Shown piece by piece: positions 1 through 64,000 of a DNA stretch of 64,000 nt. A model generated the notes under the pieces. It did not search any database and was not told the DNA's origin. It saw only the letters and a program-made list of their open reading frames with translations. The DNA is taken from NCBI RefSeq assembly GCF_000980815.1, contig NZ_CP011311.1, forward strand, positions 1,193,815 through 1,257,814, in the 5' to 3' direction. Position 1 is the stretch's first letter. Each line of letters begins with the position of its first letter. Made by a program: the position numbers and the translations under genes. Origin of the DNA: Corynebacterium camporealensis (GTDB taxonomy: Bacteria; Actinomycetota; Actinomycetes; Mycobacteriales; Mycobacteriaceae).

Positions 1-1255
<1,255 letters not shown>

Positions 1256-1404
1256 CCAAAACACCCAACCTGCATGCGAAGGTAAACAAACACAACAAGA
1301 TAACAATCGTCTGTAACCATTCAAGGGTTCATGGTTGTCGCGTCCACTATGCAGTATCTGACACAACACCCAACACAAGGGTGCGAGACTAGGATGTCTC
1401 AGAA

Positions 1405-1529
1405 GTTTGTCGGTGGTTCATAGCGGCAGGGAAACGCCCGGTACCCATTCCGAACCCGGAAGCTAAGCCTGCGTCGCGCTGATGGTACTGCACTCGGGAG
1501 GGTGTGGGAGAGTAAGTTACCGCCGACAC
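1405..1529 (+). rRNA. 5S ribosomal RNA
   Basis: About 122-125 bases, downstream of 23S as in a normal rrn operon. The core CCCATTCCGAACCCGGAAGCTAAG-type block is at roughly 1442-1470 and GATGGTACTGC at about 1480. The ends are set by the closing helix: TGTCGGTGG at 1408-1416 pairs with CCGCCGACA near 1520-1527. No tRNA lies between 23S and 5S. Confidence 0.95.
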
Positions 1530-1556
1530 TAAACACACACATAACTCAATACACTC

Positions 1557-1604
1557 AAGAGGCAGCCGGCCTAGTCCTAGAGACTAAAACCGGCTGCCTC
1601 TTTT
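1557..1604 (+). terminator. Rho-independent terminator of the rRNA operon
   Basis: A 13-bp stem (1557-1569 with 1590-1602, AAGAGGCAGCCGG type) with a 20-base loop is followed by TTTT. It lies directly after 5S, so it ends the rrn transcript. Confidence 0.9.
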
Positions 1605-1637
1605 CGCAGTTTTAGACCTTGAGCGCTGACGGTACTG

Positions 1638-1704
1638 TGCAAGTTCCTGACGGTTCCTTATCCTTCATAGTCCATTAACCGTCGCTAGTCGTCAGGAACT
1701 TGCA
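1638..1704. repeat. Long inverted repeat in the rrn downstream spacer
   Basis: TGCAAGTTCCTGACG (1638-1652) is repeated as its exact reverse complement at 1690-1704, with 37 bases between. A second, shorter pair inside it (GACGGTT 1649-1655 with AACCGTC 1677-1683) overlaps the outer arm, so two alternative folds compete. There is no T-run, so it is not a standard terminator. What it does is unknown. Confidence 0.8.
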
Positions 1705-1751
1705 TAACTAGATCAAACTCGCGTTGCTGGATGGCGTTTACGGGGCGCTGC

Positions 1752-1782
1752 TTGTGGTTATGAGGGCTACTCGCGGTAGAAT
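1752..1782 (+). promoter_or_regulatory. Candidate promoter for the TPR-like/tlyA gene run
   Basis: TTGTGG at 1752-1757 and TAGAAT at 1777-1782, 19 bases apart, lie 44 bases before the first start codon of the downstream gene run. The -10 fits the corynebacterial TANAAT pattern. The -35 and the long spacing are weak. Confidence 0.4.
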
Positions 1783-1826
1783 GGCCGTCTACGATTGCTC
1801 GATTTAATAGAAAGAGTTTGTACTGC

Positions 1827-2696
1827 ATGTCTGAACGCAAAGACTACGGACGCCGCGATGGGGGCAAACGGGGTCAAGGCTCCTATAAGAAGTCTGACCA
1901 CAAGGGCCGACCGCAGGACAAGCGTGGTCGTCGCAGGGACGACAAGCAGCGCGACTTCGATAAGAAGAAGGATAGGAAGAAGAGCTTTAGCCCGCAGCGC
2001 TCTGGTTACCGTGAGGAACGACTGAATCGTCGTCTGACTGAGCCGGACCTGCCGAATGATATTGATGTCAAGGATTTGGATCCTTCGGTGCTGCGTGACT
2101 TGGAGTCGCTGTCGAAGGAGAATGCGGAGACCGTCGCAAAGCATATGATCATGGCAGCGCAGTGGATGGATGATGATCCGCAGCTTGCTTTGCGTCATGC
2201 ACGCGCAGCAAAGGACCGTGCTGGTCGTGTGGCTGTGGCACGTGAGGTTAACGGCATTGCTGCTTACCGTGCAGGTGAGTGGAAGGAAGCACTGGCGGAG
2301 CTGCGCACCGCGCGTCGTATTTCCGGTGGTCCGGGTCTGCTGGCAGTAATGGCTGACTGTGAGCGCGGTATGGATCGCCCGCAGAAGGCTATCGAGCTTG
2401 GTCGTAGTGATGAAGCCCAGGAACTCGACCGCGAGTCCGAGATCGAGCTGGCTATCGTGGTTGCCGGTGCACGTTTGGACTTGGATCAGGCAGAATCCGC
2501 CGTCGTGACTATCCAGCGCGCCCAGCCGGATAAGTCCCAACGTGGAGTAAGTGCGTGCCGTTTGAGCTATGCCTATGCAAATGCACTGCAGGCAGCCAAG
2601 CGTATGGATGAGGCCAAGGACTGGTTCGAGCACGCCGCCGCCATTGATGAAGGCGACTGGACCGATGCCAAGGAACGACTCGAGGAGTTTAAGTGA
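1827..2696 (+). CDS. TPR-like conserved actinobacterial protein (Rv1691-type)
   Basis: Encodes 289 residues. The first 65 or so are very basic and glycine/arginine-rich, which would suit nucleic-acid or ribosome contact. The rest is helical with repeated A-x-W/Y...A-L/A patterns (for example YRAGEWKEALAELRTARR and AAKRMDEAKDWFEHAAA) typical of tetratricopeptide-like repeats. No catalytic motif is seen. The ATG at 1827 is chosen because GAAAGAG lies about 10 bases upstream. A TTG three codons earlier would sit on top of that site. The position, directly before a HAD phosphatase, a small protein and tlyA, matches mycobacterial Rv1691-Rv1694. Molecular function is unknown, and a scaffold role is only a guess from the repeat pattern. 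Confidence 0.85.
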   Translation: MSERKDYGRRDGGKRGQGSYKKSDHKGRPQDKRGRRRDDKQRDFDKKKDRKKSFSPQRSGYREERLNRRLTEPDLPNDIDVKDLDPSVLRDLESLSKENAETVAKHMIMAAQWMDDDPQLALRHARAAKDRAGRVAVAREVNGIAAYRAGEWKEALAELRTARRISGGPGLLAVMADCERGMDRPQKAIELGRSDEAQELDRESEIELAIVVAGARLDLDQAESAVVTIQRAQPDKSQRGVSACRLSYAYANALQAAKRMDEAKDWFEHAAAIDEGDWTDAKERLEEFK

Positions 2697-3676
2697 CTGT
2701 TCTGACCCAACACGACGGACTGCTGCTGGATCTGGACGGCACTGTATGGGAAGGCGGAACGCCTATCCCCCACGCGGTGGACGTGATTAATTCCTGCGGT
2801 CTGCCGACCATCTATGTGACCAATAATGCCTCCCGTGCACCAGAATCGGTGCTGGGCATGCTGGAGGGCATCGGTATTGAGGTCGGTAAGTCCAAGGTGC
2901 TGACTTCTGCCCAGGCAGCTATTACGTTGGCGAAGCAAGAGGTCAAGGAAGGCAGCAAGGTTCTCGTTGTCGGATCTGATTCCTTCCGTGACTTAGCCCG
3001 TAATGCTGGTTTCGAACTCGTCGAATCCGCAGAGGAGAAGCCGACTGCAGTTCTGCAGGGCATGTCGAAGGACATTGGCTGGAAGCAGCTGAGCGAAGCT
3101 GCATATGCCATCAACAATGGTGCGCGCTACTTCGCATCTAACCTGGATGCGTCTTTGCCCACGGAGCGTGGTTTCGCAGTGGGTAATGGCTCGTTGGTTG
3201 CTGCGGTGGTCAATGCGACGGGTGTGCAGCCGACATCGGCAGGCAAGCCTGAGCCAGACATGTTCACCCAGGCAGCAGGTCTGCTTAATGCGGAGAAGCC
3301 ATTGGCAGTTGGCGATCGTTTGGATACTGATATTGCTGGTGGCAATGCCGCAGCGATGGATACCTTCCACGTGCTCACGGGTGTTTCCGGTGAGTTGGAG
3401 CTGATCGAGGCACCGAAGGAATACCGCCCTGACTTCATCGGTAGTGGTCTGCACGAGTTGGCGCTGCCGGTCTCGCAGGCCAAGCCGGGTGCACAGGGTG
3501 GTTTTACCGCCCGCTTTGATGGCTACGACATTCTGCTCGAAGGCGGCGACCCGGGTGCGACCTCGGTGCAGGCGTTGCGCACCGTCCTGGAGGTCGCGTG
3601 GGCACTGCCGAAGACCCCGCGCTACATTCAGCCACGTACTGAGCTCGCAGAAAAGGTGCTGAGCACATGGCGGTAA
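2693..3676 (+). CDS. HAD-IIA (NagD-like) phosphatase
   Basis: A 327-residue haloacid-dehalogenase phosphatase. The nucleophile motif is DLDGTVW, with Asp13 as nucleophile and Asp15 as acid/base. A class IIA cap follows, and the metal-binding motif GDRLDTDIAGG lies near residues 205-215. The family hydrolyses small phosphate esters. The syntenic mycobacterial protein Rv1692 has been described as a glycerol-3-phosphate phosphatase, so that is the best guess for substrate, but it is an inference by position. Translation starts at GTG, overlapping the stop of the preceding gene by four bases, so the two are probably translationally coupled. Confidence 0.88.
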   Translation: MTVLTQHDGLLLDLDGTVWEGGTPIPHAVDVINSCGLPTIYVTNNASRAPESVLGMLEGIGIEVGKSKVLTSAQAAITLAKQEVKEGSKVLVVGSDSFRDLARNAGFELVESAEEKPTAVLQGMSKDIGWKQLSEAAYAINNGARYFASNLDASLPTERGFAVGNGSLVAAVVNATGVQPTSAGKPEPDMFTQAAGLLNAEKPLAVGDRLDTDIAGGNAAAMDTFHVLTGVSGELELIEAPKEYRPDFIGSGLHELALPVSQAKPGAQGGFTARFDGYDILLEGGDPGATSVQALRTVLEVAWALPKTPRYIQPRTELAEKVLSTWR

Positions 3677-3828
3677 AGCCCCATGATCCCCGCGCGGTCG
3701 TCAAGCCGGAAAAGGTAGAACAGGACCTCGCGGAGATCCTCAACGAAGATGCAGAGGATCTAGCAGCAGAAGCAGAGCAACTCGAGCGCGCCCATGCGGT
3801 GCTGCGCGCAGCTTTACAGGAGAACTAA
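3667..3828 (+). CDS. Small conserved protein of 53 residues (Rv1693-like position)
   Basis: A 53-residue acidic, alanine/glutamate-rich protein predicted to be mostly one long helix (AEILNEDAEDLAAEAEQLER...). The ATG at 3667 overlaps the end of the HAD phosphatase gene by 10 bases, and its stop TAA shares a base with the ATG of tlyA (TAATG). This squeezed position is itself evidence that the frame is real. A similarly small gene, Rv1693, occupies the same slot between the HAD gene and tlyA in Mycobacterium tuberculosis. No function is known. The helix could mediate coiled-coil contacts. Confidence 0.75.
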   Translation: MAVKPHDPRAVVKPEKVEQDLAEILNEDAEDLAAEAEQLERAHAVLRAALQEN

Positions 3829-4637
3829 TGCCCCCACAACGACGTCGTCTCGACGCGGAGTTGGTGCGTCGCAAGATTGCACGCTCCCGCGAGCAAGCCG
3901 TAGAGATGATTAAGGCTGGACGCGTGACCGTGGGAGGCTTCCCTGCGCGCAAGCCGGCCACTGTGGTGGAGCCAGAAGTTTCCATTCGGGTGGAAGAATC
4001 CGAGGAGGATAAGTGGGCATCGCGAGGTGCGCACAAACTACTCGGGGCGCTCGAGGCTTTCGATGTGTCCTTAGAGGGCAAGAAGGTCCTGGACGGCGGT
4101 GCGTCGACCGGCGGATTCACCGACGTTTGTCTGCAGCACGGCGCACGTGAAGTGCTGAGCGTGGATGTCGGCTATGGCCAGTTGCTGTGGCGCCTGCAAA
4201 ACGACGAGCGCGTCACGGTCATGGATCGCACCAACATCCGTCACCTGACTCCGGAGATGTGCAACGGGCTTTGCGATGCCATGGTCGGCGACCTCTCCTT
4301 TATCTCACTGAAGCTTGTCCTGCCTGCGATTGCGGAGTGTATGGCCGAAGGCGCGTTCTTGCTGCCAATGGTCAAGCCGCAGTTTGAGGTCGGTAAGGAA
4401 AGGCTGGGACACGGCGGCGTCGTGAAGTCCCCGGAGCTGCGCAAGGAAGTCACGCGTGATGTGGCAGATTTTGCCCAGACGTTGGGCTTGAGCGTGCGTG
4501 GGGTGGCGGCCTCGCCGCTGCCGGGTCCAAGCGGGAATGTAGAGTACTTCTTATGGCTGGTAAAAGACCAGCTGGTAACTCCTCCAGAGCAGTTGGAGGA
4601 GATGATTACCTCCGCTATCGCTAAGGGGCCACAATGA
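3828..4637 (+). CDS. tlyA: TlyA family rRNA 2'-O-methyltransferase
   Basis: A 269-residue protein with an N-terminal S4 RNA-binding domain (RRLDAELVRRKIARSREQA..., residues 3-50) and a C-terminal FtsJ-like methyltransferase domain. The S-adenosylmethionine loop is DGGASTGGFTDV at about 89-100. TlyA methylates the ribose of cytidines in 16S and 23S rRNA in mycobacteria, which is needed for capreomycin binding. The length is normal for the family. Its ATG overlaps the preceding stop by one base, and its own stop overlaps the nadK start (ATGA), indicating a tight operon. Confidence 0.94.
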   Translation: MPPQRRRLDAELVRRKIARSREQAVEMIKAGRVTVGGFPARKPATVVEPEVSIRVEESEEDKWASRGAHKLLGALEAFDVSLEGKKVLDGGASTGGFTDVCLQHGAREVLSVDVGYGQLLWRLQNDERVTVMDRTNIRHLTPEMCNGLCDAMVGDLSFISLKLVLPAIAECMAEGAFLLPMVKPQFEVGKERLGHGGVVKSPELRKEVTRDVADFAQTLGLSVRGVAASPLPGPSGNVEYFLWLVKDQLVTPPEQLEEMITSAIAKGPQ

Positions 4638-5515
4638 CGCGACGAATTCTCCTGGTGCCGCACACCGGGCGTGCCAACAACGTCGCGGCGGCCGTGCGCG
4701 CAGCAGAACTGCTGCAGCAATCTGGCATCACGGTACGAGTCTGTGCGGCGAAAGAAGTCGTTCCTGGCTTCGAGCACGTCCAGCATTCGCTGGAAGCAGC
4801 GAAAGGCTGCGAGCTGGTGTTGGTGCTTGGCGGCGATGGCACGTTCTTGCGCGCAGCCGATATGGCCCGTGCCGTCGATATCCCGGTCCTGGGTATTAAC
4901 TTGGGCCACGTAGGCTTCCTGGCGGAGTGGGAAGCAGAATCGCTGGATCGCGCACTGGTGCGGGTCATTGATAAGACTTACGAGGTCGAAAATCGTCTCA
5001 CCATCGATGTGACCGTGTGGGACTCCCGCGGTCGCCTGCTGGATTCCGGATGGGCGCTGAATGAAGCGTCCGTGGAGAACCTAAACCGCTCTGGCGTGCT
5101 CGATGCCATCCTGGAAGTCGATGGACGACCAGTGTCGTCTTTCGGCTGTGATGGCGTGCTGATTTCCACGCCGACCGGGTCGACTGCCTATGCGTTTTCC
5201 GCGGGTGGTCCGGTGCTGTGGCCGTCGTTGGATGCGATCCTGGTTGTGCTCAACAACGCCCACGCGTTGTTTACTAAGCCGCTGGTGGTCTCGCCGGATT
5301 CGACGGTGGCGGTGGAGTCGGCATCGGCAACCACGCCTGCAGTGGTCATCATGGACGGTTTCCGCGAGATTTCCATGCCTGCTGGCGCCCGCGTAGAAGT
5401 CGTCCGGGGACGCTATCCCGTACGCTGGGTTCGTTTGGATGATCAGCCCTTTACTGATCGACTCGTTTCTAAATTGCGCCTCCCGGTTGAAGGTTGGCGT
5501 GGACCAAAGCGTTAG
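4634..5515 (+). CDS. nadK: NAD kinase
   Basis: A 293-residue ATP-NAD kinase that makes NADP+ from NAD+ with ATP or polyphosphate in the cytoplasm. The GGDG motif (LVLGGDGTFLRAA) lies near residue 66, followed by the NE/D-containing segment and the DGVLISTPTGSTAYAFSAGGP block that builds the NAD-binding pocket. The length fits the actinobacterial PpnK family. It sits between tlyA and recN as in Rv1694-Rv1696, and shares the ATGA overlap with tlyA. Confidence 0.96.
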   Translation: MTRRILLVPHTGRANNVAAAVRAAELLQQSGITVRVCAAKEVVPGFEHVQHSLEAAKGCELVLVLGGDGTFLRAADMARAVDIPVLGINLGHVGFLAEWEAESLDRALVRVIDKTYEVENRLTIDVTVWDSRGRLLDSGWALNEASVENLNRSGVLDAILEVDGRPVSSFGCDGVLISTPTGSTAYAFSAGGPVLWPSLDAILVVLNNAHALFTKPLVVSPDSTVAVESASATTPAVVIMDGFREISMPAGARVEVVRGRYPVRWVRLDDQPFTDRLVSKLRLPVEGWRGPKR

Positions 5516-5526
5516 GAGGCGCGTGC

Positions 5527-7203
5527 GTGCTCGTTGATATCACCATCGAAGACTTAGGCGTCATCCGCCGCTCAACCGCTGAATTCTCCACTGGTCTCAC
5601 GGTGCTGACGGGTGAAACCGGTGCTGGTAAGACCATGGTGGTTACTGGCCTGCGCTTGTTAGCTGGCGGTCGTGCGGATGCCTCCCGTGTTCGTGATGGT
5701 GCGAAGAAGGCCGTCGTCGAGGGCCGCTTTGCTAGCGATGCCCAGGCAGTCGCCGACATCGTGGAAGAAGCAGGTGGCAACGCTGATGAAAATGGCGAAT
5801 ACATCGCAGCGCGTTCTTTGGCCGCCGGTGGTCGTTCCAAGGCTTACTTAGGCGGTCGTGCGGTTCCGGCGGCAACCTTGAGCACCTTTGCCAGTGAGCT
5901 GATTACCGTGCACGGCCAAAATGATCAACTGCGCCTGTTGGCGCCTGACCAGCAGCTCAGTGCGGTGGATCGCTCCGATGGGATGATTGCACCGCTTCTC
6001 GATGACTACCAGGCCAGCTTCCGCACCTGGCGCGACCTGGCCAAGGACTATCGTCGTCGTACCGAGGCGCGTCGTGAGCTGGCACAGGAAGTCGACCGCC
6101 TGCAGTTCGCCCTGCGAGAGATCTCCGAGGTCGACCCGCAGCCCGGTGAGGACGTGGAGCTGCAAGAACAGATTAAGAGGCTCCAGGACGTCGATACCTT
6201 GCGTGAGTCGGCAGCCACCGCTCTGGCAGCCATTGACGGCGCGGAAGGCTATGCCGAGGACGAACCAGCCTCCACGCTGTTGGGCCAAGCCACTGCGGCG
6301 CTGCAAAGCTCGGAAGACAAAGACCTCGCCCGACTTGGTGCACAGCTGGGGGAGATTACCTCGCAGCTCGGGGACATTTCCGGTGAGTTGGGCATGTTCT
6401 TAAGCGACCTGCCTGCTGATCCAAACCAGTTGGAGCACTCGCTGCGTCGTCAACAGGACTTGAAGTCGCTAACTCGCAAGTACGCCGAAGACATCGACGG
6501 TGTGCTGGCCTGGCGCGATGATGCCGCAGCCAAGCTGGAGACCATGGATACTTCTGCCGAGGCTCTAGAAGAGCTCAAGAAGAAGGTCAAGGAAGCCGAG
6601 AAGGAAGCGGTAGGGAAGGCTGCGGCGTTGACGAAGGCGCGTCGCAAAGCAGCGGAAAAGCTGGGTGCTTCCGTCACTGATGAGCTGCACGGCCTGGCAA
6701 TGCCGAACTCCGAGCTGACCGTCGCGCTCAATGAGACGAAGTACTCCAAGACCGGCGCGGATGAGGTCGAATTCCAGCTCAACGGCAAGCCTTTGGCCTC
6801 AGCGGCCTCGGGTGGTGAGTTGTCGCGTGTGATGCTGGCGCTGGAGGTCGTGCTCGCGCACGCGGGTGGTGCCACGATGGTCTTCGACGAGGTCGATGCT
6901 GGCGTCGGTGGACGTGCGGCGGTCGAGATTGGGCGTCGTCTAGCACGGCTGGCGGTGCACAACCAGGTCATCGTCGTCACGCACCTGCCGCAGGTGGCTG
7001 CCTATGCCGATAGCCACCTGCACGTGGCCAAGGACAAGTTCACCTCGGGCGTGTCTGATTTGAGTGAGGAAGAGCGCGTCGAGGAGCTGGCACGCATGCT
7101 GGCAGGCTTGGATGACACCGCGACGGGTCGGGCTCATGCGCAGGAACTTTTCGACCGCGCACAGACCGAAGTGGAAGGTTTCCGCGCGTCATCCCCACTT
7201 TAG
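5527..7203 (+). CDS. recN: DNA repair protein RecN
   Basis: A 558-residue SMC-like ATPase for double-strand break repair. The Walker A motif GETGAGKT is at about residues 28-35. A long coiled-coil middle follows (about 150-380), then the signature SGGELSRVMLALE and Walker B MVFDEVDAGVGG near the C-terminus. The start is taken as GTG 5527 because AGGAGG ends seven bases before it and because the protein then begins with the LVDITIEDLGVI typical of RecN. An in-frame start 11 codons upstream would lie over the nadK stop without a good ribosome site. Confidence 0.95.
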   Translation: MLVDITIEDLGVIRRSTAEFSTGLTVLTGETGAGKTMVVTGLRLLAGGRADASRVRDGAKKAVVEGRFASDAQAVADIVEEAGGNADENGEYIAARSLAAGGRSKAYLGGRAVPAATLSTFASELITVHGQNDQLRLLAPDQQLSAVDRSDGMIAPLLDDYQASFRTWRDLAKDYRRRTEARRELAQEVDRLQFALREISEVDPQPGEDVELQEQIKRLQDVDTLRESAATALAAIDGAEGYAEDEPASTLLGQATAALQSSEDKDLARLGAQLGEITSQLGDISGELGMFLSDLPADPNQLEHSLRRQQDLKSLTRKYAEDIDGVLAWRDDAAAKLETMDTSAEALEELKKKVKEAEKEAVGKAAALTKARRKAAEKLGASVTDELHGLAMPNSELTVALNETKYSKTGADEVEFQLNGKPLASAASGGELSRVMLALEVVLAHAGGATMVFDEVDAGVGGRAAVEIGRRLARLAVHNQVIVVTHLPQVAAYADSHLHVAKDKFTSGVSDLSEEERVEELARMLAGLDDTATGRAHAQELFDRAQTEVEGFRASSPL

Positions 7204-7229
7204 GCGCTTTAGCATAGACAATAGGCCCC

Positions 7230-8414
7230 ATGAGTCTGTTTTCCCGCACTTCCGATCTTCCCGGCGAGCACGGCGCCCTGCGCGATTGCACCCCGGGTGG
7301 AAAGGGTTTTAAGAAGTTTTCCGCCGGTGACTTCGCGGTGATCGATGCCGCTAATATCTCTCGCCAGGAGGCCCAGGCCTTAGTCGACGTGCAGCCGGCC
7401 GCCGTTATCAACGTCGCAGAATTTAGCACCGGTTCCATCCCGAATTACGGCCCGCACATGCTGCTGGATGCCGACGTCACCCTGCTGGAGGGCGTAGGCG
7501 AGGAGTTTTCTTCCGGTTTCAAGGACGGCAAGAAGGCCCGCATTACTGACGACGGCACCGTCTATGTAGGTGAGACTGCCGTGGGTGCAGGCAAGTTCCT
7601 CGACCGCGATCGTGCAGAGGAGAACTTTTCTTCCGCGCAGCAGGAACTTATTGACCATATGGAGGCCTACTTCGGTAACTCCATCCAGTTCATCCACTCT
7701 GAGGGCCCGCTGCTTATCGATGGCCTCGGCGTTCCTGACTCCGGCGCCGAGATGAAGGACCGCAAGGTGCTGCTGGTCTCGCCGACGACGGATCATCGTC
7801 AGCAGATTAAGCTTTTGCGCAACTTCATCCGCGAGTACGAGCCGGTTGTTATCGGTGTGGAGGAAGCAGCAGACAGCATTCTGGAGATGGGCTACAAGCC
7901 CGATTACATCATCGGCAACCCGGCAAGTGTTGATGCAGAAACCCTGCGCTGCGGTGCCAAGGTGATTCTGCCGGCTACCCCGGATGGTCAGGCTGAAGGC
8001 TTAGAGCGCATCCAGGACCTTGGCATTGGTGCGATGACCTTCCCGTCCGCACTCGAATCGCCGACCGACCTGGCGCTGCTGCTGGCTGATTACCACGGCG
8101 CACAGATGATCGTGCAGGTCGGCGGTGCAGTGGTTCTCGACGATATCTTCGCCAACGAGCCGCACGCGACTCCGCCAGCCATGCTGGCGCGTCTGAAGGC
8201 TGGCACCCGCCTGGTGGATGCTGAGTCCGTGATCAACCTCTACACCGCGCCGAGCTCCGGTGGTGCTGGTTGGCTGTGGGCTATCTTCGGCATCCTGGTT
8301 GCACTTGCTGCCATCGTGCTCATCGTCGGTTTCGGCGGCGATGCTGGCTTTACCCAGAACCTGATTGATACCTGGAACAACATCGCTTTGACCGTACAAG
8401 GGTGGTTTTCCTAA
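7230..8414 (+). CDS. steA: SteA, cell-separation protein
   Basis: A 394-residue protein with an N-terminal domain, a thiamine-pyrophosphokinase-like fold in the middle (around 170-330, with the VGVEEAADSILEMGYKPDYIIGN segment), and one C-terminal membrane helix (about 345-368) followed by a short tail. SteA and SteB were described in C. glutamicum as partners in the RipC-FtsEX cell-separation pathway. It is directly followed by the steB-like gene with a TAATG overlap, which supports the assignment. The catalytic residues of true TPK enzymes cannot be confirmed here. There is no clear ribosome-binding site before the ATG. Confidence 0.85.
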   Translation: MSLFSRTSDLPGEHGALRDCTPGGKGFKKFSAGDFAVIDAANISRQEAQALVDVQPAAVINVAEFSTGSIPNYGPHMLLDADVTLLEGVGEEFSSGFKDGKKARITDDGTVYVGETAVGAGKFLDRDRAEENFSSAQQELIDHMEAYFGNSIQFIHSEGPLLIDGLGVPDSGAEMKDRKVLLVSPTTDHRQQIKLLRNFIREYEPVVIGVEEAADSILEMGYKPDYIIGNPASVDAETLRCGAKVILPATPDGQAEGLERIQDLGIGAMTFPSALESPTDLALLLADYHGAQMIVQVGGAVVLDDIFANEPHATPPAMLARLKAGTRLVDAESVINLYTAPSSGGAGWLWAIFGILVALAAIVLIVGFGGDAGFTQNLIDTWNNIALTVQGWFS

Positions 8415-9325
8415 TGGCTAAAGGTGGACTACTGGTTGCAGGCTTAGGTTTCGGCACCGCGATTGGCGTGGCACTGGGTGCCCTGGTGCTCGCCCCGAAT
8501 ATGAGCGGCGGCGCGGCTGGCGATGACCCGATTCGCGAGGAGCATCGCAAGCTGCTGCAGGACAACCAGACTCTGCAGGCACAGACAGACTCGAATGACT
8601 CCATCATCGATGACCTGGCAAGCGATGTTGTCGATGGCAGCCTCTCCGATCGCCCGGTGCTGGTGATTGCTACCTCTGATGCCCGCGACGGTGACGTCAG
8701 CTCCGTGAAGAACTTGCTCGACGATGCTGATGCTATCGATGCTGGCCAGATCACTATGACCAACGATTTCTTGGCCCCGGAGAAGGCAGACAAGCTGCTG
8801 TCTATCGTGGCCAACACGCTGCCCGCTGGTGCGGAACTGGATGAGGAACAGCGCGACGTCGGCACCCATGCTGGCCAGGCACTGGCTACGGCGCTACTGC
8901 TGGATCCGGACACCACGGAACCGCTCGCCAGTGTTGACGACCGCGCTACCTTGCTGCAGGCACTGCGCCAGGAAGGCTACATCGAGTACGAGTCCGGCAC
9001 TATCTTGCCCGCCCAGGCTGTCGTCATCATTGGCGGCGGTGGCTACCGCGGCTACTACGCGGACAACCTGGCGCACTTTGCTGAGCAGATGAAGGAAGCT
9101 GGCGGCTCGACCGTGTTGGCTGCTCGTGTGCAGCAGGCTGCCGAGGACCGCACGATCGATCAGGTGCGCAAGGATTTCCCGGAGGTCAGCACCGTCGATT
9201 CCATTAACCGCAGCTCTTCGCAGTTGGCGGTTATCATGGCAGTCGAAGAGCAGCTTGCCGGTGGTTCTGGAGCTTATGGTTCGGCAGCATCGGCAGATGC
9301 AGCAGCACCAGCTTTGGAGGATTAA
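8414..9325 (+). CDS. steB: SteB / MctB-like membrane-anchored protein
   Basis: A 303-residue protein with one N-terminal membrane helix (about residues 5-27, GLGFGTAIGVALGALVLA) and a large outside domain. It belongs to the family of Rv1698, described as the copper-efflux porin-like MctB in mycobacteria, whereas the corynebacterial member SteB acts with SteA in daughter-cell separation. The ATG at 8414 overlaps the steA stop by one base and is preferred to an upstream in-frame GTG inside steA. The C-terminal tail is alanine-rich low complexity. The role in separation is inferred from the pairing with steA. Confidence 0.83.
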   Translation: MAKGGLLVAGLGFGTAIGVALGALVLAPNMSGGAAGDDPIREEHRKLLQDNQTLQAQTDSNDSIIDDLASDVVDGSLSDRPVLVIATSDARDGDVSSVKNLLDDADAIDAGQITMTNDFLAPEKADKLLSIVANTLPAGAELDEEQRDVGTHAGQALATALLLDPDTTEPLASVDDRATLLQALRQEGYIEYESGTILPAQAVVIIGGGGYRGYYADNLAHFAEQMKEAGGSTVLAARVQQAAEDRTIDQVRKDFPEVSTVDSINRSSSQLAVIMAVEEQLAGGSGAYGSAASADAAAPALED

Positions 9326-9328
9326 TTC

Positions 9329-9961
9329 ATGGCTCACGAGTTCACCACGGTTTCTAGTGAACTACTGATCGACGCCCCAATTATCGCAGTGCGCCGCGAC
9401 GAGGTGCGCATGCCCGGTGGCAGCACGGCTTATCGCGAGGTCGTCGAGCACTTCGGCGCTGTCGCTATCGTCGCACTCGACGAGAACGATCGTGTGGCGA
9501 TGATTCACCAATACCGCCGCAGCGTCGATCGCCGCCTGTGGGAGCTGCCCGCAGGTCTACTCGACGTCAAGGATGAAGATGAGCTCACCGGTGCGAAGCG
9601 TGAGCTGGCCGAAGAGGCTGGCTTGGCAGCCGAAGAGTGGCAGGTGCTTGCCGACGTCGTCTCTTCACCCGGCTTTTGCGAAGAGTCCGTCCGCATCTAT
9701 CTTGCACAGGGGCTAAGCGAGACTGAGAAGCTCGATGCTGAGGGCGACGAAGAAGCCGATATGGACTTCGCATGGGTGCCACTGGATGAGGCCGTTGCCG
9801 GTGTGTTTGCTGGCAAGGTGAACAACTCGATTGCGTGCACCGGCATTCTCGCCGCCGCACAACGCGCGGGCCAGAACCTGCGCAGCACCGATGAGCCTTT
9901 CGAGCTGCGCCCGCAGTCGATGGCTGCTCGCCGTAAAGGTCCGGACCTGAAAAAGCAGTGA
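9329..9961 (+). CDS. Nudix hydrolase, ADP-ribose pyrophosphatase type
   Basis: A 210-residue Nudix enzyme. The Nudix box is intact: a Gly in the PAGLLDV segment, then REL-x-EE-x-G as RELAEEAGL (residues about 75-105). The preceding beta strands ([18 protein letters not shown]) are typical of ADP-ribose/ADP-sugar pyrophosphatases, which clear ADP-ribose to AMP and ribose-5-phosphate. The gene starts three bases after steB. In mycobacteria the equivalent Rv1700 is separated from Rv1698 by pyrG, which is missing here. It overlaps the xerD start by four bases (GTGA). Confidence 0.88.
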
Positions 9962-10857
9962 GCGCACTCGACAACCTCGCCGCGTCCTGGATTAATCACC
10001 TGGCAGTAGAAAAGGGCGCGTCGAAAAACACTATCTCCAACTACCGCCGGGACTTACGCCGTTATGTGGGTTGGTTGGAAGAGGTAGGCATCGATAAGCT
10101 CAGCGATGTCCAACGCCAGCACGTCGAAGAGTACTTGAAGCATCTGCGGGAGACGATGGCGGCGTCATCAGCAAGCAGGGCTCTGATCGTGGCACGCGGC
10201 TTGCACAAGTTTGCCGTGACTGACGGTGCAGTCGACGTCGATGTCGCCAGCGAAGTATCACCACCTGCCATCCCGCAGCACCTGCCAGAAACCCTGACCG
10301 TCGAGCAGGTCACCCAACTCATTGAAGCCATCCCGACAGGGGAGAGTGCCTCACCGTTGGATCTGCGCGACCGCGCCATGCTGGAGATGCTCTATGGCAC
10401 TGGGGCGCGTATCTCGGAATTGACTGGACTTAACGTCGACGATGTCAGCGGTGACGACGATATCCTTCGCCTACGCGGCAAAGGCAATAAAGAACGCCTA
10501 GTTCCAGTCGGCACGAAAGCCCGCAAAGCTGTCGATGATTACCTGGTGCGCGCCCGTCCGGTGCTGTCTAAGGGCAAGACGCACGCGCTGTTTCTTAACA
10601 CCCGCGGCGGCGCCATGTCCCGGCAGACCGCCTGGGCCGCGCTTCAAGCAGCCGCCGAACGCGCACAACTCGGTGTGAAGATCTCCCCGCACACCCTGCG
10701 CCACTCCTTCGCCACGCACCTGCTCGAAGGCGGCGCCGATGTCCGCGTCGTCCAAGAACTACTAGGCCACTCGTCGGTGACCACAACCCAGATTTACACT
10801 CACGTCTCCGCCGAGTCGCTGCGCCAGGTTTGGCGCACTGCGCACCCGCGCGCCTAA
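9958..10857 (+). CDS. xerD: Tyrosine recombinase XerD
   Basis: A 299-residue site-specific recombinase that resolves chromosome dimers at dif together with XerC and FtsK. It has an N-terminal SAM-like core-binding domain (1-90) and a catalytic domain with all key residues visible: Arg in [25 protein letters not shown] (His-x-x-Arg), the second His in [10 protein letters not shown], and the nucleophile Tyr in TQIYTHVS. The length and its place after the Nudix gene match the chromosomal XerD of actinobacteria (Rv1701), not a phage integrase. It starts with GTG, overlapping the previous stop. Confidence 0.93.
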
Positions 10858-10995
10858 GTCAAGGTTTAAGCGTTGATATTGCTTTAGGCTAGTCCCTATG
10901 GAGGGGAAGGGGTACTCTGTAATAACAACGTTGTAAGTCGGGTTCTCCTGCTAAGTTGGGGACCTGAGAGCCGAGCCATAGTCAAGGAAGCAGGT
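10858..10995. other. Intergenic region before pldP
   Basis: It holds a 10-bp palindrome ACAACGTTGT (10925-10934) and, just before the gene, AAGGAAGCAGGT as ribosome-binding site for the ATG at 10996. A TAATAA around 10920 could be a -10 element, but no matching -35 was found. Nothing else is recognised. Confidence 0.4.
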
Positions 10996-11874
10996 ATGAC
11001 TGTGAAGGAAGAGGGACTGTTTGAAGCCTCGGAACCGCAGGTTGGGCTGACCGGTCGTCCCATCCGCGAGATACCTGAACCCCCGGAGCTAGATAAGCAC
11101 GGGCCGGCGACCATCATCTCGATGTGTAACCAGAAAGGTGGCGTGGGTAAGACCACGTCAACTATCAACCTGGGCGCCTGCCTGGCTGAGCTAGGCCGCA
11201 AGGTGCTGCTCATCGACCTTGATCCGCAGGGCGCATTGTCTGCTGGTTTGGGCCTGTCCCATGACGAAATCGAAGACACCATCTACGACGTCATGCTAGA
11301 TAATCAAACCTCTATTCACTCCGCGATTAAGTCGACTCCGGTTGCCAACCTTGACGTCGTCCCGGCCAACATTGACCTGTCCGCAGCCGAAATCCAGATG
11401 GTCAACGAAGTCGGTCGTGAGCACACCCTGGCGCGTTCGCTGCGTCCGGTACGCCGCGACTACGACTTCATCATCATTGACTGCCAGCCTTCGCTGGGCC
11501 TGCTCACGGTCAACGCATTGGCGTGCTCCCAGGGCGTCATCATCCCGATGGAGTGTGAGTTCTTCTCCCTGCGTGGTCTGGCGTTGCTGACCGATACCGT
11601 GGAGAAGGTCTCCGACCGCATTAACTTCGACCTGGAAATCATGGGCATTCTTGTCACCATGTTTGATCGCCGCACCAAGCACGCCCGTGAAGTCATGGAC
11701 CGTGTAGTCGACTTCTTCGGTGAGAAGGTCTTTGACACCGTGATTACGCGGACTGTGCGTTTCCCGGAAACATCCGTGGCCGGTGAACCGATTACCAGCT
11801 GGGCGCCTAGCTCCCAGGCTGCAAAGCAGTACCGCGACCTCGCCAAAGAGGTTATCGAGCGCTCCCAGGTCTAG
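10996..11874 (+). CDS. pldP: ParA-family ATPase, PldP-like
   Basis: A 292-residue ParA/Soj-type ATPase. The deviant Walker A KGGVGKTT (with the signature lysine) lies near residues 50-58, followed by the LLIDLDPQGALSAGLG block and FIIIDCQPSLGLLTVNAL. The about 40-residue N-terminal lead before the Walker motif is longer than in the chromosomal ParA partner of ParB. Together with the scpA neighbour, this points to the second corynebacterial ParA-like protein, PldP (cg1610), which localises to the division site. No parB gene is adjacent. A role in placing the septum or organising chromosomes is inferred from the orthologue. Confidence 0.87.
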   Translation: MTVKEEGLFEASEPQVGLTGRPIREIPEPPELDKHGPATIISMCNQKGGVGKTTSTINLGACLAELGRKVLLIDLDPQGALSAGLGLSHDEIEDTIYDVMLDNQTSIHSAIKSTPVANLDVVPANIDLSAAEIQMVNEVGREHTLARSLRPVRRDYDFIIIDCQPSLGLLTVNALACSQGVIIPMECEFFSLRGLALLTDTVEKVSDRINFDLEIMGILVTMFDRRTKHAREVMDRVVDFFGEKVFDTVITRTVRFPETSVAGEPITSWAPSSQAAKQYRDLAKEVIERSQV

Positions 11875-11880
11875 GCCTTC

Positions 11881-12678
11881 GTGACCCAACCGGAGATTAC
11901 CGGCTTCCGTGTCGCACTCCAGAACTTCGAGGGGCCGTTTGACCTGCTTTTGCAGCTCATCCAGTCCAAGAAGATGGACGTGACGGACGTTGCGCTGCAC
12001 GAGGTTACCGACGAGTTCGTCGCCTATGCCCGGCACTTAGGCCAGACTGCGGACCTCGATGAGGTCACCGAGTTCCTACTCATTGCCGCGACACTGCTCG
12101 ACTTGAAGGCGGCACGCCTGTTGCCACGTGGTGAAGTCGAAGACCTTGAAGATTTGGAGCTGCTGGAAACCCGCGACCTGCTCTTCGCGCGTCTGTTGCA
12201 GTATCGCGCATACAAACAGGTAGCCGATCTTTTCGCGCGATGGCAGCGTGAGGCCCAGCGCAGCTACCCGCGTGCGGTGGGTATGGAAGAGCAATTTGCG
12301 GACTTGTTGCCGCCAGTATCGCTGGGGCATACACCAGCGACCTTCGCGGAGATGGCTGCGGGAGTCTTTCGGGCGAAGCCGCCAGAGGAAGTTGCGACCG
12401 GACACGTGCACTCAGTGGCGGTGTCGGTGCCGGAACAAGCCGGCAAGATTTTAGAGATGCTCAAGCTGGTGGGGCAGAACCAGCAGCTGAGCTTTCAGTC
12501 GCTGACGAAGGACTGCACGGTCTCAATGGAGATCGTCGGGCGCTTCTTGGCCCTGCTGGAGTTGTACAAGGCGAAAGCAGTAGAGGCCGAGCAACCGGAG
12601 TCGCTCGGCCCGTTGTCCATTAGCTGGACTGGTTTAGATGTGGATCCGGCCGTCGTGGCGGCCGCCAACTGGGATTAA
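11881..12678 (+). CDS. scpA: Segregation and condensation protein A
   Basis: A 265-residue kleisin that bridges the SMC dimer heads together with ScpB in chromosome condensation. The family start FEGPFDLLLQLIQSKKMDVTDV is clear at residues 14-35, and the leucine-rich C-terminal winged-helix segment is present. It starts with GTG six bases after the pldP stop, so the two genes are co-transcribed. The final codons overlap the end of the convergent acetyltransferase gene by four bases, which separates scpA from scpB. Confidence 0.94.
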   Translation: MTQPEITGFRVALQNFEGPFDLLLQLIQSKKMDVTDVALHEVTDEFVAYARHLGQTADLDEVTEFLLIAATLLDLKAARLLPRGEVEDLEDLELLETRDLLFARLLQYRAYKQVADLFARWQREAQRSYPRAVGMEEQFADLLPPVSLGHTPATFAEMAAGVFRAKPPEEVATGHVHSVAVSVPEQAGKILEMLKLVGQNQQLSFQSLTKDCTVSMEIVGRFLALLELYKAKAVEAEQPESLGPLSISWTGLDVDPAVVAAANWD

Positions 12679-13241
12679 GGTCGCTGCTGGATGAACTCGA
12701 GGGTTTCTGGCGCCAGGATCTGGTCGGAGTAGACGCGTACGTCTGGCTCGTCAGGGTTGTCCGCAGTGTTGATGCGGCGGCCTTCCCATACTGGCTCCAG
12801 TTCCAGCTTTTCCAGAATGCGGATTGCAGCCGGGTGGTTGGTGGTCACGCGGGCGCTAATCGGGGTCTCCTTGTCGAAAGAGCGAATAGCCTGCACCGCC
12901 TTCTTGGAGATCTCCGATGCATAGCCGCTGCCCCAGTGCGCTGGGCGCAGGCGGTACTTGATGTCCCAGAAGTTACCGCCGTCGACGTAAATGGCACCGC
13001 CGACACCGATGAACTCGCTGGGGCGCTCGCGAAGGTAGGCCGCCCAGGGGCCAAAGCCGTGCTCGGACCAGGACTTCTGGGCCTCGTCGACCATGCCTTT
13101 AGTAGTGCGGATGTCCGCGAAGCGGCCATTAGGGCGGTGATCCCAAATGCGGCCGTCGCTGTAGACCTTGTGCGCCTCTTCCACATTGGCGGCGGACAAA
13201 GGAATGAGAATCAGTCTGTCTGTACGTGTAATAGTTTCCAT
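12675..13241 (-). CDS. GNAT family N-acetyltransferase (RimJ-like)
   Basis: A 188-residue acetyltransferase of the RimJ/RimL group. It begins TDRLILIPLSAANVEEAH, has the acyl-CoA region YRLRPAHWGSGYASEISKKAVQA (Q/R-x-x-G-x-G/A variant) at about 95-118 and the family end with NHPAAIRILEKLEL at 137-150. Its substrate is not predictable. It lies on the opposite strand between scpA and scpB, overlapping scpA by four bases at the 3' ends, so it is transcribed independently toward scpA. The usual scpA-scpB operon is broken here. Confidence 0.85.
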   Translation of the reverse strand: METITRTDRLILIPLSAANVEEAHKVYSDGRIWDHRPNGRFADIRTTKGMVDEAQKSWSEHGFGPWAAYLRERPSEFIGVGGAIYVDGGNFWDIKYRLRPAHWGSGYASEISKKAVQAIRSFDKETPISARVTTNHPAAIRILEKLELEPVWEGRRINTADNPDEPDVRVYSDQILAPETLEFIQQRP

Positions 13242-13312
13242 ATAGTCATGTTACAGACGTCACAAAGTTAGTCAAGTGTGTTTCGTGTTAAAAGTATCTA
13301 AGAGTTTTCCGG

Positions 13313-13343
13313 TTGCTGGCTGGGATTAACCGGCGGGTAATAT
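13313..13343 (+). promoter_or_regulatory. Candidate leaderless promoter of scpB
   Basis: TAATAT at 13338-13343 ends seven bases before the ATG at 13351, so transcription would begin at or next to the start codon. TTGCTG at 13313-13318 is a possible -35 (19-base spacing). No purine-rich ribosome-binding site exists before the ATG, which supports a leaderless transcript. Confidence 0.5.
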
Positions 13344-13350
13344 CGCGGGC

Positions 13351-13902
13351 ATGGATTTGCCGCTGATTTCGCAATTGCGCTCCCGTGTCGAATCAATCCT
13401 GCTGGTGATTGATGCCCCGGCGAGTGTGGAGTCCATCGCGCGTTCGCTCGAAGTTGAGCCCAGCATCATCAGCGATACTCTGCGCGAAATCCAGCGCGAA
13501 TATTCCGAGCGCGGCTCGGGTATCGAACTGCGGGAAACCAAGGAGGGCTGGCGCTTTTATACGGCTCAAGCCAATGCTGATGCCGTTGAAGGCTTTTTGC
13601 TGGATGGTGCACAGACCAAGCTCTCGCGTGCGGCCCTAGAGACCCTGGCAGTGGTGGCTTATCGCCAGCCAGTCACGCGTGCGCAGGTCGCTGCCGTGCG
13701 TGGCGTGAACGTCGATGGTGTGATGCGCACTCTGAATCTCCGTGGACTGGTCCGCGAGGTTGCCGGGGAATTTGAAGGCACCGCGCACCGCTATGAGACC
13801 ACGGAGCTCTTCTTGGAATTGCTTGGCATTGACTCACTAGAGCGCTTGCCAGATTTGGCGCCGCTGCTTCCCGATGTCGAGGCAATCGACGAAGAGTATT
13901 AG
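13351..13902 (+). CDS. scpB: Segregation and condensation protein B
   Basis: A 183-residue protein of two winged-helix domains that dimerises and holds the ScpA kleisin in the SMC complex. Family hallmarks are the opening LRSRVESILLVIDAPASVESIA and the central block AALETLAVVAYRQPVTRAQVAAVRGVNVDGVMRTL (about residues 90-127). It is separated from scpA by the opposite-strand acetyltransferase and has its own likely promoter. A TAGAAT just after its stop (13908-13913) may be a promoter for the following rluB run. Confidence 0.94.
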   Translation: MDLPLISQLRSRVESILLVIDAPASVESIARSLEVEPSIISDTLREIQREYSERGSGIELRETKEGWRFYTAQANADAVEGFLLDGAQTKLSRAALETLAVVAYRQPVTRAQVAAVRGVNVDGVMRTLNLRGLVREVAGEFEGTAHRYETTELFLELLGIDSLERLPDLAPLLPDVEAIDEEY

Positions 13903-13957
13903 CGTGGTAGAATCGCCCAGGTAATTGCATAACTTCAAGTGAAAAGGACACTTTCAA

Positions 13958-14872
13958 GTGACCCCACCCGCTCGCCGTGACGGCACACCGGATAAGAAGA
14001 GGCGCGACAGCGACATGCTGCTGTCGAACGCCAAGCCGGCCCGTCACCAGCACGTCAGTAAGAAAAAGCAAAAGGCCACCGCTGATTCCGTCGCCAAGGA
14101 ACTAGGCGCGGACTGGTTGGTCGACGAACAAGGCAACCGTAAGGGAGAGCGCCTGCAGAAGGTGCTCGCTAAGGCCGGTGTGGCCTCCCGCCGCCACGCA
14201 GAAATCCTCATCGACCAAGGTCGTGTTGAGGTCAACGGCAACATCATCGTTAAGCAAGGCGTGCGCGTAAACCCCAGCGTGGATGTCATCCGCGTCGATG
14301 GTGTGCGCGTCAACGTCAATGAGGAGCAGGAATACTTCATCCTCAACAAGCCGCGCGGTATGCAGTCCACCATGTCCGATGAGATGGGGCGTCCGTGCGT
14401 GGGCGATGTCATCGCAGAGCGCGTTGCCGCCGGTAAGCGCTTGTTCCACGTCGGTCGTCTGGATGCTGATACCGAAGGTCTGCTGATCCTCACCAACGAC
14501 GGTGAACTGGCCAACCGTCTGATGCACCCGAAGTACGAGATCACCAAGACCTACCTGGCTGAAGTTCTTGGCGAGGCCGATAACCGCCTGGTCAAGCAGC
14601 TCAAGGAAGGCATTGAGCTCGACGATGGTTTGGCGAAGGCTGACTTTGTTCAGGTCGTCGATAAGAATCAGGGCTTCTCCCTGGTCCGCGTGGAGCTGCA
14701 CGAAGGCCGCAAGCACATCGTGCGCCGCATGCTCAAGGAAGCCGGTTTCCCGGTCCAGCGCCTGGTGCGCACCAAGATGCACACTGTGCAGCTGGGCGAT
14801 ATGAAGCCTGGTTCCATGCGCGCGCTAAACGATGCCGAACTAACGAGTCTGTACAAGGCGGTGGGGATGTAA
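13958..14872 (+). CDS. rluB: 23S rRNA pseudouridine synthase RluB-like
   Basis: A 304-residue pseudouridine synthase of the RsuA/RluB group, which isomerises a uridine in large-subunit rRNA. A basic 55-residue tail precedes the S4 domain (GERLQKVLAKAGVASRRHAE, about 62-82). The catalytic motif GRLDADTEGLLILTNDGELANRL contains the nucleophile Asp (near 170). The C-terminal LHEGRKHIVRRMLKEAGFPV is typical. The start GTG at 13958 is preceded by AAAAGGACACTTTCAA. It is followed by cmk with a TAATG overlap, as in the mycobacterial Rv1711-cmk-engA order. Confidence 0.92.
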   Translation: MTPPARRDGTPDKKRRDSDMLLSNAKPARHQHVSKKKQKATADSVAKELGADWLVDEQGNRKGERLQKVLAKAGVASRRHAEILIDQGRVEVNGNIIVKQGVRVNPSVDVIRVDGVRVNVNEEQEYFILNKPRGMQSTMSDEMGRPCVGDVIAERVAAGKRLFHVGRLDADTEGLLILTNDGELANRLMHPKYEITKTYLAEVLGEADNRLVKQLKEGIELDDGLAKADFVQVVDKNQGFSLVRVELHEGRKHIVRRMLKEAGFPVQRLVRTKMHTVQLGDMKPGSMRALNDAELTSLYKAVGM

Positions 14873-15567
14873 TGCTATCCAATATGCCTAATGAAGGCCT
14901 GATTCTGGCTGTCGACGGACCTTCTGGCACCGGCAAGTCCACGACCTGTCGTGAGCTGGCTAAGCGTCTGGATGCCAAGTATGTCGACACTGGTGCGATG
15001 TACCGTGTGGCCACTCTGGCAGTTCTGCGCGCTGACGTCGACCCGGAGGATTCCGCAGCGGTCATCAAGGCCACGGACAACCTTCCGTTGGAGGTCAGCG
15101 ACGATCCGGATTCCACCGCCGTGCTTTTCGACGGCGAGGATGTCTCCGGCGTCATCCGCGGCGATGAGGTCACCCGCCACGTCTCGGCCGTCTCGGCCAT
15201 TCCGGAGGTGCGTGAAAACCTCGTGGCTCTGCAGCGTCGCCTCGCCGCTGATGCTCACCGCGCCATCGTGGAAGGCCGCGACATCGGCACTGTCGTGCTC
15301 CAGGACGCCCCAGCTAAGGTCTTTTTGACCGCTAGCGCTGAGGTACGCGCCCAGCGCCGCCACGACCAGAACGTTGCCGCAGGCATTGAGTCGGATTTCG
15401 ACGCAGTGCTTGCCGATGTCCAGCGTCGCGACGCCGCCGATTCCTCTCGCGCAACTTCGCCGCTGCGTCCAGCTGATGACGCAGAAATCGTTGATACCTC
15501 CGAGCTGGACCGCGAAGAGGTTCTCGACAAGCTCATTTCCATCCTGAAGGAGTCCAGCAATGACTGA
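14872..15567 (+). CDS. cmk: Cytidylate kinase
   Basis: A 231-residue (d)CMP kinase of pyrimidine salvage and RNA turnover. The P-loop [10 protein letters not shown] is at residues 15-24. YVDTGAMYR and the NMP-binding [11 protein letters not shown] segment (about 130-140) follow, with the lid arginines in the SAEVRAQRR region. The first ATG overlaps the rluB stop by one base. A second ATG four codons later is a possible alternative. It overlaps the following der gene by eight bases. Confidence 0.95.
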
Positions 15568-17116
15568 TCAAGATCCTCAGAATCTCGATCCTTCCGAGGA
15601 CTTCGAGACCGAGTTCCATTACCCACAAGGCAATTTCGACGAAGAACTCGTACGCGACGAACACGGCGGCTGGGCCTCAGCTGAGTTCGATGAAGAGCAC
15701 TTCGACTTTGACTTCGATGAAGAGCAGGAAGCGTTAACCGAAGAAGAGTGGGAAGAACTCGACCGTGCTTTCGGTGTTGCAGCTGAGCACACCGAAGAAG
15801 CCCTGTGCACTGTCGCAGTGGTCGGCCGCCCAAACGTCGGTAAGTCTTCGCTGGTGAACCGTTTCCTGGGACGTCGTGAAGCAGTGGTGGAAGACCACCC
15901 CGGCGTTACCCGCGACCGTATTTCCTACCTCGCGGAGTGGAATGGCCAGCGTTTCCTGGTCCAGGACACCGGTGGTTGGGACCCGAACGTCAAGGGCATT
16001 CACGCTGCGATTGCGCGCCAGGCCGAGCAGGCCATGGAAACTGCTGACGTCATCGTCTTCGTCGTCGACACCAAGGTCGGCATCACGGAGACTGACTCAG
16101 TGATGGCTCGTCGCCTGCAGAAGTCTGACGTGCCGGTGTTGCTGATTGCCAACAAGTTCGATTCGGACAACCAGTCCGCCGACATGGCGGAGTTCTACGC
16201 ACTGGGGCTGGGCGATCCGTGGCCAGTCTCCGCACAGCACGGCCGCGGTGGCGCTGACGTTCTCGATGAGATCCTGCGTGTGTTCCCGGAAGAACCGCGC
16301 GATACCTCGATTACCTCCGGCCCGCGCCGCGTGGCACTAGTCGGCAAGCCGAACGTGGGCAAGTCCTCGCTGCTCAACAAGTTCGTCGGCGAAGAGCGCT
16401 CCGTAGTCGACAACGTCGCGGGTACCACCGTCGACCCTGTCGACTCGCTGGTGCAGCTCGACCAGAACCTGTGGAAGTTCATTGACACTGCCGGTCTGCG
16501 CAAGAAGGTTAAAAACGCCCAGGGCCATGAGTACTACGCGTCCCTGCGTACCCGCGGCAGCATTGATGCCGCTGAGGTGTGCGTCATGCTTATCGATGCC
16601 TCCGAGGAAATCTCCGAGCAGGACCAGCGCGTGCTCAACATGGTGCTAGAAGCCGGTAAGGCACTAGTCATCGCGTTTAACAAGTGGGACCTGGTCACCG
16701 AAGACCGCCGCTACTACTTGGACCGCGAAATCGACCAGCAGCTAGCGCACCTGCCGTGGGCTAAGCGCGTGAACATCTCCGCTCATACTGGCCGTGCACT
16801 CCAAAAGCTCGAGCCAGCCATGCTGGAGGCTCTCGAAAGCTGGGATCAGCGCGTCTCGACTGGTCAGCTGAACACTTGGATGCGTGAGGCCATCGCGGCT
16901 AACCCTCCGCCGATGAAGAACAACCGCCTCCCGCGCGTGCTGTTCGCCACCCAGGCATCGACGCAGCCACCGACCATCGTGCTGTTTACCACTGGCTTCT
17001 TGGATGCCGGCTACCGCCGCTACCTCGAGCGTAAGTTCCGCGAGCGCTTCGGCTTCGAAGGAACCCCGGTCCGTATCGCAGTGCGTGTGCGTGAGCGCCG
17101 CTCCAAAAAGAAATAG
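15560..17116 (+). CDS. der: GTPase Der (EngA)
   Basis: A 518-residue double GTPase needed for assembly of the 50S subunit. Two complete G domains are visible: G1 GRPNVGKSS near 90 with DTGGW and NKFD, and the second G1 GKPNVGKSS near 264 with DTAGLRKK and NKWDLV. A KH-like C-terminal domain ends with the basic [10 protein letters not shown]. The first 75 or so residues are an extremely acidic, Asp/Glu- and Phe-rich extension not found in the E. coli protein but seen in actinobacterial Der. It overlaps the end of cmk. Confidence 0.96.
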
Positions 17117-17157
17117 TACGGGCGTTACGCTGGGATAATGCAATAATTCTAGCACTG

Positions 17158-17207
17158 AGGCGAGCCATTTCCCTACACCAAACGGTGTGAGAAATGGCTC
17201 GCCTTTC
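17158..17207 (+). terminator. Terminator downstream of der
   Basis: A 14-bp stem, AGGCGAGCCATTTC (17158-17171) with GAAATGGCTCGCCT (17191-17204), contains an inner ACACC/GGTGT helix in the loop and is followed by TTCT. It ends the rluB-cmk-der run. Confidence 0.85.
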
Positions 17208-17216
17208 TGATTCTGC

Positions 17217-17242
17217 CAGTTTATGTCCGTACGGATAAACTG
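17217..17242. promoter_or_regulatory. Operator-like palindrome upstream of the dcuB gene
   Basis: CAGTTTATGTCCGT (17217-17230) abuts ACGGATAAACTG (17231-17242). Apart from two extra bases (GT) in the left arm, the arms are exact reverse complements. It lies 33 bases before the dcuB start, a position where a repressor would act. The cognate regulator is not in the window. Confidence 0.5.
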
Positions 17243-17274
17243 AGCAGCGGAACCTAATAAGAAAAGGGGAAGCT

Positions 17275-18660
17275 ATGCTCGCATCAGTGCTTGCGCCAGA
17301 TTCAGTTTTAGCCATCATTTTGCAGCTCGTGGTCATCCTGAGTGCACTGTTGTTGGGCACTCGCTACGGTGGCCTCGGCCTGGGCTTGATTTCAGGCATC
17401 GGCCTGATGCTCATGGTCTTCGTCTTCGGCCTAGCTCCAGGTGAGCCGCCCATCGACGTCATGCTGACTATCATCGCAGTCATTGGCTGTGCGGCTACGC
17501 TGCAACAGGCCAGGGGACTGGAAGTGATGATGCAGTTTGCCGAGCGCATCTTGCGCGCCCACCCTGAACGCATCACCATCCTCGCACCGATTACGACCTG
17601 GTTCCTTACCGTGTTGTGCGGTACCGGACATGTGGTTTACACGATGTTTCCGATCATCGAAGACATCGCGTTGAAGAAGGGCATCCGCCCGGAGCGTCCC
17701 ATGGCAGTGTCTTCAACCTCAGCGCAGATGGGTATCACGGCCTCACCAGTTTCTGTGGCAACTGTTTCTTTGGCCTCCATTCTCGCTGAAAACGCCGGTG
17801 TCATCGACCAGGCTTACTCCATCCCACAAATCCTCATGGTCGCCATCCCAGCATCCTTGAGTGGTGTCCTGCTTGCAGCCTTGTGGTCACTGCGTCGCGG
17901 TAAGGACCTGGACAAAGACCCGGTGTTCCAAAAGCGCATGGAAGATCCTGAGTTTGCTCGATCCCTGACGGAGTCCAGCCACTCGCTGCTCGATGAGGTC
18001 TTCCCGGCTACCGCTAAGCGCTCCGTGGTGATCTTCCTCGTTGCTATTGCCACCGTGGTTGTTCTGGGTGCGTTCGATGCCCTGCGCCCGAGTTTTCCCA
18101 ATGAAGACGGCGATTTGACGCCGTTGTCGATGAACCTCGTTATTCAGATGGTCATGCTGGTTGCCGGTGCACTTATCCTGCTGACCTGCAATGTCGACAA
18201 TAAGAAGATTGCTGGCACCCCTGTGTTCAAGGCCGGCATGACCGCGGTGTTCTCCGTCTTCGGTGTTGCCTGGATGGCAGATACCTTCTTCCAGACTCAC
18301 GTCGATGCACTCGAAGCCGAACTTGGCGATGTCGTTGCCAGCGCACCGTGGGCTTATGCAATCGTGCTGCTGATTGTGTCCAAGCTGGTCAATTCCCAGG
18401 CGGCCGCGCTGGTGGCTATCGCCCCAATTGGTCTGCAACTGGGCATCGACCCAGCCGTCATCGTCGGCTTCTACGGCGCAGCCTATGGCTACTTCATTCT
18501 GCCGACCTACCCATCCGACCTAGCTTGTATCGGCTTCGACCGCACCGGCACCACCCGTATTGGCAAGTTCGTGATCAACCACTCCTTCCTCATCCCGGGC
18601 AGTATCTCGGTGCTGACCTCCTGTATTGTCGGCTCGATTTTGGCGCAGATTCTGCTCTAA
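17275..18660 (+). CDS. dcuB: DcuB-type C4-dicarboxylate carrier
   Basis: A 461-residue polytopic membrane protein with about 10-12 helices. It matches the DcuA/DcuB family from memory of E. coli DcuB in several blocks: the GTRYGGLGLGLISGIGL opening, PPIDVMLTIIAVI near 60, the highly conserved LCGTGHVVYTMFPII near 120, RPERPMAVSSTSAQMGITASPVSVA near 142-166, and RRGKDLDKDPVFQK. The family exchanges fumarate, aspartate or malate for succinate, classically during anaerobic fumarate respiration. The ATG is preceded by AAAAGGGGAAG. A palindrome lies upstream. The end overlaps a convergent methyltransferase gene by four bases. No fumarate reductase gene is nearby. Confidence 0.88.
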   Translation: MLASVLAPDSVLAIILQLVVILSALLLGTRYGGLGLGLISGIGLMLMVFVFGLAPGEPPIDVMLTIIAVIGCAATLQQARGLEVMMQFAERILRAHPERITILAPITTWFLTVLCGTGHVVYTMFPIIEDIALKKGIRPERPMAVSSTSAQMGITASPVSVATVSLASILAENAGVIDQAYSIPQILMVAIPASLSGVLLAALWSLRRGKDLDKDPVFQKRMEDPEFARSLTESSHSLLDEVFPATAKRSVVIFLVAIATVVVLGAFDALRPSFPNEDGDLTPLSMNLVIQMVMLVAGALILLTCNVDNKKIAGTPVFKAGMTAVFSVFGVAWMADTFFQTHVDALEAELGDVVASAPWAYAIVLLIVSKLVNSQAAALVAIAPIGLQLGIDPAVIVGFYGAAYGYFILPTYPSDLACIGFDRTGTTRIGKFVINHSFLIPGSISVLTSCIVGSILAQILL

Positions 18661-19457
18661 GCCCGACGCACTAAGAATGCGTCGCTGCGGTAGGTAATCT
18701 CTACGATATCGTCAGCTGCAAAGCCGAGGTGTTCGTGGAGATACCAGTTCAAGTTAGCGGTCATCCGTTCGCGGATGGCCGCTTTGCTGCGTAACCAGTA
18801 AGAACGGGTGTGCATCAACTGGTGGACTTCCGGGATGGTTAAGCGTTGCACCCAGTGGGTGCGTACTTCTTCGTCGATTTGCCAGGGTGTTGCGAGCTTT
18901 GGGGTGAACCCGGCGCGCAGGATGTCGCCGGAGTGCATGATGCGGGTAAGACGCAGAATCCAGGGGTCGGCTTCGACGTCGATGGTGTTCCAGGCTAGGA
19001 CGACGGTGCCGCCGGGACGGAGGATGCGGTCGAACTCTGCGCTGGCGGCTTCGACGTCGACCCAGTGCCACGTTTGGGCGCAGGTGATGGTGTCGATGGA
19101 GGCATCGGAAAGCGCAGTGTTTTCTGCCGTGGCACGCCAGGTGGGGATGCGCAGGTTCTGGTGGAGTTGGCGGGCCATGTCGGCGGAAGGATCGCAGGCC
19201 AGCACGTGTGGGTGGGGCAGTGCTTGAGTGAGTTTGCCTGTGCCGGCGCCAATGTCGACGACTGTGCCGGTGTTACCTGCAAGAGCGACGACCTCGTCCG
19301 GGTAACCGGGGCGGACGTCATGATAGGTGGATGCGCCGGTGCTGAAAGCCCGGGCGGACGTATCGCGCGCGTCGGTGCTATGAAAGCGCGGCGCGGTCGC
19401 TGAGGAGGGCTTGCGGTAGCTGGGGTAGTGCGACGGGTCAGGGTGGTGAGTCGACAT
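18657..19457 (-). CDS. Class I SAM-dependent methyltransferase
   Basis: A 266-residue enzyme with the Rossmann methyltransferase core: motif I VVDIGAGTGKLT (about 66-77), the acidic VLACDPSADM strand end, and TWHWVDVEAASAEFDRILRPGGTVVLAWNT typical of the Methyltransf_11/25 group. The first 35 residues are a His/Ser/Pro-rich lead of uncertain reality. The substrate is unknown. Its start lies only 37 bases from the start of the divergent ABC exporter gene, so both promoters share one short region and could be co-regulated. Confidence 0.82.
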   Translation of the reverse strand: MSTHHPDPSHYPSYRKPSSATAPRFHSTDARDTSARAFSTGASTYHDVRPGYPDEVVALAGNTGTVVDIGAGTGKLTQALPHPHVLACDPSADMARQLHQNLRIPTWRATAENTALSDASIDTITCAQTWHWVDVEAASAEFDRILRPGGTVVLAWNTIDVEADPWILRLTRIMHSGDILRAGFTPKLATPWQIDEEVRTHWVQRLTIPEVHQLMHTRSYWLRSKAAIRERMTANLNWYLHEHLGFAADDIVEITYRSDAFLVRRA

Positions 19458-19480
19458 AACGTGATTAACCTACCGTGAAA

Positions 19481-19486
19481 TACAAT
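19481..19486 (+). promoter_or_regulatory. -10 element for leaderless ABC exporter transcript
   Basis: TACAAT ends eight bases before the ATG at 19495. No ribosome-binding site is present in the 37-base divergent spacer, so the mRNA probably starts at the ATG. No good -35 was found. Confidence 0.45.
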
Positions 19487-19494
19487 GCAAGGTT

Positions 19495-20925
19495 ATGTCG
19501 ACACTTCCAGCACCTTCCGATCCGCGCTGGTTGCTCAAGACGGTCTTTTCCCAATACCGATTGTCCGCGCCAGCATCCATTCTGATGGCGTTGTCTTTCC
19601 TGTCGAATGGTCTCACGCCTGTGATTGTGGGCCGGGCAATTGATGATGCGATTGCGCAAGGGTCTGTGCGCTCGTTGGGATTCTGGATCGGCGTCTTGGC
19701 AGCCGTGTTCCTCTTTAACATCGTGGTTGCTTGGTTTGCCCGTGGCATGTTTAACCGGGCGATGCTGGAAATTGGCCACGACCTGCGTATGGAAGTCACT
19801 GACCGCATTCAGCACCCACGCGGTATTGGTGGCCCAAGGCGCACTGCTGGTGAGCTGCTAGCCATTGCGTCGTCGGATACCAAGCGTGTGGCCGATGCGG
19901 TCATCATGACCGTCTTCCCGGTCGCGGAGATTGCCTCGATTATCTACGTCGCCGTCATGGTGGCTTTAGTCAACGTCCCGTTGGGCTTGGTGGTGCTGTT
20001 GGGCGGTCCCACCATGGTGTGGATTTCCCTGCGCGCGGCGAAGCCCTTGCGGCGTCGTTCGAGTACTCGTCAGGCAGCCCTTGCACAAGCATCGGCGACT
20101 GCCACTGACGTTGTACAGGGACTGCGTATTCTGAAGGGCCTAGGCTCTATCAACACCGTGCGCAAGCGCTACCAGGTGGTGTCTGATGAAGCTTACGAGC
20201 GCACCGTGGATGCCAATGGTGCGCGTGCACGGCTCGATGCGATTACGGAGACCGTCGGTGCCATCTACGTCATCGGTGTGGCATTGGCTGCGGGCTTTAT
20301 GGCTATCAACGGTGCGATCAGTATCGGTGAGCTCATCACTGTCATTGGTCTGACTCAGTTCATCATCACCCCGATGACGATGTTGGGTAAGAATATTGCG
20401 TCTCGCTGGGCTGCGGCACAAGCCTCCGGACGCCGTATCACCACGCTGCTTAACGCTGATGGCGTGGACGATACTGCTCCTGCCGAACCAGCAGTTGGTC
20501 CCGGTATCCATGTGGTAGCCGACCACGCGCCAGAGGGCATCGAGTTTCTCCCGCGTGAGCGCTACCTGGTCACCCCGCACCAGGCGGACTTGTTTGCCGG
20601 CACGATTCTAGACAATGTCCACTCGGATCGAGAGAAAGCCGAACAAGCCCTGTGGGTGGCTGCAGCCGACGACATCCCCGGCGGTTGGGACCGTGAGGTA
20701 GGCGAGAACGGCGGCAACCTATCTGGCGGTCAACGTCAGCGCGTTGCTTTGGCCCGTGCGATTGCTGCCGATGCCGACATCCTCATCCTCCAAGACCCCA
20801 CCACGGCGGTGGACTCGGTGACCGAACAGCGCATCGCTAGCCGCGTGGCTGACTTCCGCCGCGATAAGCCCACGATCATCTACACCACAGCCCCTGCGTG
20901 GTCGGCACAGGAGGTGAGCTCCTAA
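19495..20925 (+). CDS. ABC exporter half-transporter lacking Walker A
   Basis: A 476-residue half-transporter with a six-helix type 1 exporter membrane domain (residues about 25-310) fused to a shortened nucleotide-binding domain of about 155 residues. The strand-and-P-loop part is absent: the sequence passes from the linker (RITTLLNADGVDD, near 320) straight to the Q-loop-like VTPHQADLFAGTILDNV. The signature LSGGQRQRVALARAI is perfect (409-423). Walker B is altered to ILILQDPTTAVD, losing the usual Asp-Glu pair, and the H-loop histidine is replaced (IIYTTAP). Usual members have 570-600 residues. It cannot bind ATP in its own P-loop, so it must work with the next gene product. The reading frame is uninterrupted. 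Confidence 0.85.
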   Translation: MSTLPAPSDPRWLLKTVFSQYRLSAPASILMALSFLSNGLTPVIVGRAIDDAIAQGSVRSLGFWIGVLAAVFLFNIVVAWFARGMFNRAMLEIGHDLRMEVTDRIQHPRGIGGPRRTAGELLAIASSDTKRVADAVIMTVFPVAEIASIIYVAVMVALVNVPLGLVVLLGGPTMVWISLRAAKPLRRRSSTRQAALAQASATATDVVQGLRILKGLGSINTVRKRYQVVSDEAYERTVDANGARARLDAITETVGAIYVIGVALAAGFMAINGAISIGELITVIGLTQFIITPMTMLGKNIASRWAAAQASGRRITTLLNADGVDDTAPAEPAVGPGIHVVADHAPEGIEFLPRERYLVTPHQADLFAGTILDNVHSDREKAEQALWVAAADDIPGGWDREVGENGGNLSGGQRQRVALARAIAADADILILQDPTTAVDSVTEQRIASRVADFRRDKPTIIYTTAPAWSAQEVSS

Positions 20926-20926
20926 C

Positions 20927-22672
20927 ATGCGTTTCCCAACTGCTACCTGGCCGCAGGTTCGCAGCGCACTCGGTGCCACTCTCAAACATGTGCCCGGCGC
21001 GCGCGGCTACTTCATCTTGTCGATTATCTTGCTGGCCGGTGGTGCTGCCGCCCACATCCTGGTGCCAGTGCTACTCGGCAAGATCGTCGACATCATCACC
21101 GGTGAAAGCACCTGGACACTACTGCAGATTGCCTTGGCACTCGTTGGTGCAGCCGCGGCGTCAGCTGGGTTGTCTGCCGCCGGTTTCTATCTGCTGTCTC
21201 GGCTTAGCGAACGCGCTATCGCTAACCTGCGTGAAGACATGGTGGGCACTGCCTTGGGCTTGCCGGTCCACCGCGTCGAAGAAGCCGGCAGTGGTGACTT
21301 GGTTTCCCGCTCGACGGACGACGTGTCAGAGCTATCCGCTGCGGTGACTGAGACTTTGCCAGTGCTGGCTAGCTCGCTGTTTTCCATTGCAGCCACCGCC
21401 ATTGCGCTAGTCACCATGGACTGGCAATTCTTGCTTGTCGTGCTGTGTGCTGCACCCATCTATGCATTGGCGGCACGTTCCTATCTCAAGGTTGCCCCGC
21501 AGCGCTACGCCAACGAACGTGCCTCCATGGCAGATCGTGCCCTGCGTGTGTTGGAAGCTATCCGCGGTCGTGCAACCGTGCGCGCTTTCGGCATGGAACA
21601 GCAGATGCACGACCGCATTCATGAATCCAGCCGCAACGTCGTCGAGCACGGATATGCCGCACGCCGGACCATGATGGTGTTGCAAGTCTGGATTTCCACC
21701 GTGGAACTGGTCATGCTGTGTACTGGTTTGCTGGTCGGCTTTTGGGCAGTCTCTCAAGGCAACCTCACCGTCGGTGCGGTTACTGGTGCCATCTTGATGC
21801 TCATCCGCCTACGCGGACCACTCATTGGCCTGATGCGCGTGCTCGATACCGTGCAGTCCGGCTACGCCTCACTGGCACGCATTGTCGGTGTGGTCGCTGA
21901 TCCACCGCAGCCCGTGCCAGATTCAGGTGCACCAGCACCGCGTGGCGATGTCGACATGGAGCATGTCTCCTTTGCTTACGATGACGGCGGCTGGGCTGTC
22001 GAGGACGTCAGCGCTGAGCTTAAACCTGGCCAGACCTTGGCCCTCGTTGGCGCCTCCGGCGCCGGTAAGACGACCGTTGCTGCCTTGTTGGCAGGTCTCC
22101 GCGTTCCGGATGCCGGGTCTGTGCGCATCGATGGGGTAGAAGTCTCCCAGCTTTCTGATGCCGAACGCGTCACCCGCTTAGCGATGGTCTCCCAGGACGT
22201 CTATGTCTTCTCCGGCACCCTGCGTGAAGACCTCCAATTGGCCCGCCCGGATGCCAGCGATGAAGAGATGATCGCTGCACTTGAACGGGTGCAGGCAGAC
22301 TGGTTCTTCAAACTTGCCGACGGCCTGGATACCGAAGTCGGTGCCCAAGGGGTGCAACTGGAACCCGTGGAGGCACAACAGCTTGCACTGGCGCGCATCC
22401 TGCTGTTGGACCCGAAGGTCGTCGTCATGGATGAGGCCACCGCAGAGGCAGGTTCCGTGGGTGCCGGCGCACTCGAGGATGCCGCCCGGGAAGTCACCGA
22501 AGGCCGCGCCAGCCTCGTGGTCGCACACCGCCTGGATCAGGCTGCGGCGGCAGATGAGATCCTCGTCATGGATTCTGGCCGAGTGGTAGAACGAGGCTCG
22601 CACCAGCAGCTGCTAGATTATGAGGGTCAATACGCGCGACTCTGGGCCGCTTGGCAGAAAGGACGCTCTTAA
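20927..22672 (+). CDS. ABC exporter half-transporter with degenerate signature motif
   Basis: A 581-residue half-transporter with six membrane helices (about 25-310) and a full-length nucleotide-binding domain. Walker A GASGAGKTT (about 375-383), Q-loop SQDVYVFSGTL, Walker B VVVMDEATAEAG (near 500) and the H-loop histidine in VVAHRLDQ are intact. The signature LSGGQ is replaced by the LEPVEAQ segment just before QLALARILLLDPK. It is therefore the mirror image of its partner encoded one base upstream. Together they can build a single composite ATP site from this protein's Walker motifs and the partner's signature. The transported substrate is unknown. It overlaps or abuts a lipoprotein esterase gene. 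Confidence 0.87.
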   Translation: MRFPTATWPQVRSALGATLKHVPGARGYFILSIILLAGGAAAHILVPVLLGKIVDIITGESTWTLLQIALALVGAAAASAGLSAAGFYLLSRLSERAIANLREDMVGTALGLPVHRVEEAGSGDLVSRSTDDVSELSAAVTETLPVLASSLFSIAATAIALVTMDWQFLLVVLCAAPIYALAARSYLKVAPQRYANERASMADRALRVLEAIRGRATVRAFGMEQQMHDRIHESSRNVVEHGYAARRTMMVLQVWISTVELVMLCTGLLVGFWAVSQGNLTVGAVTGAILMLIRLRGPLIGLMRVLDTVQSGYASLARIVGVVADPPQPVPDSGAPAPRGDVDMEHVSFAYDDGGWAVEDVSAELKPGQTLALVGASGAGKTTVAALLAGLRVPDAGSVRIDGVEVSQLSDAERVTRLAMVSQDVYVFSGTLREDLQLARPDASDEEMIAALERVQADWFFKLADGLDTEVGAQGVQLEPVEAQQLALARILLLDPKVVVMDEATAEAGSVGAGALEDAAREVTEGRASLVVAHRLDQAAAADEILVMDSGRVVERGSHQQLLDYEGQYARLWAAWQKGRS

Positions 22673-22677
22673 ATACC

Positions 22678-23616
22678 TTGATACGCAGCATCTTTGGCGC
22701 ACTTATGGCCAGCAGCGTGCTGCTGTTGGGAGCGTGCGCACAACCCGAAGAACCACCTCGGGAGCAGCAGGAAGAAAAGACGGATCTGGGCATTCCGATG
22801 TCTGCTCCTATCGCGGGACCAGAACCGGGGAACATCAAGACCATCAACCTGCCTTCTGGTCGCAGCTACCTCCTGTCAGTTCCGGATGACTACAACGGGG
22901 ATCAGCAATGGCCACTCGTGCTGGCCTTCCACGGCTGGGGTGAAACCCCACTGAAGTTCCTGCAGTATTCCGCTTTTAATGAAGCAGAAGCCATCGTGGC
23001 TTTCCCGACTGGTGAAGACAAAGCCTGGGCACCGGCGCCGTATGCGGACACCACTGCAGACGAGGACCAAGAATTCGTTGAGCAAGTCATTGATACCCTG
23101 CGCGCGACCTACTCGATTGACGACTCGCGCATTTTCGCCACGGGTATGTCGAATGGCGGTGGCTTCGCGGCGTACTTGGGCTGCCAGATGCCCGAGACCT
23201 TCAACTCCATCGCGTCGATTTCTGCTGCGTACTACTACGGCATCCACGAAGGATGCTCGAATGAGCCGGTCGGCCGACTCGACATCCATGGCACTGACGA
23301 TCCAATCGTCGGCTACTGGGGTGGCAAGCGCCATGGCCGCCCGTACTCCTCAGTGGAATCTGTCCTCGATCGTGACGCTGAGCGCAACGAGTGCAGCAAC
23401 CAAGTCGCCACCAGCCGCCTTGCTAACCAAGCCATCAAACAAGACTGGATTGGCTGTGCTGAGCCACTCGAGCACATCCGTATCGGTGGCGGTAGGCATA
23501 TCTGGCCTGGCGGAGCTCATGATGCCAGCCAGGAAGTCGGCGCCTGGTTCGCTACCGATAGCGTGCTTGACTTCTTCGCCATCCCCGGCCGTCCGGCGGG
23601 TACCCCAGACGTCTAG
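22678..23616 (+). CDS. Lipoprotein esterase of the LpqC / PHB-depolymerase family
   Basis: About 312 residues. The N-terminus is a lipoprotein signal (IRSIFGALMASSVLLLGAC) with lipobox LGAC, so the mature protein would be anchored outside the membrane through the cysteine. The alpha/beta-hydrolase triad is visible: Ser in GMSNGGG, Asp in HGTDDPIVGYW, and His in GGRHIWPGG. The family contains feruloyl/acetyl esterases, poly(3-hydroxybutyrate) depolymerases and mycobacterial LpqC. The start is uncertain: TTG 22678 gives the best signal peptide, while TTG 22651 and ATG 22705 are alternatives. Its place behind the ABC exporter suggests action on the exported molecule, which is inference only. Confidence 0.82.
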   Translation: MIRSIFGALMASSVLLLGACAQPEEPPREQQEEKTDLGIPMSAPIAGPEPGNIKTINLPSGRSYLLSVPDDYNGDQQWPLVLAFHGWGETPLKFLQYSAFNEAEAIVAFPTGEDKAWAPAPYADTTADEDQEFVEQVIDTLRATYSIDDSRIFATGMSNGGGFAAYLGCQMPETFNSIASISAAYYYGIHEGCSNEPVGRLDIHGTDDPIVGYWGGKRHGRPYSSVESVLDRDAERNECSNQVATSRLANQAIKQDWIGCAEPLEHIRIGGGRHIWPGGAHDASQEVGAWFATDSVLDFFAIPGRPAGTPDV

Positions 23617-23660
23617 AGCGCCAATATCTACATCAGCGCTACGGCCTGGTCTTAGGCCTC

Positions 23661-24908
23661 CTAGGCCCTAAAGACCTGGACAGTTCCGTCGGTGACAGCG
23701 GCAATGCGGGCTTGGCAGATCTCCGCAATGCTCTTATAACCTGCGCGTGCAGCGGCGCTGCGTGGTTCTGTGGGTTCCGGCAGTTGTACGAGGCAGAAGG
23801 TGCGGTTGCCGTCGTCTTCGGCGTTGAGTTCAGCAACTGCCTGAGCGGTGGTGCCAGAACCGGCAAAGAAGTCGAGGACTACTGCATCGGGGCCCGCAGC
23901 GATGGAAATTAGGTGCTTGATAAGGCGCACCGGTTTAGGGAAATCAAAGACACCGGAGACACCGACGGCGTCTTCGGCATCCTTGCGGCCAGTGCGGGTG
24001 ACACCGAAGCGTTCGCCATCCAGGATGGAACGGGGGCGAGCACCGATCTTTTCGTAGTTTTTGGTGTAGACAAACCCGCGGCGAAAAACCAGCTGATCGT
24101 AGTTTTTCTCGACCTTCTCTTTGCCCCAACGCCAACGAGCAACTTTGTCGTGGCCAGCAGGCTGATGCGGCCAGTATTCGCGGCCGTCAGGATCAGCAAT
24201 GGGGAAATCCAAGGTGGGCAGGTAACCCAGAGTCTTCGAGTCTAGGCGCACTAACGAGTAGCGACCGTGTTCGTCTTCGTAGTTGTAGTTGGTCGTCGTG
24301 CGTGCAGAGCGATCAGGTAGGAAACCGGGGTTCTGCGGGGAACCGGCATAGACGAGTACGTATTCGTGTTCGATGATGGCGTACTTGGAGTCGTTTTTAC
24401 CGGTGCCTGCTTTCTTCCAGATGAATTGGCCAGCATAGCAGTGCTCGCCGAAGACTTCGTCGGCAACCTTGCGTACATTGGCTGCTTCATCCTCGCCAAT
24501 GGAAATGAAGATAAAGCCGGTATCGGCAAGGACCTGCTTGGCCAGAATCAACCGCGGCAGCATCATCGACAGCCACTGCGCATGCCATTGGCCATAGTCA
24601 CCGGCAGGGCCTTTGCGACGGGCGCGGTAGTTATCCCGGTAGGTGAAAGACTTGCCGGTGTTATAGGGCGGGTCGATGTAGATGACATCGGCGCAGAAGC
24701 CCTCGTCGACAAGCTGTTTGAGCACGTCGAGGTTGTCACCGATGTAGAAGCGATTGCTCGGGGCATCGTTAAGCCGTGCTTGGTCGCCGAGGACTGCGCC
24801 GGGATGAAAGGACTTGTTCAGCGGAGCGGAGGCTTCCTGGCGGGCGTGCTCCTTACCGGGCCAGACCAGCCCGAAGAAGCTGTTGGCGGCGTCAGGAGTA
24901 GAGGTCAT
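23661..24908 (-). CDS. Adenine-type DNA methyltransferase, Mod-like, orphan
   Basis: A 415-residue DNA methyltransferase. Motif IV is DVIYIDPPYNTG (about 74-85) and motif I VVLDFFAGSGTTAQAV lies near residue 340. The catalytic motif thus comes first, as in the beta group that includes type III Mod subunits. The middle (RYSLVRLDSKTLGY..., FRRGFVYTKNYEKIGARPRSIL) resembles Mod proteins such as those of EcoP type. No Res helicase, restriction endonuclease or specificity gene is adjacent, so it is either a solitary regulator/epigenetic enzyme or a remnant of a restriction system. It has its own promoter (TATAAT at 24952-24957). Confidence 0.88.
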   Translation of the reverse strand: MTSTPDAANSFFGLVWPGKEHARQEASAPLNKSFHPGAVLGDQARLNDAPSNRFYIGDNLDVLKQLVDEGFCADVIYIDPPYNTGKSFTYRDNYRARRKGPAGDYGQWHAQWLSMMLPRLILAKQVLADTGFIFISIGEDEAANVRKVADEVFGEHCYAGQFIWKKAGTGKNDSKYAIIEHEYVLVYAGSPQNPGFLPDRSARTTTNYNYEDEHGRYSLVRLDSKTLGYLPTLDFPIADPDGREYWPHQPAGHDKVARWRWGKEKVEKNYDQLVFRRGFVYTKNYEKIGARPRSILDGERFGVTRTGRKDAEDAVGVSGVFDFPKPVRLIKHLISIAAGPDAVVLDFFAGSGTTAQAVAELNAEDDGNRTFCLVQLPEPTEPRSAAARAGYKSIAEICQARIAAVTDGTVQVFRA

Positions 24909-24951
24909 AGAGGAATAAAACCCTTTCCGCGGCCGATAGATCTAGGTTTCG

Positions 24952-24957
24952 ATTATA
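24952..24957 (-). promoter_or_regulatory. -10 element upstream of the DNA methyltransferase gene
   Basis: On the minus strand, TATAAT (perfect consensus) lies 43 bases before the start codon at 24908, giving a leader of about 37 bases. No convincing -35 is seen. Confidence 0.5.
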
Positions 24958-25084
24958 TAACGTTCCGCCTGATTTCTTGGCTGAACCTGGTGTGCTTGAT
25001 TGGACGTACGTAGGGTGGGCGCCCGTAGCCACCCGTTAGGGATGGCGATAGTTAGATGAATCGTATGGAGAAAGGATTTTAGCA

Positions 25085-25276
25085 ATGGGTATTGCAGACA
25101 AGGCTAAGGACGCACTGAACTCTGAGAAGGGCCAGCAGAAGGCTAACGAGGGTCTGGACAAGGCAGCTGACTTCGCCAAGGACAAGGTCGGCGACGACAA
25201 GGCTGACAAGGTTGATCAGGCTCGCGACAAGGTCGGCGAGAAGCTCAACAATGACGCTGGCCAGGGCAAGAAGTAA
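25085..25276 (+). CDS. CsbD-like small stress protein
   Basis: A 63-residue highly charged protein built from KAKDALNSEKGQQKANEGLDKAADFAKDKVGDD-type lysine/aspartate helices. It resembles the CsbD/MT0933-like antitoxin-annotated small proteins of actinobacteria, which are often induced under general stress. The ATG at 25085 follows GAGAAAGGA at a usual distance. No toxin gene is adjacent, so the antitoxin label sometimes used for the family has no support here. A strong terminator follows. Confidence 0.8.
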   Translation: MGIADKAKDALNSEKGQQKANEGLDKAADFAKDKVGDDKADKVDQARDKVGEKLNNDAGQGKK

Positions 25277-25290
25277 GTCCTGAACTTAGA

Positions 25291-25340
25291 AAAGCCCTCC
25301 CGGGTAGCTCGACGATGAAGCTACTTTTTGGGAGGGCTTT
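25291..25340. terminator. Bidirectional terminator between csbD-like gene and gltD
   Basis: AAAGCCCTCCC (25291-25301) pairs with GGGAGGGCTTT (25330-25340). Inside, GTAGCT/AGCTAC extends the stem. A/T runs at both ends let it stop the rightward csbD-like transcript and the leftward gltBD transcript. Confidence 0.85.
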
Positions 25341-25369
25341 GCTATGCCAGCTTTAGTGGCCCGTCTGCT

Positions 25370-26911
25370 TTACAATCCCAGCGGGCTGGTGCGTGGGGTG
25401 ACAGCAACTGGCAGGGCAGTTTCACCCATGAGGTCAGCATCGACAGCTGCGGCGCACGCGCGGCCTTCCGCAATGGCCCAGACGATCAGGGACTGGCCGC
25501 GGCCGTTATCGCCAGCGACGTATACCTGCGGCTTAAAGCCAGGGAACAGCGGCTTGGTTTCAGCGCGGTACTGCTCGTCGCGAACCATGCGGCCGCGCTC
25601 GTCGAAGGAAACCCCCAGCTCATGGGTGACACCGCCGCGCTCAGAGCCCTGGAAGCCCAAAGCGATGAGCACGAGGTCAGCGTCGAGTTCGAAGTCGGTA
25701 TCTTCCATCGGTACGCGACGTCCATCAACGACCTTGACCTCGTTGCCGCGCAGAGATTCGACCTTGCCATTGGCGCCATGGAAGGAGACGGTGTTCGCGT
25801 TGTAGACACGAACGCCTAAGGTATCGCCTTCGCCGCGACGGGCCAGGCCAAGTGCCTCAATCTCTTCTGCGGACTCATCACCAGTGATGACGTACTCGCC
25901 TTCCTCGTGGGCAGTAGCCGTGCGATACAGCAGGGGGTACATCGGCCACGGGGTAGACGCCGCACGGTTCTTCGGTGCACGCGGGCGAATGTCGAACTGG
26001 GTGACAGAGGCAGCGCCCTGGCGCAGTGCGGTACCGAAGCAGTCAGTGCCGGTGTCACCGCCGCCAATAATGACTACCTTTTTGTCCTTGGCGCTAATGG
26101 CTGGCTCGTCATAGTCGCCTTCATTAACGCGGTTTTGCCAGGTGAGGTACTCCATGGCCGGGTAGATGCCCTCGAGCTCACGGCCATCGACTTCCAGGTC
26201 ACGCGGGACCGGGGTGCCGGTGGCGAGCACGACGGCGTCGAAGGAGTTCAGATCCGTAGCAGTCGGGGATACGCCAGTACGGAACTCGGTGCCTTCGGCT
26301 TCCATCTGCTCGATGCGGCGGTTAATCCACTTCTTTTCCATTTTGTATTCCGGCACGCCATAGCGCATCAGGCCACCGATGCGGTCGTCGCGCTCGAAGA
26401 CGGTCACGCGGTGACCAGCGCGGGTGAGCTGTTGTGCGGCAGCCATGCCGGCCGGACCGGAACCGACGACTGCCACAGTCATGCCGGTATCCAGCGAAGG
26501 CTTAATCGGCTTGACCCAGCCTTCCTCGAAGGAACGCTCAGCGATGGCCAGCTCGATGTTCTTGATGGTCACTGCGTCGTCGTTGATGCCCAGCACGCAG
26601 GCGCCTTCACAAGGAGCGGGGCACAGACGGCCGGTGAACTCCGGGAAGTTATTCGTCGCATGCAAGCGGTCGAAGGCTTCTTCCCAGCGATCCTGACGGA
26701 CCAGGTCGTTCCACTCCGGGATGATGTTGCCCAGTGGGCAACCTTCGTGGCAGAAGGGCACACCACAGTCCATACAGCGGGTTGCTTGTTGCTCTAGTTG
26801 GCCTTCTGGGGCAGCCTCGTAGACTTCCCGGTAGTCCATCAAACGCAGCGGCACCGGGCGGTGGGCTGGTTCTTCGCGGTCGTATTTTAAAAATCCCTGT
26901 GGATCAGCCAT
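25370..26911 (-). CDS. gltD: Glutamate synthase small subunit
   Basis: A 513-residue NADPH-dependent GOGAT beta subunit that feeds electrons to GltB. The N-terminal iron-sulfur cysteines are CMDCGVPFCHEGCPLG and CPAPCEGACVLG (about 40-110). FAD binding is VVGSGPAGMAAAQQL near 150, the NADPH site VVIIGGGDTGTDC lies near 285, and the closing ATG-type motif is VYVAGDNGRGQSLIVWAI. Length and order match the family. Its ATG shares a base with the gltB stop (TAATG), so the subunits are translationally coupled in one operon controlled from upstream of gltB. Confidence 0.97.
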   Translation of the reverse strand: MADPQGFLKYDREEPAHRPVPLRLMDYREVYEAAPEGQLEQQATRCMDCGVPFCHEGCPLGNIIPEWNDLVRQDRWEEAFDRLHATNNFPEFTGRLCPAPCEGACVLGINDDAVTIKNIELAIAERSFEEGWVKPIKPSLDTGMTVAVVGSGPAGMAAAQQLTRAGHRVTVFERDDRIGGLMRYGVPEYKMEKKWINRRIEQMEAEGTEFRTGVSPTATDLNSFDAVVLATGTPVPRDLEVDGRELEGIYPAMEYLTWQNRVNEGDYDEPAISAKDKKVVIIGGGDTGTDCFGTALRQGAASVTQFDIRPRAPKNRAASTPWPMYPLLYRTATAHEEGEYVITGDESAEEIEALGLARRGEGDTLGVRVYNANTVSFHGANGKVESLRGNEVKVVDGRRVPMEDTDFELDADLVLIALGFQGSERGGVTHELGVSFDERGRMVRDEQYRAETKPLFPGFKPQVYVAGDNGRGQSLIVWAIAEGRACAAAVDADLMGETALPVAVTPRTSPLGL

Positions 26912-29900
26912 TACTTCACTGCCTCCATGATTGCTTCGTTTTCGTCGCGGTTGTCCTTGCGTGCTTCCTCAATGACGTCGAGGACGCGGCGGTAGGGTGC
27001 AGGAACAATCTTGACCATGTCTGTAGGTCGTGCCTTCGTCTTTGAACCAGTGCGCGTGATGTGTTCGGCAATGGTCTTGGACAGGAACTCGATATCGTCA
27101 TCGTCGAGTTCTTCAATGCCATTGGCCACGTCCTTGTTCAGACGCGATTCCAACTCCGGGGAGTTTTGGATGTAGGCGATACCACCGGACATACCGGCAC
27201 CGAAGTTCTCACCAATCTCGCCTAAGATGACGACCTTGCCGCCGGTCATGTACTCACAGCCGTGGTTGCCAACGCCCTCAACTACGGCGGTGGCACCAGA
27301 GTTTCGCACGCAGAAGCGCTCACCAACAGTGCCGCGGATAAATAGTTCACCGGAGGTTGCACCATAAGCAGTCACGTTGCCGGCGATGATATCCGGGTTG
27401 TGCTCGAGCTGCTCCGGCTCGTTGTCATCCGGGCGAACCACGATGCGGCCACCAGATAGGCCCTTGCCCACGAAATCGTTGGCATCACCGACCAGGTTCA
27501 TCGTGATACCACGCGGTACGAAAGCACCAAAGGAGTTACCAGCCGAACCGCGGAAGGTCAGGTTCAGCGTGTCCGACGGCAAACCATTGACACCGGCAGC
27601 ACGGGTCAGACGGGAGCCCAGCATCGTACCGACAGAGCGGTCGACGTTGCTGATCGGGTACTCCAAGGAAATCGAGGGGTCTTCGCCACCAGTCATCCAG
27701 GACGGCGCGTTCGCCGAGTTCTTCGCCGCAGCGGCATCGATAGTTAGCTGGGAAGCAGTGATGATCTGGTTATCCAGTGCCTCATCCAGGCTGTGGTTTT
27801 GGGTCTTGGTGCAGCGCAGATTCTGGTTACGGAAGTGTGGGGACTCGATGCGCTCGAAAATCGGGGAGAGATCCAGGTTCTGTGCGCGGTCGTGGCCGAC
27901 TTCCTTGTTCTGACGCAGCACCTGTGCCTGACCAATGGCCTCATCCAGGGAGCGGAAGCCCAGCTGAGCCAGGTACTCGCGCACCTCTTCAGCAATGAAG
28001 GTAAAGAAGTTAACCACGTGGTCAGCACGGCCGGTGAACTTCTTACGCAGCTCCGGATTCTGGGTCGCAATACCTACCGGGCAGGTATCCAGGTGGCACA
28101 CGCGCATCATAATGCAGCCTTCAACCACCAGTGGGGCGGTGGCGAAGCCGTACTCTTCCGCGCCTAGCAGCGCGGCAATGATGACGTCGCGACCAGTCTT
28201 GAGCTGACCGTCAGCCTGCACGCGAATACGGTCACGCAAACCGTTGAGCAGCAGGGTCTGCTGGGTCTCAGCCAGGCCGAGCTCCCACGGACCACCGGCA
28301 TGCTTCAGCGAAGTCAGCGGCGATGCACCGGTACCGCCATCGTGGCCGGAGACCAGCACGACGTCGGCATGCGCCTTGGACACACCAGCAGCCACAGCAC
28401 CAATGCCGCGCTCAGCCACCAGCTTGACGTGGATGCGCGCATCCGGGTTAGCACTTTTCAGATCGTGGATGAGCTGGGCAAGGTCCTCAATCGAGTAGAT
28501 ATCGTGGTGCGGCGGCGGGGAAATCAGTCCCACACCTGGGGTGGTAATACGCACCTCAGCAACCCACGGGTAGACCTTGTGCGGTGGCAGCTGGCCACCT
28601 TCACCCGGCTTTGCACCCTGGGCCATCTTGATCTGAATGTCGGTGCAGTTGTTCAGGTAGTGGCTGGTCACACCAAAGCGGCCTGAGGCGACCTGCTTGA
28701 TGGCAGAGCGCTTCCAGTCACCATTGGACTCGACCTCGAAGCGCTTCGGGTCCTCGCCGCCCTCACCGGAGTTCGACATGCCACCCAGGCGGTTCATGGC
28801 AATCGCCAGGACCTCATGGGCTTCCGCAGAAATGGAACCATAGGACATCGCGCCGGTAGAGAAGCGCTTAACGATGTCGGCCACCGACTCCACCTCATCA
28901 ATGGAGATGGGCTCACGATCCGGAACGAACTCAAACATGCCGCGGATGGTAGCCAGGCGCTTGGACTGGTCATCGACCGCGCGAGTGTAGTCTTTGAAGA
29001 TCTTGTACTGGCCCGTCTTCGTGGCGTGCTGGAGCTTGAAGATCGTCTCCGGGTTAAACAGGTGGAACTCACCTTCGCGACGCCACTTGTACTCGCCGCC
29101 CAGTTCCAGGTCGCGGTGGGCGTTTTCTTCCGGACGAGGCAGGAAGGCCGAGCGGTGACGCGCCTCGACATCGGCAGCGATATCTTCGAGACCCATACCG
29201 GAAATCGGCGAAGAGATGCCGCCGAAGTAATCCTCCAGCAGGTCCTGGTGCAGACCAGTACAGTCAGCCAGCTGCGCACCACGGTAGGAACTGACAGCCG
29301 CAATGCCCATCTTGGACATGACCTTCAAAATGCCGGTGGTAGCAGCCGAGATGTAGTTGCCACAGGCTTCATCCAGGGTCAGCTCACCGAGTTGGCCCTT
29401 CATGCGCAGCTCATCGATGGTCTCAAACGCCATGTAGGGGTTAATAGCGTCGGCACCAAAGCTAATGAGCATAGCCAGGTGGTGTACCTCGCGAGCGTCA
29501 CCGGACTCGATGACCAGGGATGCGCGGGTGCGGGTGCGTTCTGCGACCAGATGCTGGTGGACAGCGGAGGTCAGCAGCAGGGAGGGAATAGGAGCGAAGC
29601 GTTCGTCCGACTCGCGGTCAGACAGGACAATCAGGGTTTTGCCCTCAGCAATAGCGGCAGATACTTCACGACGCACGCGGTCAATGGCCTCACGCAGACC
29701 ACGACCGTGGTGTGCGACAGGGTAGAGACCAGAGATAACTGCGGCACCGAAGTGTTCGGCCTTGCCTTCATCATTAGCGTGAATCAGGGTCGCCAGCTGG
29801 TGGTTGTCGATGACCGGGCCGTCGAGATGCAAACGACGTGCTGCCGCTGCATCTGGGTTAAGCACGTCGGATTGTGCGCCCATGAGCGTGAACATCGAGG

Positions 29901-31494
29901 TGATGTTCTTCTCGCGAATCGAGTCCAGCGGCGGGTTGGTCACCTGCGCGAAGCGCTGGGCGAAGAAGTCATAGATCATGCGTGGCCGTGCCGAAAGTGC
30001 CGCAATCGGGGTATCCGAACCCATCGAACCGATCGCCTCAGCGCCAGTCAGCGCCATCGGGCGGATGATGAGGTCGACGTCTTCTTCGGTGATACCGAAG
30101 GTGCGCTGGCGCAGCACCGCTCGGTTGTGCGGCATGTACTTGTACTCAGTTTGCGGCAGGTCTTCGATATGCACGAAGTTGTCGCGAATCCATTCGCCAT
30201 AAGGCTGGGCGTGGGCCAGGCGCTGCTTGATTTCGTCGTCTTCGACGATGCGGCCGTGTTCAGTATCAACCAGGAACATACGGCCTGGCTGCACACGAGT
30301 GCGCTTGACGATCTTGGATGGCTCGATATCCAGCACGCCGGTCTCAGAAGCCATGACGACCAGGCCGTCTTCGGTGATCCAGATACGCCCCGGGCGCAGA
30401 CCATTGCGATCCAGGACAGCGCCGATGAGCGTGCCGTCGGTAAAGGCCACTGCTGCCGGGCCATCCCAGGGCTCCATGAGGCAGGAGTGGTACTCGTAGA
30501 AGTCACGCAGGTCCGGATCAATATTGTCCTGGTGCTCCCAGGCCTGCGGGATCATCATCATGACCGCGTGCGGCAGGCTGCGACCGCCTAGGTGGAGTAG
30601 CTCCAAGGCCTCATCGAAAAGCGCGGTATCAGAACCGGAGGAGTCGCAGACCGGCAGGACACGGTCGAGTGGGCCGAGCAACTCGGACTCAATGAGCGCC
30701 TCACGGGCACGCATCCAGTTCTCGTTGCCCTTGACGGTGTTGATCTCACCGTTGTGCGCCACCATGCGGAATGGGTGCGCCAGTGGCCAGGACGGGAAAG
30801 TATTCGTCGAAAAGCGCGAGTGCACAATGGCGAGCGCAGATTCCAGACGCGGGTCCTGCAGGTCAGCGTAGAAGTTACCCAGCTGTGGGGTCGTCAGCAT
30901 GCCCTTGTAGATCATGGTGCGCGACGACAGGGAAGGGAAGTAGATAGTGTCTTCGCCATTCTTGGTGCCCAGCTCACGCTCGCAACGCTTACGGACGAAG
31001 AACATCACGCGGTCGAGGTCAATGCCGGTCTTGCCTTCAGCGCTTAAAAAGATCTGCTGGAAGGTCGGCATCGCGCCTTTGGACATCTCGCCTAAGTCGC
31101 TGGGATCCACCGGGACCTCACGCCAGCCGAGGACCTTCGCGCCCTCTTCTTCAGCAATAGCTTCGATCTCACGCTTGGCATCCAACATCGCCATGCGCAT
31201 GCGCGGCAAGAAGGCGATGCCGGTGGCATAAGCACCAGCCTCAGGCAGATCAAAGCCGTTTTCGGCAGCAACTGCGCGGCAGAATGCATCTGGAATCTGG
31301 ATGAGAATGCCGGCACCATCGCCGGTGTTGGGCTCAGCACCTGCTGCGCCGCGGTGGTCCAAATTGATTAATGCCTGAATGCCTTTGTCAACAATGTCGC
31401 GGGAGGCACGCCCATGCATATCGGCTACAAAGGCCACGCCACAAGCATCATGTTCATAATCCGGACTGTATAGTCCTTGTGCTTTCACGGCCAT
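26911..31494 (-). CDS. gltB: Glutamate synthase large subunit
   Basis: A 1527-residue GOGAT alpha subunit that converts glutamine plus 2-oxoglutarate into two glutamates. A short propeptide precedes the nucleophile cysteine (EHDACGVAF, Cys18), whose exposure makes the class II amidotransferase. The central domain, the FMN-binding synthase domain ([31 protein letters not shown]), the iron-sulfur segment [13 protein letters not shown] and the C-terminal beta-helix ([16 protein letters not shown]...) follow in order. An AmtR-type operator lies 116-135 bases before the start, so nitrogen control as in C. glutamicum gltBD is expected. Long antisense frames opposite this gene are artefacts of codon bias. 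Confidence 0.98.
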
Positions 31495-31551
31495 CGAAAG
31501 GGCTCACCTCACAAAGTAGTCGTTAAAGTAACCCGCTTTAAAGAAGTTCAC

Positions 31552-31583
31552 GCCGCACGTGGGATAAAGTCCCAGCGTGCGGC
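31552..31583. promoter_or_regulatory. GC-rich hairpin between AmtR site and gltB
   Basis: GCCGCACGTGGGA (31552-31564) pairs with TCCCAGCGTGCGGC (31570-31583) with one bulged base and a five-base loop. Read on the plus strand it is followed by AACTTTTT, like a terminator. Read with gltB it would be a leader hairpin about 60 bases before the start codon. Confidence 0.6.
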
Positions 31584-31609
31584 AACTTTTTAAGCTAGAT
31601 TCCAATATT

Positions 31610-31629
31610 TATCTATCGTTCAATAGATA
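31610..31629. promoter_or_regulatory. AmtR operator upstream of gltBD
   Basis: TATCTAT-CGTTCA-ATAGATA: a perfect 7-bp inverted repeat with a six-base spacer, containing the CTAT-N6-ATAG core known for AmtR, the TetR-type nitrogen repressor of C. glutamicum. The gltBD operon is an established AmtR target there. The amtR gene itself is not in the window. Confidence 0.8.
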
Positions 31630-31746
31630 GCTTACCTGACGAGGTAGCTCAGATCCCATTTTTATGACCGTTGCATGGCTAAAAATGCAGAAATATCTCA
31701 CATTGCGGAATGTGGACCTTAGCGTTGCTCTACGCAGCCTCGCGGA

Positions 31747-32358
31747 CTACAGGTAAGGCTTAGTCGGGCGCAGCATCGTGTAACAGGGAATACCGTCGAT
31801 ATCTAAGGTGATATGCGGCTGGAAGCCGTGGCGGCCGTAGAGTTGCGCAGCCTTCTTCGATGTTGCTTCGAGGTACGCCGCGTCGTGTTCGCGGTCGATG
31901 CGCTCAAGGCGGTGGCGCAGCAACGCACCACCCACACCACGCCCGCGGGCAGCAGAGCTCACACCGATTTCAGCTAATGCCCAATGCGGTGCATCGGGCT
32001 TCGCATCATCGAACTTCTTCGACAGCTTGCGAATCTGTGGCAGTGCGCTAAACGAGGGCAGCGCCTTCCACCACAAGGGAAGGGCTTGGATTTTCTTTAA
32101 AAGGCGCGGTTTCGCATCGGGTTTAATCCAGAATGCGACGCCGAGCAGGTCCTTGGTCTCAGCATCAATCGCCATGTCCACCACAGCCGCTTCGGGCAGA
32201 TGAGAACGCAACATAGCTTCTTCGTGGAAGCGCAGGTGGTACTCGATATCCACATCACCCGGATAGAAGGCACGCGTAACACCATCTTCGCTAAAGACTT
32301 CCGCCAACAAGTCCGCGCAGGCAGGAATGTCATCAGTAGTAGCGCTGGTGATATACAT
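31747..32358 (-). CDS. GNAT family N-acetyltransferase
   Basis: A 203-residue acetyltransferase. The acetyl-CoA site is IGVSSAARGRGVGGALLRHRLERID (R/Q-x-x-G-x-G/A near 131-141), preceded by the HWALAEIGV strand and followed by AAYLEATSKKAAQLYGRHGFQ, typical of the family end. The first half has the variable substrate region. The target is unknown. It lies between gltB and glnA on the same strand, separated from both by several hundred bases and by hairpins, so probably independently transcribed. The ATG follows AGAGGAG. Confidence 0.85.
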   Translation of the reverse strand: MYITSATTDDIPACADLLAEVFSEDGVTRAFYPGDVDIEYHLRFHEEAMLRSHLPEAAVVDMAIDAETKDLLGVAFWIKPDAKPRLLKKIQALPLWWKALPSFSALPQIRKLSKKFDDAKPDAPHWALAEIGVSSAARGRGVGGALLRHRLERIDREHDAAYLEATSKKAAQLYGRHGFQPHITLDIDGIPCYTMLRPTKPYL

Positions 32359-32401
32359 GGATTCTCCTCTAGGTAATGCTGCCTGTTTTAGACAAAGCGA
32401 A

Positions 32402-32516
32402 GGGCTCGCCCCAGGAAAAGAGGCGAGCCCATTTAGCTATGACTCAGTGCGGAGATTGACTGTGCAATCTCCTCTACGCTAAATGCCGACTGCGCGGTAA
32501 GCGCGCTGCGCATTTA
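32402..32516 (-). terminator. Three successive hairpins downstream of glnA
   Basis: Going away from glnA, there are CTAAATGC arms closing over the stop codon (about 32476-32516), GGAGATT/AATCTCC (32452-32474), and GGGCTCGCC/GGCGAGCCC (32402-32431). None has a long T-run on the minus strand. Together they should stop or stabilise the glnA mRNA. Confidence 0.55.
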
Positions 32517-33950
32517 GCAGTCGTAGTACATCTCGAATTCCTGCGGGGTCGGGCGCAGGCGTGCCGGTGCGATTTCGTTTTCGCGCTTGTACTCGATGTA
32601 GGTCTCGATGAGATCCTCGGTGAAGACGTCGCCCTCGGTGAGGAAGTCCATATCGTTTTCGAGCGCATCCAGGGAAGCCTCGAGAGAGGTCGGAGCCTGC
32701 GGGATGGACGCGGCCTCTGCTGGCGGGAGCTCGTAGAGGTCCTTGTCGACCGGAGCGTGTGGCTCGATACGGTTCTTCACACCGTCCAGACCAGCCAGCA
32801 TCATTGCGGCAAAGCCCAGGTACGGGTTGCCCGAAGGGTCCGGAGCGCGGAACTCAATACGCTTGGCCTTCGGGTTGGAACCGGTGATCGGGATACGCAC
32901 TGCGGCAGAGCGGTTGCGCTGGGAGTACACCAGGTTGATCGGCGCCTCAAAGCCCGGCACCAGACGGTGGTAGGAGTTCAGGGTTGGGTTGGTAAACGCC
33001 AGAACAGAGCCAGCGTGCGCCAGGATGCCGCCAATGTAGTAGCGAGCAACATCGGACAGACCTGCGTAGCCTTCCTCGTCGTGGAACAGCGGCTTGCCGT
33101 CCTTCCACAGCGACTGGTGAGCGTGCATACCGGAGCCATTGTCGTTAGCCAGTGGCTTCGGCATGAAGGTGGCGGACTTACCGAACTGTGCGGCGGTGTT
33201 CTTCACGATGTACTTGAAGGTCTGAATGTCATCAGCCGCGTGCAGCAGGGAGTCGAACTTGTAGTTGATCTCGTTCTGACCACCGGAAGCCACCTCGTGG
33301 TGGAAGCGCTCGATATCGAAACCAGCGTTCTGCAGGTTACGGACCATGGCGTCACGAACGCCCTCAGTCTTGTCGTAAGGAGGGGTAGGGAAGTAGCCAC
33401 CCTTCGGACGGGTCTTGAAGCCGGTGTTCGGGGTGCCATCGAAGTTGGTTGGCTCACCGCGGTTCCACCAGCCCTCGTTGGAGTCGACCTCGTAGAAACC
33501 GGTGTTGGTCTCGGTGCCGTAGCGCACGGAGTCGAAGATGAAGAACTCAGCCTCAGCACCGAAGAAGCAGGTATCAGCAATGCCGGTGGAAGCCAGGTAC
33601 TCCTCAGCCTTACGTGCAATGTTGCGCGGGTCGCGGGAGAAAGGCTCAGAGGTAAACGGATCGTGGACGAAGAACTTAATGTTCAGGGTCTTTTCGGTAC
33701 GGAACGGGTCCACGAAGGCGGTCTTAACGTCCGGCTTCAGGTTCATGTCCGACTCGTCAATGGTGGTAAAGCCACGAATGGAAGAACCATCGAATGCGAG
33801 ACCTTCTTCGGCGACCTCCTCATCAAACATGGACGCCGGAATGGTGAAGTGGTTCTCGGTACCCGGCAGGTCGGTAAAGCGGATATCGACGAACTTGACG
33901 TCTTCTTCCTTAATGAAGTCGACGATGTCCTGCACAGTTTCAAAGGCCAT
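32514..33950 (-). CDS. glnA: Glutamine synthetase, type I beta
   Basis: A 478-residue dodecameric ligase that makes glutamine from glutamate, ammonium and ATP. The beta-Grasp domain ([20 protein letters not shown]), the latch region, the metal/ATP motif [11 protein letters not shown] near 130, [17 protein letters not shown] (about 210-226), the [12 protein letters not shown] segment and the adenylylation loop DLYELPPAE near residue 400 are present. Adenylylation control by GlnE is therefore expected. A good ribosome site (AAGGAG) precedes the ATG. Two spaced inverted repeats sit upstream, one resembling an AmtR site. Confidence 0.98.
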
Positions 33951-34002
33951 GTGGTTCTCCTTAAAAGATAAGCGTAGATGGTCTTCGCTAGTAGCTTGCG
34001 TG

Positions 34003-34039
34003 CTCTAGATTTCGCTAGAGTATCTGTAGCCTAACAGAT
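34003..34039. promoter_or_regulatory. Tandem spaced inverted repeats in the glnA upstream region
   Basis: CTCTAG-N6-CTAGAG (34003-34020) and ATCTGT-N6-ACAGAT (34022-34039) both have exact 6-bp arms and six-base spacers, with centres 19 bases apart. The second matches the AmtR architecture with one base change per arm (CTGT/ACAG for CTAT/ATAG). glnA is an AmtR target in C. glutamicum, so these are likely operators, but the variant cores lower certainty. Confidence 0.6.
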
Positions 34040-34363
34040 TACCTGTCGACAGTTAGATATTCGGTCTACTTTGTGTCGGTGCTACGACCTGCACAAAAAG
34101 ATTTGTTTGCGCTAATAATTATGGTTTGGCTTCGCACTTCTTAAGCACAGCACGCTTGACGATGTCCCTAGAATCTGCCTCTAACTACACTGCTACACGG
34201 GGATTCTGGGAACAGGGAATGCCTGAGACTACAACTACTGAGGACAGTCACTTGTTGCCTGTGACGCGGTCCTGTTTTAGCAGCGGAATTTGATTAATTA
34301 TTTTTGTTCATCGCGATACGTAGGCGTGTACCGAGCTGTTCAACCGATGGCGAAAACAGAGAA
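34040..34363. other. Intergenic region upstream of glnA, no gene seen
   Basis: About 320 bases without a credible reading frame. They include the palindrome CTGTCGACAG (34044-34053) and AT-rich stretches near 34110 and 34295 that may hold glnA promoters. On the minus strand TAGGCT near 34026-34031 could be a -10, overlapping the second inverted repeat. No RNA gene is recognised here. Confidence 0.4.
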
Positions 34364-34395
34364 ACAGACCGTCAACATTGTCGCTGACGGTCTGT
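34364..34395 (-). terminator. Terminator of tRNA-Pro
   Basis: ACAGACCGTCA (34364-34374) pairs with TGACGGTCTGT (34385-34395), an 11-bp perfect stem. On the minus strand it is followed by TTTCTCTGTTTT. It begins four bases after the tRNA CCA end. Confidence 0.85.
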
Positions 34396-34398
34396 GAA

Positions 34399-34475
34399 TG
34401 GTCGGACTAACAGGATTTGAACCTGCGACCCCTACACCCCCAGTGTAGTGCGCTACCAAACTGCGCCATAGTCCG
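34399..34475 (-). tRNA. tRNA-Pro (anticodon GGG)
   Basis: The minus strand folds into a standard cloverleaf. Acceptor CGGACTA (34469-34475) pairs with TAGTCCG. The D arm contains GGTAGCGC. The anticodon stem CTACA/TGTAG holds the seven-base loop CTGGGGG with anticodon GGG. The T arm is CGCAGGTTCAAATCCTG. Discriminator A and an encoded CCA end at 34399. It is a single-copy gene with its own terminator. Confidence 0.95.
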
Positions 34476-34544
34476 CCGCTGCCTGAAGAAGCAGCTGCCT
34501 TAGATTACACCACTGTTACTAGAAGAGAAAAATTCGTTGTCGGG

Positions 34545-34949
34545 TTAGAGTTCGCCGGTGGAGTAGACCCACTTACCGCCTTGTTTGCGGAAAGTGGAGC
34601 GCTCCTTCTGCGAGCCAACTGCAGCGCCTTTGTAGAAGGCTTCAAACTCCACTACACCGGTGTTATCGAAGATGCCTCCGCCTTCAGTATCGAGGATATC
34701 TAGGCGATAGAAGCGAATCTCGGCATCGCGCAGGTCGAGGTTCTCCGGGCGGGTGTGATCGTCCCAACTGCGCAGCAAGTACTCGCTGTCACCGGTGACA
34801 AAGGCACTAAAGGGCGAGCGCATCAGTGCCTCTGCAGTCGGTGCGTTGTCGCCGTCGTGGTACTTCTTGCAGCATTCGCCAAAGGTTAGGCCGCTGCCAC
34901 ACGGGCAGCGCTTCGACGGGTCGAGCGGATGCAGTGGAGCGCTACTCAT
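34545..34949 (-). CDS. YchJ-like SEC-C motif protein
   Basis: A 134-residue protein of the UPF0225/YchJ family. The N-terminal zinc-binding SEC-C motif is CPCGSGLTFGECC (residues 15-27), followed by LMRSPFSAFVTGDSEYLLRSW and a cystatin-like fold ending VEFEAFYKGAAVGSQKERSTFRKQGGKWVYSTGEL. The function is not established. SEC-C motifs bind zinc and often contact ribosomes or SecB. The gene overlaps the end of the hydrolase-OsmC gene by four bases and is probably co-transcribed with it. Confidence 0.86.
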   Translation of the reverse strand: MSSAPLHPLDPSKRCPCGSGLTFGECCKKYHDGDNAPTAEALMRSPFSAFVTGDSEYLLRSWDDHTRPENLDLRDAEIRFYRLDILDTEGGGIFDNTGVVEFEAFYKGAAVGSQKERSTFRKQGGKWVYSTGEL

Positions 34950-36103
34950 TCAGCAATGTCCTGGATTGTGATGTCGCCGCGCAGGAGGGCTTCGACTTCG
35001 TTGTTAGCAGCTGCCTCCAGCAGTGTGGCCTTGTCCGCTGCGTCGAGTTCGCCTTCCAAGGTGATGTGGCGTTCGAAGGTGGTCTCGTTGGTCTGGGTGA
35101 TTTGCACGTGGACATCGTCAAGCGGCATGCGCTTGCCGGCTTCCTTGATGGCCTGCGTGCTGGCCGAGGCCAACGCCGACATCAGCAGACCAGTCGGGGT
35201 AAAGCCATTGCCTTTGCCGCCATTCTTCTTCGTGCGGTCCGCGGTGAGCTCCCGATCGTTGTTGCGGACCACCACGCCGAACTTCGTACCGACAGCCGGA
35301 CGAGCAACAGCGGTATCCGGACCGACTTCACCTGGGTTGTTGATCGGCACGATAAATTGCTCCGACCATGCGCCGATGAGATCAGCAGCGCGCGCAGCAG
35401 CCCCTTGCTTGGTGACCAAGTGGTCAGCCTTATCCAGGGCAACCAGCGACTTCGGGTAGCGGGTACGGCGGAAGATGTTCTGAGCGTTGTCGATGCCGAC
35501 AGTCTGGTCAATAGGAGAGTGCAGCAGCATCAGCGGCTTGCGTAGCTTGCCCAGGTAGGACTCCGGGTTGGTCTCCGCCAGGTCCTCGAGGAACTTGCGC
35601 GAGATAACCAGGCTACGTCCACCCAGGGTGACCTCGACAGCGCCCTTTTCATCGACTTCACCAATCTTGTCGGCGTAGTGCAGCACGGAGTGAGCCGGAT
35701 CGAAAGGCGCGCCAATGGTAGCGACGGCCTTGAGCGAGCGAATGCGGCTACCGGCCGCCAGGGATGCAGCACCGCCCAGGGAGTGGCCCATAAGCAGCTG
35801 CGGTGCGGCGTAGTTTTCAGTCAGCCATTCTGCGGCGGCTACGATGTCGTCGACGTTCTGGCTAAAGCTCTGATCGGCAAATTCACCTTCCGATTGGCCC
35901 AGGCCCGGGAAATCAAAGCGCAGCGTCGCAATGCCATATGTGGTTAATTGCTTAGATGTACGCGCTGCGCCCGGGGTATGACGCGAGCCCGCAAAGCAGT
36001 GCGCGAAGATCGCAAAAGCCCTAGGTGGGGAGTCAGGAAAGTCGATTGTTCCTGCCATTGCAGTGCCGGTGCTCGAGGGGAGCTTTACATTCACTGATTG
36101 CAT
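34946..36103 (-). CDS. Alpha/beta hydrolase fused to OsmC domain
   Basis: A protein of about 385 residues in two parts. The first 245 or so are an alpha/beta hydrolase with nucleophile GHSLGG, oxyanion region FAHCFAGSRHTPG, and later a Asp and His in SPIDQTVG and KADHLV. The last 125 are an OsmC/Ohr-type peroxidase domain (GFTPTGLLMSALASASTQAI..., VHVQITQ). Such fusions are a known bacterial family whose substrate is unclear. The OsmC active Cys normally in the helix appears absent (the ASASTQ segment has no Cys). The start is taken at ATG 36103 (MQSVNVKLP), as the upstream frame is unlike coding sequence. It diverges from secA2. Confidence 0.8.
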   Translation of the reverse strand: MQSVNVKLPSSTGTAMAGTIDFPDSPPRAFAIFAHCFAGSRHTPGAARTSKQLTTYGIATLRFDFPGLGQSEGEFADQSFSQNVDDIVAAAEWLTENYAAPQLLMGHSLGGAASLAAGSRIRSLKAVATIGAPFDPAHSVLHYADKIGEVDEKGAVEVTLGGRSLVISRKFLEDLAETNPESYLGKLRKPLMLLHSPIDQTVGIDNAQNIFRRTRYPKSLVALDKADHLVTKQGAAARAADLIGAWSEQFIVPINNPGEVGPDTAVARPAVGTKFGVVVRNNDRELTADRTKKNGGKGNGFTPTGLLMSALASASTQAIKEAGKRMPLDDVHVQITQTNETTFERHITLEGELDAADKATLLEAAANNEVEALLRGDITIQDIAE

Positions 36104-36193
36104 GCGTACCAGGATATATAGGCGCCTGTGCACTAGCCACACTCGGGCCGCTAAAATCGTCAATACTCAACGGTTTCTAAGAAAGGTCTGTCC

Positions 36194-38485
36194 ATGGGTG
36201 CATTTGGTTGGTTTTGGAAGGCGATGGGAGCGCGATCGGAGCGCAATAATAAGAAATCCAAAGCCATCGTCGACAACGCCGCCCAGGCTCAGTCCTCTTT
36301 AGCCGAACTCGATGACGCCGCCGTGGCTGATGCCGCGCGCAATGCGGTGAAAAATGGGGCGATTGCCGATAAGGAAACCTTCCTCGCCGCATTAGCTGTC
36401 GCCAGCGAGCGCCGCCTTGGCATGTCGCCTTTTACCGTGCAGTCCCAGGCCGTGCTGCGCCTGCTGGAAGGCGACGTTATCCAGATGGCTACCGGTGAGG
36501 GCAAGACCTTGGTTGGTGCCATGGCAGCCACCGGCTTTGCCTTAAGCGGCAAACGCGTCCACCTGGTGACGGTCAACAATTACTTGGCCGGTCGTGACGC
36601 CGATTGGATGCGCCCGCTCGTCGAGTTCTTTGGCCTTAGTGTGGCAGCGGTGACCGAGAAGATGGATGCCGATGCCCGCCGTGCGGCCTACCGCAGCGAC
36701 ATTATTTACGCTCCCGTCAACGAGCTGGGCTTTGACGTGCTGCGCGATAACCAAATCACCGACCGTTCCCAGACGGTGCAGGCGCACGCCGATGTCGCCT
36801 TGGTCGATGAGGCAGACTCCGTGCTTGTCGATGAAGCCCTGGTGCCACTCGTCCTCGCCGGCAACCGTCCGGGTGAAGCTCCCACAGGGCATATCACCAA
36901 TGTGGTCTCCCGCCTGCGCGAAGATATCGACTACACCTTGGGCGAGGATGGCCGCACCGTTGCGCTAACCGACGATGGCGCCCACCGCGTTGAGCGTGCG
37001 TTGGGCATTGATTCGCTGTATTCGGAAGAAAACATCGGCACCATCCTGGTCAAAGTCAACCTAGCGCTTCACGCTAAAGCGCTATTGATTCGCGATATCC
37101 ACTATCTAGTTGTGGACGGGAAGCTGCAGCTTATCGATGCCTCCCGCGGCCGCGTAGCCGACCTCCAGCGCTGGCCCGATGGGTTGCAGGCCGCAGTCGA
37201 GGCCAAGGAAGGCCTCGAAGTATCCGAGGGCGGTCGGATCCTCGACACCATTACCTTGCAGGAACTCATGCGCCGCTATCCACTGGTGTGTGGCATGACC
37301 GGCACGGCAGTCGAGGCGACTGATCAGCTGCGTCAGTTCTACGACCTGCACGTCTCAGTCATTGACCGGCATAAGGAACTGCAGCGCTTTGACGAAGCTG
37401 ACCGCATCTACGCCACGCTGGAGGACAAGAACCAGGCCATCGTCGACGAAATCTCGCAGGTCCATGCCACCGGCCAACCCATCCTGGTCGGTACTCACGA
37501 TGTCGCAGAGTCCGAGGAACTCGCTGAGGCTCTCCAAGAACGTGGCATTGAGGTCAACGTGCTGAACGCAAAGAACGATGCCGAGGAAGCCAAGATCATT
37601 GCCGAAGCCGGCGATATTGGCCGTGTGACTGTTTCTACCCAGATGGCTGGCCGCGGTACCGACATCAAACTCGGTGGCGCTGACGAATCCGACCACGACG
37701 CCGTGGCGGAACTCGGCGGCCTGGCAGTCTATGGCACCTCCCGTTATCGCACTGCACGTCTGGATAACCAGCTCCGCGGCCGTGCGGGTCGCCAGGGCGA
37801 CCCCGGTTTGAGCCTGTTCTTCGTGTCCTTGGAAGACGACATTGTGCGCCAGGGTGGGGAAGACGAGTCGCTTGCTGCCCAGCCGGATGAGTCCGGCCGA
37901 ATCCAGTCCAAGCGAGTCTCTGACTTCGTCGAACATTGCCAGCGTGTCACCGAAGGCCAGCTGCTGGAAATCCATGCGCAGACCTGGAAATACAATCAGT
38001 TGCTGGCGGACCAGCGAGTAAGCATCGATAAGCGCCGCGACGCACTACTGGACACCGATACTGCCTGGCAGGAATTGGCTGAGCACAACCCGCAGCGTGC
38101 CGCTGAGCTTGAGGACCTGCCTGCCGAGGTAAAGGAAGCAGCCGCCCGCGAAATCATGCTCTACCACCTGGATCTGGCCTGGGCGGATCACCTGGAGCTC
38201 ATGGATGATGTGCGTGAGTCCATTCACCTGCGTGCTATTGCACGGGAGACGCCCATCGACGAGTACCACCGCATTGCGGTGCGTGAGTTCAAGGAATTGG
38301 CACACCGAGCTAAGAGTGAGGCATTTAATACTTTTGCTGAAGTCTCTATCGACTCCGAGGGCGCCCACCTGGATGAAAATGGTCTGGCTCGACCGTCTGC
38401 TACCTGGACTTACATGGTTTCAGACAATCCTTTGGCCGGTTCTGGCAACTCAGCACTGCGGGGAATTGGTAACATGTTCAGGTAA
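36194..38485 (+). CDS. secA2: Accessory preprotein translocase ATPase SecA2
   Basis: A 763-residue SecA-type motor ATPase, shorter than SecA1 and without the C-terminal zinc/SecB-binding tail. The DEAD motor is clear: Walker A MATGEGKTLVGAMAATG (about 97-113), Walker B ALVDEADSVLVDEA, and the second motor domain STQMAGRGTDIKLGG and RYRTARLDNQLRGRAGRQGDPG. In actinobacteria SecA2 exports a small subset of proteins, and in C. glutamicum both SecA proteins were reported essential. It lies just upstream of odhI, as the Rv1821-Rv1827 neighbourhood would predict. AAGAAAGG precedes the ATG. Confidence 0.95.
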   Translation: MGAFGWFWKAMGARSERNNKKSKAIVDNAAQAQSSLAELDDAAVADAARNAVKNGAIADKETFLAALAVASERRLGMSPFTVQSQAVLRLLEGDVIQMATGEGKTLVGAMAATGFALSGKRVHLVTVNNYLAGRDADWMRPLVEFFGLSVAAVTEKMDADARRAAYRSDIIYAPVNELGFDVLRDNQITDRSQTVQAHADVALVDEADSVLVDEALVPLVLAGNRPGEAPTGHITNVVSRLREDIDYTLGEDGRTVALTDDGAHRVERALGIDSLYSEENIGTILVKVNLALHAKALLIRDIHYLVVDGKLQLIDASRGRVADLQRWPDGLQAAVEAKEGLEVSEGGRILDTITLQELMRRYPLVCGMTGTAVEATDQLRQFYDLHVSVIDRHKELQRFDEADRIYATLEDKNQAIVDEISQVHATGQPILVGTHDVAESEELAEALQERGIEVNVLNAKNDAEEAKIIAEAGDIGRVTVSTQMAGRGTDIKLGGADESDHDAVAELGGLAVYGTSRYRTARLDNQLRGRAGRQGDPGLSLFFVSLEDDIVRQGGEDESLAAQPDESGRIQSKRVSDFVEHCQRVTEGQLLEIHAQTWKYNQLLADQRVSIDKRRDALLDTDTAWQELAEHNPQRAAELEDLPAEVKEAAAREIMLYHLDLAWADHLELMDDVRESIHLRAIARETPIDEYHRIAVREFKELAHRAKSEAFNTFAEVSIDSEGAHLDENGLARPSATWTYMVSDNPLAGSGNSALRGIGNMFR

Positions 38486-38572
38486 GTATTATTCCTCCCC
38501 TGGCCACCAACGGGCCGGGGAGTAGCTATCATTGGAATAAGACAAACTAGATTAATCCTCTCGGAGGTAACA

Positions 38573-39007
38573 ATGAGTGAGAACACCGGAACCCCGGAGC
38601 CACAGGTCGAGACCACTTCGGTCTTTCGTGCGGATCTCCTGAAGGAAATGGAAAACGGCGCTTCTGCTGGCGCTGACAGCTCCGTTTCTGGCGTCGACAA
38701 CCTGCCAGAGGGCCAGGCTCTCCTGGTGGTCAAGCGTGGTCCGAATGCCGGTGCCCGCTTCCTGCTGGATCAGCCAACCACCACGGCTGGCCGCCACCCG
38801 GAGGCAGACATCTTCCTCGATGACGTGACCGTGTCCCGTCGTCATGCAGAGTTCCGTCAGAACGACGGCAAGTTCGAGGTCGTCGACGTGGGATCCCTGA
38901 ACGGCACCTACGTCAACCGCGAGCCACGCAACTCTCAGGAGCTTGAGGTCGGCGACGAGATCCAGATCGGTAAGTTCCGTCTGGTCTTCATTGCTAACCA
39001 GCAGTAA
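38573..39007 (+). CDS. odhI: FHA regulator OdhI / GarA
   Basis: A 144-residue forkhead-associated protein. Residues 13-18 are ETTSVF, so Thr14 and Thr15 sit exactly where PknG and other Ser/Thr kinases phosphorylate OdhI. The FHA domain contains GRHPEADIFLDD, SRRHAEF and SLNGTYVN (about 68-120). Unphosphorylated OdhI binds and inhibits the OdhA subunit of 2-oxoglutarate dehydrogenase in C. glutamicum, sending carbon to glutamate. In mycobacteria GarA also acts on glutamate synthase and glutamate dehydrogenase. CGGAGGT gives a strong ribosome site. Confidence 0.97.
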   Translation: MSENTGTPEPQVETTSVFRADLLKEMENGASAGADSSVSGVDNLPEGQALLVVKRGPNAGARFLLDQPTTTAGRHPEADIFLDDVTVSRRHAEFRQNDGKFEVVDVGSLNGTYVNREPRNSQELEVGDEIQIGKFRLVFIANQQ

Positions 39008-39028
39008 GCGGAACTAGGATTTGAAGCA

Positions 39029-39062
39029 GACGGGCCGCGCTGCTGTGCGGCCCGTTTCTTTT
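39029..39062 (+). terminator. Terminator of odhI
   Basis: ACGGGCCGC (39029-39037) pairs with GCGGCCCGT (39046-39054), followed by TTCTTTT. Confidence 0.88.
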
Positions 39063-39111
39063 GCACCTTCTATAGCCTTAACACCAGCGAGCAGAAACTT
39101 TTAGAGACACA

Positions 39112-39852
39112 GTGAACGCAGCACAATCTTCAGCGGCCTACCGCCCCAAGTCTTCCAAGAAGAAGGCCAAGACCATGTCCATTGGCGTGGTGTTGGATCA
39201 ACTCCACAAGGAGTTTCCGGAAGTAACGGTGTCGAAGATTCGCTTCCTGGAATCTGAGGGCCTGGTCAGCCCACAGCGCACCGCCTCGGGCTACCGCCGC
39301 TTTACTCAGCAGGACGTCGATCGTCTCCGCTACATCCTGACCACGCAGCGCGACAACTACACTCCGCTGAAGGTCATCCGTGAGCAGCTCGAAGCTATGG
39401 ATTCCGGTCAGGTCACCGCCATCGTGACTGCTTCTAAGGCAGAGCCCATGGTCTCGCCGGAGAAATTCCGCGCACCAACTCTGTCTCGTCTCACCGATGA
39501 GGAAGTAGCCAAGCAAGCTGAGTGCACCATCGACGACGTTGCGGAACTAACCCGCATCGGACTTATCTCTCCGGATTCTTCCGGATTCTTTAACACTGAC
39601 GATGTCGCTGTGGTCTCCAACGCCGTGGCACTGCGCGCTTTCGGCTTTGAAACCCGTCACCTGAAGTCGCTGCGCAACTACGCACGCCGTCAGGCTGATT
39701 TGATTTCGCAGGTTGCTGACCCGGTTGCTAACTCCAAGTCCGATACCGCAACTCAGCAAGCAGCTGAGCTGTCCCAGCAGATGACCGCCCTGGTTGTCTC
39801 TTTACAGGGCACACTGCTCAAGACTGAGCTGCGCAACGAGTACGAGGCTTAA
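39112..39852 (+). CDS. ftsR: MerR-type regulator FtsR
   Basis: A 246-residue regulator with an N-terminal winged-helix MerR domain (SIGVVLDQLHKEF...KIRFLESEGLVSPQRTASGYRRFTQQDVDRLRYI, about 20-80). A second helical region follows (RLTDEEVAKQAECTIDDVAEL...) that resembles another helix-turn-helix, and a helical C-terminus. The orthologue FtsR in C. glutamicum (cg1631) activates ftsZ; Rv1828 is the mycobacterial counterpart. The start is GTG 39112. It is transcribed separately from odhI because a terminator lies between. Confidence 0.9.
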   Translation: MNAAQSSAAYRPKSSKKKAKTMSIGVVLDQLHKEFPEVTVSKIRFLESEGLVSPQRTASGYRRFTQQDVDRLRYILTTQRDNYTPLKVIREQLEAMDSGQVTAIVTASKAEPMVSPEKFRAPTLSRLTDEEVAKQAECTIDDVAELTRIGLISPDSSGFFNTDDVAVVSNAVALRAFGFETRHLKSLRNYARRQADLISQVADPVANSKSDTATQQAAELSQQMTALVVSLQGTLLKTELRNEYEA

Positions 39853-39891
39853 AGCACACACATCCCCGCCGACTATGGGAGGGTAGTACCC

Positions 39892-40545
39892 ATGAGCGAT
39901 GACGTTTCCCTAGAGTTTCACGGCATCCACGACATGCCGCCCGAAGGCGACCTGTGCGCACTGTTTCGCTGGGTCGAAGGCGATCGCATCCTGCCCATCT
40001 GGCTCTCCCCGGATGATGGCGCCTACACCCAAGCCAAACTGCAGGGCTACAACTCCAAGCGTCCTGCTGCCATCGATGTGCTCATCGACCTCATCGAAGA
40101 ACTCGGCGGCGTTACCTCCATCCGCATCGTCCACCAATATGAAGGCGCCTTCATGGTGGACATCACCGTCGCCTCTGGCCAAGTACTCGACTCCCGCATG
40201 AGCGATGCTCTCATCGTGGCCGACTACTTCGACCAGCAAATTCAGATCGACCCGGACGTCCTGCAGTCCACCGCAGTCTTTCTCACCCCAGAAGACCTCG
40301 AGGAATACTTCCAACTGCAGTTCGAACCCGCCGAGACCCACGAAGACGACGATCAACCCCACGATGCCGCCAAGGACGAAGACTTCGCCGAAATGATGCG
40401 CTCACTCGGCATGTCCGAAGAAGAACTCCTCGGCGAAGACAACAGCAACTCTGACAACACCGTCAGCAACGACGACGAAGGCGAGCAGGGAAGCGGCACC
40501 GACAGCGACGGCGGCGACGGCAACAACCCTGCCGAGGATCGCTAA
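39892..40545 (+). CDS. Bifunctional nuclease (BFN/DUF151) family protein
   Basis: A 217-residue protein whose first 150 residues match the DUF151 fold (LPIWLSPDDGAYTQAKLQGYNSKRPAAIDVLIDLIEELG, ASGQVLDSRMSDALIVADYF). The family name comes from plant enzymes with RNase/DNase activity, but bacterial function is unproven. The last 60-65 residues are an extremely Asp/Glu/Asn/Ser-rich tail, likely disordered. It lies between the two MerR regulators in the same order as Rv1828-Rv1829-Rv1830. GGGAGGG precedes the ATG. Confidence 0.87.
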   Translation: MSDDVSLEFHGIHDMPPEGDLCALFRWVEGDRILPIWLSPDDGAYTQAKLQGYNSKRPAAIDVLIDLIEELGGVTSIRIVHQYEGAFMVDITVASGQVLDSRMSDALIVADYFDQQIQIDPDVLQSTAVFLTPEDLEEYFQLQFEPAETHEDDDQPHDAAKDEDFAEMMRSLGMSEEELLGEDNSNSDNTVSNDDEGEQGSGTDSDGGDGNNPAEDR

Positions 40546-40586
40546 ATCGATCGAAACGCAATATAAATCAAATAGCTAATTCCTCT

Positions 40587-40617
40587 AACCCCCGTTTCAG
40601 GCGAGACGGGGGTTTAC
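40587..40617 (+). terminator. Terminator after the BFN gene
   Basis: AACCCCCGT (40587-40595) pairs with ACGGGGGTT (40606-40614), followed by TAC. The stem is strong and the T-run short. Confidence 0.75.
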
Positions 40618-40716
40618 TCGTGTGAAAAAAGAAAATAATGACACGCGTGTGATTACTGATAGTATTGTTCCTACAGAGTCTAAAGTTGTACTAGAGAGTT
40701 AAGTGACACTCCACTC

Positions 40717-40745
40717 TTGACGAGTCTTTGGCAGTGCACTTAAAT
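40717..40745 (+). promoter_or_regulatory. Promoter of the second MerR regulator
   Basis: TTGACG (40717-40722) and TTAAAT (40740-40745) are separated by 17 bases. GGGAG at 40768-40772 serves as ribosome site for GTG 40780. An ACACGCGTGT palindrome lies further upstream (about 40641-40650). Confidence 0.55.
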
Positions 40746-40779
40746 AAGTCTTTAGAACAAAACCCACGGGAGTAATTAC

Positions 40780-41343
40780 GTGACTATGAACAAGGGCACC
40801 ACCCACGACGAGTACGTGCAGGAATCCCTCTTCGACGTCGGACCAGACGAGGAGGTCGGCTACCGCGTACCGATCGCATGCCAGGTCGCCGGCATCACCT
40901 ACCGCCAGCTCGACTACTGGGCACGCACCAACCTGGTCAAGCCTTCCATCCGCAACGCACGCGGCTCTGGTTCCCAGCGCCTGTACTCCTTCAAGGACGT
41001 CCTGGTTCTCAAGATTGTCAAGCGCCTGCTGGACACCGGCATTTCTCTGCAGAACATCCGCCTGGCAGTCGAATCCCTACGTGACCGTGGTGTTAATGAC
41101 TTGGCTGAGCTCACTCTCGTTTCTGATGGCACCACCGTCTACGAGTGCCGCTCCAACGAAGAGGTAATCGACCTTCTGGCCGGCGGCCAGGGCGTATTCG
41201 GCATTGCAGTTCCAGGCATCATGAAGGAACTTTCCGGCACCATCTCCAACTTCCCGGCAGAGCGTGTGGACAACACCGACGACGAAGCCACCGTCATCGG
41301 CCTGGACGAGCTGGCAGCTCGCCGTCAGCGCAAGACTTCCTAA
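40780..41343 (+). CDS. MerR-family regulator (Rv1830-like)
   Basis: A 187-residue regulator with a MerR winged helix at 27-100 (YRVPIACQVAGITYRQLDYWARTNLVKPS...GSQRLYSFKDVLVLKIVKRLLDTGISLQNIRLAVESL). The C-terminus (residues 115-187) contains a short effector-like domain and a basic end. It corresponds by order and type to mycobacterial Rv1830. No target is evident in the window. The start is GTG 40780, and an in-frame ATG two codons later is an alternative. It is flanked by terminators, so it is a single-gene unit. Confidence 0.88.
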   Translation: MTMNKGTTHDEYVQESLFDVGPDEEVGYRVPIACQVAGITYRQLDYWARTNLVKPSIRNARGSGSQRLYSFKDVLVLKIVKRLLDTGISLQNIRLAVESLRDRGVNDLAELTLVSDGTTVYECRSNEEVIDLLAGGQGVFGIAVPGIMKELSGTISNFPAERVDNTDDEATVIGLDELAARRQRKTS

Positions 41344-41364
41344 GACCCCTCCTAGTAGAGAGAG

Positions 41365-41411
41365 CTACACCCCCTTATCCTGGCAACTCCCGGCAGGATA
41401 AGGGGGTGTAG
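41365..41411. terminator. 18-bp perfect stem terminator after merR gene
   Basis: CTACACCCCCTTATCCTG (41365-41382) is exactly complementary to 41394-41411, with an 11-base loop. It is unusually long for a terminator and symmetric enough to act on both strands. Confidence 0.75.
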
Positions 41412-41470
41412 TGTATCTGCAGCCGTGTGCTCGAGTATCCACTCGGACTGCAGCCACGCATGACTAAAGC

Positions 41471-41488
41471 CCTCGGAATAATCCGAGG
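41471..41488 (-). terminator. Terminator of the vWA-like gene
   Basis: CCTCGGA (41471-41477) pairs with TCCGAGG (41482-41488). On the minus strand it is followed by GCTTTAG. It lies 33 bases past the stop codon. Confidence 0.6.
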
Positions 41489-41521
41489 TCTAGTGCTTGG
41501 CGAAGTCAGCTAGAAGGAAGG

Positions 41522-42358
41522 CTAGATGCCAGCAGCTTCGTTCAGTTCCTGGGCTACAGCGGCCTGGTCGCCGGGGTTGGAGACAGTGCCGAAGTAATCA
41601 GCGGAATCTTCAAGAACAGCGTCGGTGTCGCCGTCGCCCAAGTGGACGACTGCGAGTGAGACGTTGTCGTTGTTAAGCTCGCCTAGCTGTGCGCGGAAGG
41701 CGTTGTCGTCCATGTCCTGTGCGGTGCCGGTGGTCACCAGAACGACGTTGACCTTGTCGCCGGTGTCGTTGGCTTGGTCAATGGCGTTGCCCAGTGCTGC
41801 AGTCACAGCGCTGCGGGTCTGTGGAACACCACCAGTGCCAAAGCGGGGCAGTGCTTCAGTGACGTTGTTAGCCGGACCGAAGCTGACGTTCTGGCGGTAG
41901 CCAACAGTGGCGGTCTCCGACAGTGGGGAAGAGTAGTTCCACAGTGCCACCGCGCCATCCTGGCCACCCAGCTCATTAGCGGCATCGACCATAGCGCCGG
42001 TCACAGCATCGAAGTTCGGTGCTAAGGCATCGGAGGTATCCAGCAGGAACAGCGTGTTCGGTGCGAACTCCAGACCAGCAGGTGCAGCCGGGGTGGAAGG
42101 CTCAGAGGATTCTTCTTCCGACGTGGTTTCCTCCGCCGACTCTTCTTCAGCAGAAGACTCTTCAGTGGTCTCCTCAGCGGTCTGTTCCTCTGAGGTGACC
42201 TGTGTGTCTTCCTGCGCAGCAGTGGAGTCATCACCGTCGTCATTGTTTCCGAGCATCAGCCACAGCACCAATGCGATCACAGCGATGATCGCAACGATGA
42301 CGGCGATTACCCACCCTGCGAGCGAATAGGTGTTCTTGCCGTTCGCGTGTCGCCCCAT
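41522..42358 (-). CDS. Membrane-anchored vWA-like protein
   Basis: A 278-residue protein. A short polar N-terminus is followed by one membrane helix (about 14-37, WVIAVIVAIIAVIALVLWLML). An 60-residue linker almost wholly of Glu, Ser, Thr and Ala comes next, then a domain starting NTLFLLDTSDALAPNF that folds like von Willebrand factor A. The metal motif DxSxS is incomplete (DTSDA, last Ser replaced), so metal-dependent adhesion may be weakened. The C-terminal half has VNVVLVTTGTAQDMDD and VSLAVVHLGDG as expected strands. The location is probably the outer face of the membrane. No function is assigned. Confidence 0.75.
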   Translation of the reverse strand: MGRHANGKNTYSLAGWVIAVIVAIIAVIALVLWLMLGNNDDGDDSTAAQEDTQVTSEEQTAEETTEESSAEEESAEETTSEEESSEPSTPAAPAGLEFAPNTLFLLDTSDALAPNFDAVTGAMVDAANELGGQDGAVALWNYSSPLSETATVGYRQNVSFGPANNVTEALPRFGTGGVPQTRSAVTAALGNAIDQANDTGDKVNVVLVTTGTAQDMDDNAFRAQLGELNNDNVSLAVVHLGDGDTDAVLEDSADYFGTVSNPGDQAAVAQELNEAAGI

Positions 42359-42388
42359 GGACAGTCCTTCCGCTTGAAAGTAGAACTT

Positions 42389-43246
42389 TTATCGCTTAAT
42401 TGTAGCTGGGTCAGCCGCGTCGATGAGGCCAACAAGCCGCTGCCTTAGCGGATCGCCACGCTCGGACAGCTCACGCTGCCGACGCACATATTCCGCCTTA
42501 CCTTCCGGGGTTTCAATGGCGACGACACCATAACCCCAGTCCCGGCAGTCATAAGGGGATGCTTCCATATCCAACGTGCGTGCATCGATAGCTAAGTCCA
42601 GGCAATCAAGGAAGACATCACCGGGGACCAGCGGGCCTAGCTTCCAGGCCCACTTATACAGATCCATCGTCGCGTGCACGCAGCCTGCTTGTTCGGTGTC
42701 AGGCTGATCCTCACGGGTTAGTACCCGCAGATTCAACGGACGCGCAGGTGGAGTAAAGAAACGAAAAGCATCGTAGTGGCTACACCGGATCTTGTGGGTC
42801 TCCACGACCTCGTTGGTGCCTTCCGCGCCTAAGCGCAGCGGCAAGTCGTGGCGTGGCTGGTCCGTCTTGTAGCACATGGCCCATTCATGCAGGCCAAAGC
42901 AATCAAACTGCGCAGGACGCTGCCGAGTATTCGCCAGCAGCTTCCGGATATAAAGGAAGGAATCCCCGCGACGTGGCCACAGCGTGTCCAGGTTGACTGT
43001 CACACCGTCGTTAGTCCGGGTGTAGTCGCGCCACTGCTCATGCGGTGGGTTACCTTCGAGGGCCACCCCGATACCCGGATGCCATTTGCGCAAGTGCGAG
43101 GGGCGAACCGGGTAGTAGGAGAACAGAAAGTCGTGGACTGGATGGTAGCTGCCGGGATGGCGGAATCGCTGCAGGCGGTCTTCCGCACGTGCTTCGTGAG
43201 CGGCCTGCTTTTCCTGCCAGATCTGCTCCGAATAAATCTCCGTCAA
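42389..43246 (-). CDS. Conserved actinobacterial protein, often labelled 3-methyladenine DNA glycosylase
   Basis: A 285-residue protein rich in Trp, His and Tyr. It begins with WQEKQAAHEARAEDRLQRFRHPGSYHPVHDFLFSYYPVRPSHLRKWHPG, a pattern I recall from actinobacterial proteins labelled 3-methyladenine DNA glycosylase. However, neither the AAG fold motifs nor the helix-hairpin-helix of AlkA are visible, so that label should be treated as unproven. The conserved polar patches (CFGLHEWAMCY, TMDLYKWAWKLGPLVPGD, DCRDWGYG) suggest an enzyme. It ends two bases before the helicase gene begins on the same strand, so is probably co-transcribed. Confidence 0.6.
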   Translation of the reverse strand: MTEIYSEQIWQEKQAAHEARAEDRLQRFRHPGSYHPVHDFLFSYYPVRPSHLRKWHPGIGVALEGNPPHEQWRDYTRTNDGVTVNLDTLWPRRGDSFLYIRKLLANTRQRPAQFDCFGLHEWAMCYKTDQPRHDLPLRLGAEGTNEVVETHKIRCSHYDAFRFFTPPARPLNLRVLTREDQPDTEQAGCVHATMDLYKWAWKLGPLVPGDVFLDCLDLAIDARTLDMEASPYDCRDWGYGVVAIETPEGKAEYVRRQRELSERGDPLRQRLVGLIDAADPATIKR

Positions 43247-43248
43247 CG

Positions 43249-44682
43249 CTATCGTCCTTGTCGCTTCCTTCGAGTCGAAGAGTTCTTCTTACCTTGGCCC
43301 TGTCGTGGATGATCTTGCCCGGCACCACGATAACGGGACTTCCTTTTCGGCTTACCCCAGGGGCTCTGTTTCGCATCCTTGGCGTTGTTACGGCCGCGCG
43401 AATTCGAGCTTCGATTGCCCTGCTTGCCCTTGCCCTGCGCGGCTTCGCCACGCTTGGTGCGCTGGCTTTGCTGTGCTGCGCCGGGCGGAGGCAGGGTAGT
43501 GCCCGCAGGTTTACGGGCACCGGTGAGCTGCGCCAGTTGTGGGGAACGCTCCGGGGTGTCCATGTCGCTTAAGTCGAGCTCGGCGGCGTCGACGCCAGCT
43601 TTGTTTAATAGCTTGGCTACTTCGTCGCGTTGCTCGTTCATGCATAGTGTGACTACCTTGCCTGTGGCACCACCGCGGGCAGTACGGCCAGCGCGGTGCA
43701 GGTAGGCCTTGTGCTCAGCTGGGGGATCGACGTGGACGACGAGGTCAACGTCGGCGATGTCGATGCCGCGTGCAGCGATATCGGTGGCCACGAGAACTGG
43801 GATGGAGCCGTCGCGGAAACCATCGATAGCTGCGGTGCGCGAGCCTTGTCCCTTATCGCCATGCAATGGGTAAGCGTTGATGCCGACACGGCGCAGCTTC
43901 TTAGCTTGGCGATCCACGCCGTGTTTGGTGCGCATGAACATGATCGTCTTGCCTTCGCGTGCGCCGATGCGCAGCACCACGGCGTTGCGCTGCTCGCGCT
44001 TCCCAACGAAGACCAGGTGGTGACTCATCGTGTCCACGGATGCTTCCGCCGGGGCGGTGGAGTGCGTGACTGGGTTATGGAGGAACTCCTTGACCAGCTT
44101 TTGCACCTCACCATCCAAGGTGGCAGAAAAGAGCAGTCGCTGACCATCCTGTGGGGTAGCGCGCAGGAGCTTGCGCACCTGTGGCAAAAAGCCCATGTCC
44201 GCCATCTGATCGGCTTCATCCAAAGTGGTAATGCGGACTTCATCCAGGGTTAAGTGACCTTGGTTGATGAGGTCTTGTGCACGACCCGGGGTGGCCACCA
44301 GGAGGTCGACGGGCCTAGCCAGCGAGCGGATGTGGCGGTTGATGTTCACGCCACCGACGACAGAAAGCACGCGCAAGCCCATGGCGTTGGCAGGTTCGTC
44401 GAGGCGCTCGTGAATCTGCGTGGCAAGTTCGCGGGTAGGTGCAAGCACTAGACCGCGGGGATGACCGGGGCGCGAGGCGCCGGCCTCGGCCAGCCGGGTA
44501 ATCATCGGCAGGCCAAAGGTAAAAGTCTTGCCCGAACCAGTCGGGCCGCGCCCTAAGACATCCTTTCCCGCCACCGCATCTGGGATAGCTGCGGCTTGGA
44601 TGGGGAAAGGTTCAGTGATGCCCTGTTGGGCGAGGACCTGCACGATGTCACGTGGCAGGCCCAGGGAAGAAAAGTCGGTCAT
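43249..44682 (-). CDS. DEAD-box RNA helicase (RhlE-like)
   Basis: A 477-residue ATP-dependent RNA helicase. The Q-motif FSSLGLPRDIVQVLAQQGITEPFPIQ, motif I GPTGSGKT, motif II DEAD in TTLDEADQMADMGF, motif III SAT and motif VI HRAGRTARGG are complete. The last 80 residues form a disordered, highly basic Lys/Arg/Gly/Asn tail that likely binds RNA. The start is ATG 44682, one base after the gnd stop, because the upstream extension is unlike helicase sequence. It is likely transcribed with gnd. Confidence 0.93.
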   Translation of the reverse strand: MTDFSSLGLPRDIVQVLAQQGITEPFPIQAAAIPDAVAGKDVLGRGPTGSGKTFTFGLPMITRLAEAGASRPGHPRGLVLAPTRELATQIHERLDEPANAMGLRVLSVVGGVNINRHIRSLARPVDLLVATPGRAQDLINQGHLTLDEVRITTLDEADQMADMGFLPQVRKLLRATPQDGQRLLFSATLDGEVQKLVKEFLHNPVTHSTAPAEASVDTMSHHLVFVGKREQRNAVVLRIGAREGKTIMFMRTKHGVDRQAKKLRRVGINAYPLHGDKGQGSRTAAIDGFRDGSIPVLVATDIAARGIDIADVDLVVHVDPPAEHKAYLHRAGRTARGGATGKVVTLCMNEQRDEVAKLLNKAGVDAAELDLSDMDTPERSPQLAQLTGARKPAGTTLPPPGAAQQSQRTKRGEAAQGKGKQGNRSSNSRGRNNAKDAKQSPWGKPKRKSRYRGAGQDHPRQGQGKKNSSTRRKRQGR

Positions 44683-44683
44683 A

Positions 44684-46132
44684 CTAGCTTTCAGTCTGGC
44701 TGCGGTCGCCGGACCACTCGATGTGGAAGGTGCCCTCGCGGTCGGTGCGCTTGAAGGTGTGCGCGCCGAAGAAGTCACGCTGGCCCTGAATCAGAGCAGC
44801 CGGCAGGCGCTTGGCACGCAGGCTGTCGTAGTAGGACAGGGAAGAAGCAAAGACCGGAACCGGCAGACCCAGCTGGGTGGCCTTGACGACCACACGACGC
44901 CACGGGGCGATGAGGTCTTCCAGCTCAGACTTGAAGTACGGATCCAGAATCAGTGCTGGCAGATCCGGGTTGGTGTCGTAGGCCTCGCGGATACGATCCA
45001 GGAACTTCGCACGGATGATGCAGCCGCCACGCCAGATGGTGGCCAGGTCGCGTGGGTCGACTTCCCAGCCGTATTCCTTGGAACCGGCCTTGATTTCATC
45101 AAAGCCCTGAGAGTACGCAATCAGCTTGGATGCGTAGAGGGCACGGCGGACGTCCTCGATGAACTCGTCCTTGGAGATATCCGCGTCCGTGTCAACGCCA
45201 GCAGGCAGCTGACCTTCCTGAGCAGCAGCGCGCTGGTCAGTGGAGGAGGAGAGTGCACGGGCAAAGACGGCCTCGGCAATAGCGGTGATCGGCACGCCCA
45301 GATCCAGACCGTTAATCGCGGTCCAGCGGCCGGTGCCCTTCTGGCCGGCTTCGTCGACGATGACATCGACAAGTGGTGCGCCCGTATCCGGGTCGGTCTG
45401 AGCCAGGACCTCAGCGGTGATTTCAATGAGGTAGGAATCCAGGTCGCCGGAGTTCCACTCGCGGAAGACCTCCGCGATTTCCGCTGGCTCCATACCCGCG
45501 CCGTAGCGCAGCAGCTGGTAAGCCTCGCCGATGACCTGCATGTCGGCGTACTCGATGCCGTTGTGGACCATCTTCACGAAGTGGCCAGCACCATCCGGAC
45601 CGATGTGGGTGACACACGGGGTGCCGTCAACGTTGGCCGCAATGGACTCCAGAATTGGGCCCAGGGTTTCCCAGGACTCAGCCGGGCCACCAGGCATGAT
45701 GGATGGGCCATTCAGTGCGCCTTCTTCGCCACCGGAGATACCAGCACCGACGAAGTGACGGCCGCAGGCTGCGACCTCCTTTTCACGACGCATGGTGTCG
45801 GTGTAGAGCGCGTTGCCACCATCGATGATGATGTCGCCTTCATCCATGGCCTCAGCCAGCTGGTCAATCACAGCATCGGTAGCCTTGCCAGCCTGCACCA
45901 TGATGATCGCCTTGCGGGGGCGCTCCAGGGAAGCAACGAAGTCTTCGACCGTCTCGGCGGGCAGGAAGTTTCCTTCCTCACCGTGATCGGCAATAAGAGC
46001 CTGGGTCTTTTCCGGGCTACGGTTGTACACAGCAACAGTGTTGCCATTGCGAGCAAAGTTACGGGCCAGGTTCGAGCCCATCACGGCTAGTCCAACTACG
46101 CCAATCTGCGCGAGATCTGTCTTTTCAGTCAT
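44684..46132 (-). CDS. gnd: 6-phosphogluconate dehydrogenase, decarboxylating
   Basis: A 482-residue enzyme of the oxidative pentose phosphate pathway that makes ribulose-5-phosphate, CO2 and NADPH. The N-terminal Rossmann fold is [15 protein letters not shown] (about 11-25). The family signature is [24 protein letters not shown]-like at 260-285 ([14 protein letters not shown]), with the substrate Lys/Asn in [16 protein letters not shown]. The start is set to ATG 46132 ([10 protein letters not shown]), because the long upstream frame would run through the divergent thioesterase promoter. It is followed by the helicase gene. Confidence 0.97.
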   Translation of the reverse strand: [482 protein letters not shown]

Positions 46133-46155
46133 GGCAACCATCTTAGAACACGCAC

Positions 46156-46161
46156 TATGGT
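46156..46161 (+). promoter_or_regulatory. Possible -10 for thioesterase gene
   Basis: TATGGT ends eight bases before ATG 46170 in the 37-base spacer divergent from gnd. No ribosome-binding site is obvious. The weak hexamer makes this uncertain. Confidence 0.3.
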
Positions 46162-46169
46162 TGTCTCCT

Positions 46170-46619
46170 ATGAAACATTTGCAGGTTTTAGAAGAGATGC
46201 TCGCCCGCGCCCGGAAAGCCCCTCTGAGTGAAGAAGATCTCGCCGAATTAGAAAAGCACAACATGGGTTTGGGCAAGACCCTCGGCATGCGTTTTACCTA
46301 CCTGGGGCCGAAGGAAGCCCGCTTGGTCGCGCCGGTTACTCCGGACACGCACCAGCCTTGGGGCGTGGCTAACGGTGGATTTTATGCATCCTTGGCCGAG
46401 TCCGTTGCTTCGATTGCCAGCGTGGTCGCCGGCGGTAAGCCTGCAGTGGGCGTGAATAACTCCACGGACTTCATCAAGTCCACCAGCGAAGGCGAAGTAG
46501 AGGCCGTGGCCACCCCGATTCAGCTGGGTCGTCGTACCCACCTGTGGAACATCGACATCACCCAGGGTGAGACCCTTTTGGCACGCAGTACGCTGCGCAC
46601 CATGCTTCTCGATGCCTAA
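46170..46619 (+). CDS. PaaI-family hotdog thioesterase
   Basis: A 149-residue single hotdog-fold protein. The characteristic helix region PWGVANGGFYASLAESVASIAS (about 66-87) follows conserved strands (MRFTYLGPKEARLVAPVTP), and the end reads VEAVATPIQLGRRTHLWNIDITQGETLLARSTLRTMLL. The family cleaves acyl-CoA thioesters, often aromatic or medium-chain. The start is MKHLQVLEEML at 46170, because the upstream frame overlaps gnd. The 3' end overlaps the convergent corA by four bases. A thioesterase beside gnd also occurs in mycobacteria. Confidence 0.85.
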   Translation: MKHLQVLEEMLARARKAPLSEEDLAELEKHNMGLGKTLGMRFTYLGPKEARLVAPVTPDTHQPWGVANGGFYASLAESVASIASVVAGGKPAVGVNNSTDFIKSTSEGEVEAVATPIQLGRRTHLWNIDITQGETLLARSTLRTMLLDA

Positions 46620-47686
46620 AGCCAGTCGTTCTTGCGGAACCAGATAAACAGACCCGTCACCACGCCGACCATGATGAGAATCGCCATCGGGTAGCCAAGC
46701 GTCCAGTGCAGCTCCGGCATGCGGTCAAAGTTCATGCCGTAGATACCTGCTACCAGGGTGGGTGCTGCCCACATGCCAACGACTGCAGAAATGGTGCGCA
46801 TGTCAGAGTTTTGCTGCATGGTCACCTTGGCCACGGAGGCATCGATAAGCGAGGTTAGGCGCTCATCGAAGTTGGCCACCTGGTCTTTAACGACCAGCTC
46901 GTGGTCGTGGACGTCACGCAGGTAAGAACGAATCTGTTTGGAGATGAGATCCTTGTGGTCGGAAATCATGTGCTTGAGCGCGACCGACAACGGGTTAATC
47001 GCGTGCTTCATCTCCAAGATCTCACGCTTGAAGGTGTAAATACGGTCGATGTTGAACTTCTGTCGTGGGGTGAAGACTTCTTCTTCAATTTCATCGACCT
47101 CATCGGAAATAAGCTGGGCAATTTCCGAGTAACGGTCGACCATCATATCCAGAATCTTCCAGGCCATCGCCACTGGACCCAGCTCGACTAGGTCCTGCTC
47201 ACCATCGACCACGTAGGCCAGGTTCGGCAGCTTCGCACCGTGGCGGACGGTAATGAGGAAGTCTGCGCCCATAATCATCTGCACCTCACCAGTGGAGATG
47301 ATCTGGCGCTTATCTAGCACCTCATCGTGGTCACGGTAATTGACCGAGCGAGCCACCATGAACAACTGGTCGTCGTAACGCTCCAGCTTAGGGCGCTGGT
47401 GTGCTTGGACTGCGTCTTCGACGATCAGTTCGTGAATATTAAACTCCGAGGCCACCTTCGTCATCTGGGATTCCAAAGGCTCATGCAAACCCACCCACAC
47501 AAAGCCGCGGCCGTATTCTTTCACCGCGTCTTGTGCCGAATGCGGGGTGTATTCGCCCGGCAGGGCTTCACCGTCGACGAAGACGCGGCAGTGCTCAATT
47601 GCGCGTTCAGCAGGCACCGCAAGCCGCGACGGGGTCGAGTTTTCGCCCTTTTTGCGCGGCCTAAATGGAGAGGGTACGACAGCCAT
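46616..47686 (-). CDS. corA: CorA-family magnesium/divalent cation channel
   Basis: A 356-residue pentameric channel with a large cytoplasmic domain, the long stalk helix (NIDRIYTFKREILEMKHAINPLSVALKHMI) and two C-terminal membrane helices. The GMN selectivity motif is intact in GIYGMNFDRMPEL (about 308-318), followed by the basic C-terminus FRKNDWL. It imports Mg2+ or Co2+ along the membrane potential. The ATG 47686 is chosen from AAGGAGG nine bases upstream. A longer frame would cross into the divergent gene region. Confidence 0.93.
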   Translation of the reverse strand: MAVVPSPFRPRKKGENSTPSRLAVPAERAIEHCRVFVDGEALPGEYTPHSAQDAVKEYGRGFVWVGLHEPLESQMTKVASEFNIHELIVEDAVQAHQRPKLERYDDQLFMVARSVNYRDHDEVLDKRQIISTGEVQMIMGADFLITVRHGAKLPNLAYVVDGEQDLVELGPVAMAWKILDMMVDRYSEIAQLISDEVDEIEEEVFTPRQKFNIDRIYTFKREILEMKHAINPLSVALKHMISDHKDLISKQIRSYLRDVHDHELVVKDQVANFDERLTSLIDASVAKVTMQQNSDMRTISAVVGMWAAPTLVAGIYGMNFDRMPELHWTLGYPMAILIMVGVVTGLFIWFRKNDWL

Positions 47687-47745
47687 GCGAGTGTGCCTCC
47701 TTCGGAGTTTTCGGTAGCGGGTAAAGCCTACACTGCGCAAGAGCT

Positions 47746-47751
47746 TATAAT
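47746..47751 (+). promoter_or_regulatory. -10 element of a leaderless methyltransferase transcript
   Basis: Perfect TATAAT ends seven bases before ATG 47759. No Shine-Dalgarno sequence is present, so the transcript is expected to start at the A of the start codon or next to it. Confidence 0.6.
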
Positions 47752-47758
47752 TGAGCGC

Positions 47759-48361
47759 ATGCCCACCTGGAAAGAAGTTACGAGCGCAAACCCGGAGCAT
47801 TCGCACAACTTTGCACGAAAGTGGAAGGTCTTAGAAGCCCAGGGTAAAGACATCCACGGCGAAGCACGGCTTGTCGATGCCATGGTGGAACGCAATTCCC
47901 GCATCCTTGACGCCGGCTGCGGTACCGGCCGCTTAGGCGGCGAACTCCTTCGCCGGGGCCACGAGGTCGTCGGCGTCGATGTGGATCCGATTCTTATCCA
48001 GCACGCCGAAGCCGATCACCCAGAAGGCACCTGGGAAGTAGGCGATCTATCCGAAGACACCATTCCGGGCGAGAACTTCGACCTCGCCGTTGCTGCCGGT
48101 AACGTCATGGGCTTTCTCGCCGTCGAAGGTCGCACCGCCGCGCTGCGCAACATCTTCGACAGCCTGCACCCCGGCGGCCGCTTTGTTACCGGCTTCGGCG
48201 AAGGCCGCGGCTGGGAATTCGACGACTTCATGCAGATGGCCAAGGAGGTCGGCTTTCGCGTCGACTTTAAGTTCTCCTCCTGGGACCTGAAGGTCTTCCA
48301 CCCGAACTCGACCTTCCTCGTCGCCGTCTTATCGAAGCCCGGCTCCTCGCTCTTGGATTAG
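47759..48361 (+). CDS. Small SAM-dependent methyltransferase
   Basis: A 200-residue class I methyltransferase. Motif I is ILDAGCGTGRLGGELL (about 46-61), the acidic motif II VVGVDVDPILI, motif IV FDLAVAAGNVMGFLA and the post-IV LHPGGRFVTGFGEG. The N-terminus WKEVTSANPEHSHNFARKWKVLEAQGKDIHGEARLVD is a helical cap seen in actinobacterial members of unknown substrate. The leaderless start at 47759 is supported by the adjacent TATAAT. It diverges from corA with 72 bases between. Confidence 0.85.
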   Translation: MPTWKEVTSANPEHSHNFARKWKVLEAQGKDIHGEARLVDAMVERNSRILDAGCGTGRLGGELLRRGHEVVGVDVDPILIQHAEADHPEGTWEVGDLSEDTIPGENFDLAVAAGNVMGFLAVEGRTAALRNIFDSLHPGGRFVTGFGEGRGWEFDDFMQMAKEVGFRVDFKFSSWDLKVFHPNSTFLVAVLSKPGSSLLD

Positions 48362-48364
48362 CGT

Positions 48365-48403
48365 CAGCGGGCTTACGCCCGCTAACAAAGGCTTCAGCCT
48401 TTA
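48365..48403 (+). terminator. Double hairpin after the methyltransferase gene
   Basis: Two adjacent stems, AGCGGGC-TTAC-GCCCGCT (about 48366-48383) and AAAGGC-TTCA-GCCTTT (about 48387-48402). The second is followed by AGTCTTTCG. They separate this gene from the convergent thi operon. Confidence 0.6.
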
Positions 48404-48443
48404 GTCTTTCGTCCCCGCGCCGTCGCTTTACCGACGACGCGCG

Positions 48444-50045
48444 TTAACGACGATGCGCTTGGTCGAAGAATTCGACCTCGTAGAACGCAGCTTGGGCGTA
48501 GGCCTGCTCAGCACGACGGCGGGTTTCTGGGCTAGCGTCGGCCAGTGCGCGCTCTGCGATGTCTAGTACACGACGGGTGTCATCCAGGAAGTCCTGGCCG
48601 CCGTACATGTCCAGCCATTCCTCGAAGGGGTGGCCCGGGTGGTTTTGCTCAAACAGGTGCAGGCCGACTTCGGCGTAGAGCCAGTAGCAGGGGAGAACCG
48701 CACCAATGCCGACGACATAGTCATCAGTGTGCGTGGTAGCACTCAGGAAGTCCGTATATGCGCGGGTAACACGCGAGGGCAAAATCGCTGCAGTGTCAGA
48801 CTCAACGTGTGAACCACGAGAGTCATCGTTAAGCTCAGTGCGGTGCAGGTCAGCTTCGACGCTGATGCACTCCGCAGCACCCTGTGCCCAGTGCAGCTGA
48901 TCCTTTTGGTTACGGGCCATGCCAGCCAGACGTGCCAGGGACTTGGAGTACAGGTCCAAGTAGAAGGAATCCTGCTGCAGGTAGAAACGGAAGTCCTCGC
49001 GATTAAGCGTTCCTTGACCCAACTGCTGGATGAAGCTTAAGTCCTGGATGTCAGCGAAGTACTGTGCACCAACGTCCCACATGCGCTGGGTGTGCGGACC
49101 AGGAGCTTCTAGCTTCGGTGCAGGTAGTTCGCTGGTCTCTGCCTCCGCGGAGATATTCCTCGACGCGGCGACGCCGTCGTTGTTCTCATCGGTAACGACA
49201 GCGACGGGGAAGAGCTCCGCACCGCCTTGCAGACGACGGCTGCGGTGGAAGTGGTCGACTGGGCCGTTGCCCTTGCCGACGTGAAGTGCATCGGCATTCG
49301 CGATGGCTTCGTGCAGCCAATTAGTCGACCAGGTCAGTGCACGCTCCAGGTCATCGCCAGCGCCCAGACGGGTGGCAAGGGCTGAGGACAACGAACATCC
49401 TGTGCCGTGGGTGTTGTTGGTGTCGACGCGGGGGCTGGGAACGCGGAAAGGTTCTTGGTTCGGGCGCACGACCGCGTTATCGGCGATGTCGCTGCGCAAG
49501 TGACCGCCTTTTACGATGATGGCGGTGTTGTGCTTGTCGGCCCAGGCCTGGGCTTGTTCGATAGCCACGTCGAAGTCGTCGGCTTCATCGTTTTGGGTGA
49601 GAACGGCAAGCTCTTTCAGGTTGGGTGTAATGACCGTGGCGTGTTGGCAAAGCTCACGCACAGCATCTTCGGCTTCAGCGTCGAGCAGGCGATCATTGGA
49701 CGAGGCCACCATGACGGGATCGAGGACGACTGGGACGTCGCCGAAGCGGGGGAGGTATTCGCGTACAACGTCGGCGATGGCGGTGTTGGAGAGCATGCCG
49801 ATTTTCACTGCGTCGACGTCAACATCGTCGAGGACGGCATCGAGCTGCTCGCGCAGGAACTCCACGGGTGGCAGATGGATGCTGCGCACGCCTTGAGTGT
49901 TTTGGGCAACCAGAGCGGTGACCACGCTCATGCCGAAACCATCGGCAGCGGCAATGGCTTTCAGGTCTGCTTGGATACCGGCGCCACCGGTGGGGTCAGT
50001 ACCGGCAATCGAGAGAACACGTGCGGGTTGCTGGGTCTTAGCCAC
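48444..50045 (-). CDS. thiD: ThiD-TenA fusion: HMP-P kinase with C-terminal thiaminase II domain
   Basis: A 533-residue bifunctional protein. Residues 1-255 form the HMP/HMP-P kinase of thiamine synthesis (VLSIAGTDPTGGAGIQADLKA; NTHGTGCSLSSALA near 230). After a 60-residue linker, residues about 315-533 are a TenA-like domain with the PCYWLYAEVG cysteine motif, which hydrolyses degraded pyrimidine precursors for salvage. The start is GTG 50045, eight bases inside thiE, with AGGAGG six bases upstream. A longer frame would run into thiE. It is the last gene of thiM-thiE-thiD, all behind a TPP riboswitch. Confidence 0.9.
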   Translation of the reverse strand: MAKTQQPARVLSIAGTDPTGGAGIQADLKAIAAADGFGMSVVTALVAQNTQGVRSIHLPPVEFLREQLDAVLDDVDVDAVKIGMLSNTAIADVVREYLPRFGDVPVVLDPVMVASSNDRLLDAEAEDAVRELCQHATVITPNLKELAVLTQNDEADDFDVAIEQAQAWADKHNTAIIVKGGHLRSDIADNAVVRPNQEPFRVPSPRVDTNNTHGTGCSLSSALATRLGAGDDLERALTWSTNWLHEAIANADALHVGKGNGPVDHFHRSRRLQGGAELFPVAVVTDENNDGVAASRNISAEAETSELPAPKLEAPGPHTQRMWDVGAQYFADIQDLSFIQQLGQGTLNREDFRFYLQQDSFYLDLYSKSLARLAGMARNQKDQLHWAQGAAECISVEADLHRTELNDDSRGSHVESDTAAILPSRVTRAYTDFLSATTHTDDYVVGIGAVLPCYWLYAEVGLHLFEQNHPGHPFEEWLDMYGGQDFLDDTRRVLDIAERALADASPETRRRAEQAYAQAAFYEVEFFDQAHRR

Positions 50046-50655
50046 GGTAGGCCTCCTTGAGTTCGCGTGCGGCAGCAGCAGGGTCGTCGGCTGCCATGAT
50101 GTCGCTGACCACGCAGATTCCTGCGAAGTCAGTCTGGGTGAAATCAGCTGCGTTGTGGCCTTTAATGCCACCGATAGCTACTGGAGTAGTGCCGACCTCG
50201 CGTGCATGAGTGGCTAGCTTGGCAGCAGCCTCCACGCCCATTCCTTCGGGGGCGTCGGCTTTGGTGGCAGTCGAAAAGACAGGTCCAATACCGACCACGT
50301 CAGCACTCGCAGCGGCCTTGATTTCTTCTGGTGTAGATGCGGATACGCCGAGCAGCTGGTCAGGTCCGAGGAGCTCGCGGGCCTTTTCCATGGCCATATC
50401 GGATTGGCCCACATGGGCATGGCAGCCAAGGCGTGCGGCGACCTCGACGCGGTCGTTGATAAACAGCGGGATATCGCCGAGCTGGTCGAGAAGTTCGCGT
50501 CCCATGGCTTCGATCTCTTCGTCGCTGGCGGTCTTGTCGCGCAGCTGCACGACGGTCACGCCACCCTCGACGGCTTTGAGCACTGTGGGAACGACGTTGT
50601 CGCGACCACCAGCTAAGTCTGGGTCGGTAATGAGATAAAGCGAGTAGTCAATCAC
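50038..50655 (-). CDS. thiE: Thiamine phosphate synthase
   Basis: A 205-residue TIM-barrel enzyme that joins HMP-pyrophosphate and thiazole phosphate into thiamine phosphate. Typical blocks are [62 protein letters not shown] and [15 protein letters not shown]. The length fits. The ATG overlaps the thiM stop by four bases. The next gene starts inside its end. Position and content mark a thiazole/pyrimidine salvage operon. Confidence 0.95.
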
Positions 50656-51428
50656 TTGATGGTCACCTCGTTTGCGATAGCAGCACCGTCTAGTTCATAG
50701 AGCGCATCCAACCAGGCCACGGCGAAAGAGCCAGGGGCGCTAGCGCTGCGGACGGCGACGCTGCCCGCAGCAGAGGCGTGTGCGTGTGCGGTAGCTACTG
50801 CGACGAATGGGTCGTCGTAGGCACCCAGGTAGGCCGCGCACAGAGCACCAAGCGCACAACCGGTGCCGGTGACTTTCTGCAGCAGGGGATGCCCGCCTTC
50901 AATGAGCACGTGTTGGTTGGCATCCACGATGAGGTCCTTCGGGCCCGATACACCGACAACAGCGCCAGTTTTCTTGGCTAGTTCTTGAGCGGCAGCCAGT
51001 GCATCGTTGACGTTGGCAGTGGATTCGGTACCGCGGCCGCCGGCGCCACCATTGAGCGCGATGATTTCCGAGGCATTACCGCGAATGGCTGCCGGGTGCT
51101 GTTGGACGACCTCGCGGGCAAAGTCGCTGCGGAGTTTCGGTCCACCCATGGCCACCGGGTCGAGCACCCATGGCGTGTGGCCCTGTGCACCGGCGATGGC
51201 AGCACGCATACCGCCGTATTGCTCAGTGGAGGGGGTTCCGATGTTGATCAGCACACCATGGGCGATCTGGGCGAACTCTTCTGATTCTTCTGGAGTATCC
51301 AACATCGCTGGGCTAGCGCCCGCGGCCAATAGTGCATTGGCGGTGAAGTTGGTGACGACCTTGTTGGTCAAGCATTGTACGAGCGGTTCTACCTTCTGAA
51401 GGCAGGCATGCGCATCAGCAAAATCCAC
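50652..51428 (-). CDS. thiM: Hydroxyethylthiazole kinase
   Basis: A 258-residue kinase phosphorylating the thiazole alcohol for thiamine salvage. Family marks include [27 protein letters not shown], the [12 protein letters not shown] block with the active-site region, [14 protein letters not shown], and the anion-hole motif [17 protein letters not shown] near 190. The start is GTG 51428, five bases after GAAGGAA. An upstream in-frame start would lie inside the TPP riboswitch and is rejected. The first two bases of the start codon fall in the riboswitch closing helix. Confidence 0.94.
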
Positions 51429-51508
51429 AACAATTCCTTCGCTAGTTCTAACTGAGAGCAGGTTCAATGGGTATTTCTCAGCCCCGCTGGCGGGGCACCC
51501 CATGTTGT
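51427..51508 (-). promoter_or_regulatory. TPP riboswitch controlling the thi operon
   Basis: The minus strand carries the thi-box elements in order: GGGGTGC (51495-51501), a CCCC/GGGG hairpin, GCTGAGA, ACCC, GAACCTG, and the 3' element AGCGAAGGA. The closing helix P1 is ACAACA (51503-51508) with TGTTGT (51427-51432). The ribosome site GAAGGAA (51434-51440) and the first two start-codon bases are therefore within the aptamer, pointing to translational repression when thiamine pyrophosphate binds. Confidence 0.9.
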
Positions 51509-51590
51509 ATAAGTCCCGAGGCTAGCAATCATTCGTCGACTATCGCAGCAACTTTTTACTCGCGTACCCCCGAAGGTGTGAAAACAGCAA

Positions 51591-51621
51591 GAAGACCACC
51601 TGCATGTTGCAGATGGTCTTC
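51591..51621 (-). terminator. Terminator of ndh
   Basis: GAAGACCA...TGCA (51591-51604) pairs with TGCA...TGGTCTTC (51608-51621). On the minus strand it is followed by TTGCTGTTTTC. It lies 22 bases past the ndh stop and before the thi leader. Confidence 0.8.
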
Positions 51622-51642
51622 GTTCAGACGGCGCTTAGGGGA

Positions 51643-52989
51643 TTACTCGCCCTGCTTCTTGCCGATGATGTTGCGTGCGTGGCGCTGCTGCTGGGTGATT
51701 TCCAGGTTGCCGCGGTTGCGGGAAACCAGGTTGGTCAGCCAGTTGACGGTCACAGCCAGGCGGGAGCGCAGGCCGGTGACGTAGGTGAAGTGCAGTGCCA
51801 TCCACATGACCCATGCCGGGAAGCCGGTGATTTCGGTCTTGCCCAGCTTCACGACGGCCTTGAAGCGGGAGATGATCGCCATGGAGCCCTTGTCGAAGTA
51901 GTCGAATGCCTCGTTCTCGTCGGCAGTCGACTCCTCGTCGACCTTGGCCTCAATCAGCTTGGCAGCGTGGCCACCGGTCTGAATTGCGACCTGTGCCAGA
52001 CCCGGCAAGCGGTCCAGACCCATCATGTCGCCGATGACGTAGACGTTGTCGTAGTTGCCAACGGTCAGGTCCTTGTTGACCGGAACGCGACCAGCGCGGT
52101 CAGCCTCGACACCAGCCTGCTCAGCAATGGACTTGCCCAGCGGGGAAGCAGCCACACCAGCGGACCAGATCTTGGTTGCGCCCTCGATGGTGACGTTTTC
52201 TTCGGTCTTCATGTTCTTGTAGGTCACGGCGTCCTCGGTGACGTCGGTAACCATAGCGTTCAGGCGAACGATAACGCCCTGCTTTTCCAGAGCACGCTTT
52301 GCCTTGCGGCCCAGACGCTTGCCGAACGGCGGCAGAACCTGCGGAGCACCGTCCAGCAGGTAAATCTTGGCAGCCATCGGGGAGTAGTGGTTGTAGAGAT
52401 CCGCCAGGGTGCGGTGAGCCATCTCCACGATCTGGCCGGTCAGCTCCACACCGGTCGGGCCAGCACCAACGATGATGAAGGTCAGCAGGCGCTCGCGCTC
52501 CTCCGGGTCATCGGTAAGCTCTGCTTCTTCGAAGGCAGAAACGATGCGGGAGCGTAGCTCGAGTGCGTCATCCAGGGTCTTCATGCCCGGTGCGAACTCA
52601 GCGAAGTGATCGTTGCCGAAGTAGGACTGGCCGGAACCAGCAGCGACAATGATGGAGTCATAAGCGAAGGTACGGGAGTACTCGCCCAGCTCCGCGGTCA
52701 CGGTCTGTGCCTTGATATCAACGTCGGTGACTTCGCCGTTGACGAAGTTGACGTTGTCCTGATGGCGCAGCAGCTGACGGGTAGACGGTGCGATCTCACC
52801 GGAGGAGATCATGCCGGTTGCTACCTGGTACAGCATCGGCTGGAACAGGTGGTGGTTCTTCTTATCGATCAGGGTGACATCAACGTCAGCGCCCTTGAGC
52901 TGCTTAACAGCATTCAGGCCGCCGAATCCGGCGCCGATAATGACCACATGGTGGCGATCATCGCTCGGACGGTACGGGGTGTTAGTCAT
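51643..52989 (-). CDS. ndh: Type II NADH:quinone dehydrogenase
   Basis: A 448-residue single-subunit, non-proton-pumping NADH dehydrogenase on the inner face of the membrane. The FAD-binding motif VVIIGAGFGGLNAVKQL is at 15-31, and the NADH-binding FIIVGAGPTGVELTGQI near 166. VYVIGDMMGLDRLPGLAQVAIQTGGHAAKLI and the C-terminal amphipathic helix region (ITGFPAWVMWMALHFTYVTGLRSRL) complete the family pattern. In C. glutamicum this is the main route for NADH into menaquinone, as complex I is absent. AGGAAGG lies upstream of the ATG. Confidence 0.95.
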   Translation of the reverse strand: MTNTPYRPSDDRHHVVIIGAGFGGLNAVKQLKGADVDVTLIDKKNHHLFQPMLYQVATGMISSGEIAPSTRQLLRHQDNVNFVNGEVTDVDIKAQTVTAELGEYSRTFAYDSIIVAAGSGQSYFGNDHFAEFAPGMKTLDDALELRSRIVSAFEEAELTDDPEERERLLTFIIVGAGPTGVELTGQIVEMAHRTLADLYNHYSPMAAKIYLLDGAPQVLPPFGKRLGRKAKRALEKQGVIVRLNAMVTDVTEDAVTYKNMKTEENVTIEGATKIWSAGVAASPLGKSIAEQAGVEADRAGRVPVNKDLTVGNYDNVYVIGDMMGLDRLPGLAQVAIQTGGHAAKLIEAKVDEESTADENEAFDYFDKGSMAIISRFKAVVKLGKTEITGFPAWVMWMALHFTYVTGLRSRLAVTVNWLTNLVSRNRGNLEITQQQRHARNIIGKKQGE

Positions 52990-53172
52990 GTTGAGGGATA
53001 CCTTCCTAAGAAAGTCAATTCAGAGTACTGATTCAGTCTAGTCGCTAGAAACCGTACACGCATACGTTATACCCAGTTACTTTTGGGTTCTCCGGCCAGT
53101 CGGCATCTTCCACGCCACCACGCGAATTAGAGTGGTATGAAGATCTGTCATCGGAAGGAGACATCGAAGAAT

Positions 53173-54471
53173 ATGGCGCGCGATCCTTATCCGCATCTGC
53201 GATCTGTAGATGCCGAGGCCTGGCCCGGGGTCGCCCGTGTTCCCGAAGGCACGCTGCTCAAAGCCATGGCCCGTCGTGCCGAGGCCAACTTCGCCCGTGC
53301 CTGCCACCGCGCCGGCATTGAACTCGACTGCGAGGATCCGGATCTGCGCATCCAATACGATGCGTTGTTCCTACGCATTGCTGATTCTGGCTGGTTGGGA
53401 CTGGCGGAATCCTATATGGCAGGAGAGTGGTCCACCCCGGATTCTTCCCGCTTGGTCCAGGTGTTGCAGAAGCTTATCGATGTCGGCTACGCCCCGCGTG
53501 CCAAGCGGCTTAAGCCGAGTGCTTCCTTGCCGGGTGAGCTTCCTGTCGATCTGGTGCGCCTGTATTCCGGCGATGGGTTAAGCCACAGCGGCGGTATTTT
53601 TGCCTCCGGTGTGCCGACGACTGTTCGCGAATCTGTCGAAAGCTATTCCACCGGCCGCGGTGAGCCAAAGACCCACTTCGTCGACTACACCTCAGTCAGT
53701 GAACCAGGTGAGGTCACCCGCGATGACTTAGCCGATGCGCAGCGCCGTGCTGCCGGCTGGCTTCTCGATGCCGCCGGCGTCAACCACGGCACACATCTGT
53801 TGGTCTACCCAGCTAACGGTTTGCAGGCCGCCATCCAAGCCACCCAGCGGCGTGCGACTGTCGATATCCTCACCAGCGATTCCGAGCAATACTCCGACCT
53901 GGAAGAAACCTTGGTGCTGGAAGGCGCGGAGGATTCCACGCACGTCGCACTCGTCGACGATCCTGTTCCCGGACCTTCTCAGTGGCGCGGTCGATACGAT
54001 GCGATCATCAGCATCGACAAGCTGGAAACAACCTCCGGTTCGGAGCGCCGCGCCTTCGTAGGCCTGCTCGATCGTTTGCTCAGCAACGGTGGGCGAGCGG
54101 TATTCCAAAGCTTGGTGGCCACCGAGAACCTAAGCTCCGCTGCCCGCGATGCCACCGATGTCCTGCGCGCCTACGTCTGGCCGGGTCTGGACTATCCGAC
54201 GACGAAGGATGTGCACTCGGTCATCGATAAGCACTCCAGCCTGCGAGTCATCGCCGAGACCCACTTCGGTGCCCACTACGCAGCATCAATTAAGCAGCAG
54301 CGTTCCTTCTTCGACGGGCACCTGCGTGAAGCAGCCGCAGCCGGTTTCGACCAAGTCTTCCGCCGACTGTGGACCTTCCAATTCGCACTGCGCGAAGCAC
54401 TGCTCAACGCGGAGATGGTGGATGCCGTGACCTTTACCGCCACCCACCGCAACCGCGGCGGTCGCCGTTAA
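53173..54471 (+). CDS. Cfa/Cma-like SAM-dependent methyltransferase
   Basis: A 432-residue protein of the cyclopropane-fatty-acid/mycolate methyltransferase group. The N-terminal domain (LFLRIADSGWLGLAESYMAGEWSTPDSSRLVQVL) is the membrane-lipid docking part of Cfa. The methyltransferase core is divergent: the usual motif I (E-x-G-x-G-x-G) is not evident (HLLVYPANGLQAAIQ stands in that position), although VEDST... and LLDRLLSNGGRAVFQSL follow the expected order. The C-terminus FFDGHLREAAAAGFDQVFRRLWTFQFALREA is typical. It may have changed or lost SAM binding. ATG 53173 follows AAGGAG, and an ATG 12 codons upstream is possible. Confidence 0.78.
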   Translation: MARDPYPHLRSVDAEAWPGVARVPEGTLLKAMARRAEANFARACHRAGIELDCEDPDLRIQYDALFLRIADSGWLGLAESYMAGEWSTPDSSRLVQVLQKLIDVGYAPRAKRLKPSASLPGELPVDLVRLYSGDGLSHSGGIFASGVPTTVRESVESYSTGRGEPKTHFVDYTSVSEPGEVTRDDLADAQRRAAGWLLDAAGVNHGTHLLVYPANGLQAAIQATQRRATVDILTSDSEQYSDLEETLVLEGAEDSTHVALVDDPVPGPSQWRGRYDAIISIDKLETTSGSERRAFVGLLDRLLSNGGRAVFQSLVATENLSSAARDATDVLRAYVWPGLDYPTTKDVHSVIDKHSSLRVIAETHFGAHYAASIKQQRSFFDGHLREAAAAGFDQVFRRLWTFQFALREALLNAEMVDAVTFTATHRNRGGRR

Positions 54472-54476
54472 GGCGA

Positions 54477-54502
54477 CCTTAAGGAGCAATGCCTCCTTAA
54501 GG
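54477..54502. terminator. Shared hairpin between convergent genes
   Basis: CCTTAAGGAG (54477-54486) pairs exactly with CTCCTTAAGG (54493-54502), loop six bases. It overlaps the stop region of the minus-strand oxidase gene and lies six bases after the plus-strand stop. There is no clear T-run. Confidence 0.5.
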
Positions 54503-57418
54503 CGTCAGCACCGGTCGGGATGCGCGCTCCAGCAGCACCGCAATGGAGTCATACGCACGCCCGGTAATCATCTCCAGGCCCATCTCACAGGTGCGGTTGT
54601 CAGAGACGAATGCATCGTAGTTGCCGGCTTCGATGCCTGCGCGCTCTTCACGCGTTGCCGATTCCAGCAGCTCCGGGTGCAACATCGCGCGGTCACCAGC
54701 GGTACCACAGCAGGCAGCACCGTCTGGCACGGACGCATCACCGCAGTAGTTGGCCAGCTCCACGAGCTTGGCACTTAAGCCCATGTGCTCAGTCGAGCAG
54801 GTTGGGTGCACGGCAATCCGGCCAAGGCTTTCGACGATCGGCAGGTGCTCGATGACCTCACGGTCAATCCAATCCACGATGTCGAGGATTTCAATCGACT
54901 TCAGCTTCGCCTGGTCCTCAGCAGAAAGCACCTCTTCGATGCCATCGAGCAGGCCGTGGGTACAGCTAGCTGCGTCAATAATGACTGGCAAAGTACCTTC
55001 TTCCGACCAACGCCACAGGTCAGCACAGATTTTCTCTGCCTGATACTTGTAGCCTTCCTGATAACCCTTCGACGACCACGGAGTACCACAGCAGGTACCA
55101 GCGACGTCCTCAGGAATCCACACCGGGCAACCAGCACGACGACCCAACTCGACTACGGCATGCGGCAGGTCGACCGTGTCATCAGCTGCACCATGCGGGC
55201 GACCAAAGATGCGGTTGATACACGCAGGGAAGTAGACCGCTGCTGCGCCCTCCCGAGTGGTTTCTGGCAGGGCAGTGGCAGCCTGCGGCAGTGGGCCTGG
55301 AATCGTCGGTAACAAATCAGGACTAAAGACGTTACGAGCCAGGTTGGCACCGAGCTGCGCTGGCTTGTGGCCGACCTTGTTGGCGGAGATAACACCAGCA
55401 CGCGCCAGCTTTTCGACGACCTTCCACTTCTCAGCAGTCTGCAGCGCGACCTTACCGGCTTGCGGGGTGACCTGCTGGGCACGCAGCTGCTTCATGACTT
55501 TGCCGGTATCAATACTGATTGGGCAGGGGATAGAGCAGGTGCCATCAGCGGCACACATGTCGATGCCGTCGTACTGGAATTCCTTGTTCAGCTGCTTGAG
55601 CACAGCAGAACCTTCCGGTTGACGTGCCATCTCACGGCGTACCGCGATGCGTTCACGCGGGGTCAAAGTGATGTGGCGGGAAGGGCACACAGCTTCACAG
55701 AAACCACACTCAACACACTGGTTGATGGTGTCTTCGACCTTCGGGAAGGTCTTGAAGTTGCGCATGTGCACCTGCTTATCGCGGGTGAGCTTCACATTCG
55801 GTGCCAGGATGCCATCCGGATCCAGCATGTCCTTGACTTCCCAGAACAGCTCGAAGACGTGGCTGCCCCATTCGTGTTCGACGAAAGGTGCCATGTTCAC
55901 ACCCGTGCCGTGCTCGGCCTTGAGCGAGCCGGCATACTTATCGATGACCAGCACGCTTAGCTCATCAAGGAAGTCAGAGTAGTTCTGCTTTTCTTCCTCA
56001 TCATCCAGCTTCGGGGTGAGGAAGAAGTGCAGGTTACCGAAAGCAGCGTGTCCCATCACGGATTCTGGGTAGCCGTACTTGGCCTGCAGGTCCATCAGAT
56101 CTGCGGCGGCAGGACCGACTTCAGCAGGAGGGAAGCAGACATCTTCGGTGATGTAGCTAGCACCTTCTGGGCGGTCCGCACCCAGCAGGCCGTACAGGCC
56201 ATTGCGCAGCTGCCACGCACCGCGCATGCCTTCTGGGGAGGTCTCAAACTCGAGTGGGCGAACCAGCTCGGCATCCTTGAGGACATCCTTGAGGCGAGCA
56301 ATGGCATCGTCAAGCTCTGCTTCATCGCGACCGCCGACCTCAACCAGCAGGGCACAGGTATCGTCATCGATATCGCGCCAGGACTGCGGGGCGTGGTCGT
56401 AATGGTCTGCCGAACGACGCATCACTGGTGCCACCAGCAACTCGCAGGCTTCTGCGCCCGCTTCCATAATCGGGTGCACGAAGTTCGCCGCATCGCGCAG
56501 ATTGTGCAGCTCCACCCAGGTCGTTGCCTTCACCTTGGGCAGGGGAACAGCGGCAATCTCCGACTCGACAATCGCACCAAAAATGCCTTCCGAGCCAATG
56601 AGCAGGCGCTTGAGGATCTGTACTGGCTCATCTTCATCCAAGAAAGCATCCAAGCGCAGACCATTGGTATTGCGGATGGAGAACTTCTTACGCAGGAACT
56701 CCACCGTTTCCGTATCTGCACGCAGACGGTCACGGAACTCAATCAAGCGTGCGTGAAGTTCTGGTTCTTGCTTCTGGAATGCCGCATCACCGTGCTTAGT
56801 ATCGACCACGGTGCCCGAAGGCAGGACGAAAACCAGTTCCTTAATGCAGTGGTAGCTGTCGCGCTCGAGCGCACAACGCATACCGCCGGAGTTATCCGCT
56901 AGGACACCGCCGATGGTGCACACCGAGGTCGATCCTGGATCCGGGCCCAGCATGTAGTTGTAACGGCCCAATACTGCCTGCGCATCACCCAAAATCGTGC
57001 CTGGACGCGACCATAGGGTAGCGCCCTCATCGCGGATTTCCATACCACCGAAATGGGTTTGGACATCGACCAAAATATCGTCCGAGGTCGCCTGACCACA
57101 CAGGGACGTACCCGCGGCACGGAAGGTCATGTGCCGACCATTTTCTCGGCAGTAGCGCATAATCTTCGCCAGATCACTAGCGCTTCGTGGGGAGACCACA
57201 ATCTGCGGCACGGAGCGGTAGGCACCTGCATCAGCGGCCCAGCGCACCAGGTCGGTAAGGCGACCATGCACATTGTCCGCACCGACAATGGTTTCCATAT
57301 CCTGGATGAGCTCAGCAGGAGAGCCATTCGCACGGCTTTCTGGCACAGCATCCGATTGGGCAACAGCACCTTCTGGACGCTGGATTCTCTGTGGGTTAGG
57401 AGTCAAAAGCTTACGCAT
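54497..57418 (-). CDS. FAD-linked oxidase with iron-sulfur domains (GlcD-GlcF fusion type)
   Basis: About 973 residues. The N-terminal half is a FAD_binding_4/VAO oxidase (PQIVVSPRSASDLAKIMRY, FRAAGTSLCGQA, GPDPGSTSVCTIGGVLADNSGG). The C-terminal half carries two 4Fe-4S motifs (CVECGFCEAVCPSRH and CAADGTCSIPCPI) and two CCG-type cysteine clusters (CCGTPWSSKGY, CCGTAGDRAM). The layout fits respiratory 2-hydroxyacid dehydrogenases, with D-lactate, glycolate and D-2-hydroxyglutarate as known substrates of related fusions. The substrate cannot be chosen here. The start is uncertain: ATG 57418 (MRKLLTPNP) is preferred, with a GTG at 57481 as alternative. Electrons probably go to menaquinone. Confidence 0.88.
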   Translation of the reverse strand: MRKLLTPNPQRIQRPEGAVAQSDAVPESRANGSPAELIQDMETIVGADNVHGRLTDLVRWAADAGAYRSVPQIVVSPRSASDLAKIMRYCRENGRHMTFRAAGTSLCGQATSDDILVDVQTHFGGMEIRDEGATLWSRPGTILGDAQAVLGRYNYMLGPDPGSTSVCTIGGVLADNSGGMRCALERDSYHCIKELVFVLPSGTVVDTKHGDAAFQKQEPELHARLIEFRDRLRADTETVEFLRKKFSIRNTNGLRLDAFLDEDEPVQILKRLLIGSEGIFGAIVESEIAAVPLPKVKATTWVELHNLRDAANFVHPIMEAGAEACELLVAPVMRRSADHYDHAPQSWRDIDDDTCALLVEVGGRDEAELDDAIARLKDVLKDAELVRPLEFETSPEGMRGAWQLRNGLYGLLGADRPEGASYITEDVCFPPAEVGPAAADLMDLQAKYGYPESVMGHAAFGNLHFFLTPKLDDEEEKQNYSDFLDELSVLVIDKYAGSLKAEHGTGVNMAPFVEHEWGSHVFELFWEVKDMLDPDGILAPNVKLTRDKQVHMRNFKTFPKVEDTINQCVECGFCEAVCPSRHITLTPRERIAVRREMARQPEGSAVLKQLNKEFQYDGIDMCAADGTCSIPCPISIDTGKVMKQLRAQQVTPQAGKVALQTAEKWKVVEKLARAGVISANKVGHKPAQLGANLARNVFSPDLLPTIPGPLPQAATALPETTREGAAAVYFPACINRIFGRPHGAADDTVDLPHAVVELGRRAGCPVWIPEDVAGTCCGTPWSSKGYQEGYKYQAEKICADLWRWSEEGTLPVIIDAASCTHGLLDGIEEVLSAEDQAKLKSIEILDIVDWIDREVIEHLPIVESLGRIAVHPTCSTEHMGLSAKLVELANYCGDASVPDGAACCGTAGDRAMLHPELLESATREERAGIEAGNYDAFVSDNRTCEMGLEMITGRAYDSIAVLLERASRPVLTP

Positions 57419-57551
57419 GATTTTAAATGTAGGATAGAATCTATTGCGCGACAGTCTTTTTCCTTTAATGTCTATTTTCACCCGCCCTGTTTAGGGGGAG
57501 AAGTACCCCTCAACTGCACAAATAGTGCTCCAAGCAGGTAACGTCAGGGCA

Positions 57552-58061
57552 ATGGAGCACAGTGAACCAGTTGAGGAATTTGAGCCAACCGGCGAAGTTG
57601 TCAGGGGAGATAACGGCCCGGAAATCATCATTGTTCGTTCCTTCCCGCAGTCTGCTGAGTTGGTCTGGGATTACCTCACCGGCCGCGACGACTTTGAGCG
57701 GTGGTACGGACGGTGGAAGCGCATCAATGAAACCACGTATCACTTGGAAACCTGGGATGGTAAAGACAGCGCGGATGCGGTCGCCGTGGAAGCAGAGAAG
57801 CCAAAATATCTGCACTTAAACGTCAAGACCGAATCCGGCCGTGAATCTGAGCTGAAAGTCTTTTTCGAACCGGAAGCAGATGGCGGCTGCGATATGGAGT
57901 TCCATCATCAGTTCCACAACGATGAAGAAGCCATCGCCGAACTCGGCCCACGGTGGGAGTTCCTCTTAGACCGCCTCATGCTCGTGCTGGCAGGCGACGA
58001 CGTCAACAGCGTCGTACTCGATAACTACCTGCCACACCAAAAAGAGCATTACCAACTCTAG
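57552..58061 (+). CDS. SRPBCC-fold (AHSA1-like) protein
   Basis: A 169-residue protein with a helix-grip fold of the AHSA1/polyketide-cyclase group: IIIVRSFPQSAELVWDYLTGRDDFERWYGRWK opens the first strand and helices (about 25-56), the beta sheet runs through YHLETWDGKDSADAVAVEAEKPKYLHLNVKT, and a long C-terminal helix (ELGPRWEFLLDRLMLVLAG) ends the fold. Such proteins bind hydrophobic ligands, and no catalytic claim can be made. ATG 57552 is preceded by a weak AGGG. It diverges from the FAD oxidase gene. Confidence 0.75.
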   Translation: MEHSEPVEEFEPTGEVVRGDNGPEIIIVRSFPQSAELVWDYLTGRDDFERWYGRWKRINETTYHLETWDGKDSADAVAVEAEKPKYLHLNVKTESGRESELKVFFEPEADGGCDMEFHHQFHNDEEAIAELGPRWEFLLDRLMLVLAGDDVNSVVLDNYLPHQKEHYQL

Positions 58062-58550
58062 ACAACAGGGCAGCCACACCCACACATACTCAGCACCAGG
58101 GTGGTGCAGCCCCAGATCTAAAATGACATAATGTACATTATCGGACAATAACGTTAAATATCCTGGACAACGGCATGCTCCATAATTACCGCTCCGTACT
58201 CATTCCGCTTTTCCACTTTTAGAGCTTTGAAGCTGAATGCTGTTGACACATGCTCCAGCCACACATCCACCGACCGCGAGGCGCAGCAACTTCCATCGGC
58301 GACTTCATCGCAGACTGCACCGCGCGCACTCCGCACACTCAATACTGAGCGCCACGCGCTTGCACGCGCTTTACGATGCAGCCCTCGACTTCAGTTACGC
58401 ACAACTTCTACACGCCAGGCAGAGTCCATCACAACGGCTGAGTCACTTCGGTCACTTCAGTTAATTGACGGCAGATAGCTCGTTTTCCGGTTCGTGGCCA
58501 ACATGGGCGTTTTAGGGCTCTACTCCAGGCTTCTCTACCTATATGAGTAC
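58062..58550. other. 490-bp region without a convincing gene
   Basis: Short frames on both strands (for example 58227-58478 plus, 58154-58342 minus) have no ribosome site, no recognised motif and a composition unlike neighbours. The main visible element is the palindrome at 58128-58141. GC-rich repetitive GCGC and CAC runs occur at 58250-58400. It could be a decayed gene or a regulatory/RNA locus. Confidence 0.5.
58128..58141. promoter_or_regulatory. 14-bp perfect palindrome
   Basis: ATAATGTACATTAT reads the same on both strands and is flanked by AT-rich sequence with AACGTT a few bases on (58150-58155). The size and symmetry are those of a dimeric repressor operator. No regulated gene is evident downstream. 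Confidence 0.5.
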
Positions 58551-58585
58551 ACCCCGTTTAACGTCACTGTTACGTTAAACGGGGT
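58551..58585. terminator. Bidirectional terminator before the YceI operon end
   Basis: ACCCCGTTTAACGT (58551-58564) pairs exactly with ACGTTAAACGGGGT (58572-58585), loop seven bases, with CTTTCC on the plus side. It lies downstream of the minus-strand 60-residue membrane protein gene. Confidence 0.8.
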
Positions 58586-58609
58586 CTTTCCTAGTGCTTG
58601 ATTACTGCT

Positions 58610-58792
58610 TTAGCCTTCGCGGCCTAAGGCCCGATTACGGTACGCGGTAAACATCTGCCAGATGGTCAGGCCGATGAACAACAGCGTCATAACGGTCAGG
58701 ATGCCCATGGACTGCCAGACGGCGAAGATGGTAAATCCGATGAGGACGACCAATCGAAACCACAGGATCGGAATGACGTGGCTAGAAAGCAT
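58610..58792 (-). CDS. Small two-helix membrane protein
   Basis: A 60-residue protein with two hydrophobic helices (about 8-26 and 28-47: ILWFRLVVLIGFTIFAVWQ and ILTVMTLLFIGLTIWQMF) and a basic end (AYRNRALGREG). The ATG overlaps the stop of the yceI-like gene by one base on the same strand, so it is translated from the same mRNA. I do not recognise the family. Its place suggests a partner of the YceI-like protein. Confidence 0.65.
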   Translation of the reverse strand: MLSSHVIPILWFRLVVLIGFTIFAVWQSMGILTVMTLLFIGLTIWQMFTAYRNRALGREG

Positions 58793-59493
58793 TAGTTCTT
58801 CTCCAGGAACAGGCGGATGTCTACGTAGCCGTGTTCATCGATTTCAGCGGCGATGAGTTCTGGAGACTCCACGCCGTAGTCGAGACGGTTGATCGGGACG
58901 TTGCCGCCGATAACGACATTCTCACCAGTGCGCAGAACATCGAATTCCTGGACGATCTCGTTGGTCTCACCCTTGATGGTCAAATCACCGGTGAGCTCCA
59001 CGGTGCCCATGGTGCCATCGTCAGGCACTGCGGAAAGATCAGCTGGCTCAGTGAGCTTGAAGGTAGCTTCTGGGAACTTATCGGTCTCAAAAAGCTTGGC
59101 CTTCATGTTCTGGTCACGAACCTGCTTGTCGGTGCTCAGCTCGGTCATGTTGACGGTTACTTCAGCGTCCGTGAGGGTCTCAGCATCCACGGTGACCATA
59201 CCGGTGACCTCATTGGTTGAACCAGAGGTTGTGGTGCGCTCAGCAGGAAGAATTTCATCGAAGGTAAAGCCGGCCGAGGTGTGATTGTCCGGCGGGCCAT
59301 GCACAATGTTCCAGTTGCCGTTGACATCGGTGCTTGCGGCATCGGTGCCATCTGCATTGACTGGTTCGGTCTTCACACCGGAACCTGCGAACATTGAGTA
59401 CACCATCGGGCCAAATGCAAACGCAGTGGCGGCCACGATTAAGATGACGAAGATGCTCACCACAAGCTTGCGGTTGTAAAACAGGCTCTTCAC
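58792..59493 (-). CDS. YceI-family lipocalin-like protein, membrane anchored
   Basis: A 233-residue protein. One N-terminal membrane helix (VVSIFVILIVAATAFAFGPMVYSMFAG, about 10-36) is followed by a YceI domain: WNIVHGPPDNHTSAGFTFDEILPAER, VTVDAETLTDAEVTVNMTELSTDKQVRDQNMKAKLFETDKFPEATFKL, DLTIKGETNEIVQEF. The fold binds isoprenoids or polyprenyl-quinones in known members. Anchoring without a signal-peptidase site would keep the domain outside the membrane. The GTG start has AAGGACGAC upstream. It is co-transcribed with the upstream zinc-finger gene and the downstream 60-residue protein. Confidence 0.85.
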   Translation of the reverse strand: MKSLFYNRKLVVSIFVILIVAATAFAFGPMVYSMFAGSGVKTEPVNADGTDAASTDVNGNWNIVHGPPDNHTSAGFTFDEILPAERTTTSGSTNEVTGMVTVDAETLTDAEVTVNMTELSTDKQVRDQNMKAKLFETDKFPEATFKLTEPADLSAVPDDGTMGTVELTGDLTIKGETNEIVQEFDVLRTGENVVIGGNVPINRLDYGVESPELIAAEIDEHGYVDIRLFLEKN

Positions 59494-59506
59494 TATCTGT
59501 CGTCCT

Positions 59507-59857
59507 TTACCTTATTTCTTCCAACCTGCGCGCGAGCTGGATAAGCTCAGCGCACAAATTATCTATCTCGCTTGATTCTGCCCCTTCAGACACTGCTGTG
59601 GCAACATCCTCAGCTGAACAGCGCAATTCAAACAGACCATCGCGCAGGCTAGCAGCCTTGGAGGGGCTGAGAATCACTGCATCGCTCGGGATTTGTGTAC
59701 CAACAACGTTGTTGCGCTGCTCATATGCCCGCTGTTTGCAGGAGGGGCTACAGAACTTTCGGGGCCTTCCCCGCCCGCCTGGTGGTAGCTCCTTACCGCA
59801 CCATTGACACGTGGCCGTTTTCCTCTGACGGCTAGTCGAAAGATTCACGCACCTCAC
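59507..59857 (-). CDS. Small protein with CxxC...CxxxC zinc-ribbon-like motif
   Basis: About 113-116 residues. The conserved core is CQWCGKELPPGGRGRPRKFC-SPSCKQRAYEQR (near 17-48), four or five cysteines in a zinc-finger spacing like those in DNA-associated small proteins. The remaining sequence is helical (SLRDGLFELRCSAEDVATAV...ELIQLARRLEEI). The start may be GTG 59857 or, better spaced from TAAGG, GTG 59848. Function is unknown. It heads the YceI operon, which may make it the operon's regulator, though that is a guess. Confidence 0.65.
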   Translation of the reverse strand: MRCVNLSTSRQRKTATCQWCGKELPPGGRGRPRKFCSPSCKQRAYEQRNNVVGTQIPSDAVILSPSKAASLRDGLFELRCSAEDVATAVSEGAESSEIDNLCAELIQLARRLEEIR

Positions 59858-59881
59858 CTTAGTAGGAATAGGCCGAGCCAG

Positions 59882-59910
59882 GGAACAAACGCGCGGTTGT
59901 GTTCGTTATA
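59882..59910 (+). promoter_or_regulatory. Candidate SigH-type promoter of rbpA
   Basis: GGGAAC (59882-59887) and CGTTAT (59905-59910), 17 bases apart, fit the SigH/SigR pattern GGGAA(T/C)-N16-20-CGTT of actinobacterial oxidative-stress sigma factors. It lies about 70 bases before the rbpA start. rbpA is a SigR target in Streptomyces. A vegetative-like TATACT (59908-59913) overlaps. Confidence 0.55.
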
Positions 59911-59979
59911 CTTATAGTTCTGCAAAGGCAGAAGTTTACCTGCCTTAGTTTAGTTTCTCGAGTCAAAGGATGATATTGC

Positions 59980-60360
59980 ATGGCAGATCGCGTACTTCGG
60001 GGTAGCCGCATGGGCGCCGTCAGCTACGAGACTGACCGCGACCACGACCTCGCTCCTCGTCAGATGGTCAAGTACCGCACCGATGACGGCGAGATCTATG
60101 AGGTTCCGTTCGCTGACGACGCTGAAATTCCTGAGGAGTGGATGTGCAAGAACGGCAAGCTCGGTCACCTCGTCGAGGGCGAGGGCGTAGAGTCCAAGCC
60201 GGTCAAGCCGCCGCGTACCCACTGGGACATGCTGTGCGAGCGCCGTTCCATGGAGGAGCTGGATGAGCTTCTCGAGGAGCGTATTAAGAGCCTGCGTGCC
60301 CGCCGCAATGCTGCTGCTCGCCTGCTCAAGGAGCAAAAGGAAGAAAAGGAAAAGAAGTAA
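59980..60360 (+). CDS. rbpA: RNA polymerase-binding protein RbpA
   Basis: A 126-residue actinobacterial transcription factor that binds the principal sigma factor and stabilises the open promoter complex. The N-terminal tail and core (MADRVLRGSRMGAVSYETDRDHDLAPRQMVKYRTDDGEIYEVPFADDAEIPEEWMCKNG) contain the zinc-knuckle/basic-linker region. The C-terminal sigma-interaction domain (HWDMLCERRSMEELDELLEERI) is complete, followed by a basic tail slightly longer than usual. The start is ATG 59980 with AAAGGATG upstream. A single-gene unit with a stress-type promoter. Confidence 0.95.
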   Translation: MADRVLRGSRMGAVSYETDRDHDLAPRQMVKYRTDDGEIYEVPFADDAEIPEEWMCKNGKLGHLVEGEGVESKPVKPPRTHWDMLCERRSMEELDELLEERIKSLRARRNAAARLLKEQKEEKEKK

Positions 60361-60389
60361 ATCCCCTTCTTCCCTACTTTTTATAAACG

Positions 60390-60512
60390 AACGCCGCCGT
60401 GCGAATCACCCTGATTTTCAGGGCTTCGCCGGCGGCGTTTGTCATGGGCGTTGAACTTGTCAACGCCCGGTAGTAAGACCTTCCCCGTAGGAAGGCTGTA
60501 AAGCCTTCCTAC
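60390..60512. terminator. Three hairpins in the rbpA-ppm convergent spacer
   Basis: AACGCCGCCG/CGGCGGCGTT (60390-60439, with inner CCCT/AGGG) is followed by TTTGTC and ends rbpA. GGGCGTTG/CAACGCCC (60446-60468) and GTAGGAAGGC/GCCTTCCTAC (60487-60512) follow. The last touches the ppm stop and probably ends the leftward operon. Confidence 0.75.
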
Positions 60513-61408
60513 TACTTCTTCTTGGAGTCCTTAAGCACCTTGATCTGCTTGGTGACCAGGTTCTTTACGTCTTCGAATACCTGGCCGGCTTCCTTAGCAC
60601 CCTTGTTGATCTTTTCGTCTAGACCCAGGGTGCGTGCCTGGCGGGTGACCAGGGCGCTGACGTCTTCAGCGAAGTCGCTGGCCTGCTTAGCACGGTGGGC
60701 AACGCCCCACTTGGTGACCTCAAACAGAGAGTCCTTAACGAAGGAGCCGTCCAGCTTGGATTCGCCGTAGGTGCGCTCAGTGAAGGTAATCGGAACCTCG
60801 CGGACGTCGTAGCCGTCCTTGACAGCACGGAAGGCCAGGTCCACCTGGAAGATGTATCCGGCATCGGAAAGCTCATCGAAGTCGATGGATTCCAGCAGTT
60901 CGCGGCGGAATGCGCGGTAGCCTGCGGTCATGTCGGACAGGCCAGCACCCAGTGCCAGGGAGATGTAGACATTGCCCAGGCGAGACAGGTACTCACGCGA
61001 GGCCGGCCAGTTGACGGTCTCGCCACCTGGTACGTAGCGGGAACCAATGACCAGGTCAGCGCCGTCTTCGATTTCTTCGAGCAGCAGGTGCAGCTGCTCT
61101 GGGGCATGCGAGCCGTCGGCGTCCATCTCGCACAGGACTTCGTAGTCGCGCTCCAGGCCCCACTTAAAACCAGCGATGTAGGCGCCGAGCAGTCCACCCT
61201 TGCCCTCACGGTGCAGGACATGCAGGTGCTCATCCTTAGCGGCCAGCTCGTCGGCGGCGTCACCCGTACCGTCTGGCGAGTTGTCGTCGACGATCAGGAT
61301 GTCGACCTCAGGAGTAGCTTCCCGCACGCGACCGGTAATCAGCGGCAGGTTCTCGATTTCGTTGTAGGTCGGGATGATGACCAGGGTGGAAGAATCAATA
61401 GCGGTCAC
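60512..61408 (-). CDS. ppm: Polyprenol monophosphomannose synthase
   Basis: A 298-residue GT2 glycosyltransferase that transfers mannose from GDP-mannose to polyprenyl phosphate, supplying outside mannosylation of lipomannan and glycoproteins. GT-A landmarks are LVIIPTYNEIENLP, VDDNSPDGTGDAADEL, and the metal motif CEMDADGSH (about 105). PASREYLSRLGNVYISLALGAGLSDMTAGYRAFRRE is typical of dolichol-phosphate-mannose synthases. No C-terminal membrane helices are present, so it should rely on the neighbouring Lnt/Ppm2 for anchoring as in C. glutamicum. GTG 61408 is chosen, with GGAG about 11 bases upstream. Confidence 0.93.
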   Translation of the reverse strand: MTAIDSSTLVIIPTYNEIENLPLITGRVREATPEVDILIVDDNSPDGTGDAADELAAKDEHLHVLHREGKGGLLGAYIAGFKWGLERDYEVLCEMDADGSHAPEQLHLLLEEIEDGADLVIGSRYVPGGETVNWPASREYLSRLGNVYISLALGAGLSDMTAGYRAFRRELLESIDFDELSDAGYIFQVDLAFRAVKDGYDVREVPITFTERTYGESKLDGSFVKDSLFEVTKWGVAHRAKQASDFAEDVSALVTRQARTLGLDEKINKGAKEAGQVFEDVKNLVTKQIKVLKDSKKK

Positions 61409-61424
61409 AGTCGGACAAGCTCCT

Positions 61425-62966
61425 TTAGGTGGTGCCTTGGGTGGATCGTGTAGTGCTTCGCGATGTGCGCACAGCAATAAGCACGGAAACTAATCCAATA
61501 ATAACCATCACCCATTGCACGAGGGAACCAAACCTCACTGCGAAGGTCGTGTTGTCGCGCAAAGGCAGGTCTTCGACCAGAATTCCGGGCTCGAAAATCT
61601 CGGTTGTCTGGCTAACTGAGCCATCAGGATGCACAATCGCCGACACACCTGAGGTGGCCGGAACGACGACGGCACGGTCAGTTTCCATGGCGCGCAGGCG
61701 GCTCATCGCCAGCTGCTGATAGGTCATATCGGAAAAACCGAAGGTCGCGTTGTTGGTTGGTGTGGCAAGAATCTGCGCACCGTTCTTGATGGAGTCGCGG
61801 AACGCCGCATCGAAAGAGACTTCGTAACAGGTCGCCACACCGACGGCTACCCCACCCATATCGACGACGCCTGGACCGTTACCTGGTTTGAAGTCACCAG
61901 CACGGTCAACGTATTCGGAGAAGATGGAGAAGAACTCACGCATCGGCATCGTTTCACCGAAAGGCTGCAAGTACTTCTTGTGGTGGTGCTCGCCTACCTC
62001 ACCACCGGGATAAAACACCTGCATAGTGTTACGCGAGCCCATCGCATCGCGGGTCAGCGTGCCCACCATCAGCGGTGCATCGACAGCATCGACTGCTTCC
62101 TGAATCAGGTGGCCCGCTAGTGGATCTTCAAAGGGATTCACATCGGAAGAATTTTCCGGCCAGAACACCAGGTCAAGATCCGGGTACTTGTCGGCAGCTT
62201 CCTTAGTGACATTGACGTGGTTTTCCAGTACTGCCCGACGCTGTGCGGCAAAGTCTAAGCCCAGACGAGGCACGTTGCCTTGAATGGCTGCCACCCGCAC
62301 TGTGTCGGTGGTGTGCTTGTCATTGTTGATGCCAGTACTTGCCACCAGGCCCAACACCAACGGCAGCACAATCATGCCCACAGCTGTGCCCCGCAGACGC
62401 CACGTCGGCGAAGCAAGGCCTACGAGACCACAGCCCATCGCGACGGTGGCCACAGTAATCAGCGCAGGACCACCCCAGGGTGCCAGGTTTGCCAGTGGTC
62501 CATCAATCTGTCCCCACGCCAGGCGTACCCAAGAAAAGCCGCCAAACGGAGCAGAAGATCGCAGCAACTCGACTGCGAGGTAAAAGAACGGGAAGAGAAT
62601 AAACCCATAGCGCAATCGCGCAATCAGTACGCCACCGATACCGGTCAAGATGGCATAGAGCGACAAGCTAAACGCGAGCGCAATATACGGAAACGCACCG
62701 ACGAGCTCACCAATCCACGGCAACATGAGCAGGTAGAGCACCAACCCATGGACAAAGCCATAGGCGGCCCCTTCCCTTTTCCTGAGCGCAGCGCTTCCAC
62801 GCGTGGAAGCACCGAAGGGACTTAAGACCGCAAAGAGCAAGCCCACGCCAACGATGCCCGCCGGCCAGAAGCCGATGGGCTGGACAGCCAAAAAAGTAAT
62901 GCCGCCGGAGATGGCGGCAAGAATCAAGCGAAGAAAGAACACGACCCTACTTCTTGTCCCCGCCAT
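61425..62966 (-). CDS. lnt: Apolipoprotein N-acyltransferase (Lnt/Ppm2)
   Basis: About 513 residues. Six or more N-terminal membrane helices are followed by an outside carbon-nitrogen hydrolase domain with the triad Glu (FWPENSSDVNPF), Lys (HKKYLQPFGETMPM) and Cys (VGVATCYEVSFD). It N-acylates the cysteine of lipoproteins. In M. tuberculosis Lnt and Ppm are one fused protein, whereas here they are separate adjacent genes as in C. glutamicum. ATG 62966 overlaps fxsA by 20 bases, and GTG 62942 right after the fxsA stop is an alternative. The lipoprotein esterase in this window is a plausible substrate. Confidence 0.92.
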   Translation of the reverse strand: MAGTRSRVVFFLRLILAAISGGITFLAVQPIGFWPAGIVGVGLLFAVLSPFGASTRGSAALRKREGAAYGFVHGLVLYLLMLPWIGELVGAFPYIALAFSLSLYAILTGIGGVLIARLRYGFILFPFFYLAVELLRSSAPFGGFSWVRLAWGQIDGPLANLAPWGGPALITVATVAMGCGLVGLASPTWRLRGTAVGMIVLPLVLGLVASTGINNDKHTTDTVRVAAIQGNVPRLGLDFAAQRRAVLENHVNVTKEAADKYPDLDLVFWPENSSDVNPFEDPLAGHLIQEAVDAVDAPLMVGTLTRDAMGSRNTMQVFYPGGEVGEHHHKKYLQPFGETMPMREFFSIFSEYVDRAGDFKPGNGPGVVDMGGVAVGVATCYEVSFDAAFRDSIKNGAQILATPTNNATFGFSDMTYQQLAMSRLRAMETDRAVVVPATSGVSAIVHPDGSVSQTTEIFEPGILVEDLPLRDNTTFAVRFGSLVQWVMVIIGLVSVLIAVRTSRSTTRSTQGTT

Positions 62967-63621
62967 TGTCGGAATCGCCTGGGTTGTCGGTCTTGCCCGT
63001 GTTGTCTGCGTTGTCTGTGCTATCGGTGGTGCGTCCGCTGTCATTGAAATCCTCAGGGCGCAGGTTCTTCGACCACTCGTCTAACTCGGATTCAAACTCT
63101 GCTTCATCGATGACTTCCGGGGAATCCTGCTGGTAGGTACCGGACTGTCCGGAAGCGGGGTGCTGCTGCCCCATGGCCGGGCCGAAGTTGCCGTAGCTTT
63201 CGGTGTGCTGGCCCATCGGTGACTGCTCGTACATACGGGTGCCGAACTGCTCGACCTTGCGGAACAGCGATGCGGTGAGCAGCACGCGGAATACCGCACG
63301 AGTTGGCGGGAAAATCAGCAGTGCGCCCAGCACCGTGGTCACGAGACCAGGAACCGACAGCATGACGCCACCGGCCAAGGTGAGGCCGATGTTGCCCGCA
63401 GCCTTACCGGCACCGGCAGTTTCCATGTAGTACACGCCGTCTTTGCCCTGGGTAACGCGGCTATTCATGATGCGGCGTACCTCGAAGCTAGCAATGGCCA
63501 TACCGAAGAGCATGGCGCCAAACAGCAATGCCAGAGTCCATCCCAGGCCAATCCATTGGGCCAGGGCGAAAAAGGCAAGTGTTTCTAGGAAGACGTAGGC
63601 GAAAAACAGCAGTAGTGGCAT
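62947..63621 (-). CDS. fxsA: FxsA-family membrane protein
   Basis: About 224 residues. The first 150 carry three or four membrane helices in the FxsA pattern (PLLLFFAYVFLETLAFFALAQWIGLGWTLALLF..., SFEVRRIMNSRV, AGAGKAAGNIGLTLAGGVMLSVPGLVTTVLGALLIFPPTRAVFR). The rest is a polar tail with Asp/Asn/Gly/Lys-rich repeats (TDNADNTGKTDNPGDSDNGGD). E. coli FxsA protects against exclusion by phage T7, but the general role is unknown. ATG 63621 is preferred over GTG two codons upstream. First gene of the fxsA-lnt-ppm run. Confidence 0.85.
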   Translation of the reverse strand: MPLLLFFAYVFLETLAFFALAQWIGLGWTLALLFGAMLFGMAIASFEVRRIMNSRVTQGKDGVYYMETAGAGKAAGNIGLTLAGGVMLSVPGLVTTVLGALLIFPPTRAVFRVLLTASLFRKVEQFGTRMYEQSPMGQHTESYGNFGPAMGQQHPASGQSGTYQQDSPEVIDEAEFESELDEWSKNLRPEDFNDSGRTTDSTDNADNTGKTDNPGDSDNGGDKK

Positions 63622-63678
63622 AATCACCCAGCGTACCCAACAAGGAAGGGAATGTAAGGATGGCGTCGCCTACGGCGG

Positions 63679-63684
63679 TAGAAT
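63679..63684 (+). promoter_or_regulatory. -10 element for the last partial gene
   Basis: TAGAAT ends eight bases before ATG 63693, with no ribosome-binding site, suggesting a leaderless transcript. Confidence 0.45.
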
Positions 63685-63692
63685 CGTTGGCC

Positions 63693-64000
63693 ATGACTCA
63701 CAAGCACTTTCTGCACCGCGCTGATTCTGGTTCCACCCTGCGTCTTTTCCCCGCAGGTGGTGCCACCGAAAGCGCCGATTGGTTAGCGCTTTCCCATGCC
63801 GCGCGCACGCATGCCGACGGCAACGTCTACCTGGCGGCCCACGGTGCCATTGAGCTGCACGGTGTGCACTCACCTGAGGATGCAGCCGACGCTCTTGACG
63901 ATGCCCCACTGCTCAGCGCACCAACTCCAATTCTGGCTTCCCCACTGTCCACCCATGCGCGACAGCTAGCGCGCACGCTGGCTAGCCAGTGGAGTGCGGC
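63693..64000 (+). CDS. Partial gene, CobG/nitrite-reductase ferredoxin-like half-domain
   Basis: The first 102 residues are visible and the frame runs off the window. The pattern RLFPAGGATESADWLALSHAARTHADGNVYLAAHGAIELHGV, two strands and a helix then D-G-x-x-L/Y...A-x-E-L-x-G-V, resembles the ferredoxin-like half-domain of CobG precorrin-3B synthase and sulfite/nitrite reductases (D-G-x-L-x-L-T-x-R-x-x-L-Q-x-R-G). The siroheme and iron-sulfur residues would lie further on and cannot be checked. The assignment to cobalamin synthesis is therefore tentative. It diverges from fxsA. Confidence 0.55.
   Translation, partial: MTHKHFLHRADSGSTLRLFPAGGATESADWLALSHAARTHADGNVYLAAHGAIELHGVHSPEDAADALDDAPLLSAPTPILASPLSTHARQLARTLASQWSA

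What the first reader, a model, noticed from the sequence alone, without database searches (positions are those of the whole stretch)
19495..22672. ABC exporter pair with reciprocally incomplete nucleotide-binding domains
The first subunit lacks the entire Walker A region, has a damaged Walker B (LQD for LDE) and no H-loop His, but keeps a perfect LSGGQ. The second keeps Walker A, Walker B and the H-loop but has lost LSGGQ (LEPVEAQ). In an ABC dimer each ATP site uses the Walker motifs of one chain and the signature of the other. So this pair can form exactly one complete site, and the other has neither half. Known asymmetric exporters (for example TM287/288) usually keep Walker A at the weak site, so this appears to be an extreme single-site machine. 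The division of motifs looks selected, not random decay: each chain kept just what the other lost.
Basis: partly seen in the sequence, partly recalled or inferred. Interest (0 to 1): 0.75.

Follow-up and report, generated by a model that had tools for sequence, protein, structure and literature searches.

The report
Membrane pump with one ATP site
Two neighbouring genes encode the halves of a membrane pump that between them hold only one complete ATP-burning site: one half has lost its ATP-binding loop and the other its matching clamp; the same split was seen in the related bacterial pumps examined, which makes them a natural test of whether such pumps need a second ATP site.

Summary
In 153 A and 156 B chains counted (Corynebacterium, other Actinomycetota, plasmid TetAB), 0 of 153 A chains has a Walker A, a Q-loop Gln or an H-loop His, while 153 of 153 keep SGGQ and the D-loop Asp. 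All 156 B chains keep Walker A; the 155 readable ones keep Q-loop, Walker B Asp/Glu and H-loop; 0 of 155 has SGGQ. A and B are each one clade. In other genera A is mostly full length with an erased P-loop; in the window's lineage that segment is physically gone, a loss that happened at least twice. The live-site half is under strong purifying selection; most of the dead half is relaxed. TetAB of pTP10, reported to confer resistance in C. glutamicum, has the same anatomy, so such pairs can work. Best reading: a heterodimeric type IV exporter with one composite ATP site (B's Walker side plus A's signature). This is an extreme variant of the degenerate-site exporters; I found no description of it. 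Pairing, ATP stoichiometry and substrate are not shown.

The parts
19495..20925 (+). Chain A: exporter half-transporter without P-loop, 476 aa
19591..20376 (+). Chain A transmembrane domain (PF00664, residues 33-294)
   Evidence: helices in the model
20446..20562 (+). Chain A remnant where A-loop, beta-subdomain and P-loop should be (residues 318-356)
   Evidence: 28 aa between A-loop and Q-loop columns, against 60-73 in the full-length A chains L134-L160
20575..20580 (+). Chain A Pro-His in place of the Q-loop Gln (residues 361-362)
   Evidence: His in 145 of 153 A chains, Gln in none
20719..20733 (+). Chain A intact signature LSGGQ (residues 409-413)
   Evidence: SGGQ in 153 of 153 A chains
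20779..20796 (+). Chain A altered Walker B ILILQD (residues 429-434)
20797..20817 (+). Chain A intact D-loop PTTAVDS (residues 435-441)
   Evidence: Asp in 153 of 153
20887..20889 (+). Chain A H-loop position, Thr instead of His (residue 465)
   Evidence: alignment; no His at this column in 153 A chains
20927..22672 (+). Chain B: exporter half-transporter without signature, 581 aa; starts 1 nt after the stop of A
21011..21820 (+). Chain B transmembrane domain (PF00664, residues 29-298)
21977..21979 (+). Chain B A-loop Tyr (residue 351)
   Evidence: Tyr in 153 of 155 B chains with a letter in this column (one gap)
22049..22075 (+). Chain B Walker A GASGAGKTT (residues 375-383)
   Evidence: 156 of 156
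22193..22195 (+). Chain B Q-loop Gln (residue 423)
   Evidence: 155 of 155 readable
22358..22372 (+). Chain B lost signature, LEPVE (residues 478-482)
   Evidence: SGGQ in 0 of 155 readable
22418..22435 (+). Chain B Walker B VVVMDE (residues 498-503)
   Evidence: Asp and Glu in 155 of 155 readable
22442..22456 (+). Chain B lost D-loop, AEAGS (residues 506-510)
   Evidence: Gly in place of Asp in 151 of 155 readable, Ala in 1, Asp in 3
22526..22528 (+). Chain B H-loop His (residue 534)
   Evidence: 155 of 155 readable

Best explanation
A and B are the two halves of a heterodimeric type IV (ABCB-like) exporter with a single composite ATP site. B supplies the A-loop, Walker A, Q-loop, Walker B with catalytic Glu, and H-loop; A supplies the signature LSGGQ and the D-loop. 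The opposite site cannot form: A has no P-loop and B has no signature. Inferred cycle: substrate loads from the cytoplasm; one ATP bound on B is clamped by A's signature, which closes the NBDs and turns the TMDs outward; hydrolysis at that one site reopens it. The dead side either stays in protein-protein contact as a hinge (conserved Pro-His in A, conserved Pro in B's former signature) or simply opens with it. SHOWN: motif partition, its conservation, co-occurrence and adjacency of the genes, selection on the live half, exporter fold of the predicted A chain. INFERRED: A-B pairing, one ATP per cycle, state of the dead side, export direction. Substrate unknown: relatives are a tetracycline exporter (TetAB) and pairs inside siderophore gene clusters.
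For: Motif counts: (153 A, 156 B chains; searches are its parts). All 66 genomes with an A orthologue also hold B (compared by reading the two lists). Spacing from the A stop to the aligned start of B is 20 nt or less in 28 of 32 plus-strand orthologue pairs measured. A and B are each one clade, support 99 (FastTree, with long-branch warnings). Signature half of A's NBD: omega 0.013-0.199 over the 15 of 16 pairs with usable dS; B's NBD 0.048-0.213 over 15 pairs. Column entropy in orthologues: LSGGQ in A 0 bits, the same columns in B up to 2.14; H-loop column 2.86 in A, 0 in B. [quoted passage not shown] glutamicum; the citing paper calls the pair a heterodimeric exporter. Controls: the genome's other 5 exporters keep Walker A Lys, Q, D, E, H, D-loop Asp and SGGQ. 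Of 112 exporter-like ORFs in 80 loci from many phyla, the only P-loop-less SGGQ chains are 5 Actinomycetota members, each followed by a signature-less partner. Predicted A chain: pLDDT 86.8, best PDB folds TM287/288, TmrAB and MsbA chains.
Against: No complex was modelled and no biochemistry exists for this pair. 41 of 153 A chains keep a Glu at the catalytic position and 4 a Tyr at the A-loop column; two have a His two places after the H-loop column (L198, L200); 3 of 155 B chains keep the D-loop Asp. Five loci hold interrupted or broken frames (A in L053 and L171, B in L076 and L093, both in L223), so the system may be dispensable in some strains, or these are assembly faults. TetAB is only about 31% identical to A, so its function carries over by anatomy, not by close kinship.
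Confidence: 0.8

Rival explanations
1. The pair is real and single-sited but is not an exporter: it works as an importer with exporter fold (like IrtAB or YbtPQ) or as an ATP-gated regulator.
For: Exporter-fold importers are known (IrtAB and YbtPQ, abstracts seen in the listing); relatives sit in siderophore clusters; YbtPQ and IrtAB chains are among the fold hits.
Against: TetAB with the same anatomy is reported as a drug exporter; a paper passage presumes that CchGI, the ABC pair of the coelichelin cluster, exports, and the L182 pair lies in a similar-looking cluster; IrtAB and YbtPQ are not among the 60 best hits shown by sequence.
Confidence: 0.12
2. The dead side still binds a nucleotide by an unusual route (A remnant plus B residues), so that two nucleotides are bound although one is hydrolysed, as in known degenerate-site exporters.
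For: In MsRv1273c/72c ATP is bound at the degenerate site, and ATP there has been proposed as a glue (passages of PMC12038006).
Against: Walker A absent in 153 of 153 A chains and its segment physically deleted in at least two lineages; Q-loop Gln and H-loop His are gone too; the remnant evolves fast.
Confidence: 0.07
3. A and B do not pair with each other; B or A works with another ABC half-transporter.
For: Two Streptomyces-like loci (L244, L246) hold a third ABC exporter frame with P-loop and ISAGQ next to the pair.
Against: 66 of 66 genomes with A also have B; 1-nt spacing; B alone or A alone cannot build any complete site; the window genome has 5 other PF00664 exporters and all are complete.
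Confidence: 0.05
4. Decaying pseudogene pair.
For: Broken frames exist in L053, L076, L093, L171 and L223.
Against: Open frames in most orthologous loci and strong purifying selection; SGGQ and D-loop Asp invariant in the family sample.
Confidence: 0.02

Closest known systems
TetAB (renamed TexAB) of Corynebacterium striatum plasmid pTP10
   Same: Same partition: TetA has no Walker A, PH at the Q-loop, intact LSGGQ and D-loop; TetB has Walker A, Q-loop, Walker B, H-loop, no signature and no D-loop Asp
   Different: About 31% identity to A; chain A here scores 145.6 bits against the TetAB-A cut-off of 1025, so it is not TetAB; TetA keeps DDP at Walker B; TetB has a gap at the A-loop column; substrate here unknown
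TM287/288, TmrAB, BmrCD, MsRv1273c/72c (heterodimeric exporters with one degenerate site)
   Same: Same fold and same principle of one consensus and one degenerate composite site
   Different: Their degenerate site keeps a P-loop and binds ATP (MsRv1273c/72c: passages; the others: recalled); here the P-loop side is absent
Pdr5 (yeast)
   Same: All motifs of one site changed, including signature LNVEQ in the other NBD (passages of PMC7756269)
   Different: In Pdr5 the Walker A Lys is replaced by Cys, a point change; here the P-loop is deleted
CchGI of the Streptomyces coelichelin cluster
   Same: Presumed siderophore exporter (passage); the A-B pair of L182 lies in a hydroxamate-type cluster
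   Different: CchGI itself was not fetched, so its motifs are not tested

Membership tests
Type IV (ABCB-like) ABC exporter half-transporters | Six-helix ABC_membrane domain followed by an ABC NBD in one chain | tested here: met
   PF00664 and PF00005 over the cut-off in both chains; exporter fold of A
Heterodimeric exporters with a degenerate nucleotide-binding site | One consensus composite site, the other with altered catalytic and signature residues | tested here: met
Heterodimeric exporters with a degenerate nucleotide-binding site | Usual but not defining: degenerate site still has a P-loop and binds ATP | tested here: not met
   No Walker A in 153 of 153 A chains
Heterodimeric exporters with a degenerate nucleotide-binding site | The two chains physically form a heterodimer | not testable with these tools
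   Only single chains were modelled; genetic linkage supports it
TetAB tetracycline exporter (NCBIfam NF000506/NF000103) | Score over the curated cut-off | tested here: not met
   145.6 of 1025 bits and 254.4 of 999 bits
TetAB tetracycline exporter (NCBIfam NF000506/NF000103) | Same motif partition | tested here: met

The most novel reading that the evidence does not exclude
An Actinomycetota-wide family of ABC exporters runs on strictly one bound and hydrolysed ATP per cycle. The second site was first erased and then, in at least two lineages, cut out of the protein; the dead interface has become an ATP-free protein hinge marked by a new conserved Pro-His in A and Pro in B. If so, the idea that a degenerate-site exporter needs ATP as a glue at the weak site is not general.
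Probability: 0.55. Interest if true: 0.78.

Novelty: new variant of a known kind. Interest (0 to 1): 0.64.

Why it matters
Why many ABC exporters keep one impaired ATP site is an open question; one proposal is that ATP stays there as a glue (passage of PMC12038006). This family is a natural experiment: the weak site has no P-loop to hold ATP, yet a member (TetAB) is reported to work. In another pair, TetAB(60), deleting Walker A from either chain abolished resistance (passages of PMC5138185), so the pumps described here must have rewired the coupling. They also offer a clean system for measuring one-ATP stoichiometry. Names such as 'ABC transporter ATP-binding protein', given by sources to A chains, are likely misleading for this half.

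Tried and rejected
L049 first looked like a natural A-B fusion. Its frame runs across a stretch of N read as X, so the fusion was dropped. The 142 of 296 genomes is not a family prevalence: ordinary exporters are among the matches, as L247 shows. The regex hit L291 outside Actinomycetota was a variant P-loop, not a loss. The reading that the loss itself was selected is not supported for most positions. The pdb_via search of A and the fold search of B could not be run, and no heterodimer model was possible. Ten paper searches brought up, at the level of listings, no paper on a P-loop-less exporter chain; one search returned no paper at all. The original TetAB paper (1999) was not seen beyond its title in a reference list and may have noted the missing motif. 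Passages of PMC3350403 and PMC2830990 held nothing on tetAB.
Full report
WHAT IS THERE. Two ORFs on the + strand, 1 nt apart: A (19495-20925, 476 aa) and B (20927-22672, 581 aa). Both carry the exporter TMD (PF00664) and PF00005, but A matches only positions 59-136 of 137 of PF00005. A lacks A-loop, Walker A, Q-loop Gln, H-loop His and the normal Walker B (ILILQD), and keeps LSGGQ and the D-loop Asp. B is the mirror image: A-loop Tyr, GASGAGKTT, Q-loop, VVVMDE and H-loop, but LEPVEAQ in place of the signature and AEAG where SALD is usual. That A's signature and D-loop and B's Walker side face the same composite site is established ABC dimer geometry (for Walker, A-, Q-, H-loop and signature also stated in PMC7756269, passages).

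IS IT REAL AND GENERAL. In one search, 105 of 151 genomes of the genus match A at E <= 1e-20; 66 of these (my count of its list, the window's genome included) hold an orthologue at 45% identity or more, and all 66 also hold B. Pairs were fetched. After the first rounds 59 places remained in its list (my count; the list is cut off), of which 40 were taken. Rows dropped before the count: for A, a contig-end fragment (L065), a locus with a run of N (L049), two interrupted frames (L053, L171) and a broken pair (L223); for B, L065, L223 and one of two frame pieces each in L076 and L093. L049 shows SGGQ and no Walker A in its readable part; L053 and L171 still show SGGQ.

COUNTS (parts). A, 153 chains: Walker A 0; SGGQ 153 (152 LSGGQ, 1 YSGGQ); D-loop Asp 153; Q-loop column His 145, Arg 5, Tyr 2, gap 1; H-loop His 0 (L198 and L200 have a His two places on); A-loop column gap 124, Tyr 4; catalytic column Asp 100, Glu 41, Asn 11, His 1. 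B, 156 chains: Walker A 156; Q, D, E and H 155 of 155 readable (L076 is cut short); SGGQ 0 of 155; D-loop Gly 151, Asp 3, Ala 1 of 155. B's former signature takes 76 different strings (one of them the all-gap row), against 2 in A. Nineteen further A chains from the phylum search (some overlap earlier loci) also lack Walker A, Q-loop Gln and H-loop His and keep SGGQ; the twentieth locus, L247, at 30% identity, is an ordinary pair with P-loops in both chains and lies near or beyond the family's edge. These samples were drawn by similarity to A, so they describe the family, not all exporters.

CONTROLS. The window genome's other five PF00664 exporters keep Walker A Lys, Q, D, E, H, D-loop Asp and SGGQ (one P-loop reads STSGSGKTT and misses the regex). 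In 80 loci with 112 exporter-like ORFs from many phyla, six ORFs have SGGQ without a regex P-loop: five are from Saccharothrix, Kibdelosporangium, Actinomyces, Streptomyces and Glycomyces, each followed by a signature-less partner; the sixth is a variant P-loop. Seven further P-loop chains without a regex signature stand in other lineages, and no P-loop-less SGGQ chain was flagged in those loci, as expected for ordinary degenerate-site pairs. Nine other actinobacterial loci that I looked at in that sample keep a P-loop in the LSGGQ chain.

HOW IT AROSE. A and B form one clade each (support 99; FastTree, with long-branch warnings). In a mixture-model tree of 90 A and 7 B rows built without the P-loop columns, 27 of the 28 class-level A chains L133-L160 are full length with the P-loop erased (for example VVTADPAVATS in L135 where B has LVGASGAGKTT); the exception, L133, belongs to the window's lineage although it comes from another family. 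The segment is shortened in three groups: the window's orthologues (99), the Tet-like group (99) and L068/L069/L104/L208 (100), the last nested inside full-length chains. Parsimony gives two changes at length thresholds 45-60 and seven at 40; the base of the tree is unresolved, and lengths of rows L188-L227 may be underestimates because inserts were trimmed. Since regrowth of a P-loop is implausible, that means two or three independent deletions.

SELECTION. Nei-Gojobori estimates on 16 close pairs: signature half of A's NBD omega 0.013-0.199 (15 usable), B's NBD 0.048-0.213 (15 pairs), remnant of A 0.031-0.672 (15 usable), higher than the signature half in 11 of 14 comparable pairs and not in 3. 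Orthologue column entropies are 0 at LSGGQ in A and at B's P-loop Lys, Q, D, E and H, and high at most mirror positions. Exceptions are telling: the Pro-His that replaces A's Q-loop (0 and 0.47 bits) and a Pro in B's former signature (0.2 bits) are newly fixed, which suggests (inference) that the dead interface has a structural job.

STRUCTURE. Chain A model (83-row alignment): pLDDT 86.8, pTM 0.63. The TMD helices are followed by a small NBD with strands 337-341, 357-359, 429-433 and 459-463 and the signature helix 411-424; strands like 342-349 and 358-365 of chain B, taken as the antiparallel beta-subdomain, have no counterpart. Chain B model (46 rows): pLDDT 78.5, pTM 0.52, with weak stretches. 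Best PDB folds for A: TM287/288, TmrAB, MsbA, with BmrCD and MsRv1273c/72c among the top 20. By sequence, the 60 best of 405 and 535 PDB hits are general ABC exporters and relatives; none shown looks like a member of this family.

SURROUNDINGS AND FUNCTION. In 65 orthologous loci, a methyltransferase like the divergent one of the window is present in 47, der in 38 and the downstream esterase in 38 (loci are about 8 kb, so der may be out of reach). The window's substrate is not indicated. A pair on a Rhodococcus plasmid lies among isochorismate and AMP-binding/carrier genes, one on a Streptomyces plasmid among hydroxamate-siderophore-type genes (the cluster types are my reading of the annotation), both with the same partition. 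TetAB of pTP10 has it too; PMC8304765 (passages) lists it as an exporter of tetracyclines and beta-lactams, and PMC4384142 (passages) calls it a heterodimeric tetracycline exporter and cites the 1999 report of resistance in C. glutamicum, of which I saw only the title.

READING. The simplest account is a working exporter with one composite ATP site. It works like the degenerate-site exporters but goes further: in MsRv1273c/72c the weak site still binds ATP (passages). The review of degenerate sites (passages and section 7) names Pdr5 as one of the largest deviations, with point changes. I found no description of a P-loop-less exporter chain in the ten paper searches named under Tried and rejected; the library lacks most subscription journals.

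Noticed in passing
L244, L246 (Streptomyces-like genomes): A third ABC exporter frame (GSTGAGKS, ISAGQ) lies directly beside the A-B pair; possible alternative partner.
   Followed up: partly
L181 5259-11522; L182 1-9527: A-B pairs of the same family sit among siderophore-type genes on a Rhodococcus and a Streptomyces plasmid.
   Followed up: partly
L051, L053, L076, L093, L171, L223: What looks like a transposase frame lies between A and B (L051, not searched); interrupted A frames (L053, L171), B frames in two pieces (L076, L093) and a broken pair (L223): losses or assembly faults.
   Followed up: partly
window 17275-18660: DcuA/DcuB-type C4-dicarboxylate transporter next to der; found in 12 of 65 orthologous loci.
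   Followed up: no
window 18657-19457: Methyltransf_11 protein transcribed divergently from the pair; a relative is present in 47 of 65 orthologous loci.
   Followed up: partly
A residues 361-362 (20575-20580); B residue 480 (22364-22366): Pro-His replaces the Q-loop in A, and Pro replaces the first Gly of the signature in B; both are conserved although they belong to the dead site.
   Followed up: partly
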